DNA of 41,074 bases. Origin: a virus. Where the stretch lies: positions 1 to 41,074 of the IMG/VR virus record IMGVR_UViG_3300025647_000086. One strand, written 5' to 3'. Position numbers and translations under genes: made by a program. Below the pieces are notes generated by a model. That model had not been told where the DNA came from, did not search any database, and saw only the letters and a list, made by a program, of their open reading frames with translations. Positions 1-41,074 of the stretch are shown here, in pieces (position 1 is the first letter of the stretch; every line of letters starts with the position of its first letter).

Positions 1-27
1 GTACCTGGCTATTATATAGGAGGTTTA

Positions 28-2148
28 ATGGCAGGAATAAGAACAATGGCAGCTCCTACTTATAGATATCTTGCACCAAAAGTAGGGCAATTTTTTGCTA
101 AACCATCAGTTCAAACTGGATTAACTGGATTAGAAACATACGGAATTGCATCTGGAACTCGAGAAGCAGCAGAGGGTGTTTCTGAAGGAGATGCTGGTAA
201 AGTATTAAGCGGATTGTCTATGGCTGTCCCTGGAGCAGCATTTTTACCTTATTCTGCAAAAAGATCAGGCATTGCAGCTTTAAGAGAAACAGGGGAGTTT
301 CTACAAAGTAAAGCAAGACCAGGAGTGGAATTAATGCAAAAGTATCCTGGAAGAACTGCATTAGGATCTATTGGAGCAGGAGTAACAGGACAAGCATTTG
401 CAGATGAACCTTCAATGCAACCTCCTCAAGGTATGTCTATGCAAGATTATAAAAAAGATGTTCAAGATAGATTAATTTATTCAAAACCAGAATATTCAAC
501 TGAAATTACTACAGAAGATCAAACACCAGAATTACTTAAACCTTCTCGAGTAACAGGAATTAAAAATCCTAAAACAGAAGGTGAAAAAACACTTAACAAA
601 CAAATACAAGACGTAAATAAAATTAATGATGTTGCAGACAAATTAGGTATTACAGATGCAACAAAGATGACAGACAAGCAAATTAAACAAGTTGCAATTG
701 AATCTAATGTTCCTGAACAACAAGTAAGAGGATATCTTAACAAGCCAAAAGACACAGGCCAACCGACACCTCCTAACCCAGGAGCACAGACAGCAGCTAA
801 TGCAGCTAACTTACAAAATGGTAATTATAGTGATGGAGAAGTTCAAGCATTAGTTAATGATAGAAGTAAAAATTTGAACGCAGCTAAATCTTTACAAAAA
901 GATCCTACATTAGCAGAAGAGTTTGGTGCATTTAAAAAACAACTAGCACAAATTACTGGAGATTCTAATGATAACTTAAATAACCTTGTAGCTATGAAAG
1001 CAGCCGCTCAATTGTTAACAGGTAAAACAAGAGAAAAAGGAGTCAGAGGATTTTTAGATGTAGGTGGACAAGCTTTAGGAGCTTCTGCGGACATGATGTT
1101 TCAATTGGCTTTAGCTCAAAAAGATCAAGACATGAAATTAGCGGACGCTTTTTTAAAAATGAAAGCTAAAAAAACAGGAGCTAAAATTGGTGTAGGAGAA
1201 GATGTAACAGTACGAGTTAACGATCCATCTGCTCCTGGAGGATTTATAAATAAAAAACTTGCTAAAGGAGAAGATGGTAAGTTTTATGAAAGAAAATTTG
1301 TACCAGGCGTAGGACAACAATTTGTTGAAGCTTCTTTTACAGGGACAGATCAAAAACCTAATAATGATAAAATTAATTTTAATGCTTCTCAATTATTTGA
1401 AAACAAACGTGGTGGAAAAATGATTGAATATGTTATTGATAATGCCTTAACTGAAGCAGGTCCTAAAGCTGCTTTTGGATTAATGACAGAAAGAGCATTT
1501 GGTACATTTGATTTCTTAGCAGGAGAACAAGGTGGTTTAGGTAATAAAACTGCATCCGTTGATGCAGAACTTAAAAACATCATGGCCAAGAATACAGAAA
1601 AAAGTTTTTTAAGTAAAACTACAAAAGGAGAAAACCTAAAACAACAATATGAAAAAGATATACAAGATGCTATAGACAATGGAGCCAAACGAGTTGAAAA
1701 AGAATTAAAAAGAGCAGGTATCATTGCAAAAGATTATAGACCTACAGATGAAGATTTAACTAAATACACTAAACTTGCACTTATTGAACAACGTATGAAA
1801 TATATTGTTGCGAATGCAAACAAATCAGAAGATAGATTAACACAAAAAGATATCGATAATGCTGCACAAAGAACTCAAATTATTAAATTTATTGCATCTC
1901 CAAGAGAGATTAGAAAGAACTATGAAAATTTAAGAGAAGAGTTTAGAGAAAAAGCTTCTAATTATTTATTACAATTTAAATTAAATGGAGGTTCAGAAGA
2001 CTTTATTCAAACAAACTTTATGGATATTCCAGGAGTAAGAGACACTTATAGTGCATCAAAAAAAGAATATGCATCTAGTCAAATGACTAAAAATAAACCA
2101 ACGCGAAATGATATCTTAAGTACAATACCAATTGCGGGAGGTAAGTAA
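28..2148 (+). CDS. Large virion/ejected protein (unrecognised), possibly 5'-extended
   Basis: A 706-residue protein, Ala/Lys/Gln-rich and mostly helical in appearance, with no catalytic motif I recognise. Its size, its position before another giant protein and its Ala/Gly-rich N-terminal part (residues 1-120) fit an internal virion or ejection protein of a podovirus; this is inference. The ATG at 28 follows AGGAGG at a suitable distance, but the reading frame is open to base 1 and upstream codons read Ile-Gly-Gly-Leu. The same Gly-Gly-hydrophobic pattern occurs in many late proteins here, so the true start could lie outside the window. The protein ends in Ala-Gly-Gly-Lys. The stop overlaps the next ATG by one base (TAATG), which implies coupled translation. 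Confidence 0.7.
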   Translation: MAGIRTMAAPTYRYLAPKVGQFFAKPSVQTGLTGLETYGIASGTREAAEGVSEGDAGKVLSGLSMAVPGAAFLPYSAKRSGIAALRETGEFLQSKARPGVELMQKYPGRTALGSIGAGVTGQAFADEPSMQPPQGMSMQDYKKDVQDRLIYSKPEYSTEITTEDQTPELLKPSRVTGIKNPKTEGEKTLNKQIQDVNKINDVADKLGITDATKMTDKQIKQVAIESNVPEQQVRGYLNKPKDTGQPTPPNPGAQTAANAANLQNGNYSDGEVQALVNDRSKNLNAAKSLQKDPTLAEEFGAFKKQLAQITGDSNDNLNNLVAMKAAAQLLTGKTREKGVRGFLDVGGQALGASADMMFQLALAQKDQDMKLADAFLKMKAKKTGAKIGVGEDVTVRVNDPSAPGGFINKKLAKGEDGKFYERKFVPGVGQQFVEASFTGTDQKPNNDKINFNASQLFENKRGGKMIEYVIDNALTEAGPKAAFGLMTERAFGTFDFLAGEQGGLGNKTASVDAELKNIMAKNTEKSFLSKTTKGENLKQQYEKDIQDAIDNGAKRVEKELKRAGIIAKDYRPTDEDLTKYTKLALIEQRMKYIVANANKSEDRLTQKDIDNAAQRTQIIKFIASPREIRKNYENLREEFREKASNYLLQFKLNGGSEDFIQTNFMDIPGVRDTYSASKKEYASSQMTKNKPTRNDILSTIPIAGGK

Positions 2149-5100
2149 TGCCTACAATTCAAGAATTACAAACAGCAATTGATAATAAACAAATCGATAC
2201 AAGAAAACTCGAACCTATACAATTACAAGCATTAGACGAAGCTTTTAAATCAGGGGAATTAAAAGGTTACGAAGGTATTAAAGACTATGAAAGATTAATT
2301 GATTTAGGAGCACAAAGTGTTGCTGGAACTAAAGAACAAAGATTAAAAGCATTTGAAACTGCTACAGGTATTGATAGAGGAGATGCAGTTTTAACAGGTG
2401 CTGCAGGTATGGCTATGGTACCTTACATGAAAAACCAATCCGCTTTATTAGAAGCATTTCAAAAAAATGGTTTTAGAGATTACTATGGTGTAGATAATAG
2501 ATTTGGAGGAATGGCGGACATATATGGAAAAAGATTTTCTGTATTATCAGATAGATTAAAAAAATTACCTAAAATACCAGGTATTGCAGGAGCTCCAATA
2601 AGAATATTATCTAATGTAGCAGGTTGGGCAGATGATACGATAGACCTATTTCAAAAATATGCAAGAAGAGGAGCATCCCCAGCATTAGCTACAGAAGCAG
2701 AATCTATTTTAATGGGTGCTGGTGGAGCATTTGGAGGTTCAGCTTTATATGAAATAGGTAACTTAGGATCTGACTTTGTAGGTGCAACTAACCAAGATAT
2801 GGCTAATCTTAGTGATAATGATATTAGAAAAATGAAGTTTTCAGATAGATTACTTTATAATTCATTAGTAGAAGCACAAAATGATATTCTTTGGGCTGGA
2901 GGTGCATTAGGACTTATACCAGCAGTTAGATTTGCAGGTAGAGGATTAAAAGGTTCGTTAGGATTGAATTCAGAACAATCTAAAGCAATTGCAAGAAAAT
3001 TTGAAAGTTTAGGGATGAGACCTAGCATTGCAGCATTAATACCAGGAGACAATGCTTGGCAAAATTTCTTTAAAAAATTCTTTACTACCATTGGGGTATA
3101 TCCAATTGTAGGAGGTCCTTTAATTAAATTTAACAAAGAATTTAATCAAAAATTAACTCAAGAAAAATTTTTAGAGGTCATGGAAGCATTAGAACTTCCT
3201 CCTTCCGTTAATAATAGTATTATGAATTATGCGGGAGCTAACGAAATTAAAAACGAATGGAAACGAGTATGGTCTGCTATTAAAGATGAATATAATGGAT
3301 TTAGAAAATTTTATGAAGATATAGGTAATCCTAATTATATTCCTACTAGAGAAGTTAAAGAAACAAGTAAAAAATTACTTGAAAGATTAAAAGAAGTGTA
3401 TCCTGAAAGAAGTGCTTTATGGGATAGTTATTTAACTCCTGCCGCTGGTCAAATGAAAAAAATAAGTGAATTTGATGACCCTATGGTCAATTATTTTAAT
3501 TATTTAGAAGAAGTAGGAAAACAAGATCACATGAGAATAAGTGATTGGTTAGGTTTATCTAAATTACGAACGGCAGCTTATAGTTCATCTAATTATAAAA
3601 ATGTAAATGATCAACTTATTATGATTCGATCTGCGATGGAAAGAGATCTAAATAGCTTATCAGATGCTACTCAAAGAGATACATTGAAAAAAATATTTAA
3701 AAATGATTATGATCAATTAGCACAAGAACAAGGACCAGCAGCGGCAGAAGCTTTTATTGATTCTAGAATTAGAACTGCGGAAGCTGCATTTGGAAGATTA
3801 AAAGAAGCAAATACTTTTTATTCTATGGTATTGAGACCTTTTGAAAAAACAGCGGTAGGAAGAAAATTAAGAGCACAAGATGCTAAATTGTTTGCGGACA
3901 AAGGTATTGAAATGGTAGGAACTGCTTCACTTGCACCTGACGAAGTGTTTGATAAAGTTATTACAAGGATATTAGCCTCTGATAGTCCTGATTCTGTTAG
4001 ACAATTAAAACAAATTTTAGGATTAACTAAATCAGAATACAAAATATTTAATGATGCAGGACAAGTTGTGAGAACAGTTAAAATTCCTGAGAGTAAAGAA
4101 TCTAGAGCTGTATATGATAGATATGTAAAACAATTTTTTTGGAATGCTTGGAATGATTCTACTAGCAATAAATTATTAGATTTAGGTGGATTGTCTGCAC
4201 AACAAATCGGAGAAAGAGCTAGAGCATCTGGTTTTATTAGACCAAGATGGGAAGAGCTTGCAGCAGAAGTAGAGCAAAGAGTTAGAAACAAAGCTAAAGT
4301 AAATGAAACATTTGATGTTACACAAATAGATGGAAGAGTATTTACTCAAGGTAAAGGTATTGCAAATCTTAATGAAGGTTTAATTGCTAACCATAATTTT
4401 GGAGAAGTTAATATAGATAACTTTGCAAAAAGAATTGGTATTGATAGTCCTCAAGGACGAGACAAATTAAGAGAAATGTTTGGTGGAGGACAAAAAGGAG
4501 ACTTAGCGGTTAAAAAATTACAAGATTTAATCGATGTTAAACGTGCTATAGATACCGTTGAGTTTACAGATCCATCTAAATTCGTACAAAGATCACTAAC
4601 CTTAAGAGCTGGTTCGGGAAGTGGTATTGTTGCAGGAGCTTCTGCGGCAGCTTTTGGTATTGGACAAACTTTACAAATTATTCTTGGAGGTAGAATACTT
4701 GCAAGTATATTAGCAAGTCCTAAACTTGCAGAAAATGTTATGGATATGAATAGATATTACAGAACATTGTCTGACGATCCAAATGTATCTAAAATTACAC
4801 CTCAATTAATGCCTAGAGCTAGAACAGCTTACGCAAGAGCAATAAATAGTATTATGGAAAATGAAGGAGATGATTTTAGAGTGAATCCAAATAATATTGA
4901 TTTTGAAGAAGTACGACAAAAATTATTATCTTTACAACCTAATATTCCTTTGAAAGCAGGATTTAATTTTGAAATGTTACCTCAATTTACAAGAGATAGA
5001 ATTTACCCTGAATACAAATATGCAAGTCAACTAGATAGAAATCAGGTTATGGAAGGCGAAGAATTTATGCAAGGTGCTAATTTAATGGCACAAAGTGAGG

Positions 5101-5363
5101 AACAATTTAATGCAGTGGCAAATAACAATCCAGTAGAACAAATGCCTCAACAACAAATACCACAAGTACAGGGTTCTCAATTAGAGATGCCACAAGCTCC
5201 TATGGGAGTAACACCGACCACTGGACAACAACAACCTGGACAATTTGCAGCGCTATTTCCACAAGACACATTAGGTCAAGCAATTGCTCAACAAAGAGGA
5301 TTTAATGATGGTGGATTAGTAGAGGATGCATATGCACGAGCAGATGAGGTTTTAAATGCGTAA
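2148..5363 (+). CDS. Giant internal virion / DNA-ejection-type protein
   Basis: This is the largest protein in the window (1071 residues). No enzyme motif is evident. It has long amphipathic helical stretches, hydrophobic Gly/Ala-rich segments near residues 75-90, 180-200 and 825-870 that could insert in a membrane, and a Gln/Pro/Met-rich low-complexity linker near residues 990-1040. The C-terminus carries a Gly-Gly-Leu-Val segment like those in other late proteins of this genome. By analogy with T7 gp15/gp16-type ejection proteins it is probably packaged in the head and released at infection; this rests on size, order and membrane-active-looking segments, not on recognised homology. It is translationally coupled to the upstream gene. 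Confidence 0.7.
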   Translation: MPTIQELQTAIDNKQIDTRKLEPIQLQALDEAFKSGELKGYEGIKDYERLIDLGAQSVAGTKEQRLKAFETATGIDRGDAVLTGAAGMAMVPYMKNQSALLEAFQKNGFRDYYGVDNRFGGMADIYGKRFSVLSDRLKKLPKIPGIAGAPIRILSNVAGWADDTIDLFQKYARRGASPALATEAESILMGAGGAFGGSALYEIGNLGSDFVGATNQDMANLSDNDIRKMKFSDRLLYNSLVEAQNDILWAGGALGLIPAVRFAGRGLKGSLGLNSEQSKAIARKFESLGMRPSIAALIPGDNAWQNFFKKFFTTIGVYPIVGGPLIKFNKEFNQKLTQEKFLEVMEALELPPSVNNSIMNYAGANEIKNEWKRVWSAIKDEYNGFRKFYEDIGNPNYIPTREVKETSKKLLERLKEVYPERSALWDSYLTPAAGQMKKISEFDDPMVNYFNYLEEVGKQDHMRISDWLGLSKLRTAAYSSSNYKNVNDQLIMIRSAMERDLNSLSDATQRDTLKKIFKNDYDQLAQEQGPAAAEAFIDSRIRTAEAAFGRLKEANTFYSMVLRPFEKTAVGRKLRAQDAKLFADKGIEMVGTASLAPDEVFDKVITRILASDSPDSVRQLKQILGLTKSEYKIFNDAGQVVRTVKIPESKESRAVYDRYVKQFFWNAWNDSTSNKLLDLGGLSAQQIGERARASGFIRPRWEELAAEVEQRVRNKAKVNETFDVTQIDGRVFTQGKGIANLNEGLIANHNFGEVNIDNFAKRIGIDSPQGRDKLREMFGGGQKGDLAVKKLQDLIDVKRAIDTVEFTDPSKFVQRSLTLRAGSGSGIVAGASAAAFGIGQTLQIILGGRILASILASPKLAENVMDMNRYYRTLSDDPNVSKITPQLMPRARTAYARAINSIMENEGDDFRVNPNNIDFEEVRQKLLSLQPNIPLKAGFNFEMLPQFTRDRIYPEYKYASQLDRNQVMEGEEFMQGANLMAQSEEQFNAVANNNPVEQMPQQQIPQVQGSQLEMPQAPMGVTPTTGQQQPGQFAALFPQDTLGQAIAQQRGFNDGGLVEDAYARADEVLNA

Positions 5364-5517
5364 AAAATCAGCTTTACAAAAAATAGAAGAACACGAAAAA
5401 CTTTGTAGAATTATGCAAAAACAAACCTTTGCAAGAATCGCTAGATTAGAAAAGTGGATAATTAGTGGTTTATTTGCAATAGTTTTATCTTTACTTTCTA
5501 GTCACTTTGGTTCATAA
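5356..5517 (+). CDS. Small membrane protein (XhlA/holin-associated-like)
   Basis: A 53-residue protein whose ATG overlaps the end of the giant virion gene by 8 bases. It has a charged, helical N-terminal half (Lys/Glu-rich, coiled-coil-like) and one C-terminal membrane helix (roughly residues 34-50). A short coiled coil followed by a single C-terminal membrane segment matches haemolysin XhlA-type proteins and small lysis accessories of phages. The tight packing behind the late gene supports it being real. A lysis function is inference. Confidence 0.6.
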   Translation: MRKKSALQKIEEHEKLCRIMQKQTFARIARLEKWIISGLFAIVLSLLSSHFGS

Positions 5518-5524
5518 GAACTAA

Positions 5525-6235
5525 ATGAAATTTATAGAAGAAGAAACTCACATCGCATTAACTGATTACAAATTAATAAATAAATACAACTATAAGAAGT
5601 ATTCTAGAGCAGAAGATCCAGAAACAGGTAAAAGATTATATGCTGTAGATGGAACTAAATTACCTAGTGTAACAACGATTTTAGGAGCGACAAAAGACCA
5701 AAGCGCTTTAGATGCATGGAAAAAAAGAGTAGGCGAGGCAGAAGCAGATAGAATTAAAAACGAAGCTGCACTTGTTGGTACTGAAATGCATTTAGTCATA
5801 GAAAAATATATCCAAGGAGAAGGGTATTTAAATCTATCAGAAACAGGAGCTAAAGCTAGAAAGATGGCTCATACCATATTAAGTAAATGTAATGATATTA
5901 CAGAAGTTTGGGGCAATGAAGTAAGTTTAGCTTATCCAGAAAAATATGCAGGCGCAACAGATCTTGTTGCAGTTGCAAATGATAAGCCTACCATATTTGA
6001 TTGGAAACAAACAAATAAACCAAAAAGAGATGAATGGGTAGAAGATTATAAATTACAGTTAGGAGCATACAGTTTAGCTCATACACAAATGTATGGTCCA
6101 ATAGAAGCAGCTTGTATACGTATGTGTTCTAGAAATTACGAATACCAACAATGGTTATTACAAGATCAGGAATTAAAAAACTATCAAGAAAAATTTATGG
6201 AACGATACGAAAAGTTCTTGTCAATTTCTAAATAA
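5525..6235 (+). CDS. PD-(D/E)XK exonuclease, RecB/Cas4-like
   Basis: A 236-residue nuclease of the RecB-like PD-(D/E)XK superfamily, as in phage recombination or host-DNA-degrading exonucleases. The signature is complete: Gly-Thr-Glu-Met-His at 85-89, Glu132, Asp146 (Gly-Ala-Thr-Asp), Asp159-Trp-Lys161 and the Gln178-xxx-Tyr182 motif that usually follows. The first 50 residues hold an N-terminal part typical of phage members, with a Pro-Ser-Val-Thr-Thr-Ile-Leu segment. It likely degrades linear duplex DNA to make ends for recombination or to recycle nucleotides. It is the last plus-strand gene before a bidirectional hairpin terminator. Confidence 0.85.
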   Translation: MKFIEEETHIALTDYKLINKYNYKKYSRAEDPETGKRLYAVDGTKLPSVTTILGATKDQSALDAWKKRVGEAEADRIKNEAALVGTEMHLVIEKYIQGEGYLNLSETGAKARKMAHTILSKCNDITEVWGNEVSLAYPEKYAGATDLVAVANDKPTIFDWKQTNKPKRDEWVEDYKLQLGAYSLAHTQMYGPIEAACIRMCSRNYEYQQWLLQDQELKNYQEKFMERYEKFLSISK

Positions 6236-6263
6236 TAAGTATATTAAAAGTGTAAAAACAACT

Positions 6264-6293
6264 TGTTTGGGCTACACTGTGGTAGCCCAAACA
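6264..6293. terminator. Bidirectional hairpin terminator
   Basis: A perfect 12-bp inverted repeat (TGTTTGGGCTAC / GTAGCCCAAACA) with a 6-base loop lies between the convergent exonuclease gene and the minus-strand small-gene operon. The symmetric position and A/T-rich flanks fit a terminator working in both directions. Confidence 0.75.
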
Positions 6294-6301
6294 TTAAACG
6301 T

Positions 6302-6439
6302 TTATTGACAAGATAAGCATTCATTAGACCCTTCGTCTAATTTTGCTAACGCTTCCTGTTTACATTCATTACTGCAAATTGTTTGATGTTCATGAATAGC
6401 TTCAAATTCTTTTTTACAAATTGCACATTCTTTTTTCAT
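6302..6439 (-). CDS. Small zinc-ribbon protein
   Basis: A 45-residue protein beginning Met-Lys-Lys-Glu-Cys-Ala-Ile-Cys, with a second cysteine pair (Cys-Ser-Asn-Glu-Cys) and a C-terminal Cys-Leu-Ser-Cys-Gln, so three possible metal-binding cysteine pairs. The lack of a catalytic domain suggests a small nucleic-acid- or protein-binding zinc ribbon. It overlaps the acidic protein upstream by one base. It is the last gene of the leftward operon before the terminator. Confidence 0.6.
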   Translation of the reverse strand: MKKECAICKKEFEAIHEHQTICSNECKQEALAKLDEGSNECLSCQ

Positions 6440-6597
6440 TATTCTTCGTCCTCTTCATCTTCGTCTTCATCAAAAGAATCTTCATCCTCTTGATCTGCTG
6501 GTTCCATTTCCCAAACTTTATCTCTAGCTTTTTGTATGTCTTCTTCTATTCTATCTAAGATATCTTCGATTGTTTCTTCTTTTTTCTTTTTTGGCAT
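6439..6597 (-). CDS. Short acidic protein with Glu/Asp tail
   Basis: A 52-residue protein with a Lys-rich start, a helical middle and a C-terminal tail made almost entirely of Asp and Glu. It has a strong ribosome-binding site (AAGGAGG) a few bases before ATG. Very acidic phage mini-proteins often mimic DNA or bind host nucleic-acid-binding proteins, but no family is recognised and that role is speculative. The upstream hairpin at 6607-6635 runs into the Shine-Dalgarno region. Confidence 0.55.
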   Translation of the reverse strand: MPKKKKEETIEDILDRIEEDIQKARDKVWEMEPADQEDEDSFDEDEDEEDEE

Positions 6598-6606
6598 GTT
6601 GTCCTC

Positions 6607-6635
6607 CTTGGGTTAGACAAGAATGCTAACCCAAG
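6607..6635 (-). promoter_or_regulatory. Hairpin abutting the Shine-Dalgarno site
   Basis: A perfect 10-bp inverted repeat (CTTGGGTTAG / CTAACCCAAG) with a 9-base loop. Read on the minus strand, its 3' arm ends in AAG, the first bases of the AAGGAGG ribosome-binding site of the acidic protein. It could be a partial terminator after Hsp20, an mRNA end-protecting stem or a translational control element. The sequence does not decide between these. Confidence 0.5.
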
Positions 6636-6662
6636 AAAGAGATAAGAGATACCTTGATAAGA

Positions 6663-6710
6663 TTATTTTATATTAATAAAATCAAGCTCTTCTTCAGTCC
6701 AAGGCCACAT
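6663..6710 (-). CDS. Putative 15-residue micro-protein after Hsp20
   Basis: A 16-codon frame (MWPWTEEELDFINIK) whose ATG overlaps the Hsp20 stop codon as TAATG, the same coupling used elsewhere in this genome. The two Trp and acidic helix are unusual for random AT-rich sequence. It may be a real coupled micro-ORF, but there is no independent evidence of translation. Confidence 0.3.
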   Translation of the reverse strand: MWPWTEEELDFINIK

Positions 6711-7132
6711 TATTTAACCTTGATTTCCTGAGCTTTTATTTCTTCTGGTTCATTAACACCTAATTTAACTGTTAATACACCGTCTTCCATTTTAGCTTCA
6801 TCTACAACAACATCATTTCTCAATGAAAATTGTTTAAAGAATTTTCTAGCTGCAAGACCTTTTTCGATATATTCTTTTTCCTTGTCATCTACTTGACCAG
6901 CAACAGTTAATATACCATCTTTGTATTCAACTTTGATATTCTTTTTATTGAATCCAGCTAAACCTAGTTCAATTCCGTACTCACCTTTTCCGTATTTTAC
7001 CACATTGTAAAATGGAAACGATTGTACTTTTGATAAATTCATAAACATTTCGTCAAATGAATCACCAAATAATGTGTTTGATTTATTCCAAAGATCTTTT
7101 TGGAATTTGTTAATTATATCTAAACCTGTCAT
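6710..7132 (-). CDS. Small heat-shock protein, Hsp20/alpha-crystallin family
   Basis: A 140-residue Hsp20-family holdase that would bind unfolding proteins without ATP. The central alpha-crystallin domain runs from about residue 45 to 130: strands around Tyr-Gly-Ile-Glu-Leu-Gly-Leu-Ala-Gly-Phe, Asp-Gly-Ile-Leu-Thr-Val-Ala-Gly, then Phe-Xxx-Lys-Xxx-Phe-Ser-Leu-Arg and Asp-Gly-Val-Leu-Thr-Val-Lys-Leu. These are the classic conserved segments of bacterial IbpA-like proteins and of T4-like cyanophage Hsp20s. It has a strong Shine-Dalgarno (AAGGAGG) and a good upstream promoter. A role in folding phage or host proteins during infection is inference. Confidence 0.92.
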   Translation of the reverse strand: MTGLDIINKFQKDLWNKSNTLFGDSFDEMFMNLSKVQSFPFYNVVKYGKGEYGIELGLAGFNKKNIKVEYKDGILTVAGQVDDKEKEYIEKGLAARKFFKQFSLRNDVVVDEAKMEDGVLTVKLGVNEPEEIKAQEIKVK

Positions 7133-7174
7133 ATTAACCTCCTTGTTATAAGCAAAGTTTATGGGCCAACCCTA

Positions 7175-7313
7175 TTGTTGCACCGCAAACATTATATAAT
7201 AACGTTAATTAGAGTTTCAAGTAGTAAATAATTTACAGTAAATTAAATATCAAATTAACAAGGAATTAAGCCACTTTTGTTGCACCACTTTACATAATTC
7301 TGTTACAGTAAAT
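7175..7313. repeat. Two pairs of direct repeats in the intergenic region
   Basis: TTGTTGCACC occurs at 7175-7184 and 7277-7286, and TTACAGTAAAT at 7233-7243 and 7303-7313. The gap is otherwise AT-rich and non-coding. The repeats flank the Hsp20 promoter and the start of the rightward small frame at 7331, so they may be binding sites for a regulator. Confidence 0.5.
7191..7220 (-). promoter_or_regulatory. Sigma70-like promoter for the Hsp20 operon
   Basis: On the minus strand, -35 TTGAAA (7220-7215), an 18-base spacer and a perfect -10 TATAAT (7196-7191). This would give a leader of about 50 bases before the Hsp20 ATG at 7132. No sigma32-like sequence was seen, so expression is probably set by phage timing rather than the host heat-shock response. 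Confidence 0.65.
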
Positions 7314-7330
7314 CATGTAAAGGAGTTATT

Positions 7331-7501
7331 ATGAATAAAACAAATAAAGGCATTACAATAAATGATGATGACCAAGATTGGGGTTCATCTGGTTTAGATA
7401 ACTATTTAAGCCAATCTTTAATTTCATCACCAAGTGTTTTAGATGCTAATTTATCTTTATTAGATAAAGAAGATAATACACGTTCATCTAAAGTAGATTG
7501 A
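7331..7501 (+). CDS. Possible small protein, convergent overlap with the helicase
   Basis: A 56-codon frame with a very good ribosome-binding site (AAAGGAG, five bases before ATG) in an otherwise empty promoter-like region. The N-terminal part is Asn/Asp-rich and hydrophilic. Its last 100 bases lie antisense to the 3' end of the SNF2-like helicase, so that part of the protein may merely reflect the opposite gene. No family recognised. Confidence 0.4.
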   Translation: MNKTNKGITINDDDQDWGSSGLDNYLSQSLISSPSVLDANLSLLDKEDNTRSSKVD

Positions 7502-8832
7502 CATATAATATCAGTATACAAAACAGTTTTAGTTTGTCCTGATCTATGCGCTCTATCTTCAGATTGTTTTCTAACTTCAAAGTTAAATGAATTAGAAAAG
7601 TAAACTACATTGGTTGCTGCAGTCAAAGTAAGACCAAATCCACCTGTAGACGGATTACCTACAAAGAATCTACATGTATCGTCTTCTTGAAAACGTTTCA
7701 TGGCTAAAGTTCTTTTAGCTGAATCTACTGCACCATAGTTAGCAACAACAGATTGTTTACCATATTTTTCTTCTAAAAATTTAATAATAGATTCGATACT
7801 ATAAATGTACGTAGCCCAGATAATCATTTTACCATCTGATTCATCAATAATATCTGACAAAGCATGAAGTTTAGGATTTTTAAATTCTTTAATTACTCCA
7901 TCATTTGTTTTAACAAAACCATTAGCTACTTGGTGTAGTTTAATAATTTCAGTTAATTTATTATTATAAGAAACAGTATCATCTTGAACAATAGCAATAG
8001 CTGCTTGTCTAAGACTTTCGTAAACTTTTTTCTGTTCTTCATTCATTTCAACATAACGTTTCGCATATTGTTTAGGAGGTAAATCTAAACATTCGTCTTT
8101 AGTTACACGAAAAGAAAATTTAGATAATTTTTCTTCTAGTTCTTCCATACGTACATAGTATTTAGGTATTTCAGTATAACGACCTCCACCTAAATCTAAT
8201 CTATGTGTAACACAATAACGGCTTCTAAAAGTATAATAAGAAGTAAATCCTAAATGATGAGGACTTAAAAAATCACACTGCGTATATAAATCTAAGGGAG
8301 ATTTAGTAACAGGAGATCCTGTAAGTATTCTTCTATATTTAGAATATTCAGCTAAATTTAATACGTTTTTTGTACGAATAGCTTTATGATTTTTAACTGT
8401 AGTGCTTTCATCAATAATAGTTAATGCTTTATGTTTTGATAAATATTCTACAGCAGCTTTATAACCACGAGGCGTAGATAAAGCTTCTACATTCATACAA
8501 AAGATAGTTAAATCTTTATTCTTTTTATAAGCTTCTTTTAAACGTTTTGGTTTGTCTATGTTCCAAGCATAAATAGAATATTCTATGTCTGGAGACATAT
8601 GTTTTTTAATTTCATCAAAGGCCCAAACTGTGTAAACAGATTTAGGAGCAATGATTAAGACACCAGTAATACCTTTATGTAAGCGTAAAAGAGCAATATT
8701 ATCTATCGCAACTTTTGTCTTACCCGTACCCATTTCCATAAAGAATGCATAGGAATCTTTATCCCAAGATTTTTCTAATGCAGTTTTCTGATGCTTGTAA
8801 GGTGGGGTTTTGTAGTTAAACAAGTTCAACAT
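7402..8832 (-). CDS. SNF2/superfamily 2 DNA helicase
   Basis: An SF2 helicase of the SNF2-like type (476 residues from this start). Seen in order, numbered from the upstream ATG at 8844: Gln motif near Tyr-Lys-His-Gln (16-19), Walker A Met-Gly-Thr-Gly-Lys-Thr (38-43), Walker B Asp-Glu-Ser-Thr (145-148), motif III Thr-Gly-Ser-Pro (175-178), and C-terminal motifs Gly-Gly-Phe-Gly-Leu-Thr-Leu and Gln-xx-Asp-Arg-xx-Arg-xx-Gln. It would translocate on DNA using ATP, in replication, recombination or restart. I prefer the ATG at 8832 because the ATG at 8844 sits inside a likely -10 box; neither has a clear Shine-Dalgarno. It is the first gene of the leftward transcript. Confidence 0.9.
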   Translation of the reverse strand: MLNLFNYKTPPYKHQKTALEKSWDKDSYAFFMEMGTGKTKVAIDNIALLRLHKGITGVLIIAPKSVYTVWAFDEIKKHMSPDIEYSIYAWNIDKPKRLKEAYKKNKDLTIFCMNVEALSTPRGYKAAVEYLSKHKALTIIDESTTVKNHKAIRTKNVLNLAEYSKYRRILTGSPVTKSPLDLYTQCDFLSPHHLGFTSYYTFRSRYCVTHRLDLGGGRYTEIPKYYVRMEELEEKLSKFSFRVTKDECLDLPPKQYAKRYVEMNEEQKKVYESLRQAAIAIVQDDTVSYNNKLTEIIKLHQVANGFVKTNDGVIKEFKNPKLHALSDIIDESDGKMIIWATYIYSIESIIKFLEEKYGKQSVVANYGAVDSAKRTLAMKRFQEDDTCRFFVGNPSTGGFGLTLTAATNVVYFSNSFNFEVRKQSEDRAHRSGQTKTVLYTDIICQSTLDERVLSSLSNKDKLASKTLGDEIKDWLK

Positions 8833-8837
8833 AATAG

Positions 8838-8867
8838 TTGACATATAGTTATTAATGTTTATATAGT
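8838..8867 (+). promoter_or_regulatory. Strong sigma70-like promoter for the replication operon
   Basis: Consensus -35 TTGACA (8838-8843), an 18-base spacer and -10 TATAGT (8862-8867). Transcription would begin near 8874, leaving about 20 bases of leader with AGGAGG before the ATG at 8895. It drives the rightward replication genes and physically interleaves with a leftward promoter. Confidence 0.7.
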
Positions 8868-8870
8868 CAA
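8842..8870 (-). promoter_or_regulatory. Leftward sigma70-like promoter for the helicase
   Basis: On the minus strand, -35 TTGACT (8870-8865), a 17-base spacer and -10 TATATG (8847-8842). The predicted start is near 8835, only a few bases before the ATG at 8832, which would make the helicase message nearly leaderless. Each promoter's -10 overlaps the other's -35, so simultaneous polymerase binding is unlikely. Confidence 0.55.
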
Positions 8871-8894
8871 GTAATTAAATATAGGAGGCCATTT

Positions 8895-9437
8895 ATGGAC
8901 TTAGAACAACTAACAACGATAAATATAAAAACTGATAAAGTCAAAGATATTGCAGATCATTGCAATAAACTTCTATCCCAAAATAAAAAAGTTGAAGAAG
9001 CAGAATTAGCTTTACAAGAAGCTAAAGCTGAACAGACTCGATTATCTGAGGAGGTTATTCCTGCTCTGATGTCAGAAGCTGGTGTTTCTAGACTTGATTT
9101 AGAGGATGGATCTTCAGTTAAGGTTTCTCCTTATTACTATGCGAAAATCCCAGAGGAAAGAAAAGCGGATGCTTTTGAATGGCTCCGCAAAAATAATGCT
9201 GGTGATTTGGTTAAAAATAATTTAACCCTATCGTTTGGTAAAGGGGAAGATTCTGAGGCAGCAAAATTAAAAGCTGAATTAGAATCAAAAGGACTGGTCG
9301 TCGACCAAAAGGAAGATGTCCACTGGCAAACTCTTAGAGGATTTGTGAGAGATCAAATCGAAAAGGGTGTAAATATACCTTCCGATTTATTTGGATTGTA
9401 TATTAGTCAGAAGACCAAAATAACAACTAACAACTAA
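8895..9437 (+). CDS. DUF7173-like phage protein of replication operon
   Basis: A 180-residue protein opening the replication operon. Residues 25-65 form a charged coiled-coil-like helix. The middle has a Val-Ser-Arg-Leu-Asp-Leu-Glu-Asp-Gly-Ser-Ser-Val-Lys-Val segment, and the C-terminal half contains Leu-Arg-Gly-Phe-Val-Arg-Asp-Gln-Ile-Glu-Lys-Gly. This pattern matches my memory of a phage family of unknown function (DUF7173) usually placed beside recombination or replication genes. No catalytic residues are evident; a DNA-metabolism accessory role is inferred from position. It has a strong Shine-Dalgarno (AGGAGG). Confidence 0.65.
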   Translation: MDLEQLTTINIKTDKVKDIADHCNKLLSQNKKVEEAELALQEAKAEQTRLSEEVIPALMSEAGVSRLDLEDGSSVKVSPYYYAKIPEERKADAFEWLRKNNAGDLVKNNLTLSFGKGEDSEAAKLKAELESKGLVVDQKEDVHWQTLRGFVRDQIEKGVNIPSDLFGLYISQKTKITTNN

Positions 9438-9454
9438 CACATAAGGAGCAAAAA

Positions 9455-10261
9455 ATGGCAACACAAAAAGCCAACTCTTCAGCGGTAGTCGAAAAGACTA
9501 CAGCTGCACCTCCATCATTAGACATCTCTTCTTTAGAGAAGTTTGCTGGTGCTGGAGCGGAAAATGTTACATCACAAGATGTATCACTTCCATTTCTTAA
9601 AATTCTCACTAGCAATTCACCTCATGTAACACAAGGTGATTCAAAGTTTATTGAGAATGCAAGACCAGGACAAGTAATTAATACTGTTCTGAATAAACTG
9701 TATAACGGTAAAGACGGATTTAAAGTCGTACCGTGTTTTTATAAATTCGAATATGTAGAATGGGCAGACAGAGGTAAAGCTGATTCGCTTGCACCTGTTA
9801 ATTCTTATCCTGCAGATTCAGACATCATGACTAAAACTAAAAGAGGTGATGATAGAAAAGATAGATTGGACAATGGTAATTACATTGAGCCAACTCATTA
9901 TCACTATGTTTTAATTGTAGATGAGAATGATCAACCTGCTGAAACAGCGGTCATTGTTATGAAGGCCACTCAAGCAAAGAAATCTAAGAAGTGGAATTCA
10001 ATGATGTTATCTCAAAGACGAAAAGGCAAGAATGGCTTTTTCCAACCACCAACATGGTCTCAAATCTATACTTTGAAAACTGTGTTAGAAAAGAATAATT
10101 TAGGTTCTTGGTACGGTTGGGAAGTAGAACATACTAAAGACATTCCTAATGCAACTTTAATGGAAGGTGCAAAAGCTTTCTATGAAACTTGTTCTAAAGG
10201 AATGGCTAAGGTTAGTCTGTCTCAAGAGAACGAGAACACTGCGGAGGCTACACCGTTTTAA
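9455..10261 (+). CDS. Probable single-stranded DNA-binding protein
   Basis: A 268-residue protein between the operon's first gene and the primase. It has a mixed beta-type core with many aromatic and basic residues (Phe-Lys-Val-Val-Pro-Cys-Phe-Tyr-Lys-Phe, and a Lys-rich loop near residues 170-190), and a low-complexity C-terminus that is acidic and ends in Pro-Phe. An acidic tail ending in a Phe is the hallmark of bacterial SSB and of T7 gp2.5, where it recruits partners. Similar proteins sit at this place in related marine phages. The SSB assignment is inference from tail and context. It has a good Shine-Dalgarno (AAGGAG). Confidence 0.55.
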   Translation: MATQKANSSAVVEKTTAAPPSLDISSLEKFAGAGAENVTSQDVSLPFLKILTSNSPHVTQGDSKFIENARPGQVINTVLNKLYNGKDGFKVVPCFYKFEYVEWADRGKADSLAPVNSYPADSDIMTKTKRGDDRKDRLDNGNYIEPTHYHYVLIVDENDQPAETAVIVMKATQAKKSKKWNSMMLSQRRKGKNGFFQPPTWSQIYTLKTVLEKNNLGSWYGWEVEHTKDIPNATLMEGAKAFYETCSKGMAKVSLSQENENTAEATPF

Positions 10262-10263
10262 TT

Positions 10264-11805
10264 ATGGAGTCGCTAGATTTTTTTAGCGACCTATTCGGTG
10301 GATTAGACTCTGCTTACGGTACCTACGAGCTAAATGGGGCTCGTAGGTCCGATGGTAAAGCTGAAGGAAAGGCATTTACTAAGAAAGGCGCTGTAACAAA
10401 AGAATTATTCCTGAAACACCTCAAAGGTGAATTGTCTTTAGGTATTGTACCGATCATGAAAGACAATAACTGTAAGTGGGGATGTATTGATGTAGATAAA
10501 TATAATTTAGATATTACATCTACAATTAAGAAAATTAGAGATAATAATATTCCTTTATTTCCATACAGATCTAAATCTGGTGGATTACATTTATTCTTAC
10601 ATATTGATGGAGTCATACCTGCATCGGATATGATTTCTAAATTAACAGAGATTGCTGGTGTACTTGGTTTTGGAGATTGTGAAATATTTCCTAAACAAAG
10701 AACCATTAATGTAGAATTAGGAACTATTGGTAATTGGTTAAATCTTCCTTATCACAATGCAGAGATGACCATGCGTTACGCAATAAACGATAACGGCCAC
10801 TCAATACCTATTGATGCATTAGAAGCAGCAGTAAAAAAATATTTAATTAAACCAGAAGATTTTTACAAGATAGAAGCAAAATTAGAACATGCGAATGATG
10901 ATATGTTTAATGAGTATCCTCCATGTGTTCAAGCATTTATGACACAATCTATGGAAGCAGGAGGTCGTAACGAAGCTTTATTTAACGTAGGTGTCTGTAT
11001 GATTAAGAAGTTAGGTAAAGATGGTGCATGGGAAAATGATCTTCATGAAGTAAATAAAAATTGGGGAGAGAATGCATTACCTGCAAATGAAATTAAGAAT
11101 ACTATTATTAAATCTTTAAATAAAGAAAAGGAATATAATTACAAATGTAATACACCACCTGCAAAAAGATTTTGTAATCAAGACTTATGCATCAAAAGAA
11201 AATTAGGTATTGGTAAAGGTAACTATAGTTTTTCTGTAGACTCCTTTCAAAAGATAAATACCAAACCACCTAAATATATTTTAACGATAGATAAAAAACC
11301 TGTAAGACTTACAGGACAACAGTTGTGTCAGCAACAATTATTAAAAACAGAATTGTTTGATACAGATATTGTTTGGAAAACTATGGAGAAGGAACAATTT
11401 CATCTATGGTTAAATTATTTAAAATCAATTCAAACAGATGTAGAGGGATATGACTTTACCGATGATGATAAAGATGAATTTCAATATTTGTTTAAAAACT
11501 TTATTGATGACAATCAAGTTGCAGATCATATTACTCAAACACAAACTGATTATGTTTATGAAGAAAACAATTATTTATTTTTTAGAGCAGAAATATTTAA
11601 AAAGTTTTTAAAAAAAGAAGGTCAGAACTTAAAGGCATCTGAAGTTAAAGAAATGTTAATTGATAATGGTGCAGAATATATTCGTAAGCACGGTGATTAT
11701 ACTGCAAGATTATGGAAGATACCTAAACCTAAACTAGAGGATATTAAAGATCGAAATGTTAGATTCGACAAAAAACTCCCATCGTTTGACCCAGATAACC
11801 AATAA
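10264..11805 (+). CDS. Archaeo-eukaryotic-type primase (TOTE-like AEP)
   Basis: A 513-residue primase that would make primers for replication. The N-terminal AEP domain shows the metal-binding pair Asp76-Val-Asp78, the Ser-Gly-Gly-Leu-His motif (105-109), Phe-Pro-Lys-Gln (142-145) and Gly-Asn-Trp-Leu-Asn-Leu-Pro-Tyr (156-163), as in the TOTE-type AEP primase family. A helical PriCT-like region follows (about 215-290), with cysteines near 295-315 (Cys-xxxxxxxx-Phe-Cys-xxxx-Cys) possibly binding zinc. The C-terminal 180 residues are unassigned. There is no strong ribosome-binding site, and it starts 2 bases after the SSB-like gene, so translation is probably coupled. Confidence 0.82.
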   Translation: MESLDFFSDLFGGLDSAYGTYELNGARRSDGKAEGKAFTKKGAVTKELFLKHLKGELSLGIVPIMKDNNCKWGCIDVDKYNLDITSTIKKIRDNNIPLFPYRSKSGGLHLFLHIDGVIPASDMISKLTEIAGVLGFGDCEIFPKQRTINVELGTIGNWLNLPYHNAEMTMRYAINDNGHSIPIDALEAAVKKYLIKPEDFYKIEAKLEHANDDMFNEYPPCVQAFMTQSMEAGGRNEALFNVGVCMIKKLGKDGAWENDLHEVNKNWGENALPANEIKNTIIKSLNKEKEYNYKCNTPPAKRFCNQDLCIKRKLGIGKGNYSFSVDSFQKINTKPPKYILTIDKKPVRLTGQQLCQQQLLKTELFDTDIVWKTMEKEQFHLWLNYLKSIQTDVEGYDFTDDDKDEFQYLFKNFIDDNQVADHITQTQTDYVYEENNYLFFRAEIFKKFLKKEGQNLKASEVKEMLIDNGAEYIRKHGDYTARLWKIPKPKLEDIKDRNVRFDKKLPSFDPDNQ

Positions 11806-13357
11806 AACTTTTAAAATATTTGGTCCACCTGGCACAGGCAAAACTACTAGACTAATTAAAATATTAGAAAAGTGGTTACGACTTGGAGTTAAACCACACG
11901 AAATTGTTTATGTATCTTTTACCAACAAAGCAATTAACGAAGCGGTATCTAGAGTATTAAAAAAGTTTAAAGATTACAAAGAAGAAGACTTTGATAATTT
12001 TAGAACCATACATTCTTTTTGTAAAAAACATTTACGAAGTGCTCAAGTGCTGGATCCTAAAACAGATATGTTAGAGTTTCATACAACGTTTGGAACGGTT
12101 AAAGCAGATCTTACTGAAGAAGATATGAATCATAAAGTATTTAATAATTGGTGTTTAAGAGTTTATGATAAATCTAGGAATATGTTAATTCATCCTGATG
12201 AAGGATTTAGAAGAGAATCTATGAAGAGAGCTCGATTCAAACAATACAAAGACATTGTAAGAAACTACGAAGCATTTAAAAAAGATCACAGAATAGATTT
12301 TACAGATATGGTACAAAAATTTATTAAAGAAGTACCCGTTCAAAGTTATAAAGTATTTATTGTAGATGAAGCACAAGATTTAACTCCTCTTCAATGGCAA
12401 TTTGTTGCGAAGGTTGCAGACAAAGCTCATAGAATTTATTTAGCAGGAGATGATGATCAAGCGATCTATGAATGGAATGGTGCAGATGTGCATACCTTTT
12501 TAAACTTTCCAGGTAGAGTGTTTATATTAAAGAAATCATATCGATTAAATAAAGATGTGCATTTATTATCAGAACAGATATTGAAATTAATTCCTATAAG
12601 ACAGGAAAAAGAGTTTACATCTAACGATGTAGAGGGTCATATTGCCAGGTGGTCAAAGTTTAACGAAGTGCCTTTCGAACAGCTATCTGGCAATTGGCTT
12701 ATTCTAGGTCGGGTTGGAGATTGTGTGAATGAATTAAAAGAAATGGCAAGACAAAAAGGATTATATTTTCAAGATATGCGAGGCAATAAATCTTTTAATA
12801 TTAATAAATGGAATGCAATTAATTACTGGAGAAAATTAATTGATGGAGAAACTTTAGTAAGAGAAGAAGTAGGAGTGTTGTATGATTTTATACAAGAGAT
12901 TGGAAGAGGTTGGCGTAAGATTGATTCGAAAAATTGGTCTACTATACATCCTAACGAACCATTAAATTTAGAAAAATTATATCAATGTGGATTAACCTCT
13001 ACAGAAAAAGAATGGTGGAAAGTTTTAAATAGAAAATTTACATCTAGAGACTTGGATTATTTTGAAAATGTGTTAAGTAAAGGAATTGAACTTAATGACA
13101 AATCAAACATCATTATCGACACTATCCACGCAGTTAAAGGAGGTGAAGCAGATAATGTTCTTATTTATGAAAAAGCTAATTGGCCTTCTAATTTTTCAAA
13201 TAAAAATGGTGTGGAAAAAATGGCAGAAGCTCGTGTTTGGTATACTGGAGTTACTAGAGCAAAGAAAACACTTCATTTTTTATCTACTAATCATGAGTAT
13301 TATTTCCCTATTGGCAAAATATTATCTAACTATGTAAGGAGCAAACATGACAACTAA
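11756..13357 (+). CDS. UvrD/Rep-type superfamily 1 helicase
   Basis: A 533-residue SF1 helicase. Motifs: Walker A Gly-Pro-Pro-Gly-Thr-Gly-Lys-Thr (23-30), Ia Phe-Thr-Asn-Lys-Ala, Thr-Ile-His-Ser-Phe, Walker B Val-Asp-Glu-Ala-Gln-Asp near residue 205, motif III Gly-Asp-Asp-Asp-Gln-Ala-Ile-Tyr, motif IV Ser-Tyr-Arg-Leu, motif V Thr-Ile-His-Ala-Val-Lys-Gly-Gly-Glu-Ala-Asp and motif VI Val-Thr-Arg-Ala-Lys-Lys. It is the likely replicative or repair helicase working with the primase and polymerase. The ATG lies about 50 bases inside the primase gene, but the conserved domain starts soon after, so a start close to here is needed. Confidence 0.93.
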   Translation: MLDSTKNSHRLTQITNKTFKIFGPPGTGKTTRLIKILEKWLRLGVKPHEIVYVSFTNKAINEAVSRVLKKFKDYKEEDFDNFRTIHSFCKKHLRSAQVLDPKTDMLEFHTTFGTVKADLTEEDMNHKVFNNWCLRVYDKSRNMLIHPDEGFRRESMKRARFKQYKDIVRNYEAFKKDHRIDFTDMVQKFIKEVPVQSYKVFIVDEAQDLTPLQWQFVAKVADKAHRIYLAGDDDQAIYEWNGADVHTFLNFPGRVFILKKSYRLNKDVHLLSEQILKLIPIRQEKEFTSNDVEGHIARWSKFNEVPFEQLSGNWLILGRVGDCVNELKEMARQKGLYFQDMRGNKSFNINKWNAINYWRKLIDGETLVREEVGVLYDFIQEIGRGWRKIDSKNWSTIHPNEPLNLEKLYQCGLTSTEKEWWKVLNRKFTSRDLDYFENVLSKGIELNDKSNIIIDTIHAVKGGEADNVLIYEKANWPSNFSNKNGVEKMAEARVWYTGVTRAKKTLHFLSTNHEYYFPIGKILSNYVRSKHDN

Positions 13358-13592
13358 AGAAGATCTTGAACGAGTGTTTCCATCTAATAGACAAGAAGGT
13401 GGGGATCATTATAGTAAACATACAATACAGCCCTATACATTTATAACAGAAAACAATCTTTCTTTTTTTCAAGGAAACGTAATTAAATATGTAGTGAGAT
13501 ATAAAGATAAAAACGGAATAGAAGATTTAAAAAAAATAATACATTATTGTGAATTAGAGATTGAGCAAATGCGTAAAGGACATAACAAATAA
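13347..13592 (+). CDS. DUF3310 protein
   Basis: An 81-residue protein matching DUF3310 (sometimes labelled SaV-like or nucleotide-kinase-like): Gly-Gly-Asp-His-Tyr, then a Gln-Pro-Tyr/Phe segment, Phe-Xxx-Xxx-Gly-Asn-Val-Ile-Lys-Tyr-Val-Val-Arg-Tyr and a Glu-Asp-Leu-Lys-Lys-Ile-Ile-His-Tyr helix. The family is widespread in phages and its biochemical role is not established. It begins within the last 11 bases of the helicase gene with a clear AAGGAG. Confidence 0.88.
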   Translation: MTTKEDLERVFPSNRQEGGDHYSKHTIQPYTFITENNLSFFQGNVIKYVVRYKDKNGIEDLKKIIHYCELEIEQMRKGHNK

Positions 13593-14254
13593 TGTCTACT
13601 AAACCTATAGAAATACATACAAATTTATTTGGTAGATTAAAAGAACATAAAGTATCTATTCATAATGCAGTAGATGTAGGTTGTTATAAAGGAGAATGGT
13701 CTAAACGATTAAAAAAAAGTTATCCGACAGTAAATTTATATTTAATTGATGCTTCTGATACATATGCAAAAGAATTAAATGAATTAGGAACTTTTATTAG
13801 TGCATATGTAGGTCAAAATGAAGAAGAAAGAGATTTTTATCATAGTGATAAAAGTGAAACAGGAGACTCTTTGTATTTAGAAAACTCTAATATTAAATTT
13901 AATTCTAAAAAAATTAAAACTAAAAAATTAATGGATATAATTCCATTTCAAAATTATGATTATATAAAAATGGATGTGCAAGGAGCAGAACTAGAAATTA
14001 TAGAAGGTTCTTTACCTTTATTTACAAAAACAAAATGGGTTCAATTAGAATGTCCTGTTCATCCTAATAATAAAGGAGCTCCTAATTTTGCACAAATTAT
14101 TAATTACATGGCAAATAGTGGATTTGAAACTTTTGATATTGAAAATATATTTTACAATGGTAAATTAATGTGTATAGATTTTCTTTTTAATAATATTACT
14201 TTGCCTAAAGTAACTTCATTAGAATTACAAACATTAGAATATAAAATAAATTAA
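13592..14254 (+). CDS. FkbM-family SAM-dependent methyltransferase (first of pair)
   Basis: A 220-residue Rossmann-fold methyltransferase. The SAM-binding motif I appears as Ala-Val-Asp-Val-Gly-Cys-Tyr-Lys-Gly-Glu-Trp (about residues 26-36). Motif II-like Leu-Ile-Asp-Ala-Ser follows, and the FkbM signature Lys-Met-Asp-Val-Gln-Gly-Ala-Glu-Leu-Glu-Ile-Ile-Glu-Gly lies near 130-143. FkbM enzymes O-methylate sugars or similar small groups; the substrate here is unknown. It starts on the last base of the DUF3310 stop. Its sequence is even more AT-rich than the neighbouring helicase and polymerase, suggesting an acquired cassette. Confidence 0.85.
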   Translation: MSTKPIEIHTNLFGRLKEHKVSIHNAVDVGCYKGEWSKRLKKSYPTVNLYLIDASDTYAKELNELGTFISAYVGQNEEERDFYHSDKSETGDSLYLENSNIKFNSKKIKTKKLMDIIPFQNYDYIKMDVQGAELEIIEGSLPLFTKTKWVQLECPVHPNNKGAPNFAQIINYMANSGFETFDIENIFYNGKLMCIDFLFNNITLPKVTSLELQTLEYKIN

Positions 14255-14940
14255 TGATTAATAAAGTAAATTGTTTCGGTAATGATATTTATCTTCCTGC
14301 TTGTGATCATTTTATTCAAGCATCTATTAAAGATACGGGCGGTTGGGAAAAGAAAATACATGAATGTTATTCTTCGTTCCTGACAAAAGATTCCGTTGTA
14401 ATAGAAATAGGAGCTCATGTAGGAACTCATACGGTTGCTTTGGCAAAATTATGTAAGCATGTGTACACGTTTGAAATACAAAGATTTTTAAATCAATTAT
14501 TAAATTTTAATGTAATTAATAATGGTTGTTATAATGTAACTACTTTTTTTGAAGGAATTCATAATTACAATGCTGTAAAACAAGTAGAGGAGCTCGAATA
14601 CAATAGAGTGTTTAACACAGGAGCTCTGACTATTGAATCTTTACATAAACCATGGGGTTATCCAATTATGGTTACAAAAATAGATACAAAATTTAATTAT
14701 ACGTTTTTAAATAGATTAGATTTACTTAAGATTGATGCAGAGGGTGTAGAAAGAGATATTATTAAAGGTGGATTACAAATAATAAAACATTTCAAACCAA
14801 GAATATTAGTAGAGTTTGATGGTGAGCCCGATAAAAACGAAATGAAACAGTTGCTTTCAGAATATCAATGGGAAGACATTATTGATTATCATTTAGATGT
14901 TCCAAATCAAATGATGTTAGGAAGTTATATAACTAAATGA
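14254..14940 (+). CDS. FkbM-family SAM-dependent methyltransferase (second of pair)
   Basis: A 228-residue FkbM-type methyltransferase only distantly similar to its neighbour. SAM motif I is Val-Ile-Glu-Ile-Gly-Ala-His-Val-Gly-Thr-His-Thr (about 48-59), followed by Tyr-Thr-Phe-Glu as the motif II acidic residue, and the family signature Leu-Lys-Ile-Asp-Ala-Glu-Gly-Val-Glu-Arg-Asp-Ile-Ile-Lys-Gly-Gly (about 155-170). It is coupled at both ends: TAATG with the first methyltransferase and ATGA with the polymerase. Modification of a host or virion glycan is plausible but not shown. Confidence 0.85.
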   Translation: MINKVNCFGNDIYLPACDHFIQASIKDTGGWEKKIHECYSSFLTKDSVVIEIGAHVGTHTVALAKLCKHVYTFEIQRFLNQLLNFNVINNGCYNVTTFFEGIHNYNAVKQVEELEYNRVFNTGALTIESLHKPWGYPIMVTKIDTKFNYTFLNRLDLLKIDAEGVERDIIKGGLQIIKHFKPRILVEFDGEPDKNEMKQLLSEYQWEDIIDYHLDVPNQMMLGSYITK

Positions 14941-16811
14941 CTACACAATTAACATTTACACAGACTGAAAGTGACTGGACACCGCCCACCGAATACCCAG
15001 ACTTAACTAACAGATCTGTTATCGCAATTGACTTAGAAACAAGAGATCCAGATATAAAACAAAAAGGACCAGGTTGGGCTACAAAAAATGGAGAAGTGGT
15101 TGGAATTGCTGTAGCTGCAGATGGATTCAAAGGATATTTTCCTATTGCACACGAAAAGGGACCAAACTTAGATCCTGGTATGACTTTAAAATGGTTTGCA
15201 AAAATGATGGCGTCAGATGCAGACAAGATTTGTCATAATGCTTCATACGATATTGGTTGGTGTAAAGCTATGGGTATTAAAGTGAACGGAAGAATTATTG
15301 ATACGATGTTAGCTGGAGCTATTATAGATGAAAACAGAAGAGGTTATTCTTTAAATGCATTATCTGCAGAATATTTAGGCGAAGTTAAAGTAGAAACAAA
15401 ATTAAGAGAGAAAGCAGAAGAATGGGGTCTTGATGCAAAGCAAGATTTATGGAGATTGCCTGCAAGCTTTGTTGGAGAGTATGCGGAACAAGATGCTGAA
15501 TTAACTTTAAAGTTATGGAGAAAATTTGAAACAGAAATAAGAACTCAAAACTTACAAACTATATTTGATATGGAAACTAAATTGTTACCAATCTTAATTG
15601 AAATGCGAGAGCATGGAATCAGAGTTGATTTAGAAAAAGCAGATAAAATGAAAAAAGTTTTTGTTCAAGAAGAACAGAAAAAAGTTAAAGAAATCAAAGA
15701 TTTAACAGGAATTGATGTAGAAATATGGGCAGCAGTATCTTTATCGAAAGCTTTTGACGCACTTAAAATACCTTATGATCGAACAGAAAAAACAAAAGCC
15801 CCTAGCTTTACATCTAATTGGTTGTTAAATTGCACTCACCCTTTAGCTAAACTTGTAAGAGAAGCTAGGGAGATGAATAAATTTCATTCAACATTTATTG
15901 ATAGTATATTTAAATATGAACATAAAGGACGAATTCACGCGGAAATTAATCAGTTACGTAGTGATAATGGGGGGACTGTTAGCGGTAGGCTTTCTATGTC
16001 AAACCCAAACCTCCAACAAGTACCAGCAAGAAACAAAGAATTTGGAAAACAAATTCGATCATTATTTTTGCCTGATGAAGGAACCAAATGGGGTTCATTC
16101 GACTACTCTCAACAAGAACCAAGACTTGTGGTGCATTATGCATCTTCAGTCGATTCAGGATTCGAAGGATCCTTTGAATTAATTAAAGCATATGAAAAAG
16201 AGGACACGGACTTTCACCAAGTGGTTGCTGATATGGCTGATATACCTCGATCGCAAGCGAAGACAATCAATCTTGGGCTCTTTTACGGAATGGGAGCAGC
16301 GAAGTTATCGCGTGAACTTGGTATTGATACGGAGTCTGCGAAAAATCTTTTAGCAGAATATAATCGTAAAGTACCTTTTGTAAAACAATTGGCTAATCGT
16401 TGTATGGCAGTTGCAGATAAAAAAGGTTGTGTGGTGACGATACGAGGAAGACATTGTCGATTTAACATGTGGGAACCAAAATCGTGGGGTGTATATACTC
16501 CAATGACATTGCAAGAGGCATCTTCTAAATACGAAATGCATCAATTGAAACGTGCAGGAACTTATAAAGCATTAAATAGATTGATACAAGGCTCAGCAGC
16601 AGATCAAACTAAACAAGCAATCATAGACTGTTACGACAACGGCCACAGGCCACTGTTACAAATTCATGATGAACTTTGTTTTAATATTACATCAGACGAA
16701 GATACAAAAACAATTCAATCAAAAATGGAACACTGTTTAGATGATGTACCCATGAAAGTCCCTTCAAAAGTAGATATTGCGATAGGTGACAACTGGGGTG
16801 ATGCAAGTTAA
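14937..16811 (+). CDS. polA: Family A DNA polymerase with 3'-5' exonuclease (T7-like)
   Basis: A 624-residue replicative polymerase. Exonuclease: Asp32-x-Glu34 (Exo I), Asp105 in His-Asn-Ala-Ser-Tyr-Asp (Exo II), Tyr182-xxx-Asp186 (Exo III), so proofreading looks intact. Polymerase: motif A Asp-Tyr-Ser-Gln-Gln-Glu-Pro-Arg (389-396), motif B Arg438-xxx-Lys442-xxxxxxx-Tyr450-Gly, motif C His-Asp-Glu-Leu (577-580). There is no 5'-3' exonuclease domain, as in T7. The residue aligned with E. coli Pol I Phe762 is Leu446 (CTT at 16272-16274), a substitution linked in the literature to slower or temperate viral lifestyles. It starts by ATGA overlap with the methyltransferase. Confidence 0.96.
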   Translation: MTTQLTFTQTESDWTPPTEYPDLTNRSVIAIDLETRDPDIKQKGPGWATKNGEVVGIAVAADGFKGYFPIAHEKGPNLDPGMTLKWFAKMMASDADKICHNASYDIGWCKAMGIKVNGRIIDTMLAGAIIDENRRGYSLNALSAEYLGEVKVETKLREKAEEWGLDAKQDLWRLPASFVGEYAEQDAELTLKLWRKFETEIRTQNLQTIFDMETKLLPILIEMREHGIRVDLEKADKMKKVFVQEEQKKVKEIKDLTGIDVEIWAAVSLSKAFDALKIPYDRTEKTKAPSFTSNWLLNCTHPLAKLVREAREMNKFHSTFIDSIFKYEHKGRIHAEINQLRSDNGGTVSGRLSMSNPNLQQVPARNKEFGKQIRSLFLPDEGTKWGSFDYSQQEPRLVVHYASSVDSGFEGSFELIKAYEKEDTDFHQVVADMADIPRSQAKTINLGLFYGMGAAKLSRELGIDTESAKNLLAEYNRKVPFVKQLANRCMAVADKKGCVVTIRGRHCRFNMWEPKSWGVYTPMTLQEASSKYEMHQLKRAGTYKALNRLIQGSAADQTKQAIIDCYDNGHRPLLQIHDELCFNITSDEDTKTIQSKMEHCLDDVPMKVPSKVDIAIGDNWGDAS

Positions 16812-16820
16812 ACTATAGTA

Positions 16821-17015
16821 ATGACAAAATTTCTTAGCCCAGACACTATTGTTGGTCAATGTCCTAATTGTAGAAGAGATACAGTGTTTGATGCTACAGA
16901 AGATGTAAATATTTATACTTGCGGACTTTGTTATAAGAAAGCAAAACAATGGAAAAATGGAAAAATACATTGGGCAGTTATTACTGACGATCAGCCTTAT
17001 GTAGATTACCTTTAA
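16821..17015 (+). CDS. Small zinc-ribbon protein
   Basis: A 64-residue protein with two Cys-x2-Cys knuckles (Cys-Pro-Asn-Cys near 14-17, Cys-Gly-Leu-Cys near 34-37) spaced as in a zinc ribbon, followed by a Lys/Trp-rich stretch and an acidic C-terminus. It probably binds nucleic acid or a polymerase. It is the last gene of the replication operon and converges with the minus-strand genes that follow. Confidence 0.7.
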   Translation: MTKFLSPDTIVGQCPNCRRDTVFDATEDVNIYTCGLCYKKAKQWKNGKIHWAVITDDQPYVDYL

Positions 17016-17074
17016 GCGAAAAATATCCTTATAACAACATTCAATTTTAGGTTGTTTGTACTACTACTAACTAT

Positions 17075-17287
17075 TTAACCAGCAAAAGCGTGTATTTCGT
17101 AATCTGTGCTATTGCCATTTGCAGTTTCAAAATCTGATCTTGCAATCAGCTCTCTAACAACATCTTTAATTTGTCGAGAGATTGTCTGCATTTCATTTGT
17201 CACTTTGCCCTCTTCCATGAACTTAGTGTTCCAAAGAGACTCAAGAGCCATTTTCTTTGCTAAAAGTGACTGAGACGTTCTTACCAT
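17075..17287 (-). CDS. Small helical protein, function unknown
   Basis: A 70-residue, mainly helical protein. It has a usable ribosome-binding site (GAGGAG, seven bases from ATG) but overlaps the gene upstream by 47 bases. No family recognised. Confidence 0.5.
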   Translation of the reverse strand: MVRTSQSLLAKKMALESLWNTKFMEEGKVTNEMQTISRQIKDVVRELIARSDFETANGNSTDYEIHAFAG

Positions 17288-17474
17288 TCTCTATCTCCTC
17301 TATAGTTACTAAACATAAATGTTTAAGTATACCTGCTGAATCCTTTTGAATTTTTACATTGTTAGAATTCAGCTGTTTAATGAAGTTATCAACCGCCTGC
17401 TCATCTGACTCGGCCTCAACTTTATGATCGAGGTACGCTCCGAGATGTCGAGCTTGGATACGATACGACTTCAT
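17241..17474 (-). CDS. Small protein, function unknown
   Basis: A 77-residue protein, mixed alpha/beta in appearance, with a basic N-terminal strand (Lys-Ser-Tyr-Arg-Ile-Gln-Ala-Arg) followed by an acidic helix containing Glu-Ala-Glu-Ser-Asp-Glu-Gln-Ala-Val-Asp-Asn-Phe. This resembles small DpnD/PcfM-like phage folds (strand, then an Ala/Glu helix), but only weakly. AAGGAG lies 13-15 bases before ATG, a little far. It is the middle gene of a three-gene leftward run. Confidence 0.5.
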   Translation of the reverse strand: MKSYRIQARHLGAYLDHKVEAESDEQAVDNFIKQLNSNNVKIQKDSAGILKHLCLVTIEEIENGKNVSVTFSKENGS

Positions 17475-17505
17475 GGGATAATTTTAACTCCTTTTTATTG
17501 AAAAA

Positions 17506-17742
17506 TCAAGTTTTTTTGCCTTTTGTGGTTTCGATGCACCATAATTCTCCATTGGTAATTGTCAAGCCATTTCTTTCTAAAACAGCCCTAATTTCAATAG
17601 CTTTTCGTTTACCTGCATTATCACAATCACTTAAAGACTTATAGTGAACTACAGGTTCTTCCCAAAAATTCATACAAGATTCTCCCCATTGATTGTTATC
17701 CGAAAAACAAATTAAACCAAACAATGCAAAAGTTTTTAACAT
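17506..17742 (-). CDS. Small cysteine-containing protein with signal-like N-terminus
   Basis: A 78-residue protein starting with a short hydrophobic segment (residues 2-13) ending in Cys-Phe-Ser, which could be a signal or anchor peptide. The rest is polar with cysteines at about 12, 23, 40 and 69, compatible with a small exported protein with disulfides. It is the first gene of the leftward trio and lies back-to-back with a rightward promoter. Function unknown. Confidence 0.5.
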   Translation of the reverse strand: MLKTFALFGLICFSDNNQWGESCMNFWEEPVVHYKSLSDCDNAGKRKAIEIRAVLERNGLTITNGELWCIETTKGKKT

Positions 17743-17749
17743 TTTTTAC

Positions 17750-17777
17750 TTGACCTTTCCTTATCATAACCTATATA
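17750..17777 (+). promoter_or_regulatory. Sigma70-like promoter for rightward accessory genes
   Basis: -35 TTGACC (17750-17755), a 16-base spacer and -10 TATATA (17772-17777). The expected start near 17784 is within two bases of the ATG at 17786, so the first gene may be translated from a leaderless message. No Shine-Dalgarno is present before that ATG. Confidence 0.6.
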
Positions 17778-17785
17778 CATGGGAT

Positions 17786-18013
17786 ATGAATAAAACTTTA
17801 ACAAATAGAGAACGTCTAATCTCTAAACTAAAACCTCTCGAGAAGAAAGGTAAAGTTACAATCAATTATGACACAGGCGAAGTAACATTACTAGGAAAAT
17901 CTAAAGAAGAAAATCGTGACATACTTCAACGATTTATGTATTCGGATCCTAGAACTTGTTTACAAATAATGCAACAAATGTATGGAGAAACAAATGACAA
18001 TAACCAAAGCTAA
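17786..18013 (+). CDS. Small basic protein, function unknown
   Basis: A 75-residue Lys/Arg-rich protein. Residues 20-40 read as beta strands (Gly-Lys-Val-Thr-Ile-Asn-Tyr-Asp-Thr-Gly-Glu-Val-Thr-Leu-Leu-Gly) and the rest as helix. I start it at the ATG at 17786 because the frame's more upstream start lies before the predicted promoter. It overlaps the next gene by 20 bases. No family recognised. Confidence 0.55.
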   Translation: MNKTLTNRERLISKLKPLEKKGKVTINYDTGEVTLLGKSKEENRDILQRFMYSDPRTCLQIMQQMYGETNDNNQS

Positions 18014-18293
18014 AAGTGTTTGTTTTAAATTATTCGTACGAGAGATTGATGATATCTTGAGTAAGATACACAATAAAAGTGTGGATGGCGATCCCTTAAC
18101 GGAAAACCACCCAGAATGGTTTAGTGCTAGAGAAAGATTAATTAGCATTAAAGTCGGTGGACCACACTTCGGCACTTTCCCCATAAACTTTCAACTTGCA
18201 AATCATTTAATTTTATCTGAACTAGCACACAGAGAAGATTATTGTAAAGAACATCATGATGCGTATGTTGAAAAGATGAGGTTAGTAAATTAA
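17994..18293 (+). CDS. Hypothetical phage protein
   Basis: A 99-residue protein from ATG 17994, which has GGAG ten bases upstream; a slightly longer start exists at 17982 but would consume that site. Conserved-looking features are a Glu-Asn-His-Pro-Glu-Trp-Phe segment, a Gly-Gly-Pro-His-Phe-Gly turn and a His-rich C-terminal helix (His-Arg-Glu-Asp-Tyr-Cys-Lys-Glu-His-His-Asp). No known family recognised. Confidence 0.55.
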   Translation: MTITKAKSVCFKLFVREIDDILSKIHNKSVDGDPLTENHPEWFSARERLISIKVGGPHFGTFPINFQLANHLILSELAHREDYCKEHHDAYVEKMRLVN

Positions 18294-18403
18294 TGGATAA
18301 TATCGGTTTAGCTATATTTGTTTTATTCTTACTGTTATTTCCAAAACTATGTCTAGGATTACTTGCAGCAATTGCAGCATTTATTTTTGGCACAACATTT
18401 TAA
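18293..18403 (+). CDS. Tiny two-helix membrane protein
   Basis: A 36-residue, almost wholly hydrophobic protein with two short membrane segments separated by Pro-Lys (a hairpin). Its ATG overlaps the previous stop as TAATG. It could be a small membrane effector; holin activity cannot be excluded but early-gene context argues against it. Confidence 0.5.
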   Translation: MDNIGLAIFVLFLLLFPKLCLGLLAAIAAFIFGTTF

Positions 18404-18410
18404 GGAGAAT

Positions 18411-18764
18411 ATGAAAAAAAAATTAGAAAATGAAGATGCTATGTTTGCAAAACATCAAAGAGACTGGCAAAGACAAGTACAAAAATTTATGATTAAAGGT
18501 ATACAACTTCATGAAAAAATAACTAATCAACCCATGATTTCAGGAATGCAAGAAACTTTGTTGTTTAGCATTATGTGGATTGAATTTGTAGAAGCATATA
18601 AAAATTTAAGCCCTACCACGTTAGATGAAGATGTGGATTTTCTAAAACATATGTTTGCTAAAGTCATGGAAGGAGATATTCCATTCAAACGAAGATGGCA
18701 GGATGGCGACGGATATGATGTTGGCCCTGCTGAAAATTTATACAAAAAACATACCATTAACTAA
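18411..18764 (+). CDS. Hypothetical phage protein
   Basis: A 117-residue helical protein from ATG 18411, chosen because AAGGAG lies five bases upstream and the longer frame would overlap the membrane mini-protein. The N-terminus is Lys/Glu-rich and the middle hydrophobic (Leu-Leu-Phe-Ser-Ile-Met-Trp-Ile-Glu-Phe). A polar C-terminus has a Gly-Asp-Gly-Tyr-Asp-Val-Gly motif. Unrecognised. Confidence 0.55.
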   Translation: MKKKLENEDAMFAKHQRDWQRQVQKFMIKGIQLHEKITNQPMISGMQETLLFSIMWIEFVEAYKNLSPTTLDEDVDFLKHMFAKVMEGDIPFKRRWQDGDGYDVGPAENLYKKHTIN

Positions 18765-18776
18765 GGAGAAAAAACA

Positions 18777-18986
18777 ATGGACATTAATAAATGGAAAAGT
18801 GTTGCTGTAAAAAAAGAAACGCACACACTTTTAACCGCACTCTGCACTATCAAAGAAAGGAATCCAGCGCGAATGATATCCAAACTGGTCAATGATTATG
18901 TAGAAATACTTGCAAAAAAGAACAAGCGATCGTTAGATGCTTATCGAAAGGAACTTCTTAAAAAAGGTTCTGATGCAATTAAGTAA
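18777..18986 (+). CDS. Ribbon-helix-helix (Arc/CopG-like) DNA-binding protein
   Basis: A 69-residue protein with the RHH layout: a short strand Lys-Ser-Val-Ala-Val-Lys-Lys-Glu (residues 6-13) followed by helix Thr-His-Thr-Leu-Leu-Thr-Ala-Leu-Cys and a second helix with Asn-Pro-Ala-Arg-Met-Ile-Ser-Lys-Leu-Val-Asn-Asp-Tyr. RHH dimers bind short palindromic operators. It is the only recognisable transcription factor of this type here, so it is a candidate binder of the repeated operator-like sites elsewhere in the window. AAGGAG precedes the ATG. Confidence 0.65.
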   Translation: MDINKWKSVAVKKETHTLLTALCTIKERNPARMISKLVNDYVEILAKKNKRSLDAYRKELLKKGSDAIK

Positions 18987-19491
18987 AATAAAAGATATAT
19001 CAAATTGTACGGTGAATATCATTGAAGATAATCAACCTGGGGTTTATTTTCTTTTTGATAAGGATAAAAAACTTATTTACATTGGAGAAAGTAAATTCCC
19101 TTTGATTCGAATACTCGATCATTATCATAAACATTATAAAATTCAGAAAGTGGGTGGTCGGCGATCTGGCTTTCAACAAAAAGGTATTGGTCCTGTATTT
19201 CATTATTTTAGAACAATGCATGTACAATCCGAAGATTATAGAATCCGACAACATTATGAAAAGCGATGGATCCGAAAATATGATCCACCTTTAAATTATA
19301 ATACGAGAGCACTTGGTTATGATTTATCTTGGAAAGAAATTAATTCTTTTATTCATGTGTATGAATCTTTTTTTAAAGCACAGATGACTTGGTCTCGTTA
19401 TTTAAATGATGAAGTGTGTGCGAAAAGAGAAAGTTACATTACATTGAAAGCAAGAAAAAGAAAATTACGATATAACGCAACAGGGAGGTAG
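18973..19491 (+). CDS. GIY-YIG endonuclease
   Basis: A 172-residue protein with a GIY-YIG nuclease core: Pro-Gly-Val-Tyr-Phe-Leu-Phe (the GIY strand), then Lys-Lys-Leu-Ile-Tyr-Ile-Gly-Glu-Ser (the YIG strand), a His/Tyr-rich helix and a conserved Tyr-Glu-Lys-Arg-Trp-Ile-Arg-Lys-Tyr-Asp-Pro-Pro-Leu-Asn-Tyr-Asn segment with the usual Glu and Asn. The C-terminus is basic. It could be a homing-type or repair nuclease. It starts inside the end of the RHH gene at an ATG with AAGG upstream. Confidence 0.8.
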   Translation: MQLSKIKDISNCTVNIIEDNQPGVYFLFDKDKKLIYIGESKFPLIRILDHYHKHYKIQKVGGRRSGFQQKGIGPVFHYFRTMHVQSEDYRIRQHYEKRWIRKYDPPLNYNTRALGYDLSWKEINSFIHVYESFFKAQMTWSRYLNDEVCAKRESYITLKARKRKLRYNATGR

Positions 19492-19492
19492 C

Positions 19493-19597
19493 ATGAAAAA
19501 GAAAAATATCGATGGATATTACTTTGATGGAAAAGATACTTGGATTCTATACAAAGTCGATAACAAAATCATTAGAAAGAAAATGAAACGTGCCTAA
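19493..19597 (+). CDS. Tiny basic protein
   Basis: A 34-residue protein with AGGGAGG five bases before ATG. It is Lys-rich with a Tyr-Tyr-Phe-Asp-Gly-Lys-Asp-Thr-Trp beta-like segment. It is too short for family assignment, but the start signal is strong and it fills the gap after the GIY-YIG gene. Confidence 0.4.
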   Translation: MKKKNIDGYYFDGKDTWILYKVDNKIIRKKMKRA

Positions 19598-19775
19598 TAT
19601 AAAAGGACAAGAAATTATCTGGAAAGGTAAATCCATTATATGGAAAGAAACATTGGTAGAAAAAATTATTAAACAAAGGAGGTTACGCCATGTCATACTA
19701 TTGGAAGGAGATGAAACGACGATACGAAAAGATGAGAAAGCAATTAAAGAACACATTAGAACGTATTACTTATGA
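19590..19775 (+). CDS. Doubtful GTG-start frame
   Basis: A 61-codon frame that would start at GTG overlapping the previous stop. Its last third overlaps the better-supported gene at 19690 and no ribosome-binding site is seen. Repeated Trp-Lys segments in its first half look protein-like, so I list it, but it may be a leader without a gene. Confidence 0.2.
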   Translation: MPNIKGQEIIWKGKSIIWKETLVEKIIKQRRLRHVILLEGDETTIRKDEKAIKEHIRTYYL

Positions 19776-19890
19776 GAATCGAAAAGTGTTGGAATCGGAT
19801 TGGGATAATAAACAAGATGAAATTTGGACTAATGTTTGTATTCTTTTATGGGGTGTTGCTGCAATCATTATTTCGGTAACTTTATTTTAA
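19690..19890 (+). CDS. Small coiled-coil protein with C-terminal membrane helix
   Basis: A 66-residue protein with AAGGAGG nine bases before ATG. The first 45 residues are a strongly charged helix; the last 18 form a hydrophobic membrane helix (Ile-Leu-Leu-Trp-Gly-Val-Ala-Ala-Ile-Ile). This tail-anchored layout resembles small phage membrane effectors. Function unknown. Confidence 0.55.
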   Translation: MSYYWKEMKRRYEKMRKQLKNTLERITYENRKVLESDWDNKQDEIWTNVCILLWGVAAIIISVTLF

Positions 19891-19896
19891 TATTTT

Positions 19897-20136
19897 ATGA
19901 CTGAATTTACGAAAGGTATATTTGTATTTTTAAAACTACAGCTACAGCATAGCTCATTGGCTCGAGCAATTATTTATACGGTAGGTCATATTTTTATTGC
20001 ATCTTTATGTAATATTTTTATAACGGGTGCTGAATTACATTTAGCAACGGCCGATGCAATTATTGAGCCATTTATTAACGGAATCTGGTATTACTTACTA
20101 GATAAAACTTGGAGTAGGAGGATCTATAAATCATGA
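19897..20136 (+). CDS. DUF2061-like membrane protein
   Basis: A 79-residue membrane protein with two hydrophobic segments. It contains Ser-Leu-Ala-Arg-Ala-Ile-Ile-Tyr, an Ile-Thr-Gly turn, Ala-Xxx-Ala-Ile-Ile-Glu-Pro and a C-terminal Tyr-Tyr-Leu-Leu-Asp-Lys-Thr-Trp-Ser-Arg. These match the layout of the DUF2061 family of small predicted membrane proteins common in bacteria. Its role in a phage is unknown. The next gene starts inside its last codons. Confidence 0.6.
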   Translation: MTEFTKGIFVFLKLQLQHSSLARAIIYTVGHIFIASLCNIFITGAELHLATADAIIEPFINGIWYYLLDKTWSRRIYKS

Positions 20137-20288
20137 AAGAATACGAAATCTGTGACACCTGTAAAGGGAATCATTACGAGACGGACGAAAACGGGAACTA
20201 CCATTTATGCGGTGGCTGTGGAGGAGTAGAGAAGGAGAAGGAACACTCGACACTGGCCACTGGAATCGATCCATATGATAAAGACTAA
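20133..20288 (+). CDS. Small zinc-finger protein
   Basis: A 51-residue protein with Cys-Asp-Thr-Cys and Cys-Gly-Gly-Cys-Gly-Gly knuckles, similar to DnaJ-type Cys-x2-Cys-x-Gly-x-Gly zinc repeats. AGGAGG lies upstream of ATG. The coding sequence is noticeably more GC-rich than its neighbours. Probably a zinc-binding adaptor; partner unknown. Confidence 0.55.
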   Translation: MKEYEICDTCKGNHYETDENGNYHLCGGCGGVEKEKEHSTLATGIDPYDKD

Positions 20289-20289
20289 T

Positions 20290-20556
20290 ATGAAAAACAA
20301 AGTAAATAAAAAACATATGGAAGAAGTGTTAGAACTCCTTGCGAATCGTTTAAACAAAATAGAATATGCTCAGGTGACTTCTGCTATGTCTATGTTGTTT
20401 ATTGGACACACTTTTGGCATGTCTGAAGATGGGTTTGAGTTTATTAATTTAGCTATTCAATCAAGAAAATCGGCTCATGAAAAAAGAATTTTACGAAAAA
20501 AAGAAGATGTAAGGTCTTTACAAGCTAAGATAATTAAGTTAAGAAAGAAGGATTAA
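20290..20556 (+). CDS. Helical protein, function unknown
   Basis: An 88-residue helical protein from ATG 20290 (an in-frame ATG at 20275 would add five residues and overlap the zinc-finger gene). It has a Lys-rich coiled-coil-like C-terminal third and a Met/Gly-containing middle (Ala-Met-Ser-Met-Leu-Phe-Ile-Gly-His-Thr-Phe-Gly-Met). No clear ribosome-binding site. Unrecognised. Confidence 0.5.
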   Translation: MKNKVNKKHMEEVLELLANRLNKIEYAQVTSAMSMLFIGHTFGMSEDGFEFINLAIQSRKSAHEKRILRKKEDVRSLQAKIIKLRKKD

Positions 20557-20600
20557 AACACTATTTTTCCCTAAATGGTGAGTTAATTTGCTTTGATTTG

Positions 20601-20641
20601 TTGAGGAGGATTATATTTTACCCTTTGTTAGTCCTCCTCGA
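20601..20641 (+). promoter_or_regulatory. Hairpin in the intergenic leader
   Basis: Arms TTGAGGAGGA and TCCTCCTCGA pair over about 10 bp (one G-U) around a loop of roughly 21 bases that includes TTATATTTTACCC. The left arm looks like a Shine-Dalgarno without a start codon after it. TTGCTT plus TATATT 18 bases apart lie just before, a weak promoter candidate for the gene at 20697. Confidence 0.4.
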
Positions 20642-20696
20642 CTTCTATTGCATTTCCCCCCAAAATCAACTAATCCTCGAATAAACATGGAGCTAC

Positions 20697-21122
20697 ATGA
20701 ATTTAACAAACAAGGTGTTAAAAGTATTAGGTATGGGGTTGTCGAATGAGATGCTTAAAACAGATTTGACTCCAGAAGTGAAACTGTGGAGAGCAGTATT
20801 GACTATGGCAATTGAAGATGTGCTAAATACAAGTCAAACGCGAAACGAATCTATTGCAAAAGCACAAGCGCATGATTGGTTCGTAGAGAACTCTAATGAC
20901 TTCCAGAATGTATGTTATAACGCTGGTTTAGACGCTGACTGGGTACGGGATAGGTATATTTTGGCACTGGACACTGGGATAGTTAGATTCACTCAAAAAC
21001 AACATCTTTTTGTCCGATATTTCACTAAATACAATCAACTTAAGGAGGAAAAAGACCAAAATGTACGTAAAAAACTACAAAAGATTATTGAAGAACTGCG
21101 CAAAAAGCTATTTAAGAGCTAG
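20697..21122 (+). CDS. Conserved marine-phage protein, function unknown
   Basis: A 141-residue protein with Val-Lys-Leu-Trp-Arg-Ala-Val-Leu-Thr-Met-Ala-Ile-Glu-Asp-Val (about 28-42), Ala-His-Asp-Trp-Phe-Val, Phe-Gln-Asn-Val-Cys-Tyr-Asn-Ala-Gly-Leu-Asp-Ala-Asp-Trp-Val-Arg-Asp-Arg (about 72-89), then a charged coil. Similar small proteins are common in phages of several hosts. The Leu-Asp-xx-xx-Val-Arg segment looks like part of a helix-turn-helix, so a regulatory role is possible but unproven. It sits just before the late region. GGAG precedes the ATG. Confidence 0.6.
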   Translation: MNLTNKVLKVLGMGLSNEMLKTDLTPEVKLWRAVLTMAIEDVLNTSQTRNESIAKAQAHDWFVENSNDFQNVCYNAGLDADWVRDRYILALDTGIVRFTQKQHLFVRYFTKYNQLKEEKDQNVRKKLQKIIEELRKKLFKS

Positions 21123-21189
21123 AAATCCACAATTTAAAAAATTTTGGAAAAACCTTTACTTTAGGATTAAATACAGATATGCTAACTAG
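21061..21189 (+). CDS. Putative small basic protein overlapping the previous gene
   Basis: A 42-residue frame offset from the end of the preceding gene, starting after AAGGAGG (12 bases before ATG). It is Lys/Arg/Tyr/aromatic-rich (pattern Lys-Asn-Tyr-Lys-Arg-Leu-Leu-Lys-Asn-Cys-Ala-Lys). The first 62 bases overlap the other gene; the remaining bases would otherwise be empty. Moderately plausible. Confidence 0.4.
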   Translation: MYVKNYKRLLKNCAKSYLRARNPQFKKFWKNLYFRIKYRYAN

Positions 21190-21224
21190 TGACTATGTGT
21201 CGAACAATCAACATGGGGAATATG

Positions 21225-21425
21225 ATGAAATATTCCTTTAATAATAAAAACGGATACCGATTCGTTGATACCAGACCTCTTTGTGCTAACTGCAGGGAAA
21301 AGAAAGCTGACTTCATGAAAGATAATTATTTTTTCTGTGGTGAATGTGCTTTAGAAATGCATGAAAGCAAAAAAACAACAAAAGAATACCTTATTTCACA
21401 AAAATTACAAAAGACTGACCTCTAA
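21225..21425 (+). CDS. Small zinc-finger protein
   Basis: A 66-residue protein with Cys-Ala-Asn-Cys and Cys-Gly-Glu-Cys pairs 15-20 residues apart, a typical zinc ribbon, then a Lys-rich helical tail. I start it at ATG 21225 because GGGGA lies four to five bases before it; upstream in-frame ATGs at 21189, 21213 and 21222 lack that. Unknown partner. Confidence 0.6.
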   Translation: MKYSFNNKNGYRFVDTRPLCANCREKKADFMKDNYFFCGECALEMHESKKTTKEYLISQKLQKTDL

Positions 21426-21472
21426 ATAGATATTTTTACCCTTTTACTACTTCACTACCTCTAAAAAAAGTC

Positions 21473-21582
21473 TGACATACGTGACAAAACCTCTATTTTA
21501 GACATAAGACATTGAATATATTGAATAATACTCTGTCACAAACACTCTAAATATGTGACATAGACCTGACATACCTGACATA
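21473..21582. repeat. TGACATA iteron-like cluster upstream of small terminase
   Basis: TGACATA occurs at 21473-21479, 21556-21562, 21567-21573 and 21576-21582, with near copies at 21482 (TGACAAA) and 21510 (AGACATA) and an inverted TGTCACA at 21534. Spacings of 9-11 bases put several copies on one helix face. The whole 21426-21686 gap is non-coding. It may be an activator/repressor site for late genes, a replication origin or a packaging-related site. Confidence 0.55.
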
Positions 21583-21686
21583 AACTACCTTGTGGGATGA
21601 ACACCTAAATGGTTTGAGAATATTAAAAAGGTTAAAAATATCTTATTGGACTAGAAAAACTTGACCGATTTAAGTATGATGTGGCA

Positions 21687-22196
21687 ATGCCTAAAAAAGC
21701 TAATATATTAAAAACTGTACATGAATTAACTCCAAAACAAAGAAAGTTTGTGGATACACTTGTTGCTAATTGGGGTTCTATATCCAAATCTAAAGCAGCG
21801 GAAGAAGCTGGTTATAAATCAAAAACTAAAAACGGTTTATCTGAAATGGCTTCAAGATTAACAAATCCAAATTTAAATCCTCACGTAGTTAGATATCTTG
21901 AAAAGAAATTGGCACAAGAAGAAGCAAAGTATGGAAACAAACTTCGTTCTTTTAAAAGATTAGAAAAGTTTGGCGACTTAGCCGTAGATAAAAATCAATT
22001 TGCAGCAGCAATCAATTCTGAATTCAGACTAGGACAACTAGCAGGAATGTATGTAGATAGAAAAGAAGTAACCCATAATATGTTGGAGGGTATGTCTCGT
22101 GAACAACTTGAAAAAAGGTTATCCGAATTGGAACAAAAGATCGGTGATGCCAAAAATATCATTGACGTCACGCCAGAAGAAATTATGGAAGAGTAA
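21687..22196 (+). CDS. terS: Terminase small subunit
   Basis: A 169-residue DNA-recognition subunit of the packaging motor. The start reads Leu-Thr-Pro-Lys-Gln-Arg-Lys-Phe-Val-Asp (about 13-22), then Ser-Lys-Ser-Lys-Ala-Ala-Glu-Glu-Ala-Gly-Tyr-Lys-Ser (a helix-turn-helix as in Terminase_2-type small subunits). The C-terminus is a charged coiled coil (Glu-Gln-Leu-Glu-Lys-Arg-Leu-Ser-Glu-Leu-Glu) likely for oligomerisation. I prefer ATG 21687 over GTG 21681. A TATGAT lies just upstream, consistent with a very short leader. Unusually, the large subunit is 4 kb downstream. Confidence 0.85.
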   Translation: MPKKANILKTVHELTPKQRKFVDTLVANWGSISKSKAAEEAGYKSKTKNGLSEMASRLTNPNLNPHVVRYLEKKLAQEEAKYGNKLRSFKRLEKFGDLAVDKNQFAAAINSEFRLGQLAGMYVDRKEVTHNMLEGMSREQLEKRLSELEQKIGDAKNIIDVTPEEIMEE

Positions 22197-22285
22197 AGAA
22201 CCTTCTGATTTTTTTCTGTTGTTTAATGAAATACATAATTCTCATTTAATGAGTACTAACGTAGGAAGGGTAAGTGTAAAGGTAG

Positions 22286-22579
22286 ATGGCAAAAAGAAAA
22301 ATAACAATAAATAAAAAATCAAAAGATTGGAAATCTCGTTTCCCTCTCGTTGAAATAACGTGGGTAGACATTTGTAGTGATTCCTCTTGGAGATCCCTGA
22401 AAGAGCTGTCTGATTCTGAGCTGCCAAAATGTGTTACGAAAGGTCATCTGTTTAGTCAATCCAAAGGTGTTACAAGAGTGTTTGGAGATTATAGTTTAAA
22501 TGCAAAAGGTGACATAGACGAGATAGGAAACAGTACAATTATACCTAATTCTGTCATTGAAGAAATTAAAAAAATATGA
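22286..22579 (+). CDS. Conserved small phage protein
   Basis: A 97-residue protein with a Lys-rich start followed by Val-Glu-Ile-Thr-Trp-Val-Asp-Ile, Ser-Ser-Trp, Lys-Cys-Val-Thr-Lys-Gly-His-Leu and a beta-rich middle. This layout (Trp-x-Asp-Ile ... Ser-Trp ... Cys-x-Thr-x-Gly) is familiar from many small phage proteins of unknown function. The coding DNA contains two CTCGTT words (22335, 22346), the first of the cluster found downstream. Confidence 0.6.
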   Translation: MAKRKITINKKSKDWKSRFPLVEITWVDICSDSSWRSLKELSDSELPKCVTKGHLFSQSKGVTRVFGDYSLNAKGDIDEIGNSTIIPNSVIEEIKKI

Positions 22580-22662
22580 AAAAACATACTAGACAAATTA
22601 TCTTTTCTGTTTGGGTAATCATTATTTTATTCGTTGCCTTGACCTATTTAAAATGGCTCTAA
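22576..22662 (+). CDS. 28-residue membrane mini-protein
   Basis: Begins by ATGA overlap with the preceding gene. Basic N-terminus (Met-Lys-Lys-His-Thr-Arg) then one membrane helix of about 18 residues. Overlaps the start of the VRR-NUC gene by 10 bases. Plausible single-pass mini-protein. Confidence 0.45.
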   Translation: MKKHTRQIIFSVWVIIILFVALTYLKWL

Positions 22663-23045
22663 GAAAACGCGAATCTAAGCTGTTTGATCGTATCAAGAAG
22701 AATATTAAAAACGTACATTTTACAAGGATAGAAAGCTCAACTATCAACGGAATACCTGACGTACATGGCACTGGTTCTGGTCATTCTTTTTGGCTTGAAT
22801 TGAAATCTAATACAGGCAAGTTTCCGAAGCTTGATAAATTTCAAATCGCTTGGTGTTACGAAGAATACCGACATGGCGGTAGAGTTTTTATTCTGTATCA
22901 GGCCCTCTCGCAGGGAGCCCTAGAACTTTACAGCGTGCAAGGTATCCCTACGGATAGTAAAAACCTCGTTCTCGTACACTCGCTACCCGACCCTGTTCCC
23001 GTTTCCCGTTGGGATGAGCTCAGGTCCTTCCTGATCCATCACTAG
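22653..23045 (+). CDS. VRR-NUC-type nuclease
   Basis: A 130-residue PD-(D/E)XK nuclease of the VRR-NUC kind: Gly-Ile-Pro-Asp36, Trp-Leu-Glu49-Leu-Lys51, Gln64 in Phe-Gln-Ile-Ala-Trp, and Gly-Gly-Arg-Val-Phe-Ile-Leu. Such phage proteins cleave branched or nicked DNA and are often found beside terminase genes. From about residue 95 the coding sequence becomes much more GC-rich and contains copies of the repeat words seen downstream (ACCTCGTTCTCGTA; TCCCGTTTCCCGTT), so the C-terminal tail appears to be made of repeat sequence. Confidence 0.8.
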   Translation: MALRKRESKLFDRIKKNIKNVHFTRIESSTINGIPDVHGTGSGHSFWLELKSNTGKFPKLDKFQIAWCYEEYRHGGRVFILYQALSQGALELYSVQGIPTDSKNLVLVHSLPDPVPVSRWDELRSFLIHH

Positions 23046-23359
23046 CATCCTCCCAGATGGTGAGCTGCAGCGTGGTCGGTATCCCGTTTCTCGTTCTCGT
23101 TTGCCATTCCCGTTTCTCGTTTATTAACGGACACCGCAGGAGCGTCCTTCGCAGCTCAGGATGCGGATGGAAAGAGTAGCTCAGATCCCGTTTCCCGTTT
23201 GACAAAGAACAACAGATTGGTTAGGTTTTGGTAAGGAGCAGCAGGACCAGCTCCAGAGGAAATTCAAATCCCGTTTCTCGTTCTTACACGGCTTGGCGTG
23301 TAATAACTAATAAGCAGCAGGAGCGTCCTTCGCTGCGAAGCTCAGTCCCGTTTTTCGTT
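22997..23359 (+). repeat. Spaced 14-mer repeat TCCCGTTTYYCGTT
   Basis: Six copies at 22997, 23082, 23108, 23186, 23269 and 23346, mostly 77-85 bases apart with one 26-base step. Between them lies a second degenerate unit around CAGGAGCGTCCTTCGC followed by AGCTCAG (23136-23160, 23317-23345; weaker at 23392-23420), each able to fold a small AGGA/TCCT stem. The 23046-23500 stretch has no gene that I can support; these repeats fill it. Confidence 0.7.
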
Positions 23360-23441
23360 GGTCGGTGGCGAAAGGCAAATGGTTAGGGAACACAGGACGC
23401 CATCCTTCTGGCAGCTCAGGAAAAAAAATAAAAATTAGCTC

Positions 23442-23494
23442 TTGACATTGAGGATTACATATCTTATGTAGATGGGATAACTTTAACAAAGGAG
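23442..23494 (+). promoter_or_regulatory. Promoter plus shared leader box A
   Basis: TTGACA (23442-23447), a 17-base spacer and TATGTA (23465-23470), followed by the box AACTTTAACAAAGGAG (23479-23494) that includes the ribosome-binding site of the gene at 23501. The identical 16-base box occurs before the gene at 24283, and a near copy before 25218. Confidence 0.6.
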
Positions 23495-23500
23495 AAAACA

Positions 23501-23767
23501 ATGACAAAACCACAACAGTTCGTCTACTTCAAAGATTTACAGAAGGGGGACGTTATCAAAACGAATCACTTACATCCGCTGCATCATGTGACTGCGAAGG
23601 TGATGGAATCACCGCGCCAGGGTAAAGGAGTCAAGAAGACACTTCTGTGTGAAGTCCACGGTACTCAGCTGGGATTGTTTGATGAAGTAGGATCTATCTA
23701 CAGCAAACAGGCGCTGCTGCGTTTGAATGCCGACAACACAACTTGGAGCAGGATTCTTCATGACTAA
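23501..23767 (+). CDS. Unknown protein in GC-richer island
   Basis: An 88-residue protein, beta-rich at first (Phe-Lys-Asp-Leu-Gln-Lys-Gly-Asp-Val-Ile-Lys-Thr), with a His-rich loop and basic middle; it may be a small beta-barrel. Its base composition and codon choice are clearly more GC-rich than the phage core, pointing to a different origin. It has an excellent ribosome-binding site in the shared leader box. Not recognised. Confidence 0.6.
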   Translation: MTKPQQFVYFKDLQKGDVIKTNHLHPLHHVTAKVMESPRQGKGVKKTLLCEVHGTQLGLFDEVGSIYSKQALLRLNADNTTWSRILHD

Positions 23768-24044
23768 GATGGATGCACCAGAAGCGGGGCAGGAATATCT
23801 CTTGGTTGGGGGATCCAAAGATAAATGCATTGCCAACGGCAACAGCTGGTCTGAGAGTAAGGTGAAGAAACGTTACCTCGTTCTCGTATCAGATCTCGTT
23901 GCTCGTAGGGTCTACGTTGAGGCCTCGTCGGAGAAGGAAGCTCTGGAGGCTGCCAACTACGGAGAGTGGGAGATCCCTGCAGATGTAGAAAGCGAAGAGG
24001 TGGTAGATCGTCAGGCAGAAGAGGTTCTCGATGTGGAAGAATAA
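23760..24044 (+). CDS. Unknown acidic protein in GC-richer island
   Basis: A 94-residue protein starting 8 bases before the end of the previous frame. The middle reads Tyr-Leu-Val-Leu-Val-Ser-Asp, Arg-Val-Tyr-Val-Glu-Ala-Ser-Ser-Glu-Lys-Glu-Ala-Leu-Glu-Ala-Ala, a strand-turn-strand-helix reminiscent of DpnD/PcfM-like small proteins. The tail is very acidic (Glu-Glu-Val repeats). Part of the strand region is encoded by CTCGTTCTCGTA repeat words. Function unknown. Confidence 0.55.
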   Translation: MTKMDAPEAGQEYLLVGGSKDKCIANGNSWSESKVKKRYLVLVSDLVARRVYVEASSEKEALEAANYGEWEIPADVESEEVVDRQAEEVLDVEE

Positions 24045-24077
24045 TGTAATCAAACAACAGGAGCGGGAAGCTGATGA

Positions 24078-24203
24078 ATGTGGTTTCTAATTCTCGTTCT
24101 GTTAATGATCAGCGTCTCGTTGACAACCGATGCCGATTGGGTAACCTTCGGCGTCGGACTGCTGGCTCTGGCGATGGCAGATGGATTAGTGAACTTATTT
24201 TAA
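24078..24203 (+). CDS. Small two-helix membrane protein
   Basis: A 41-residue hydrophobic protein: a membrane helix at residues 2-15, a short Thr-Asp-Ala-Asp-Trp loop, then a second helix (Val-Gly-Leu-Leu-Ala-Leu-Ala-Met-Ala). GGGAAG lies 8-10 bases upstream of ATG. A longer overlapping frame in another phase is unconvincing. Role unknown. Confidence 0.5.
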   Translation: MWFLILVLLMISVSLTTDADWVTFGVGLLALAMADGLVNLF

Positions 24204-24221
24204 ATACAACTAAAAAGTTAG

Positions 24222-24277
24222 TTGACAAGTTCTCTTATTATGATAAGACAGGAGAAAATAAAACTTTAACAAAGGAG
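24222..24277 (+). promoter_or_regulatory. Promoter-like element plus shared leader box B
   Basis: A perfect TTGACA (24222-24227) has only a weak -10 (TAAGAC, 16-base spacer); TATGAT at 24239 is too close for standard spacing. A small palindrome CTTAT-TATG-ATAAG overlaps it. Box AACTTTAACAAAGGAG (24262-24277) is identical to the one at 23479 and supplies the ribosome-binding site of the gene at 24283. Confidence 0.5.
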
Positions 24278-24282
24278 TTACA

Positions 24283-24690
24283 ATGGGGTTAGATATGTAC
24301 ATGTACAGCACTGACAAACGTATAGAAAGTTTGGAAGTGGAAAACAGAGAAAAGAAAGAGGGAGAAGAAGAGCAAGAAAGGGAGTTAGGGTATTGGCGAA
24401 AGCACAATCGTTTGCATGGTTGGTTTGAGGAGAAGTGGTGTAATCGTCATAGTGATGTTGACACCGATTTCAACTGTGTTCGGTATTACCTTTCTCGTGA
24501 TGAGTTGCTGAATTTGGAAAAAGATATTAAGGAAGAAAAGTTGCCCGCCACGCAAGGTTTCTTCTTTGGCAATGATAGTTACTCGTATGATGAACATGAG
24601 GAGCAGAAAAAATATGACTTGGACATCATTGATAAAGCAAAAAAAGAACTTGAAGCTGGTCGCTTTGTGTACTATTCAAGTTGGTGGTAA
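24283..24690 (+). CDS. MGLDMY-type conserved phage protein
   Basis: A 135-residue protein starting Met-Gly-Leu-Asp-Met-Tyr-Met-Tyr, a start shared by a large phage family. It also has Tyr-Trp-Arg-Lys-His-Asn-Arg-Leu-His-Gly-Trp-Phe and a C-terminal Gly-Phe-Phe-Phe-Gly ... Leu-Glu-Ala-Gly-Arg-Phe-Val-Tyr-Tyr-Ser-Ser-Trp-Trp. Members are occasionally mislabelled as kinases; the real function is not known. The Lys/Glu-rich insert near 25-40 is family-variable. Confidence 0.75.
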   Translation: MGLDMYMYSTDKRIESLEVENREKKEGEEEQERELGYWRKHNRLHGWFEEKWCNRHSDVDTDFNCVRYYLSRDELLNLEKDIKEEKLPATQGFFFGNDSYSYDEHEEQKKYDLDIIDKAKKELEAGRFVYYSSWW

Positions 24691-24700
24691 TTAAGTTTCT

Positions 24701-24727
24701 CGGTGGCGAGTAGCACTCTCGCCACCG
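24701..24727 (+). terminator. GC-rich hairpin, likely terminator
   Basis: A perfect 10-bp stem (CGGTGGCGAG / CTCGCCACCG) with a 7-base loop lies just after the stop codon at 24690. A mixed T-rich stretch follows (TTCCTCGTTTGTTTG). It is either a terminator for the MGLDMY-type gene or the first stem of the structured region that follows. Confidence 0.6.
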
Positions 24728-24744
24728 TTCCTCGTTTGTTTGAT

Positions 24745-24914
24745 GTGTGCTAGTTTTGTTTATCCTCGCTAGCACGCACCAACCAAGCTCGTACGGAAAA
24801 AGATAACATCGCTTCGGTTGGAAGCACGGTACGGTCAGCACCAAGGGGAGTTTCCCAAAGCTGACCACAATATGAGTGGTCTTTTGTCAGAGTAGCTCCT
24901 GTTTTAGACCACTC
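24745..24914 (+). ncRNA. Candidate structured RNA with competing stems
   Basis: The 24691-25217 gap has no supportable gene. Within it: stem GTGTGCTAG/CTAGCACGC (24745-24777), GCTTC/GAAGC (24811-24825), GGTCAGC/GCTGACC (24833-24866) with inner GGGA/TCCC, and GAGTGGTCT/AGACCACTC (24874-24914). GACCAC (24863-24868) can instead pair with GTGGTC (24876-24881), so segments 1:2, 2:3 and 3:4 compete as in attenuators. No U-run follows segment 4. Strand and function are uncertain. The rest, 24915-25140, is AT-rich with two CTCGTT-containing patches. Confidence 0.4.
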
Positions 24915-25143
24915 GCCCTAATCTCGTTCTTTCTCGTTATCAAACATTTCTTAAAATCTTGAGGGTACTAGGATACCTCGCAACCTCGTTTCGTCAATTC
25001 TCGGGCATCTGTGGAAGACTTTTTTAAGCAGGCAGCACCCAAAATGGCAGGATTGCAGAAAATCTAAAAAATAAAAATGTAAAAATTTTATCCACAAACC
25101 AAGTAAAAAATAATTAAAATTTATTTTTTATAACTATTGTAAT

Positions 25144-25195
25144 TTGTAAAAAAATACTTATCTTATCTAAGATAAGATAAAATAATTTATCTTAT
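25144..25195 (+). promoter_or_regulatory. Promoter with palindromic operator
   Basis: A 23-base perfect palindrome (11-bp arms, TTATCTTATCT and its complement around a central A) at 25158-25180, with a third TTATCTTAT at 25187-25195. It covers the -10 TAAGAT (25168-25173), which pairs with -35 TTGTAA (25144-25149) over an 18-base spacer. A repressor bound here would block the gene at 25218. A relative of the shared leader box (AACTTAACAAAGAGG, 25198-25212) follows. Confidence 0.65.
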
Positions 25196-25217
25196 TTAAC
25201 TTAACAAAGAGGAAACA

Positions 25218-25604
25218 ATGACAACAGTAAAACAAAAAAATCTGCCAACATTAAGTCAAGCAGATAAACGTGTGCTTAATTCATACGTTGCTCAATCTTA
25301 CTTATACAAAAAGTATAGTAAGTTAAGAACTGATACTAAAGAAATTGTGTCAGGAATTTTTGATAGAGCAAAAATCAATATCATAATTCTTGATAACAAA
25401 TCTTTTGTTCAAAAAATAAATCGTAATCAAAGGCGATTCGATTCCACTTCTTTTATTGAGTATGTAAATAAAAGTGGCGACAGTGAATTAATCGACATGG
25501 TTAATAAATTCTATAAGTCAGTGGACACAGTAGAGTTTAAACCATTTAATGCTGATTATGATGTTGCAATGAAAAAAGATTTAGGGGGTTTTGATGTCAA
25601 ATAA
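25218..25604 (+). CDS. Unknown protein, first of operator-controlled cassette
   Basis: A 128-residue basic, mostly helical protein with a Lys/Asn/Arg-rich middle (Lys-Ile-Asn-Arg-Asn-Gln-Arg-Arg) and no recognised motif. It is the first gene under the palindromic operator, and AAAGAGG precedes the ATG. An auto-regulator role is possible since it is basic and follows the operator, but no DNA-binding fold is visible. Confidence 0.55.
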   Translation: MTTVKQKNLPTLSQADKRVLNSYVAQSYLYKKYSKLRTDTKEIVSGIFDRAKINIIILDNKSFVQKINRNQRRFDSTSFIEYVNKSGDSELIDMVNKFYKSVDTVEFKPFNADYDVAMKKDLGGFDVK

Positions 25605-25884
25605 AAACTTACCTTCTTTATTCAGTGCTATGTTAAGTGAAAAAGTTGATAGTAAAAATATCGACTTAGATAGAGTACATAGTTTAATGCAGAATGAAAA
25701 ATTCAAATCATTAAATTATGAAATACTTTATAAATTCCTTGAGAGTGCTGTTGAGGAATTTATACTCACCAACAATGGCAACCCACTTGCTGATGACTTT
25801 AGAAATAGAGTTGTTAATAAAATGGGTGATGTGTTGAACTTGTTACTAACTGGCAAAGTTGCTGATGAGCAAGATAAACATTAA
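25594..25884 (+). CDS. Unknown protein, second of cassette
   Basis: A 96-residue helical acidic protein from ATG 25594, overlapping the end of the previous gene by 11 bases, with TTAGGGGG upstream. It shares an Asn-Leu-Pro-(Thr/Ser)-Leu segment near its start with the first protein of the cassette, hinting at a common short interaction motif. No known family. Confidence 0.55.
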   Translation: MSNKNLPSLFSAMLSEKVDSKNIDLDRVHSLMQNEKFKSLNYEILYKFLESAVEEFILTNNGNPLADDFRNRVVNKMGDVLNLLLTGKVADEQDKH

Positions 25885-26122
25885 ATACACTGATGATATA
25901 CCCCCAATTGTTTCGGGGGTATATCTACTCATTAACTCTAAGTATAATAGAGTGGACTATGTTGGGTGCTCTCGGAATGTGTACCAATGTGTTATGGGTA
26001 GTTATCACTTAAACCCAAAGATACATAAGCTAAGAGTATTACAATGCTCATGGAATAACTTGCGGTACTATCAGAAAAGAATAGCCAATATGTTTAGACC
26101 TAGATTAAACTCTATTAGATAA
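25865..26122 (+). CDS. GIY-YIG-like mini-nuclease
   Basis: An 85-residue protein from ATG 25865 (20-base overlap with the previous gene). It has Ser-Gly-Val-Tyr-Leu-Leu-Ile-Asn (GIY strand), Val-Asp-Tyr-Val-Gly-Cys-Ser-Arg-Asn-Val (YIG strand plus Arg) and a His-rich helix, but the rest of the fold is short and the catalytic Glu is not obvious. It may be a trimmed, possibly inactive, GIY-YIG protein. With the VRR-NUC gene it makes two nuclease-like genes between the terminase subunits. Confidence 0.65.
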   Translation: MSKINIKYTDDIPPIVSGVYLLINSKYNRVDYVGCSRNVYQCVMGSYHLNPKIHKLRVLQCSWNNLRYYQKRIANMFRPRLNSIR

Positions 26123-26143
26123 ATCTATACCGATAGAGGTACC

Positions 26144-26172
26144 ATCGCCGATCTGGAATTAGGATCGGCGAT
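26144..26172. terminator. Strong hairpin after the cassette
   Basis: A perfect 10-bp stem ATCGCCGATC/GATCGGCGAT with a 9-base loop, soon after the GIY-YIG stop. It is followed by a C-run (CCCCACCCCCC) and TTTT. Likely a terminator, separating the cassette from the large terminase. Confidence 0.6.
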
Positions 26173-26223
26173 CGGCTATCCCCACCCCCCTTTTGCTTGA
26201 TTTATGGTACCAGCGACGAAGAC

Positions 26224-26251
26224 TTTACAGTCGATTACATACATGTATAGT
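26224..26251 (+). promoter_or_regulatory. Putative promoter for large terminase
   Basis: TTTACA (26224-26229), a 16-base spacer and TATAGT (26246-26251). The predicted start near 26258 leaves about seven bases before ATG 26265, again a very short leader with no Shine-Dalgarno. Confidence 0.5.
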
Positions 26252-26264
26252 ATGCAAAATAGAT

Positions 26265-27734
26265 ATGTCGCACGAATTACTTACAACTGAACAGTTGCGC
26301 GATAGAGTAGAAAAAGTATACATCGAACACATTAAACTGTGCCAAGATAATTTTTTGTATTTTGTTCAAACTGTTTGGCCAGATTTTATTTGTAGAAAAG
26401 AAAAGGACCCAAAGAAATGGGGCCACCATCAACATATTGCCGACGAACTTACTAAAATTTCAAAAGGTTTGAATAAGAGGCTCATTGTGAATATGCCACC
26501 ACGTCATACAAAATCAGAGTTTGCATCTTATCTATTCCCAGCTTGGTTTATAGGGAAGTTTCCTAAGAAAAAAATTATGCAGGTATCTCACAACGCAGAA
26601 CTTGCAGGAAGGTTCGGAAGTAAGGTTCGTAACTTAATTGATAGTCCAGAGTATAAACAGATCTTCGGAGATGTTAAACTACGAGAAGATAGTAAGGCAA
26701 AAGGCCGATGGGAGACCAATCATGGTGGGGAATATTTTGCAGCGGGTGTAGGCGGTTCTATCACAGGACGAGGGGCGGACTTACTTATTATCGACGATCC
26801 ACATACCGAACAAGACTCATTATCGGATAATGCTATGGAGAGAGCATATGACTGGTACAATTCAGGACCCAGACAACGTTTGCAACCAGGAGGAACCATT
26901 GTCGTTGTTATGACCCGTTGGGCTCAAGACGATATTACAGGAAGACTCATCCAAGCACAAAGTGAACCTAAAGCGGATAAATGGAAGTTAATAGAATTTC
27001 CTGCCATCTTGAAATCAGGAAACCCTGTTTGGCCAGAGTATTGGTCACTCGAAGAACTAGAAGGTGTTAAGGCATCTATCTCACCTAAAAACTGGAATGC
27101 ACAGTACATGCAGGACCCAGTGGCCGAGGAAGGTGCAATCTTAAAACGTGAATGGTGGCAGCCTTGGAAAGGACAGGTTCCAGATTTAAAACATATTATC
27201 CAAAGTTATGATACAGCATTTTCTAAAAAAGAAACTGCAGACTATTCTGCGATTACGACATGGGGGATATTTGAACCTAGTCCAGGGGAGAATGCTTTAA
27301 TTTTATTAGACGCAGAAAAAGGTCGTTGGGATTTTCCAGAACTAAAAGCAGTCGCTATGGAAGCATATAAGTATTGGGAACCAGAGTCCATTATTGTAGA
27401 GGCAAAGGCCACTGGCCAACCGCTCATTCAAGAGATGCGTAGAGCAGGTATTCCTGTAATGGATTTCGTACCTACCCGTGGTAAAGATAAACATTCTAGA
27501 GTAAATGCTTGTGCTCCTGTATTTGAGTCAGGTAATGTTTACTATCCTCATGGAGAGCATTTTGCAGAGGAAGTTATTGAAGAATGCGCAGCATTTCCTT
27601 ATGGTCAGTATGATGATTTTGTAGATAGTACAACACAAGCTGTGTTAAGATATCGTCAAGGTAATTTCGTATCCACATATATGGATGAACCAGAACCAAT
27701 GAAGATAGAAGGAGAATATAAATATTATGTCTGA
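26265..27734 (+). CDS. terL: Terminase large subunit
   Basis: A 489-residue packaging ATPase/nuclease of the Terminase_6 type. ATPase: Walker A-like Met-Pro-Pro-Arg-His-Thr-Lys-Ser (77-84), in which Arg-His-Thr replaces the usual glycines as in many relatives; Walker B Leu-Leu-Ile-Ile-Asp-Asp-Pro-His (173-180); and Val-Val-Met-Thr-Arg-Trp coupling motif (about 214-219). RNase H-like nuclease: Asp316 in Ser-Tyr-Asp-Thr-Ala, Glu379 in Ile-Val-Glu-Ala, and the Asp450/451/454 cluster. I chose ATG 26265; a longer frame from TTG 26193 would run through the promoter-like element. It overlaps the next gene by 8 bases. Confidence 0.95.
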   Translation: MSHELLTTEQLRDRVEKVYIEHIKLCQDNFLYFVQTVWPDFICRKEKDPKKWGHHQHIADELTKISKGLNKRLIVNMPPRHTKSEFASYLFPAWFIGKFPKKKIMQVSHNAELAGRFGSKVRNLIDSPEYKQIFGDVKLREDSKAKGRWETNHGGEYFAAGVGGSITGRGADLLIIDDPHTEQDSLSDNAMERAYDWYNSGPRQRLQPGGTIVVVMTRWAQDDITGRLIQAQSEPKADKWKLIEFPAILKSGNPVWPEYWSLEELEGVKASISPKNWNAQYMQDPVAEEGAILKREWWQPWKGQVPDLKHIIQSYDTAFSKKETADYSAITTWGIFEPSPGENALILLDAEKGRWDFPELKAVAMEAYKYWEPESIIVEAKATGQPLIQEMRRAGIPVMDFVPTRGKDKHSRVNACAPVFESGNVYYPHGEHFAEEVIEECAAFPYGQYDDFVDSTTQAVLRYRQGNFVSTYMDEPEPMKIEGEYKYYV

Positions 27735-28065
27735 TAAAGATAAAAAGTCGTTAGATAATTTTTCTAAAACAATGGGTAAATACCCTTTTGTAGGAAAAAA
27801 TAAAAAGAAGTCTAAATCGTTAGATAGTTTCAGTAGTACAATGGGGATATACCCTTTTGTAGGAAAAAATAAAAAGAAGGCAGCTAAATCAGAAATGGAA
27901 AAAGATATTGAGATTTATCAAAACGATAGAACCAAAGGTCTTCCACAAGAAGCTTACGAACAAGAAGATCAAAGCATTAGCTATGAAGCACCTAAGATGA
28001 ACATGGGTGGCGAGTGTAGAGGATCCAAAGCTATTCGAGGAAAGAAATTTACTGGAGTATTTTAA
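27727..28065 (+). CDS. Small late protein with 23-residue tandem repeat
   Basis: A 112-residue Lys-rich protein. Residues 7-28 and 30-51 are two near-identical copies of a 23-residue unit with core Tyr-Pro-Phe-Val-Gly-Lys-Asn-Lys-Lys-Lys. The C-terminus has Met-Gly-Gly-Glu-Cys-Arg and ends Gly-Lys-Lys-Phe-Thr-Gly-Val-Phe, closely echoing the end of the protein at 34273-34626. Probably a minor virion protein. It overlaps the large terminase by 8 bases. Confidence 0.65.
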   Translation: MSDKDKKSLDNFSKTMGKYPFVGKNKKKSKSLDSFSSTMGIYPFVGKNKKKAAKSEMEKDIEIYQNDRTKGLPQEAYEQEDQSISYEAPKMNMGGECRGSKAIRGKKFTGVF

Positions 28066-28066
28066 A

Positions 28067-28471
28067 ATGACTGAAGAAAACAAACAAAAACCTAAGAAAC
28101 CACAACCTAAGAAACTACAACCTTGGTACATAGAGCCAAGTGCAAGTGTTTCTCAATTTGGTGACGATGTAATGGAACCAAAACGAACAGATACAAGAAA
28201 AAATATTACTATTGGTAAGGGGGATAAATTTAAAGTTAATATTAGTAAATCCGATTCTGAATATCAAAACATACCTATTCCAAAATCATCAAGAAAAGAC
28301 ATACAAGGAGAGTACAAAACAGAATCAGGTTCTACTTATTTTGCAGGAGCAGGAAAAGATAATACTGGAGGAAAATCATTTAATATAGGAGCTCGTTGGA
28401 CTTTTGGTGGTAAAAAGAAAGGCGGTCTAATTAAAGGTCATCCTAAGTTAGCTAAGAAAGGTTGGAAGTAA
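28067..28471 (+). CDS. Small late protein, Gly-Gly tagged
   Basis: A 134-residue protein from ATG 28067, right after the previous stop. It has a Lys/Pro-rich leader, a central beta-like region (Ile-Thr-Ile-Gly-Lys-Gly-Asp-Lys-Phe-Lys-Val-Asn-Ile) with features of an outer strand meander, and a C-terminus Lys-Lys-Gly-Gly-Leu-Ile-Lys-Gly-His-Pro-Lys-Leu-Ala-Lys-Lys-Gly-Trp-Lys. I recognise that tail style from marine phages. Likely structural. Confidence 0.6.
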   Translation: MTEENKQKPKKPQPKKLQPWYIEPSASVSQFGDDVMEPKRTDTRKNITIGKGDKFKVNISKSDSEYQNIPIPKSSRKDIQGEYKTESGSTYFAGAGKDNTGGKSFNIGARWTFGGKKKGGLIKGHPKLAKKGWK

Positions 28472-28483
28472 GGATATTCTCTA

Positions 28484-30820
28484 ATGGCAGATCTAATCAA
28501 CCCACAAACTTTTATTGAGTCCATCAAGAAAGGTTCCACAGCTCCTGTAGAACAACAAACAACTATTGTTACTCCAGTAGAGGATTCGGATCCGTCGGCG
28601 TTTGGTGGGTTAGCAGCGCTCGGTGCTACCGTGTTAGGAGCAACTGCTCTTGGAAGAAGAATACCTGGTGTACGAAATTATTTTAAAGTTCCTAAGTCCA
28701 CTCCTAAAGTAACTTCGTATACCATTAATAAACCTGTAGAAACAGGAAACCTACCAACGGCCACTGGACAAGCTTCAGAGTTAGTAACGACAGGGAGAGA
28801 TTTAGTAGTATCTAAATCACGAATGGGAGAAGTACAAGACATTCCGTTTTCTTATGGTGCAGGATACAAAGGAACAAATCCTCTTGTAGGTTCCCCTGCC
28901 TTTGATCGAGTCATGGAAGCTCCTTTTGATAAAGCTCCAGCAAAACAATGGATTAAATGGTTAGAGGATGCAAACCGAGGAGACCTACGAGTTACATCAG
29001 GACCCTTAGCAGGAGTTTCACGACAAGTTCACAGAGAAGAACTGGCAGACATTAATTTATATTTAAAAGGACCCGATGGTCAGCCTTCAGGTTTTTTGAA
29101 ATACGCTGTAGATAACAATATAGAAGTAGATCGAGATATGTTATTAACTATGATTAAAAATAATCCGATTAATAAAATTAAAAAAGTAGTATTAGATACT
29201 CCAGGGGATCCCGAATCTGATTTTATGAAATTAAAAACAGACTTTAATAAGATTATTCAAAAGATACCCGATGAGAAGAAAAGAAGAGCTGCAGAAGTTA
29301 CTTACAAATTAGAAGTAGATTCCGCTTTTGATAATAATTTTGGAGAATATCAGTATGGTGCAAAACCTTTTATTACTAATAGTATTAACAAGTTACAGCA
29401 AAGCGTTATTGATATGTCCAGAAAAATTCCAGAAGTATCCAGTGAAGCAAGAGAATTTTTAAAAAATTTTAATGATAAAGTAGGAACTTATAATTTAAGA
29501 GCATCTCGATTAGAACCAGATAAAATATTTAAATCAGGAAATGTTTCTTGGGAACCTCAACAAGGAGTTCCCACTCCCAATTATTTTCCTCAATATAAAG
29601 GATTTAATAACGGTTCCTATAATCTTCTTGGAGGAGAAAATTTTACAGAAAATGTTTATGTATTAGATGCTAGAATTCCAAATAGTGCATTAGATGCTTT
29701 TAGATATGTAGAAGGAAGTCCACATTATTTTACTAACAAAGAATTAATGTTTGCAAGATTTGATGATTTACCTAATCCTAAATTAGGAGGTAATGTTAGA
29801 CATATGCGAGTATCTGAAATTCAATCGGATTTACATTCAACAGCTAAATCTTCTGACGAAGGATATAGAAGAAAGTTTTTTGAAAACAGAATAAATACTT
29901 TTAATGCGGATGCTCAAATTCAAGACTTAAAATTAAAACGTAACAAAATTTTAGATCAACTTACTCCCTATACAGAAATTGGAAGAGGGGCACTAACACG
30001 AACTCAAGAACAAGCTAAAAGTAAGCTGATGTATCAACTACAACAATTGGATCGAAGTGCCCTTAATCAATTATCCAGACAAGGAAGTATAAATAGTACA
30101 ACATATGGTCCATTGGGAAGTAACTATAATGATTATGTTATTAAAGATTTATTAAGAACGATGGCAGAAAAAAATATTAATGCCATCTCTGTGGTTCCTG
30201 CATCTATGAATCAAAATATTAAAGGTTTGTACAGTTCTAGAAAAATTGGAAATGAAATTAATTATGGAACCATGAATGGTACAAGATTAACTAAGGTAGA
30301 TGCTAAAGCAGCTAAACTTGGGAAAGGTGAAGAGGGATCTATTATAAAATCTTCTAGACTTTCTGATTTAAATGAATCTTTAAAAAGAGTTGCAAGACAG
30401 TATGGAGCAGAATTTAAACAAATGCCTATGCCTAAATCAAATCCAAATAAAAGATTTAAATTAATTGAAAACATAGAAGTAGATGAGGACTCTCCTGAAC
30501 TAACCAGTGCTGCAATTAAATTAGGTAGAAAACATTACAACAAAAAAGTTGGCGATAGATATATTTATGAAAATCATATTTCGGCTGCAGATGATTTAGA
30601 AACAATTAATCAAATTAAAGCTCAAGTAGAACGTAGTGGATCTAGTAGAGGTAAACTAGAAGTAGTTGAACTTAGCCCTGATAGTCCTAAAAATTATGAA
30701 CTAGTTCCAACTTTAGTTGCGTCTAATGACGTACTAAAGAAGTTTTTATTGCCTTTTAAAGCTTATATGTATGAGGGTGGTTTTGTAGATAAAACCAACA
30801 TATTCAAACCAATATTGTAG
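28484..30820 (+). CDS. Large virion-associated polyvalent-type protein
   Basis: A 778-residue protein located between terminase and portal. It starts with a Gly/Ala-rich hydrophobic stretch (about 40-60). Near residue 440-450 it reads Val-Arg-His-Met-Arg-Val-Ser-Glu-Ile-Gln-Ser-Asp-Leu-His. The Glu-Ile-Gln-Ser-Asp core is familiar from large polyvalent proteins of phages and mobile elements, where it is followed, as here, by a long Leu/Arg helix and a conserved Ile-Ser-Val-Val-Pro segment. The enzymatic nature of that domain is unknown. The C-terminus has Tyr-Glu-Gly-Gly-Phe-Val. It may be carried in the head and injected. Confidence 0.65.
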   Translation: MADLINPQTFIESIKKGSTAPVEQQTTIVTPVEDSDPSAFGGLAALGATVLGATALGRRIPGVRNYFKVPKSTPKVTSYTINKPVETGNLPTATGQASELVTTGRDLVVSKSRMGEVQDIPFSYGAGYKGTNPLVGSPAFDRVMEAPFDKAPAKQWIKWLEDANRGDLRVTSGPLAGVSRQVHREELADINLYLKGPDGQPSGFLKYAVDNNIEVDRDMLLTMIKNNPINKIKKVVLDTPGDPESDFMKLKTDFNKIIQKIPDEKKRRAAEVTYKLEVDSAFDNNFGEYQYGAKPFITNSINKLQQSVIDMSRKIPEVSSEAREFLKNFNDKVGTYNLRASRLEPDKIFKSGNVSWEPQQGVPTPNYFPQYKGFNNGSYNLLGGENFTENVYVLDARIPNSALDAFRYVEGSPHYFTNKELMFARFDDLPNPKLGGNVRHMRVSEIQSDLHSTAKSSDEGYRRKFFENRINTFNADAQIQDLKLKRNKILDQLTPYTEIGRGALTRTQEQAKSKLMYQLQQLDRSALNQLSRQGSINSTTYGPLGSNYNDYVIKDLLRTMAEKNINAISVVPASMNQNIKGLYSSRKIGNEINYGTMNGTRLTKVDAKAAKLGKGEEGSIIKSSRLSDLNESLKRVARQYGAEFKQMPMPKSNPNKRFKLIENIEVDEDSPELTSAAIKLGRKHYNKKVGDRYIYENHISAADDLETINQIKAQVERSGSSRGKLEVVELSPDSPKNYELVPTLVASNDVLKKFLLPFKAYMYEGGFVDKTNIFKPIL

Positions 30821-30838
30821 ATTTATTAATCATAATAG

Positions 30839-30865
30839 TTTACACTATTTCCATATACGTATATA
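30839..30865 (+). promoter_or_regulatory. Possible promoter before portal genes
   Basis: TTTACA (30839-30844) and TATATA (30860-30865) with a 15-base spacer (or TATAGG with 17). It lies in the 55-base gap before the gene at 30876, whose AGGAGG ribosome-binding site follows directly. Confidence 0.4.
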
Positions 30866-30875
30866 GGAGGAAATC

Positions 30876-31322
30876 ATGTCTAAGAAAAAAATAGGAAGAG
30901 CTATTGCCGCTGGTTTAGCTGCATATGGCGCAAGTAAAATGCTAGGTGCTTCTAATAAAGCTAAACTAGCAGCCGCACAAACTGATACAGCAGATTTTGG
31001 ATCTCAAATGGAGAACGACACTGTGTTAGCTCAAGGTACAAGAAAAAACTATGAAGCTGGAATTGCAACACAGAAAGCAAAAGAAGCTAATAGTCTTTTA
31101 GGTAGAACTAAGAAGTTTTTAAGAGAAGAAGTTTTTACAACAAATCCAAAAACAAAACTTAGAGACGTTTTACCAAGCTTTAAAGGTTCATCTTCAAGTG
31201 AAATGTATGGTCTAGAACCAGTAGGAGGAGCCAAAAAAGGTGGAATGATGAAAGCGGCTAAAGGAACTTACGTCACAGCTAAATGTAAGATGGGCAGAAA
31301 TAAAAAAACTAGAATTGTATAA
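30876..31322 (+). CDS. Small late structural protein, Gly-Gly tagged
   Basis: A 148-residue basic protein with an Ala/Gly-rich helical N-terminus (Ile-Ala-Ala-Gly-Leu-Ala-Ala-Tyr-Gly-Ala-Ser), a polar middle and the tail Ala-Lys-Lys-Gly-Gly-Met-Met-Lys-Ala-Ala-Lys-Gly followed by a Lys/Arg end. AGGAGG is positioned well. The one-base overlap with the portal gene implies co-translation. Confidence 0.6.
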   Translation: MSKKKIGRAIAAGLAAYGASKMLGASNKAKLAAAQTDTADFGSQMENDTVLAQGTRKNYEAGIATQKAKEANSLLGRTKKFLREEVFTTNPKTKLRDVLPSFKGSSSSEMYGLEPVGGAKKGGMMKAAKGTYVTAKCKMGRNKKTRIV

Positions 31323-33658
31323 TGGCAATTGAAAAAGATAATCCGATCAACGATGAAGTTGATGTGGAGGAAGAAGTAACTGTTAACTTTGACGACGAAG
31401 GTGCAGATGAAACACAAGCACCTGAACAGGATTTTTATGGCAATCTTGCAGAAGAGATTGATGAAAGAGCCCTGCAACAGTTATCTTCTGACTTAATCAA
31501 CGAATATCAAAAAGACAGAGAATCTAGAAAAGATTGGGAAGATGGCTACGTTAAAGGTTTAGATCTTTTAGGATTTAAATACGTAGAACAAAACAGACCT
31601 TTCAGAGGAGCAGCAGGTGTTACTCACCCAATGCTTGCAGAAGCCGTAACACAATTTCAAGCACAAGCTTATAAAGAATTATTACCCAGTGATGGTCCTG
31701 TACGAACTCAAATCATGGGTGCAAAAAATCAAGCCGTAGAATTACAAGCACAACGAGTTAAAGATTTTATGAATTTTATGATCATGGATCGTATGGAAGA
31801 ATATACTCCTGAGTTTGATCAAATGTTATTTTATTTACCACTTGCAGGATCTACATTTAAAAAAGTTTATTATGATGCAATGTTAGAAAGAGCAGTTTCT
31901 AAATTTGTTCCTGCGGAAGATTTAGTGGTTCCTTACTATGCAACGGATTTAAAAGAAGCATCAAGAATTACACACGTATTAAAACAATCAGAAAATGATT
32001 TATTAAAAAAGATGGCATCAGGATTCTACAGAGAAGTAGATTTAATGAAGCCAACAGAAAAAGATAATAAGATTCAAGATAAATATAACGAGATTGATGG
32101 AGTTAAAAAAGTAGAATCTACTGACATGCTTTATAATGTTTTAGAAATGCATGTTGATTTAGATTTATCAGATTACATAGCAGAGAACGAAGAAGATAGT
32201 TTAGGAATTAAAATACCCTACATTGTAACTATTGAAGAATCTTCCAGAGAAGTTTTAGCTATTAGAAGAAATTACAAAGAAGGGGATCCTAAATTTGTTA
32301 AACAAGATTATTTTGTACACTTTAAATTTTTACCAGGACTTGGTTTTTATGGTTTTGGTTTAATTCATATGATCGGTGGCCTGTCACGAACAGCAACGGC
32401 TGCGTTAAGACAGCTACTCGATGCAGGTACGTTATCGAATTTACCTGCTGGATTTAAGTCTAGAGGTATGAGAGTTAGAGATGATGATCAACCTATTCAA
32501 CCTGGAGAGTTTAGAGACGTCGATGCACCTGGTGGAAACATCAGAGATCAGTTTCAATTACTTCCATTTAAGGAACCAAGTCAAACATTATTCAATCTTT
32601 TAGGTTTTTGTGTGTCTGCAGGACAGAGATTTGCAGCAATTGCTGATCAACAAGTCGGTGAAGGCAATCAAATGGCAGCTGTAGGCACTACGGTTGCTCT
32701 TTTAGAGCGTGGAAGTCGTGTTATGAGTGCTATTCACAAGCGTTGTTACTATGCAATGCGTCAAGAATTTAAACTTTTAGCAAAAGTTATTGCTGATTAC
32801 CTGCCACCTGAGTATCCATATGCAGTTTATGGTGCAGATCAGATGATAAAACAGATAGATTTTGATGATCGAGTTGATGTTTTACCTGTTGCAGACCCAA
32901 ATATCTTCTCAATGGCACAAAGAGTGACTCTTGCACAGACACAATTGCAGATTGCACAGACAAATCCGCAAATTCACAACCTACATGAGGCTTATCGACG
33001 TGTTTATGAGTCATTAGGGACTAAACAAATACCAGATTTACTAAAACCAGAGCCAGTTCCTACTCCAAAAGACCCTGCAATTGAAAATGCAGAGGCTTTA
33101 CAGATGCAAATTGCTCAAGCTTACCCAGATCAAGACCATGATGCGCATATTGCAGCGCATTCCGCGTTTATTAGAACAAGAATGGTACAAATTAACCCTC
33201 CAGTGTATGCTTTGTTACAAGGACACATCTCTCAACACGTGTCTTTTAAAGCACAAATGGAAGTTCAGCAGATGATGCAACAAAATCCTGAAATGCAACA
33301 AATGATGCAACAAAATCCTCAAGCGGTTCAGCAATTATTTAATTCAGAAGTAGCTAAAAGAATTGCACAGATCACTTCTGAGCTTGCACAAGCTGAAATG
33401 ATGGGTGATCAACAACAAAAACAAGATCCTTTAATTATGTTAAAGCAAAGAGAGCTTGATTTAAGAGCTATGGATATGCAAAGAAAAGCTAAAGAATCTG
33501 AAGAGAAGATAGAGTTGAATTCTGATCAATTTGATGAGAAACTAGACTTTGAGAGATTAAAATTAGAAACTCAAGATGATCAATCAGAGGAAAGATTGAA
33601 AGTTGCGAGAGAGAAAATGGAGAAACAAAATGTCAAAAGGAATAGGAATAAAGAATAA
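31322..33658 (+). CDS. Portal protein
   Basis: A 778-residue portal that forms the dodecameric DNA channel at the capsid vertex. The N-terminus is acidic; near residues 98-125 it reads Gly-Ala-Ala-Gly-Val-Thr-His-Pro-Met-Leu-Ala-Glu-Ala-Val, and further on Phe-Lys-Lys-Val-Tyr-Tyr-Asp and Gly-Gly-Leu-Ser-Arg-Thr-Ala-Thr-Ala-Ala-Leu-Arg-Gln-Leu-Leu-Asp, segments typical of the P22-gp1-like portals in marine podoviruses. The C-terminus is a long Gln/Met-rich and charged helix, like the barrel helix of P22 portal. Gene order after terminase agrees. Confidence 0.88.
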   Translation: MAIEKDNPINDEVDVEEEVTVNFDDEGADETQAPEQDFYGNLAEEIDERALQQLSSDLINEYQKDRESRKDWEDGYVKGLDLLGFKYVEQNRPFRGAAGVTHPMLAEAVTQFQAQAYKELLPSDGPVRTQIMGAKNQAVELQAQRVKDFMNFMIMDRMEEYTPEFDQMLFYLPLAGSTFKKVYYDAMLERAVSKFVPAEDLVVPYYATDLKEASRITHVLKQSENDLLKKMASGFYREVDLMKPTEKDNKIQDKYNEIDGVKKVESTDMLYNVLEMHVDLDLSDYIAENEEDSLGIKIPYIVTIEESSREVLAIRRNYKEGDPKFVKQDYFVHFKFLPGLGFYGFGLIHMIGGLSRTATAALRQLLDAGTLSNLPAGFKSRGMRVRDDDQPIQPGEFRDVDAPGGNIRDQFQLLPFKEPSQTLFNLLGFCVSAGQRFAAIADQQVGEGNQMAAVGTTVALLERGSRVMSAIHKRCYYAMRQEFKLLAKVIADYLPPEYPYAVYGADQMIKQIDFDDRVDVLPVADPNIFSMAQRVTLAQTQLQIAQTNPQIHNLHEAYRRVYESLGTKQIPDLLKPEPVPTPKDPAIENAEALQMQIAQAYPDQDHDAHIAAHSAFIRTRMVQINPPVYALLQGHISQHVSFKAQMEVQQMMQQNPEMQQMMQQNPQAVQQLFNSEVAKRIAQITSELAQAEMMGDQQQKQDPLIMLKQRELDLRAMDMQRKAKESEEKIELNSDQFDEKLDFERLKLETQDDQSEERLKVAREKMEKQNVKRNRNKE

Positions 33659-34292
33659 TTATAAATTAGGTGGTAGCGTTAATAAAGCAACTAATGTTCA
33701 AAAAGCTAATGTTGGTTTATTAATTAAAACACTTGGTAAATTACCTGTAGTTAAAGAAGGTGTAAAAAAAGTTTTAAAAAATTACAGAATGTCTAATCCA
33801 AGTAAATTTATGGATAGACGATTAAAATTAACAGCGGGACCTGCTGATCCAAATAAACTTATTAATTCAAGTAAATTTATGGATAGACGATTAAAATTAA
33901 CAGCGGGAAACAATTCTACAAAAAATACTGTTAAACAAGTTTTAACAAGCAAACCAGCTAAAGTAGCTGTAGCAGGTGCTGTCGCTGCTGGTGCTGTTAA
34001 TGAAGCATCTAAAGATATTAAAAAATTATCTAAAGACGAATCCTTTAAAAAAGGAAGAGAAGAAGGAGCTAAAAAAGGTAAAGAATTTTCAGAAAAAGTT
34101 AAAACTAAAATGGGAGAAGCAGTAGGTTATATCACTGGAAAAAAATTTGGAGGCTCTACGAAAGTTACAAAAGCAAACCTTGGATTATTAATGGCTAATA
34201 AAAAAATTGCTGGAGCAGGATTACTTGGTCTAGGTATGTTAGCTAAAAAGAAATTCTCTAAAGGTGGCAAAAGTGGCAAACGAAAAGCATAA
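33630..34292 (+). CDS. Small late structural protein with in-frame duplication
   Basis: A 220-residue basic protein from ATG 33630 (GGAG upstream; the frame is open further but lacks a start signal). It carries Gly-Gly elements three times: Leu-Gly-Gly-Ser near the start, Phe-Gly-Gly-Ser near 170, and Lys-Gly-Gly-Lys at the end. Val-x-Lys-Ala-Asn-x-Gly-Leu-Leu follows each of the first two. A 41-base exact repeat gives a 23-residue in-frame duplication. The Gly/Leu-rich end could be membrane-active. Probably a minor virion protein. Confidence 0.6.
   Translation: MSKGIGIKNNYKLGGSVNKATNVQKANVGLLIKTLGKLPVVKEGVKKVLKNYRMSNPSKFMDRRLKLTAGPADPNKLINSSKFMDRRLKLTAGNNSTKNTVKQVLTSKPAKVAVAGAVAAGAVNEASKDIKKLSKDESFKKGREEGAKKGKEFSEKVKTKMGEAVGYITGKKFGGSTKVTKANLGLLMANKKIAGAGLLGLGMLAKKKFSKGGKSGKRKA
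33799..33908 (+). repeat. Exact 41-base direct repeat, 69-base period
   Basis: 33799-33839 and 33868-33908 are identical. The 69-base offset keeps frame and duplicates Ser-Lys-Phe-Met-Asp-Arg-Arg-Leu-Lys-Leu-Thr-Ala-Gly. The perfect identity suggests a recent slippage or recombination event. Confidence 0.85.
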
Positions 34293-34626
34293 AATTTCTG
34301 GCAAAAGATCAGGGCCTCCACCTCTTAGAGGCCCTAACCCTCAAGGAATAGATCCAACTCAAAAAGCATTTATAGATAAATCTTATACAGAAAAAGAAGT
34401 TCTTACACTGCATGATTTTAAAACAAATCGACAACTTTCAAAAGAAAAAGACATTCAAATTTATAGAACACCTGAAATTATGTTAAAGAATAAAAGTAAA
34501 AAAACTGTACGAACACAAAATTTAAATAAAGGCGGATGTCCTTATAGAGACAGTTCATTAAAAAACATGTATCCTGGTAATAATGGAATTCAAATTAAAG
34601 GATTTAAATTTACAGGAGTTAAATAA
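34273..34626 (+). CDS. Small late protein with Phe-Thr-Gly-Val tail
   Basis: A 117-residue basic protein beginning at GTG (34273 preferred over 34264 because AAGGTGG is then correctly spaced). The first part is Gly/Pro-rich (Ser-Gly-Pro-Pro-Pro-Leu-Arg-Gly-Pro-Asn-Pro). The end reads Asn-Lys-Gly-Gly-Cys-Pro-Tyr-Arg ... Gly-Phe-Lys-Phe-Thr-Gly-Val-Lys, matching the tail of the 112-residue protein after terminase. Likely a minor virion component. Confidence 0.55.
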   Translation: MANEKHKISGKRSGPPPLRGPNPQGIDPTQKAFIDKSYTEKEVLTLHDFKTNRQLSKEKDIQIYRTPEIMLKNKSKKTVRTQNLNKGGCPYRDSSLKNMYPGNNGIQIKGFKFTGVK

Positions 34627-35015
34627 TGTTTCCGTGGGGTTTATTAGGACAAGGACTTAAAGCAGGTCTAGATATTTACAAGAATAAGAAAAAATCAGAA
34701 GTAGCTATGTCTGAAGCTGCATTATTACATGCGGAAAAGATGAAGCGTGGAGAAATTGAATACACAGGTAAAGTTTTTGAAAATCAGAAAAACGATTGGA
34801 AGGACGAATTCGTACTCTTGACAATTTCATCACCTCTGTTTTTATTAGCGTATTCTGTATTTGCAGAAGACGAAAAGATGCAACAAAAAATAGATCTTTA
34901 TTTTCAAAAATTACAAGAGATGCCTTGGTGGATTGTTGGCCTTTGGGTTTCAGTCGTGGCTGCCATATATGGACTTAAGGCAACTGATGTAATAAACATG
35001 AATAAACAAAAATGA
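34626..35015 (+). CDS. Holin-like protein (GTA_holin_3TM-like)
   Basis: A 129-residue protein with an N-terminal amphipathic helix and two clear membrane segments (about 63-80 and 100-116). Between them is Asp-Trp-Lys-Asp-Glu-Phe-Val-Leu-Leu and a Met-Pro-Trp-Trp-Ile-Val-Gly-Leu-Trp segment, as in the phage holin family related to the gene-transfer-agent three-helix holins. It may make the membrane lesion that releases the endolysin, but no endolysin is recognised in this window. The start overlaps the previous stop (TAATG). Confidence 0.65.
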   Translation: MFPWGLLGQGLKAGLDIYKNKKKSEVAMSEAALLHAEKMKRGEIEYTGKVFENQKNDWKDEFVLLTISSPLFLLAYSVFAEDEKMQQKIDLYFQKLQEMPWWIVGLWVSVVAAIYGLKATDVINMNKQK

Positions 35016-35125
35016 GACTTTTCTGGACAATAGCTGATAAATTTGCTACGTGGTTATCTAACAAATGTTGGCAAAAACTATATAGACGTAGGAAATATTG
35101 TACATGCAAGACGAAGAAATCGTAG
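35012..35125 (+). CDS. Putative small basic protein
   Basis: A 37-residue frame whose ATG overlaps the holin-like stop as ATGA. It has Trp-rich, amphipathic residues 1-20, then a Lys/Arg-rich end with Cys-Thr-Cys. It overlaps the next gene by 22 bases. The coupling supports it, but nothing else does. Confidence 0.4.
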   Translation: MRLFWTIADKFATWLSNKCWQKLYRRRKYCTCKTKKS

Positions 35126-35337
35126 AAGGTTATTCTACCGTAAAAAAAGTAGCTAATAAAAGAATTGAAATGCTCAAAGACACTCTAGTGTACTCCGTTG
35201 ACAATGTGGAGCAACTTCACTATATTAGAGGACAAATCAAATCCCTAGAGGATTTGCTTCAGGATCTTAAAGACCTGCAGCTTAAACAGGAGCGATTAAA
35301 TGACGGAGAGCTTAGAGGCTTCGAAAGAAGTACCTAA
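35104..35337 (+). CDS. Small coiled-coil late protein
   Basis: A 77-residue, almost entirely helical and charged protein (heptad-like Leu/Ile pattern through residues 25-65) from ATG 35104. Short coiled-coil proteins between lysis/portal and scaffold genes are common in marine phages; function unknown. It overlaps the GroES-like gene by 38 bases. Confidence 0.55.
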   Translation: MQDEEIVEGYSTVKKVANKRIEMLKDTLVYSVDNVEQLHYIRGQIKSLEDLLQDLKDLQLKQERLNDGELRGFERST

Positions 35338-35764
35338 AAAAACAGAAGCGTTACTAGACGCTTACAAAGAACAAGAAAAAATCCAAACTTTTCTAGATGC
35401 AAAATCTGTATCAGAAAATAAATCACTTTTAGATAGACTTCCTTCCCCAACAGGGTGGAGACTTTTGGTATTGCCTTATGCAGGACCAAAGAAAACTAAG
35501 GGTGGGATTATTCTTACCGATACAACCAGCGAAACAATACAGATGACAACCGTATGTGCATATGTATTAAAAGTTGGTGATCTTGCCTACAAGGACAAAG
35601 AAAAATTTCCAGATGGACCATGGTGTCAAAAAGGAGATTGGGTAATCTTTGGAAGATATGCAGGTTCAAGATTTAAAATAGATGGTGGAGAAGTTCGTAT
35701 TCTTAACGACGATGAAATCATTGCTAAGATAGAAAACCCAGAGGATATTCATCACCAGTATTAA
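35300..35764 (+). CDS. GroES-like co-chaperonin
   Basis: A 154-residue Cpn10-fold protein. After a charged 45-residue N-terminal extension it reads Pro-Thr-Gly-Trp-Arg-Leu-Leu-Val-Leu-Pro-Tyr and Lys-Thr-Lys-Gly-Gly-Ile-Ile-Leu (the beginning and mobile-loop base of GroES). It continues with Ala-Tyr-Val-Leu-Lys-Val-Gly-Asp, Lys-Gly-Asp-Trp-Val-Ile-Phe and a C-terminal Val-Arg-Ile-Leu-Asn-Asp-Asp-Glu-Ile-Ile-Ala-Lys-Ile. Phage versions (T4 gp31 principle) redirect the host chaperonin to fold capsid proteins; its position just before scaffold and capsid genes fits. AGGAG precedes the ATG. Confidence 0.85.
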   Translation: MTESLEASKEVPKKTEALLDAYKEQEKIQTFLDAKSVSENKSLLDRLPSPTGWRLLVLPYAGPKKTKGGIILTDTTSETIQMTTVCAYVLKVGDLAYKDKEKFPDGPWCQKGDWVIFGRYAGSRFKIDGGEVRILNDDEIIAKIENPEDIHHQY

Positions 35765-35793
35765 ACACATACGCAAAAAAACAGGAGCTATAA

Positions 35794-36753
35794 ATGTTAG
35801 AAGAAAACAAATCACCAGAAGTGGAATTAGACACGGATGGTATTCAAGAACAATCTGTTGAAGTAGAAAACACAACAGAAGAATCAAAAGAACCTCAATT
35901 ACCAAGAGAGGAAGTAGATTTAGGTTATACTGAATCTAAACCTCAAGGTATTGAAAAAATTTCCGTTGAGGAAACAGAGGACAAGAAAGAAGAAGTTAAG
36001 GATGACTTAGGTTCTATTTCTGAATCTGTACAAAAAAGAATCAATAAATTAACTTTTAAAGTTAGAGAACATGAAAGAAGAGAAAAAGCAGCTTTAGATT
36101 ACGCTAAGTCTCTTAAAAAACAACTTGAAGATACAAGTTCTAGGTTTTCTAAAACAAGTAAAAGTTATGTTGAGCAATACTCGGCTAGAGTTGCTGCAGA
36201 ACAAGAGAAAGCAAAGGTGGCTTTAAGAGACGCCATTGCAGAACAAGATGCAGATAAAATAGCTGATGCAAACTCTTTAATTGCTAAGTTAGCGGTAGAA
36301 GCCGAAAGAGCTAGAATGACTGCTGAAGAAGAAGAAGAGAAAACAACTCGACAAAAAACAGTTTCTCAGGAACCTACTCAAGCACCTCAAAATCCAACCT
36401 ATCCAGAACCATCTGTCAGAGCGAAATCTTGGGCAGATAAAAACGAATGGTTTGGAGAAGATAAGATAATGACAAGTGCTGCATTCCAAGTACATCAAGA
36501 CCTCGTGGACCAAGGGTTTGACGCGGAAAGCGATGAGTATTATAATGAGATAGACAAAGTTATGAGAGAAAATTTCCCTCATAAATTTGGCAAGAAACAG
36601 GAGCTACAGAAACCCGTCCAAACTGTCGCATCTGCACAAAGAAACCAAAGCGGACGCCGATCAGTGAAACTCACTCGTTCACAAATAGCTATCGCTAAAA
36701 AATTAGGAGTGCCACTAGAGGAATACGCAAAATACGTGAAGGAGAATGCATAA
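35794..36753 (+). CDS. Scaffolding protein
   Basis: A 319-residue, highly charged, mostly helical protein. It has an acidic first 80 residues, a coiled coil at about 85-190 (Lys/Glu/Ala-rich), a Pro-rich linker near 200, and a basic C-terminal helix-turn-helix-like end (Ser-Val-Lys-Leu-Thr-Arg-Ser-Gln-Ile-Ala-Ile-Ala-Lys-Lys-Leu-Gly-Val). This composition and its position before the capsid gene are typical of podovirus scaffolding proteins, whose basic C-terminus binds the coat protein. AGGAG is upstream. Confidence 0.8.
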   Translation: MLEENKSPEVELDTDGIQEQSVEVENTTEESKEPQLPREEVDLGYTESKPQGIEKISVEETEDKKEEVKDDLGSISESVQKRINKLTFKVREHERREKAALDYAKSLKKQLEDTSSRFSKTSKSYVEQYSARVAAEQEKAKVALRDAIAEQDADKIADANSLIAKLAVEAERARMTAEEEEEKTTRQKTVSQEPTQAPQNPTYPEPSVRAKSWADKNEWFGEDKIMTSAAFQVHQDLVDQGFDAESDEYYNEIDKVMRENFPHKFGKKQELQKPVQTVASAQRNQSGRRSVKLTRSQIAIAKKLGVPLEEYAKYVKENA

Positions 36754-36754
36754 A

Positions 36755-37225
36755 ATGGATAATATAAAAAGAACCTCACGCGAGTCAGAGAGTAGAAAAT
36801 TAAATATGAAAAAAACTACTTGGACTCCACCGTCCAGTTTGGATGCCCCACCTGCGCCACAAGGATACGCGCATAGATGGATTAGAACATCTGTAACAGG
36901 TTTTGAGGATACGGCAAACGTAACAAAGAAACTTAGAGAAGGATGGGATTTCGTCAGAGCTGATGAAATCATGTCTAACCCCGATCTAGCGAAGTACCCT
37001 GTAATTAAATCAGGTGAATACGAAGGATGCATCGGAATTGGAGGCCTTGTGCTGGCAAGGATACCCGAAGAGATATTGAAGTCACGCGCTGAGTATTTTA
37101 GAAAACTTACTCAAGATCAAATAACCGCGGTTGATAACGATCTAATGAAGGAGCAGCGACCAGAGATGCCAATCAATATTGAGAGGCAATCTCGTGTGAC
37201 CTTTGGCGGTAATTCGAAAAAATAA
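36755..37225 (+). CDS. Minor head protein, function unknown
   Basis: A 156-residue protein from ATG 36755, directly after the scaffold stop. A basic N-terminus, then Trp-Thr-Pro-Pro-Ser, Gly-Tyr-Ala-His-Arg-Trp-Ile-Arg, Leu-Arg-Glu-Gly-Trp-Asp-Phe-Val-Arg-Ala-Asp-Glu and Leu-Val-Leu-Ala-Arg-Ile-Pro are segments familiar from marine phage structural clusters. Its end is Thr-Phe-Gly-Gly-Asn-Ser-Lys-Lys. Role not known. Confidence 0.65.
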   Translation: MDNIKRTSRESESRKLNMKKTTWTPPSSLDAPPAPQGYAHRWIRTSVTGFEDTANVTKKLREGWDFVRADEIMSNPDLAKYPVIKSGEYEGCIGIGGLVLARIPEEILKSRAEYFRKLTQDQITAVDNDLMKEQRPEMPINIERQSRVTFGGNSKK

Positions 37226-37229
37226 TTTT

Positions 37230-37259
37230 TTGACGATAACTACCCAAGGCGGCTAAAAT
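37230..37259 (+). promoter_or_regulatory. Capsid promoter, sigma70-like
   Basis: -35 TTGACG (37230-37235), an 18-base spacer and -10 TAAAAT (37254-37259), in the gap before the decoration and capsid genes. It could boost expression of the most abundant virion proteins. Confidence 0.6.
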
Positions 37260-37283
37260 AAAAACTAAATAGGAGAAAACAAT

Positions 37284-37859
37284 ATGGCAAATGTCGTAGA
37301 AAAGTTTGGTCTAAGACCATACAGAAAACTAGACGGTACACCATTAGTTGGAGCTCAAAACAGATATACTATTGCAAGTAGTTACGCGACTGCGATTTTC
37401 CAAGGAGACTTGGTTATTCCAGTAACAGGAGGAAATGTCGAAAGATATCCTGGTAACACTTCAACAGCTGTAGTGGGCGTATTCAACGGTTGTTTCTATA
37501 CAGATCCTACTACTCAAAAGCCGACCTATAAAAATTACTACCCAGGTGGAGTTGCAGCGAGCGATATTACAGCGTTCGTAGTTGATGATCCTGACGCAGT
37601 ATTTTTAATGGACGCTGATGCGACTTTCGCAAGAGCAGATCTGTTTCAGAACTACGCGTTGACAACAGTGAGTGGAAACACAAAAACAGGAATATCTTTA
37701 CAGCAATTAGATGTAAGTGTTTCTGGAACTGATACTACTTATGTAGTACAAGCGATTGATATTTCGCAAGATCCAGATAACTCAGACGTATCTTCTGCTA
37801 ACGCAAATATTCTTGTTAGAATCAACAATCACTTCTATAGAAGTGGTACAGGCATATAA
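37284..37859 (+). CDS. Head decoration-type protein
   Basis: A 191-residue beta-rich protein immediately before the capsid gene. It starts Phe-Gly-Leu-Arg-Pro-Tyr-Arg, has repeated Gly/Asn turns and Thr/Val strands, and a Tyr-Tyr-Pro-Gly-Gly-Val segment. Proteins with this start precede the capsid gene in many marine phages and are labelled head decoration or structural. Exact location on the head is inference. AGGAG before ATG. Confidence 0.75.
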   Translation: MANVVEKFGLRPYRKLDGTPLVGAQNRYTIASSYATAIFQGDLVIPVTGGNVERYPGNTSTAVVGVFNGCFYTDPTTQKPTYKNYYPGGVAASDITAFVVDDPDAVFLMDADATFARADLFQNYALTTVSGNTKTGISLQQLDVSVSGTDTTYVVQAIDISQDPDNSDVSSANANILVRINNHFYRSGTGI

Positions 37860-37873
37860 TAGGAGAATAAATT

Positions 37874-38791
37874 ATGGCTATTTCACGATCACAGCTAGTT
37901 AAAGAACTAGAGCCAGGATTGAATGCACTATTCGGCCTGGAATATAACAGATACGAAAATCAGCATGCGGAAATTTTCCCAGCTGAATCATCTGACAGAG
38001 CTTTTGAAGAAGAAGTAATGTTAGCTGGTTTCGGTTCTGCACCAACTAAACAAGAAGGTGCGGGCGTTGTGTTCGATCAAGCAACTGAAACTTTCACTGC
38101 TAGATACACACACGAAACTATCGCTTTAGCATTCTCAATTACTGAAGAAGCTATCGAAGATAATCTGTATGACAGACTTGCAGCTAGATATACTAGAGCA
38201 TTAGCAAGATCTATGTCTAACACAAAACAAGTCAAAGCGTCTGCTGTGTTAAACAATGCACAAATCACTACTGCAATCGGTGGTGACGGAGTGTCGTTGA
38301 TTAACAATGCGCATCCTTTAGCAACTGGCGGTACGTTTTCTAACGTATTAGCTACTGCTGCTGACTTGAACGAAACATCACTAGAGCAGTCGTTAATCGA
38401 TATTGCTGGTTTTGTTGACGAAAGAGGATTAAAAATCGCTCTTCAAGGTAAAAAAATGATAATTCCAAAAGAATTACAATTTACTGCGGAGAGATTGATG
38501 AAATCACCTCAAAGAGTCGGCACAGCTGACAATGACATTAATGCATTGGTGAACATGGGAATGATTCCTGAAGGTTACAGAGTGAATAACTTCTTAACTG
38601 ACACTGATTCATTCTTTATCCTTACAGATGCTCCTAACGGATTCAAGCATTTCGTAAGATCACCGATCAAAACTGCTATGGAAGGTGACTTCGATACAGG
38701 TAACGTAAGATTCAAAGCTAGAGAAAGATACTCTTTTGGATTCTCTGATCCAAGATGTGTGTTTGGTAACGGAAACTTACCAACTAGTTAA
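37874..38791 (+). CDS. Major capsid protein (gpT-like, HK97-fold candidate)
   Basis: A 305-residue coat protein. Resembles the Mu gpT-like major head subunits: Leu-Glu-Pro-Gly-Leu-Asn-Ala-Leu-Phe-Gly-Leu-Glu-Tyr near the start, Phe-Glu-Glu-Glu-Val-Met-Leu-Ala-Gly-Phe-Gly, Ala-Leu-Ala-Phe-Ser-Ile-Thr-Glu-Glu-Ala-Ile-Glu-Asp-Asn and a C-terminal Arg-Glu-Arg-Tyr-Ser-Phe-Gly-Phe-Ser-Asp-Pro-Arg. Its place between decoration gene and strong terminator fits the most abundant virion protein. AGGAG upstream. Confidence 0.9.
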   Translation: MAISRSQLVKELEPGLNALFGLEYNRYENQHAEIFPAESSDRAFEEEVMLAGFGSAPTKQEGAGVVFDQATETFTARYTHETIALAFSITEEAIEDNLYDRLAARYTRALARSMSNTKQVKASAVLNNAQITTAIGGDGVSLINNAHPLATGGTFSNVLATAADLNETSLEQSLIDIAGFVDERGLKIALQGKKMIIPKELQFTAERLMKSPQRVGTADNDINALVNMGMIPEGYRVNNFLTDTDSFFILTDAPNGFKHFVRSPIKTAMEGDFDTGNVRFKARERYSFGFSDPRCVFGNGNLPTS

Positions 38792-38814
38792 TCTTATTGA
38801 TTAATGATCAATTT

Positions 38815-38845
38815 AAAGGGCGGTCTTTATGGCCGCCCTTTTTTT
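38815..38845 (+). terminator. Rho-independent terminator after the capsid gene
   Basis: Stem AAAGGGCGG / CCGCCCTTT with a 9-base loop, then a run of seven T. Textbook intrinsic terminator closing the capsid transcript. Confidence 0.9.
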
Positions 38846-38848
38846 GTG

Positions 38849-38854
38849 TATAAT
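38849..38854 (+). promoter_or_regulatory. Consensus -10 box after the terminator
   Basis: A perfect TATAAT directly after the T-run, with only a poor -35 (inside the terminator stem). It may restart transcription for the genes from 38939 on. A CTGAATTCAG palindrome (38886-38895) lies in the leader. Confidence 0.45.
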
Positions 38855-38938
38855 ACAAATACTGAATATAATTTTTTGATGCAGACTGAATTCAGCAGAC
38901 GGCCTTAAGACTGTATCAATTTAAATAAGGAGAATAAT

Positions 38939-39553
38939 ATGGCTAATACTACTTTTACAGGTCCAGTCCGATCGGAAAATGGTTTTTTAGGAGTAACTAA
39001 AAACTCATCAACTGGAGCTCTAACAACTAACTTTTCTGTAGATTCTACAGGATTTGTTTCAGCAACTGCTAACACAAATGCTACAGCAGGAGCAGGTATA
39101 TCCGCAACTGGAGTTTATGCAACTTCATTAGAAAAAGTTGGATCAATTATTAAAACAACTATTATGATTGATTTGACAGGTATAACTTCATCAGGATCTG
39201 CAAACGACATTATCGGAGTCGATAACTCAAGTCCAGCTTATTTTGCTGCACTTACAGCGGCAAACAACGGAACTTTGTTTTCTGCAAGGCTATTAACTTT
39301 AGAAACTCCAGCAACAGGAGATACTGATATTGATATTTATCAAGCAGATGAAGCAACAGGTGTTTACTCAACTGCAATTAGTAGTTTAACTGCATCGTCT
39401 TTATTAAATTCTGGTGGTGTAGCTGCAGGGGACATCGATATAATTACTTTACCAACAGTTGGTAAGTATTTATATTTCGTTCAAGCAGGAACTACTGTAG
39501 GAACATATACTGCAGGTAAATTTTTACTTGAAGTTTACGGTTATTCTGCGTAG
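38939..39553 (+). CDS. Beta-rich virion surface protein
   Basis: A 204-residue protein, rich in Thr/Ser/Gly/Ala with regular beta-strand spacing. The N-terminal Phe-Thr-Gly-Pro-Val-Arg-Ser-Glu-Asn-Gly-Phe start and the low-charge Thr/Ser-rich body are like marine-phage decoration or fibre-base proteins. No known binding motif. AAGGAG upstream. Confidence 0.7.
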   Translation: MANTTFTGPVRSENGFLGVTKNSSTGALTTNFSVDSTGFVSATANTNATAGAGISATGVYATSLEKVGSIIKTTIMIDLTGITSSGSANDIIGVDNSSPAYFAALTAANNGTLFSARLLTLETPATGDTDIDIYQADEATGVYSTAISSLTASSLLNSGGVAAGDIDIITLPTVGKYLYFVQAGTTVGTYTAGKFLLEVYGYSA

Positions 39554-39566
39554 TAATAAATAATTA

Positions 39567-39586
39567 GTGGCTCCTTCGGGAGCCAC
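39567..39586 (+). promoter_or_regulatory. Hairpin with UUCG tetraloop between structural genes
   Basis: Perfect 8-bp stem GTGGCTCC/GGAGCCAC closed by TTCG, an unusually stable fold. There is no T-run after it, and the next ribosome-binding site (AGGAG) follows within seven bases. It could be a processing or mRNA-stabilising element or a weak attenuator. Confidence 0.6.
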
Positions 39587-39603
39587 AAACTTAGGAGAAA
39601 AAA

Positions 39604-39888
39604 ATGGGTTTTACAAGTGATGTAAAAGCAGTCCAAGTAACAGGAACAGGAGCTGTTTTTGGTGGAAGAACAAGACTTAGAGGTATTATGATGACGAATG
39701 ATGGTACTTCAGGTACGCAATCTATTACTTTACAGGATGGTAATTCTGTAACTCAATGGATAGCAGATTGTCCACAAGGAGATGTATTTGCATTTAATTT
39801 ACCAATGGATGGTATTTTATTTGTAGATGGTATGACTTGTTCAGCAATTGGTGCTGATATTACTGCAACTGTTTTAATAGACAAATAA
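39604..39888 (+). CDS. Small beta-rich structural protein
   Basis: A 94-residue beta-rich protein with Gly-Arg-Thr-Arg-Leu-Arg-Gly-Ile, Asn-Asp-Gly-Thr-Ser-Gly and Met-Asp-Gly-Ile-Leu-Phe-Val-Asp-Gly. It resembles small phage head or connector-associated proteins found next to the preceding gene type. AGGAG upstream; the stop overlaps the following ATG. Confidence 0.65.
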   Translation: MGFTSDVKAVQVTGTGAVFGGRTRLRGIMMTNDGTSGTQSITLQDGNSVTQWIADCPQGDVFAFNLPMDGILFVDGMTCSAIGADITATVLIDK

Positions 39889-40193
39889 TGGATAAGTATA
39901 CCGCTTCGCTTTTAGGATTTTCAAAAGGCGGTATGCCTCCTCGTAATAAAAAAAATTTTAGATCTACAAAATCTGGAGCAGGCATGACACAAGCTGGTGT
40001 CATGGCTTACAGAAGAAAAAATCCTGGAAGCAAATTAAAAACAGCTGTTACAGAAGATAATCCAGGTCCAAAACGTGCAGCAAGAAGAAAGTCTTTTTGT
40101 GCAAGATCAGCAGGACAAATGAAACAGTTTCCTAAAGCTGCTAAAGACCCAAACTCAAGATTGAGACAAGCGAGAAGAAGATGGAAATGTTAA
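39888..40193 (+). CDS. DUF6321-like basic phage protein
   Basis: A 101-residue, very basic protein with a near-diagnostic C-terminal half: Ala-Tyr-Arg-Arg-Lys-Asn-Pro-Gly-Ser-Lys-Leu-Lys-Thr-Ala-Val-Thr, then Arg-Arg-Lys-Ser-Phe-Cys-Ala-Arg-Ser-Ala-Gly-Gln-Met, then Asp-Pro-Asn-Ser-Arg-Leu-Arg-Gln-Ala-Arg-Arg-Arg-Trp. The family is common in marine phages (DUF6321, from memory). Likely DNA-binding or packaged; function unknown. An N-terminal Ser-Lys-Gly-Gly-Met element is also present. Confidence 0.8.
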   Translation: MDKYTASLLGFSKGGMPPRNKKNFRSTKSGAGMTQAGVMAYRRKNPGSKLKTAVTEDNPGPKRAARRKSFCARSAGQMKQFPKAAKDPNSRLRQARRRWKC

Positions 40194-40841
40194 ATGGCTA
40201 CTTATCTCAATGCAAATACTCCGACAATTTATTGTCAGATTAGAAAGGAATATCTTTATGATTTTAAAAAACATCATGGAGAAAGTGAAGACGCAGTTAT
40301 CTTTGGTCTTTGTTCCATTCCAGGACGTGCAGTCTTATTTCATGCGATGTTACCGAACGGTGCAGTCTACTATCGCTTGCCTATCTCAGCTTTTTTCCAA
40401 AAACATCTTCAAAGAACCGAAGTGCCCGATATGTCGCTTGACTCCTTGGAATTGTGGGATTGTTTTAGTTATTATCCTAGTGTCCATCAGTTTGATTTTT
40501 TAAACGGTATTAAAGGTAAATATTTAGGAAAGGATAAAAATTTTTATTATGGAAATTATTTATTTACTATTGATTGGGCTCATCCTGATAATAATATCCT
40601 TAACACCGAACACTCTGAAATACCTCAAGAACATAAGTGTGGACATGTTTTGGAACTTGATAACGGTAATTATGCTATTCAGCCTAACAATCGTATTCTT
40701 TGGCACGCTTCTAATTATACTGTTAAAAACAATTGGCCAGACTATTTGGTGCAAACTACGGAATGGTCTGTAGAAAAAGGTGATTGGGTTACTGAAGATT
40801 CAGAAAAAATGTTTTATAATATTGAGGGTAAAGAAAAATGA
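40194..40841 (+). CDS. Conserved marine-phage protein, function unknown
   Basis: A 215-residue soluble protein directly after the DUF6321-like gene. It has Asp-Ala-Val-Ile-Phe-Gly-Leu-Cys-Ser-Ile-Pro-Gly-Arg-Ala, Tyr-Tyr-Arg-Leu-Pro-Ile, Leu-Glu-Leu-Trp-Asp-Cys-Phe-Ser-Tyr-Tyr, and late Asn-Asn-Arg-Ile-Leu-Trp. The pattern resembles a protein commonly found in this place in related marine genomes, with no assigned role. It overlaps the next gene by ATGA. Confidence 0.7.
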   Translation: MATYLNANTPTIYCQIRKEYLYDFKKHHGESEDAVIFGLCSIPGRAVLFHAMLPNGAVYYRLPISAFFQKHLQRTEVPDMSLDSLELWDCFSYYPSVHQFDFLNGIKGKYLGKDKNFYYGNYLFTIDWAHPDNNILNTEHSEIPQEHKCGHVLELDNGNYAIQPNNRILWHASNYTVKNNWPDYLVQTTEWSVEKGDWVTEDSEKMFYNIEGKEK

Positions 40842-41074
40842 AAATAAACGAAAATACAAATATAGCATTACCGATAAGAAACTTAGTAGCTATTGTTGGT
40901 GCGGTAGCTTTGGGAGTATGGGCTTATTTTGGAGTTATTGAACGACTGAATAACTTAGAAACAAAAAATAAATTATTTGAACAAGATTTATTAGAAGCTT
41001 CTAAACAAAAACCTATTGATCAAGAACAATTTATGTTGATTGAATACTTAACGAAACAAGTAGAAAAACACGCT
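40838..41074 (+). CDS. Membrane-anchored coiled-coil protein, 3' end outside window
   Basis: The first 79 residues of a protein that continues past the window edge. A short polar start, one membrane helix (about 15-32, Leu-Val-Ala-Ile-Val-Gly-Ala-Val-Ala-Leu-Gly-Val) and then a charged coiled coil. Such layout fits spanin-like or inner-membrane late proteins of marine phages. It starts with ATGA coupling. Confidence 0.65.
   Translation, partial: MKINENTNIALPIRNLVAIVGAVALGVWAYFGVIERLNNLETKNKLFEQDLLEASKQKPIDQEQFMLIEYLTKQVEKHA

Follow-up and report, generated by a model that had tools for sequence, protein, structure and literature searches.

A conserved hairpin in a marine phage genome as a probable antisense sRNA against the Shine-Dalgarno sequence of a capsid-scaffold-like gene

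A conserved RNA hairpin in a viral genome record of 41 kb (IMG/VR record IMGVR_UViG_3300025647_000086, positions 1–41,074; hereafter the window) carries a loop that is exactly complementary over 13 nt to the Shine-Dalgarno (SD) sequence of a scaffold-like gene encoded ~11 kb away. Judged from sequence, the hairpin is likely the active part of a phage-encoded antisense sRNA, which would be transcribed with the gene upstream of it and would block translation of the scaffold. The features that carry this reading are the following.

24874–24914 (+): conserved RNA hairpin (stem 3:4), 9-bp stem GAGTGGTCT (24874–24882) / AGACCACTC (24906–24914), 23-nt loop
24893–24905 (+): antisense seed in the loop, TAGCTCCTGTTTT, with the invariant core TAGCTCCTGTT identical in all hairpins found
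35778–35790 (+): target site AAAACAGGAGCTA, the SD of the scaffold-like gene, 3 nt before the ATG at 35794
35794–36753 (+): scaffold-like gene (target), phrog_28737, with a weak match to the head scaffolding protein phrog_8865

Structure and conservation of the hairpin

The hairpin lies in non-coding DNA between the ORFs at 24283–24690 and 25218–25604, where the original prediction had placed four segments capable of mutually exclusive pairing. All of its arms are present: GGTCAGC (24833) with GCTGACC (24860), GACCAC (24863) with GTGGTC (24876) across a 7-nt loop, and GAGTGGTCT (24874) with AGACCACTC (24906), forming stems 1:2, 2:3 and 3:4, respectively. The additional stems it had described upstream are also real (24701–24727, 24744–24779 and a CCAACC/GGTTGG pair). 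RNA folding of 24690–24960 yielded −91.2 kcal/mol compared with −63.9 ± 4.5 kcal/mol for shuffled sequences (z = −6.0), and none of 200 shuffles folded as well, indicating structure far beyond chance; the same stretch folded as DNA gave z = −5.4. The minimum-energy structure is a row of separate hairpins in which stems 1:2 and 3:4 are both formed.

These arms had been interpreted as an attenuator or riboswitch, in which competition among 1:2, 2:3 and 3:4 would control one or more downstream genes. The arms are indeed complementary and mutually exclusive on paper, and stem 2:3, with TTTTGT after it, is scored as terminator-like; the accompanying statement that no T-run follows is true of stem 3:4 in the window. 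Energetically, however, the competition is one-sided: stems 1:2 (−11.5 kcal/mol) and 3:4 (−12.3 kcal/mol) together reach −23.8 kcal/mol, against −8.9 kcal/mol for the rival stem 2:3. Segments 1 and 2 are wholly absent from three relatives (L005, L039 and L041), and in a fourth (L007) stem 1:2 now reads GGGTAT/ATACCC, with ACCAAGGGGAGTTTCCCAAA still as its loop, so that the 2:3 complementarity is lost and 3:4 is kept. Because homologous regions thus retain the position and stem 3:4 without the competing arms, which is the outcome named in advance as refuting it, the attenuator logic was not upheld. Furthermore, there is no leader peptide, and no Rfam model matched at gathering threshold, searches up to an E-value of 5 giving chance-level matches only. 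The hairpin does precede ORF 25218, yet it directly follows the gene at 24283–24690, and a predicted terL promoter lies downstream of it. We consider attenuation very unlikely. The alternative offered alongside it, a stand-alone RNA or translational switch rather than a terminator, comes near to our best explanation but missed the target of the loop.

An alignment of the intergenic region among relatives located conservation in one short block, corresponding to 24872–24930 of the window, whereas the upstream hairpins come and go. Of the elements first named, it is stem 3:4 that persists, together with its loop rather than the competing arms, and this stem covaries among relatives. Across 13 distinct sequences, all 117 stem cells are paired (100%), with three stem pairs changed on both sides (13 cells), while slid control structures reached at most 52% pairing. 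Alternative stems in relatives include GAGAGGTCT/AGACCTCTC, GCGAGGTCT/AGACCTCGT and GGGTGGTCT/AGACCACCT. A covariance model, which matched the window hairpin with 71 bits at 24871–24917, found two more families with the same loop core and rebuilt stems: family D (TGAGAGG-T-CTTT / AAAG-T-CCTCTCA) and family E (GTGTGTGAATC / GGGTTCACACAT). Every hairpin found has the same loop core, UAGCUCCUGUU, and the GAG preceding the seed (24890–24892) is likewise invariant. Such constancy of the loop on a varying stem suggests that the loop acts at the RNA level. The seed has a mean unpaired probability of 0.69; the loops of families A, B, C and F are able to form a small internal CAG/CUG stem, which would partly mask it.

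A terL search returned 80 loci. The hairpin was present in all 32 loci with terL identity of at least 83% and sufficient upstream DNA. It was absent from all 25 more distant loci, each with at least 1.9 kb of upstream sequence and including Pelagibacter phage HTVC023P; 27 loci with too little upstream DNA were left out. Hairpin-bearing phages form one clade (support 100/97), and the co-occurrence of hairpin and target in this single clade perhaps reflects one evolutionary event; no lineage was found in which loop and target changed together. The folding z score of −6, the covariation and the presence in 32 of 32 close relatives identify the element as a conserved structured non-coding RNA. A gapped loop-motif scan of 85,000 prokaryote genomes gave 45 matches scattered over unrelated taxa, about the number expected by chance (~60, a rough calculation from collection size and pattern), and thus provides no evidence of a cellular source. 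Matches in the viral collection that lack the stem (e.g., L116, L120, L131 and L154) were set aside as coincidences in coding sequence.

The region between the upstream gene and the core hairpin is occupied by accessory elements.

24833–24866 (+): accessory hairpin 1:2, variable, present in some close relatives and absent in others
24701–24821 (+): three more accessory hairpins, which close relatives have exchanged or lost

This stretch (24701–24866) is modular. In a 95%-identical relative (L084), a whole hairpin, GTGTGCTAG...CTAGCACGC, is replaced by an unrelated GAATTC...GAATTC hairpin with identical flanks; three accessory hairpins are missing in L041, and L004 has additional ones. In the hairpin with loop ACCAAGGGGAGTTTCCCAAA, the stem has been rebuilt and the loop retained. 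A recombination or packaging site was also considered as the basis of the hairpin swapping. A second local feature is the repeat CTCGTT, of which the window holds 24 copies (12.3 expected; none of 100 shuffles had as many). Sixteen plus-strand copies are crowded into 22335–24990, and some stand in tandem after the hairpin in relatives; they are possibly a Rho-loading signal, being C-rich and G-poor, or a signal of another kind. The repeats follow many hairpins but are lacking in L007, L039 and L100, and were dropped as part of the element.

Complementarity between the loop and the scaffold leader

Loop positions 24893–24905 form an exact 13-nt complement with 35778–35790. Both sites are encoded on the plus strand, which fits the need of antisense pairing. 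This strand of the window is enriched in the reverse complement of the loop, having 10 matches to CAGGAGCTAC (at most one mismatch; 1.0 expected), one of them the hairpin itself, a count that none of 100 shuffles equalled. Among the 48 gene leaders in the window, the scaffold SD has the longest match to the loop and ranks first in hairpin–leader dimer energy (−9.8 kcal/mol; mean −1.7, SD 2.1), a value that none of 300 loop-shuffled hairpins attained. Contiguous match and whole-hairpin dimer energy were used in place of a bulge-allowing RNAduplex ranking, which had placed a spurious start at 24080 above the scaffold in the window. With the anti-SD CTCCTG held fixed, 0.8% of shuffled loops reached 13 nt with some leader in one genome, so the match in a single genome is not decisive by itself.

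The comparison covered all reading frames of the window and of six relatives from the hairpin clade. The contiguous match between loop and scaffold leader spans 12–14 nt in these relatives and is the longest of any leader, except in G027, where it ties with GroES or falls one nt short of it (GroES 14, scaffold 13); for one contig without the hairpin sequence (G023), the family D loop of its relatives served instead. In a hairpin-minus genome (G031), no leader matched the loop over more than 8 nt. When 39 records were searched for the scaffold protein, leaders were recovered from 17 genomes of the hairpin clade, all of which contain AACAGGAGCTA, while hairpin-minus leaders of the same gene all have other SDs, mostly of the AAGGAGG type. 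This 11-mer is present in 10 of 10 distinct hairpin-clade scaffold leaders and is the sole 11-mer found in all leaders of its gene; the best shared 11-mer elsewhere in the same loci reached 5/8 for GroES, 7/11 for ORF 37284 and 4/12 for the capsid gene. An independent pattern scan that fixed only ACATACGCAA...ACAGGAG recovered 57 scaffold loci with 19 distinct leaders, and AACAGGAGCTA was found in 57 of 57. CTA continues ACAGGAG in 19/19 distinct scaffold leaders versus 0/24 unrelated matches, all 19 reading AACAGGAGCUA. The scaffold SD is largely unpaired in its own leader. As expected of a trans-encoded sRNA, the hairpin exposes a conserved seed whose complement is the translation initiation region of a distant gene.

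The scaffold leader carries one further conserved element.

35767–35776 (+): ACATACGCAA, in nearly all hairpin-plus leaders and absent in hairpin-minus leaders

Its frequency in the pattern scan is not independent, as the scan required it. No complement of ACATACGCAA was found near the hairpin. The element may be a protein-binding or ribosome standby site, and it resembles the ACATACATGTATA stretch of the terL promoter.

Two other readings of the shared sequence were weighed. The first accepts a trans-acting sRNA but takes a host mRNA or another RNA as its main target, the scaffold match being secondary or a by-product of an anti-SD-like loop. The CUCCU of the loop would fit many SDs, pairing with the scaffold site neither requires nor explains the invariant GAG, and many phage sRNAs act on host genes, such as PreS on dnaN (PMC12197685). 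Nevertheless, the match runs well beyond the SD core, the extra CUA occurs in 19 of 19 distinct scaffold leaders and not in other leaders, and hairpin-minus relatives lack the extended match, which makes a principal target outside the scaffold leader unlikely. The second takes the common 11–15-bp word as a DNA site, an operator or recombination site present in inverted orientation at two places, with the hairpin incidental. In its favour, each site is the reverse complement of the other in the genome; however, a double-stranded DNA site would not need a stem that covaries around a fixed loop, and in every genome the second copy is spaced from a start codon as an SD would be. We regard a DNA site as highly improbable and retain antisense pairing with the scaffold leader as the preferred reading.

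Separate transcripts, proposed action and known counterparts

The surrounding genes and promoter are arranged as follows.

21681–22196: terS-like gene
24283–24690 (+): phrog_7971-like gene, with the hairpin in its 3' untranslated region
26193–27734: terL reading frame, with its ATG at 26265
26224–26251 (+): predicted late promoter, TTTACA-16-TATAGT, sigma-70-like, directly before terL
31322: portal gene
35300–35764 (+): GroES co-chaperonin gene, phrog_3188, Cpn10
37874: major capsid gene

The window also holds a replication module (exonuclease, helicases, primase and DNA polymerase genes), and the scaffold-like gene sits between the GroES and major capsid genes. By terL, the nearest named relative is HTVC023P (78% identity); the window has no DNA similarity to named phages, and a tRNA/tmRNA search found none. 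Two ORFs resemble GIY-YIG endonucleases by eye (18937–19491, GVYFLFDKDKKLIYIGES; 25859–26122, GVYLLINSKYNRVDYVGCS); the latter is located between the hairpin and terL and has no Pfam or PHROG match.

The order of gene, stop codon and hairpin recurs in relatives, and TTTACA-16-TATA(G/A)(T/A) is conserved before terL in the hairpin clade, a few tens of bases upstream of the ATG. It stands about 1.3 kb downstream of the hairpin in the window and 1.2–2.0 kb across the clade. This predicted downstream promoter implies that hairpin and target should be on different transcripts. A palindrome at 26223–26265, ATACATGTAT, overlaps the spacer and −10 of CTTTACA-16-TATA and is a possible operator for late-gene control. 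In subclade C, the gene stop and hairpin are followed within a few bases by a strong intrinsic terminator (GTTTGCCG-loop-CGGCAAAC-T6-7; 8-bp stem, U6–7). Given this terminator and the predicted separate late transcript, the RNA should act in trans.

The position of the hairpin between a stop codon and, in subclade C, such a terminator would also suit an element that does no more than stabilise the 3' end of the mRNA or help to terminate the upstream gene. A stability element, however, needs no invariant loop, and families A, B, D and E have no U-run after the hairpin; we give this reading very little credence. The window's own family has no recognisable intrinsic terminator, and stem 3:4, with no U-run directly after it, was rejected as one.

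The preferred antisense reading would work as follows. The hairpin would be the active part of an sRNA formed from the 3' end of an early or middle transcript that includes 24283–24690, probably a 3'UTR-derived sRNA. Its 23-nt loop would offer the C/U-rich anti-SD seed UAGCUCCUGUU[UU], in which CUCCU, the SD complement as in 16S rRNA, is extended by UAG and GUU(UU). On the late mRNA, a separate transcript in this model, the seed may pair with the scaffold SD (35778–35790; AUG at 35794), and since such pairing covers the SD, the 30S subunit should be excluded. Scaffold synthesis could thereby stay low until there is more late mRNA than sRNA, or be kept in proportion to capsid protein. As the SD is mostly unpaired in the leader and there is nothing to open, repression is likelier than activation. 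We infer from sequence that the sRNA is made, accumulates, acts in trans and represses. Somewhat less firmly, although still with the balance in its favour, we propose that these RNAs form a new family, in which a lytic marine phage devotes an antisense sRNA acting in trans to timing or dosing capsid assembly by SD occlusion of scaffold and, in some lineages, GroES. In such a family, the target SD would have diverged from the consensus seen in relatives and kept its complementarity to the loop, while the stem was free to be rebuilt.

The phage antisense RNAs studied in depth come mostly from temperate model phages, where they control lysogeny, immunity or host genes; the present RNA belongs to a clade related to HTVC023P-type pelagiphages and appears aimed at the ratio or timing of capsid scaffold. 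The alphaproteobacterial 'cuckoo' (CcsR) RNAs are hairpins with an anti-SD-like, C/U-rich loop that derive from the 3' portion of a small gene. They differ in being bacterial, in occurring as several tandem copies and in their loop sequence.

Among phage RNAs, the closest counterpart in function is c4 of P1/P7, whose complementary stretches are thought to lie in RNA loops and which blocks ant translation around the ribosome-binding site (PMC12197685). Like c4, the RNA described here would be a phage-encoded, loop-borne antisense element against the ribosome-binding site of a phage gene. Unlike c4, which controls an antirepressor in the immunity circuit of temperate phages, it would address a capsid-scaffold gene, is trans-encoded, its target being predicted to sit on a different transcript 11 kb away, and has just one conserved seed loop. 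The likeness is one of function; no homology is claimed, and there is no Rfam match. P22 sar, which blocks translation initiation of ant, and lambda OOP are likewise phage RNAs that pair with phage mRNA (PMC12197685), but they are encoded opposite their targets as cis-antisense RNAs and govern lysogeny. STnc6030 of Salmonella prophage BTP1 represses a virion structural gene, tailspike, by pairing (PMC12197685); in contrast to the present RNA, it is transcribed antisense to the tailspike gene, has long complementarity and serves superinfection exclusion. The hairpin and its target, both on the plus strand and 10.9 kb apart, do not have the cis-antisense arrangement of sar, OOP and STnc6030. VpdS (phage VP882) and PreS (lambda) are trans-acting phage sRNAs with short seeds, VpdS acting on phage and host RNAs and PreS on host dnaN (PMC12197685). 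They differ in being Hfq-dependent, in belonging to temperate phages and in having no capsid-scaffold target. No trans-acting phage RNA against a capsid-scaffold gene was found in the literature, a weak indication given that subscription journals lay mostly outside the search.

With seed, target and compensatory mutations all defined, the proposal is directly testable, and the seed motif and covariance model are available for finding more members. More generally, the case indicates that a partner RNA is able to mould the SD of a phage structural gene.

GroES and other complementary sites

A shorter match to the loop suggests a second target.

35284–35293 (+): candidate second target, SD of the GroES gene, AAACAGGAGC, 10-nt match

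GroES would possibly be co-regulated with the scaffold through this match. The GroES SD reads AAACAGGAGC in nearly all hairpin-plus genomes, and in subclade C it reads AAACAGGAGCTACT, a 14-nt match to the loop. The site is kept as a candidate because an upstream, overlapping reading frame encloses it and two hairpin-minus genomes contain comparable words. Exact loop complements of 12–13 nt were also found in coding sequence of the window, at 1171–1183, 5841–5852 and 36595–36607; they occur in some near relatives only, are not consistently conserved, and were rejected as targets. In addition to the GroES gene, the phage carries a gene at 6710–7132 (−) that by eye resembles a small heat-shock protein gene.
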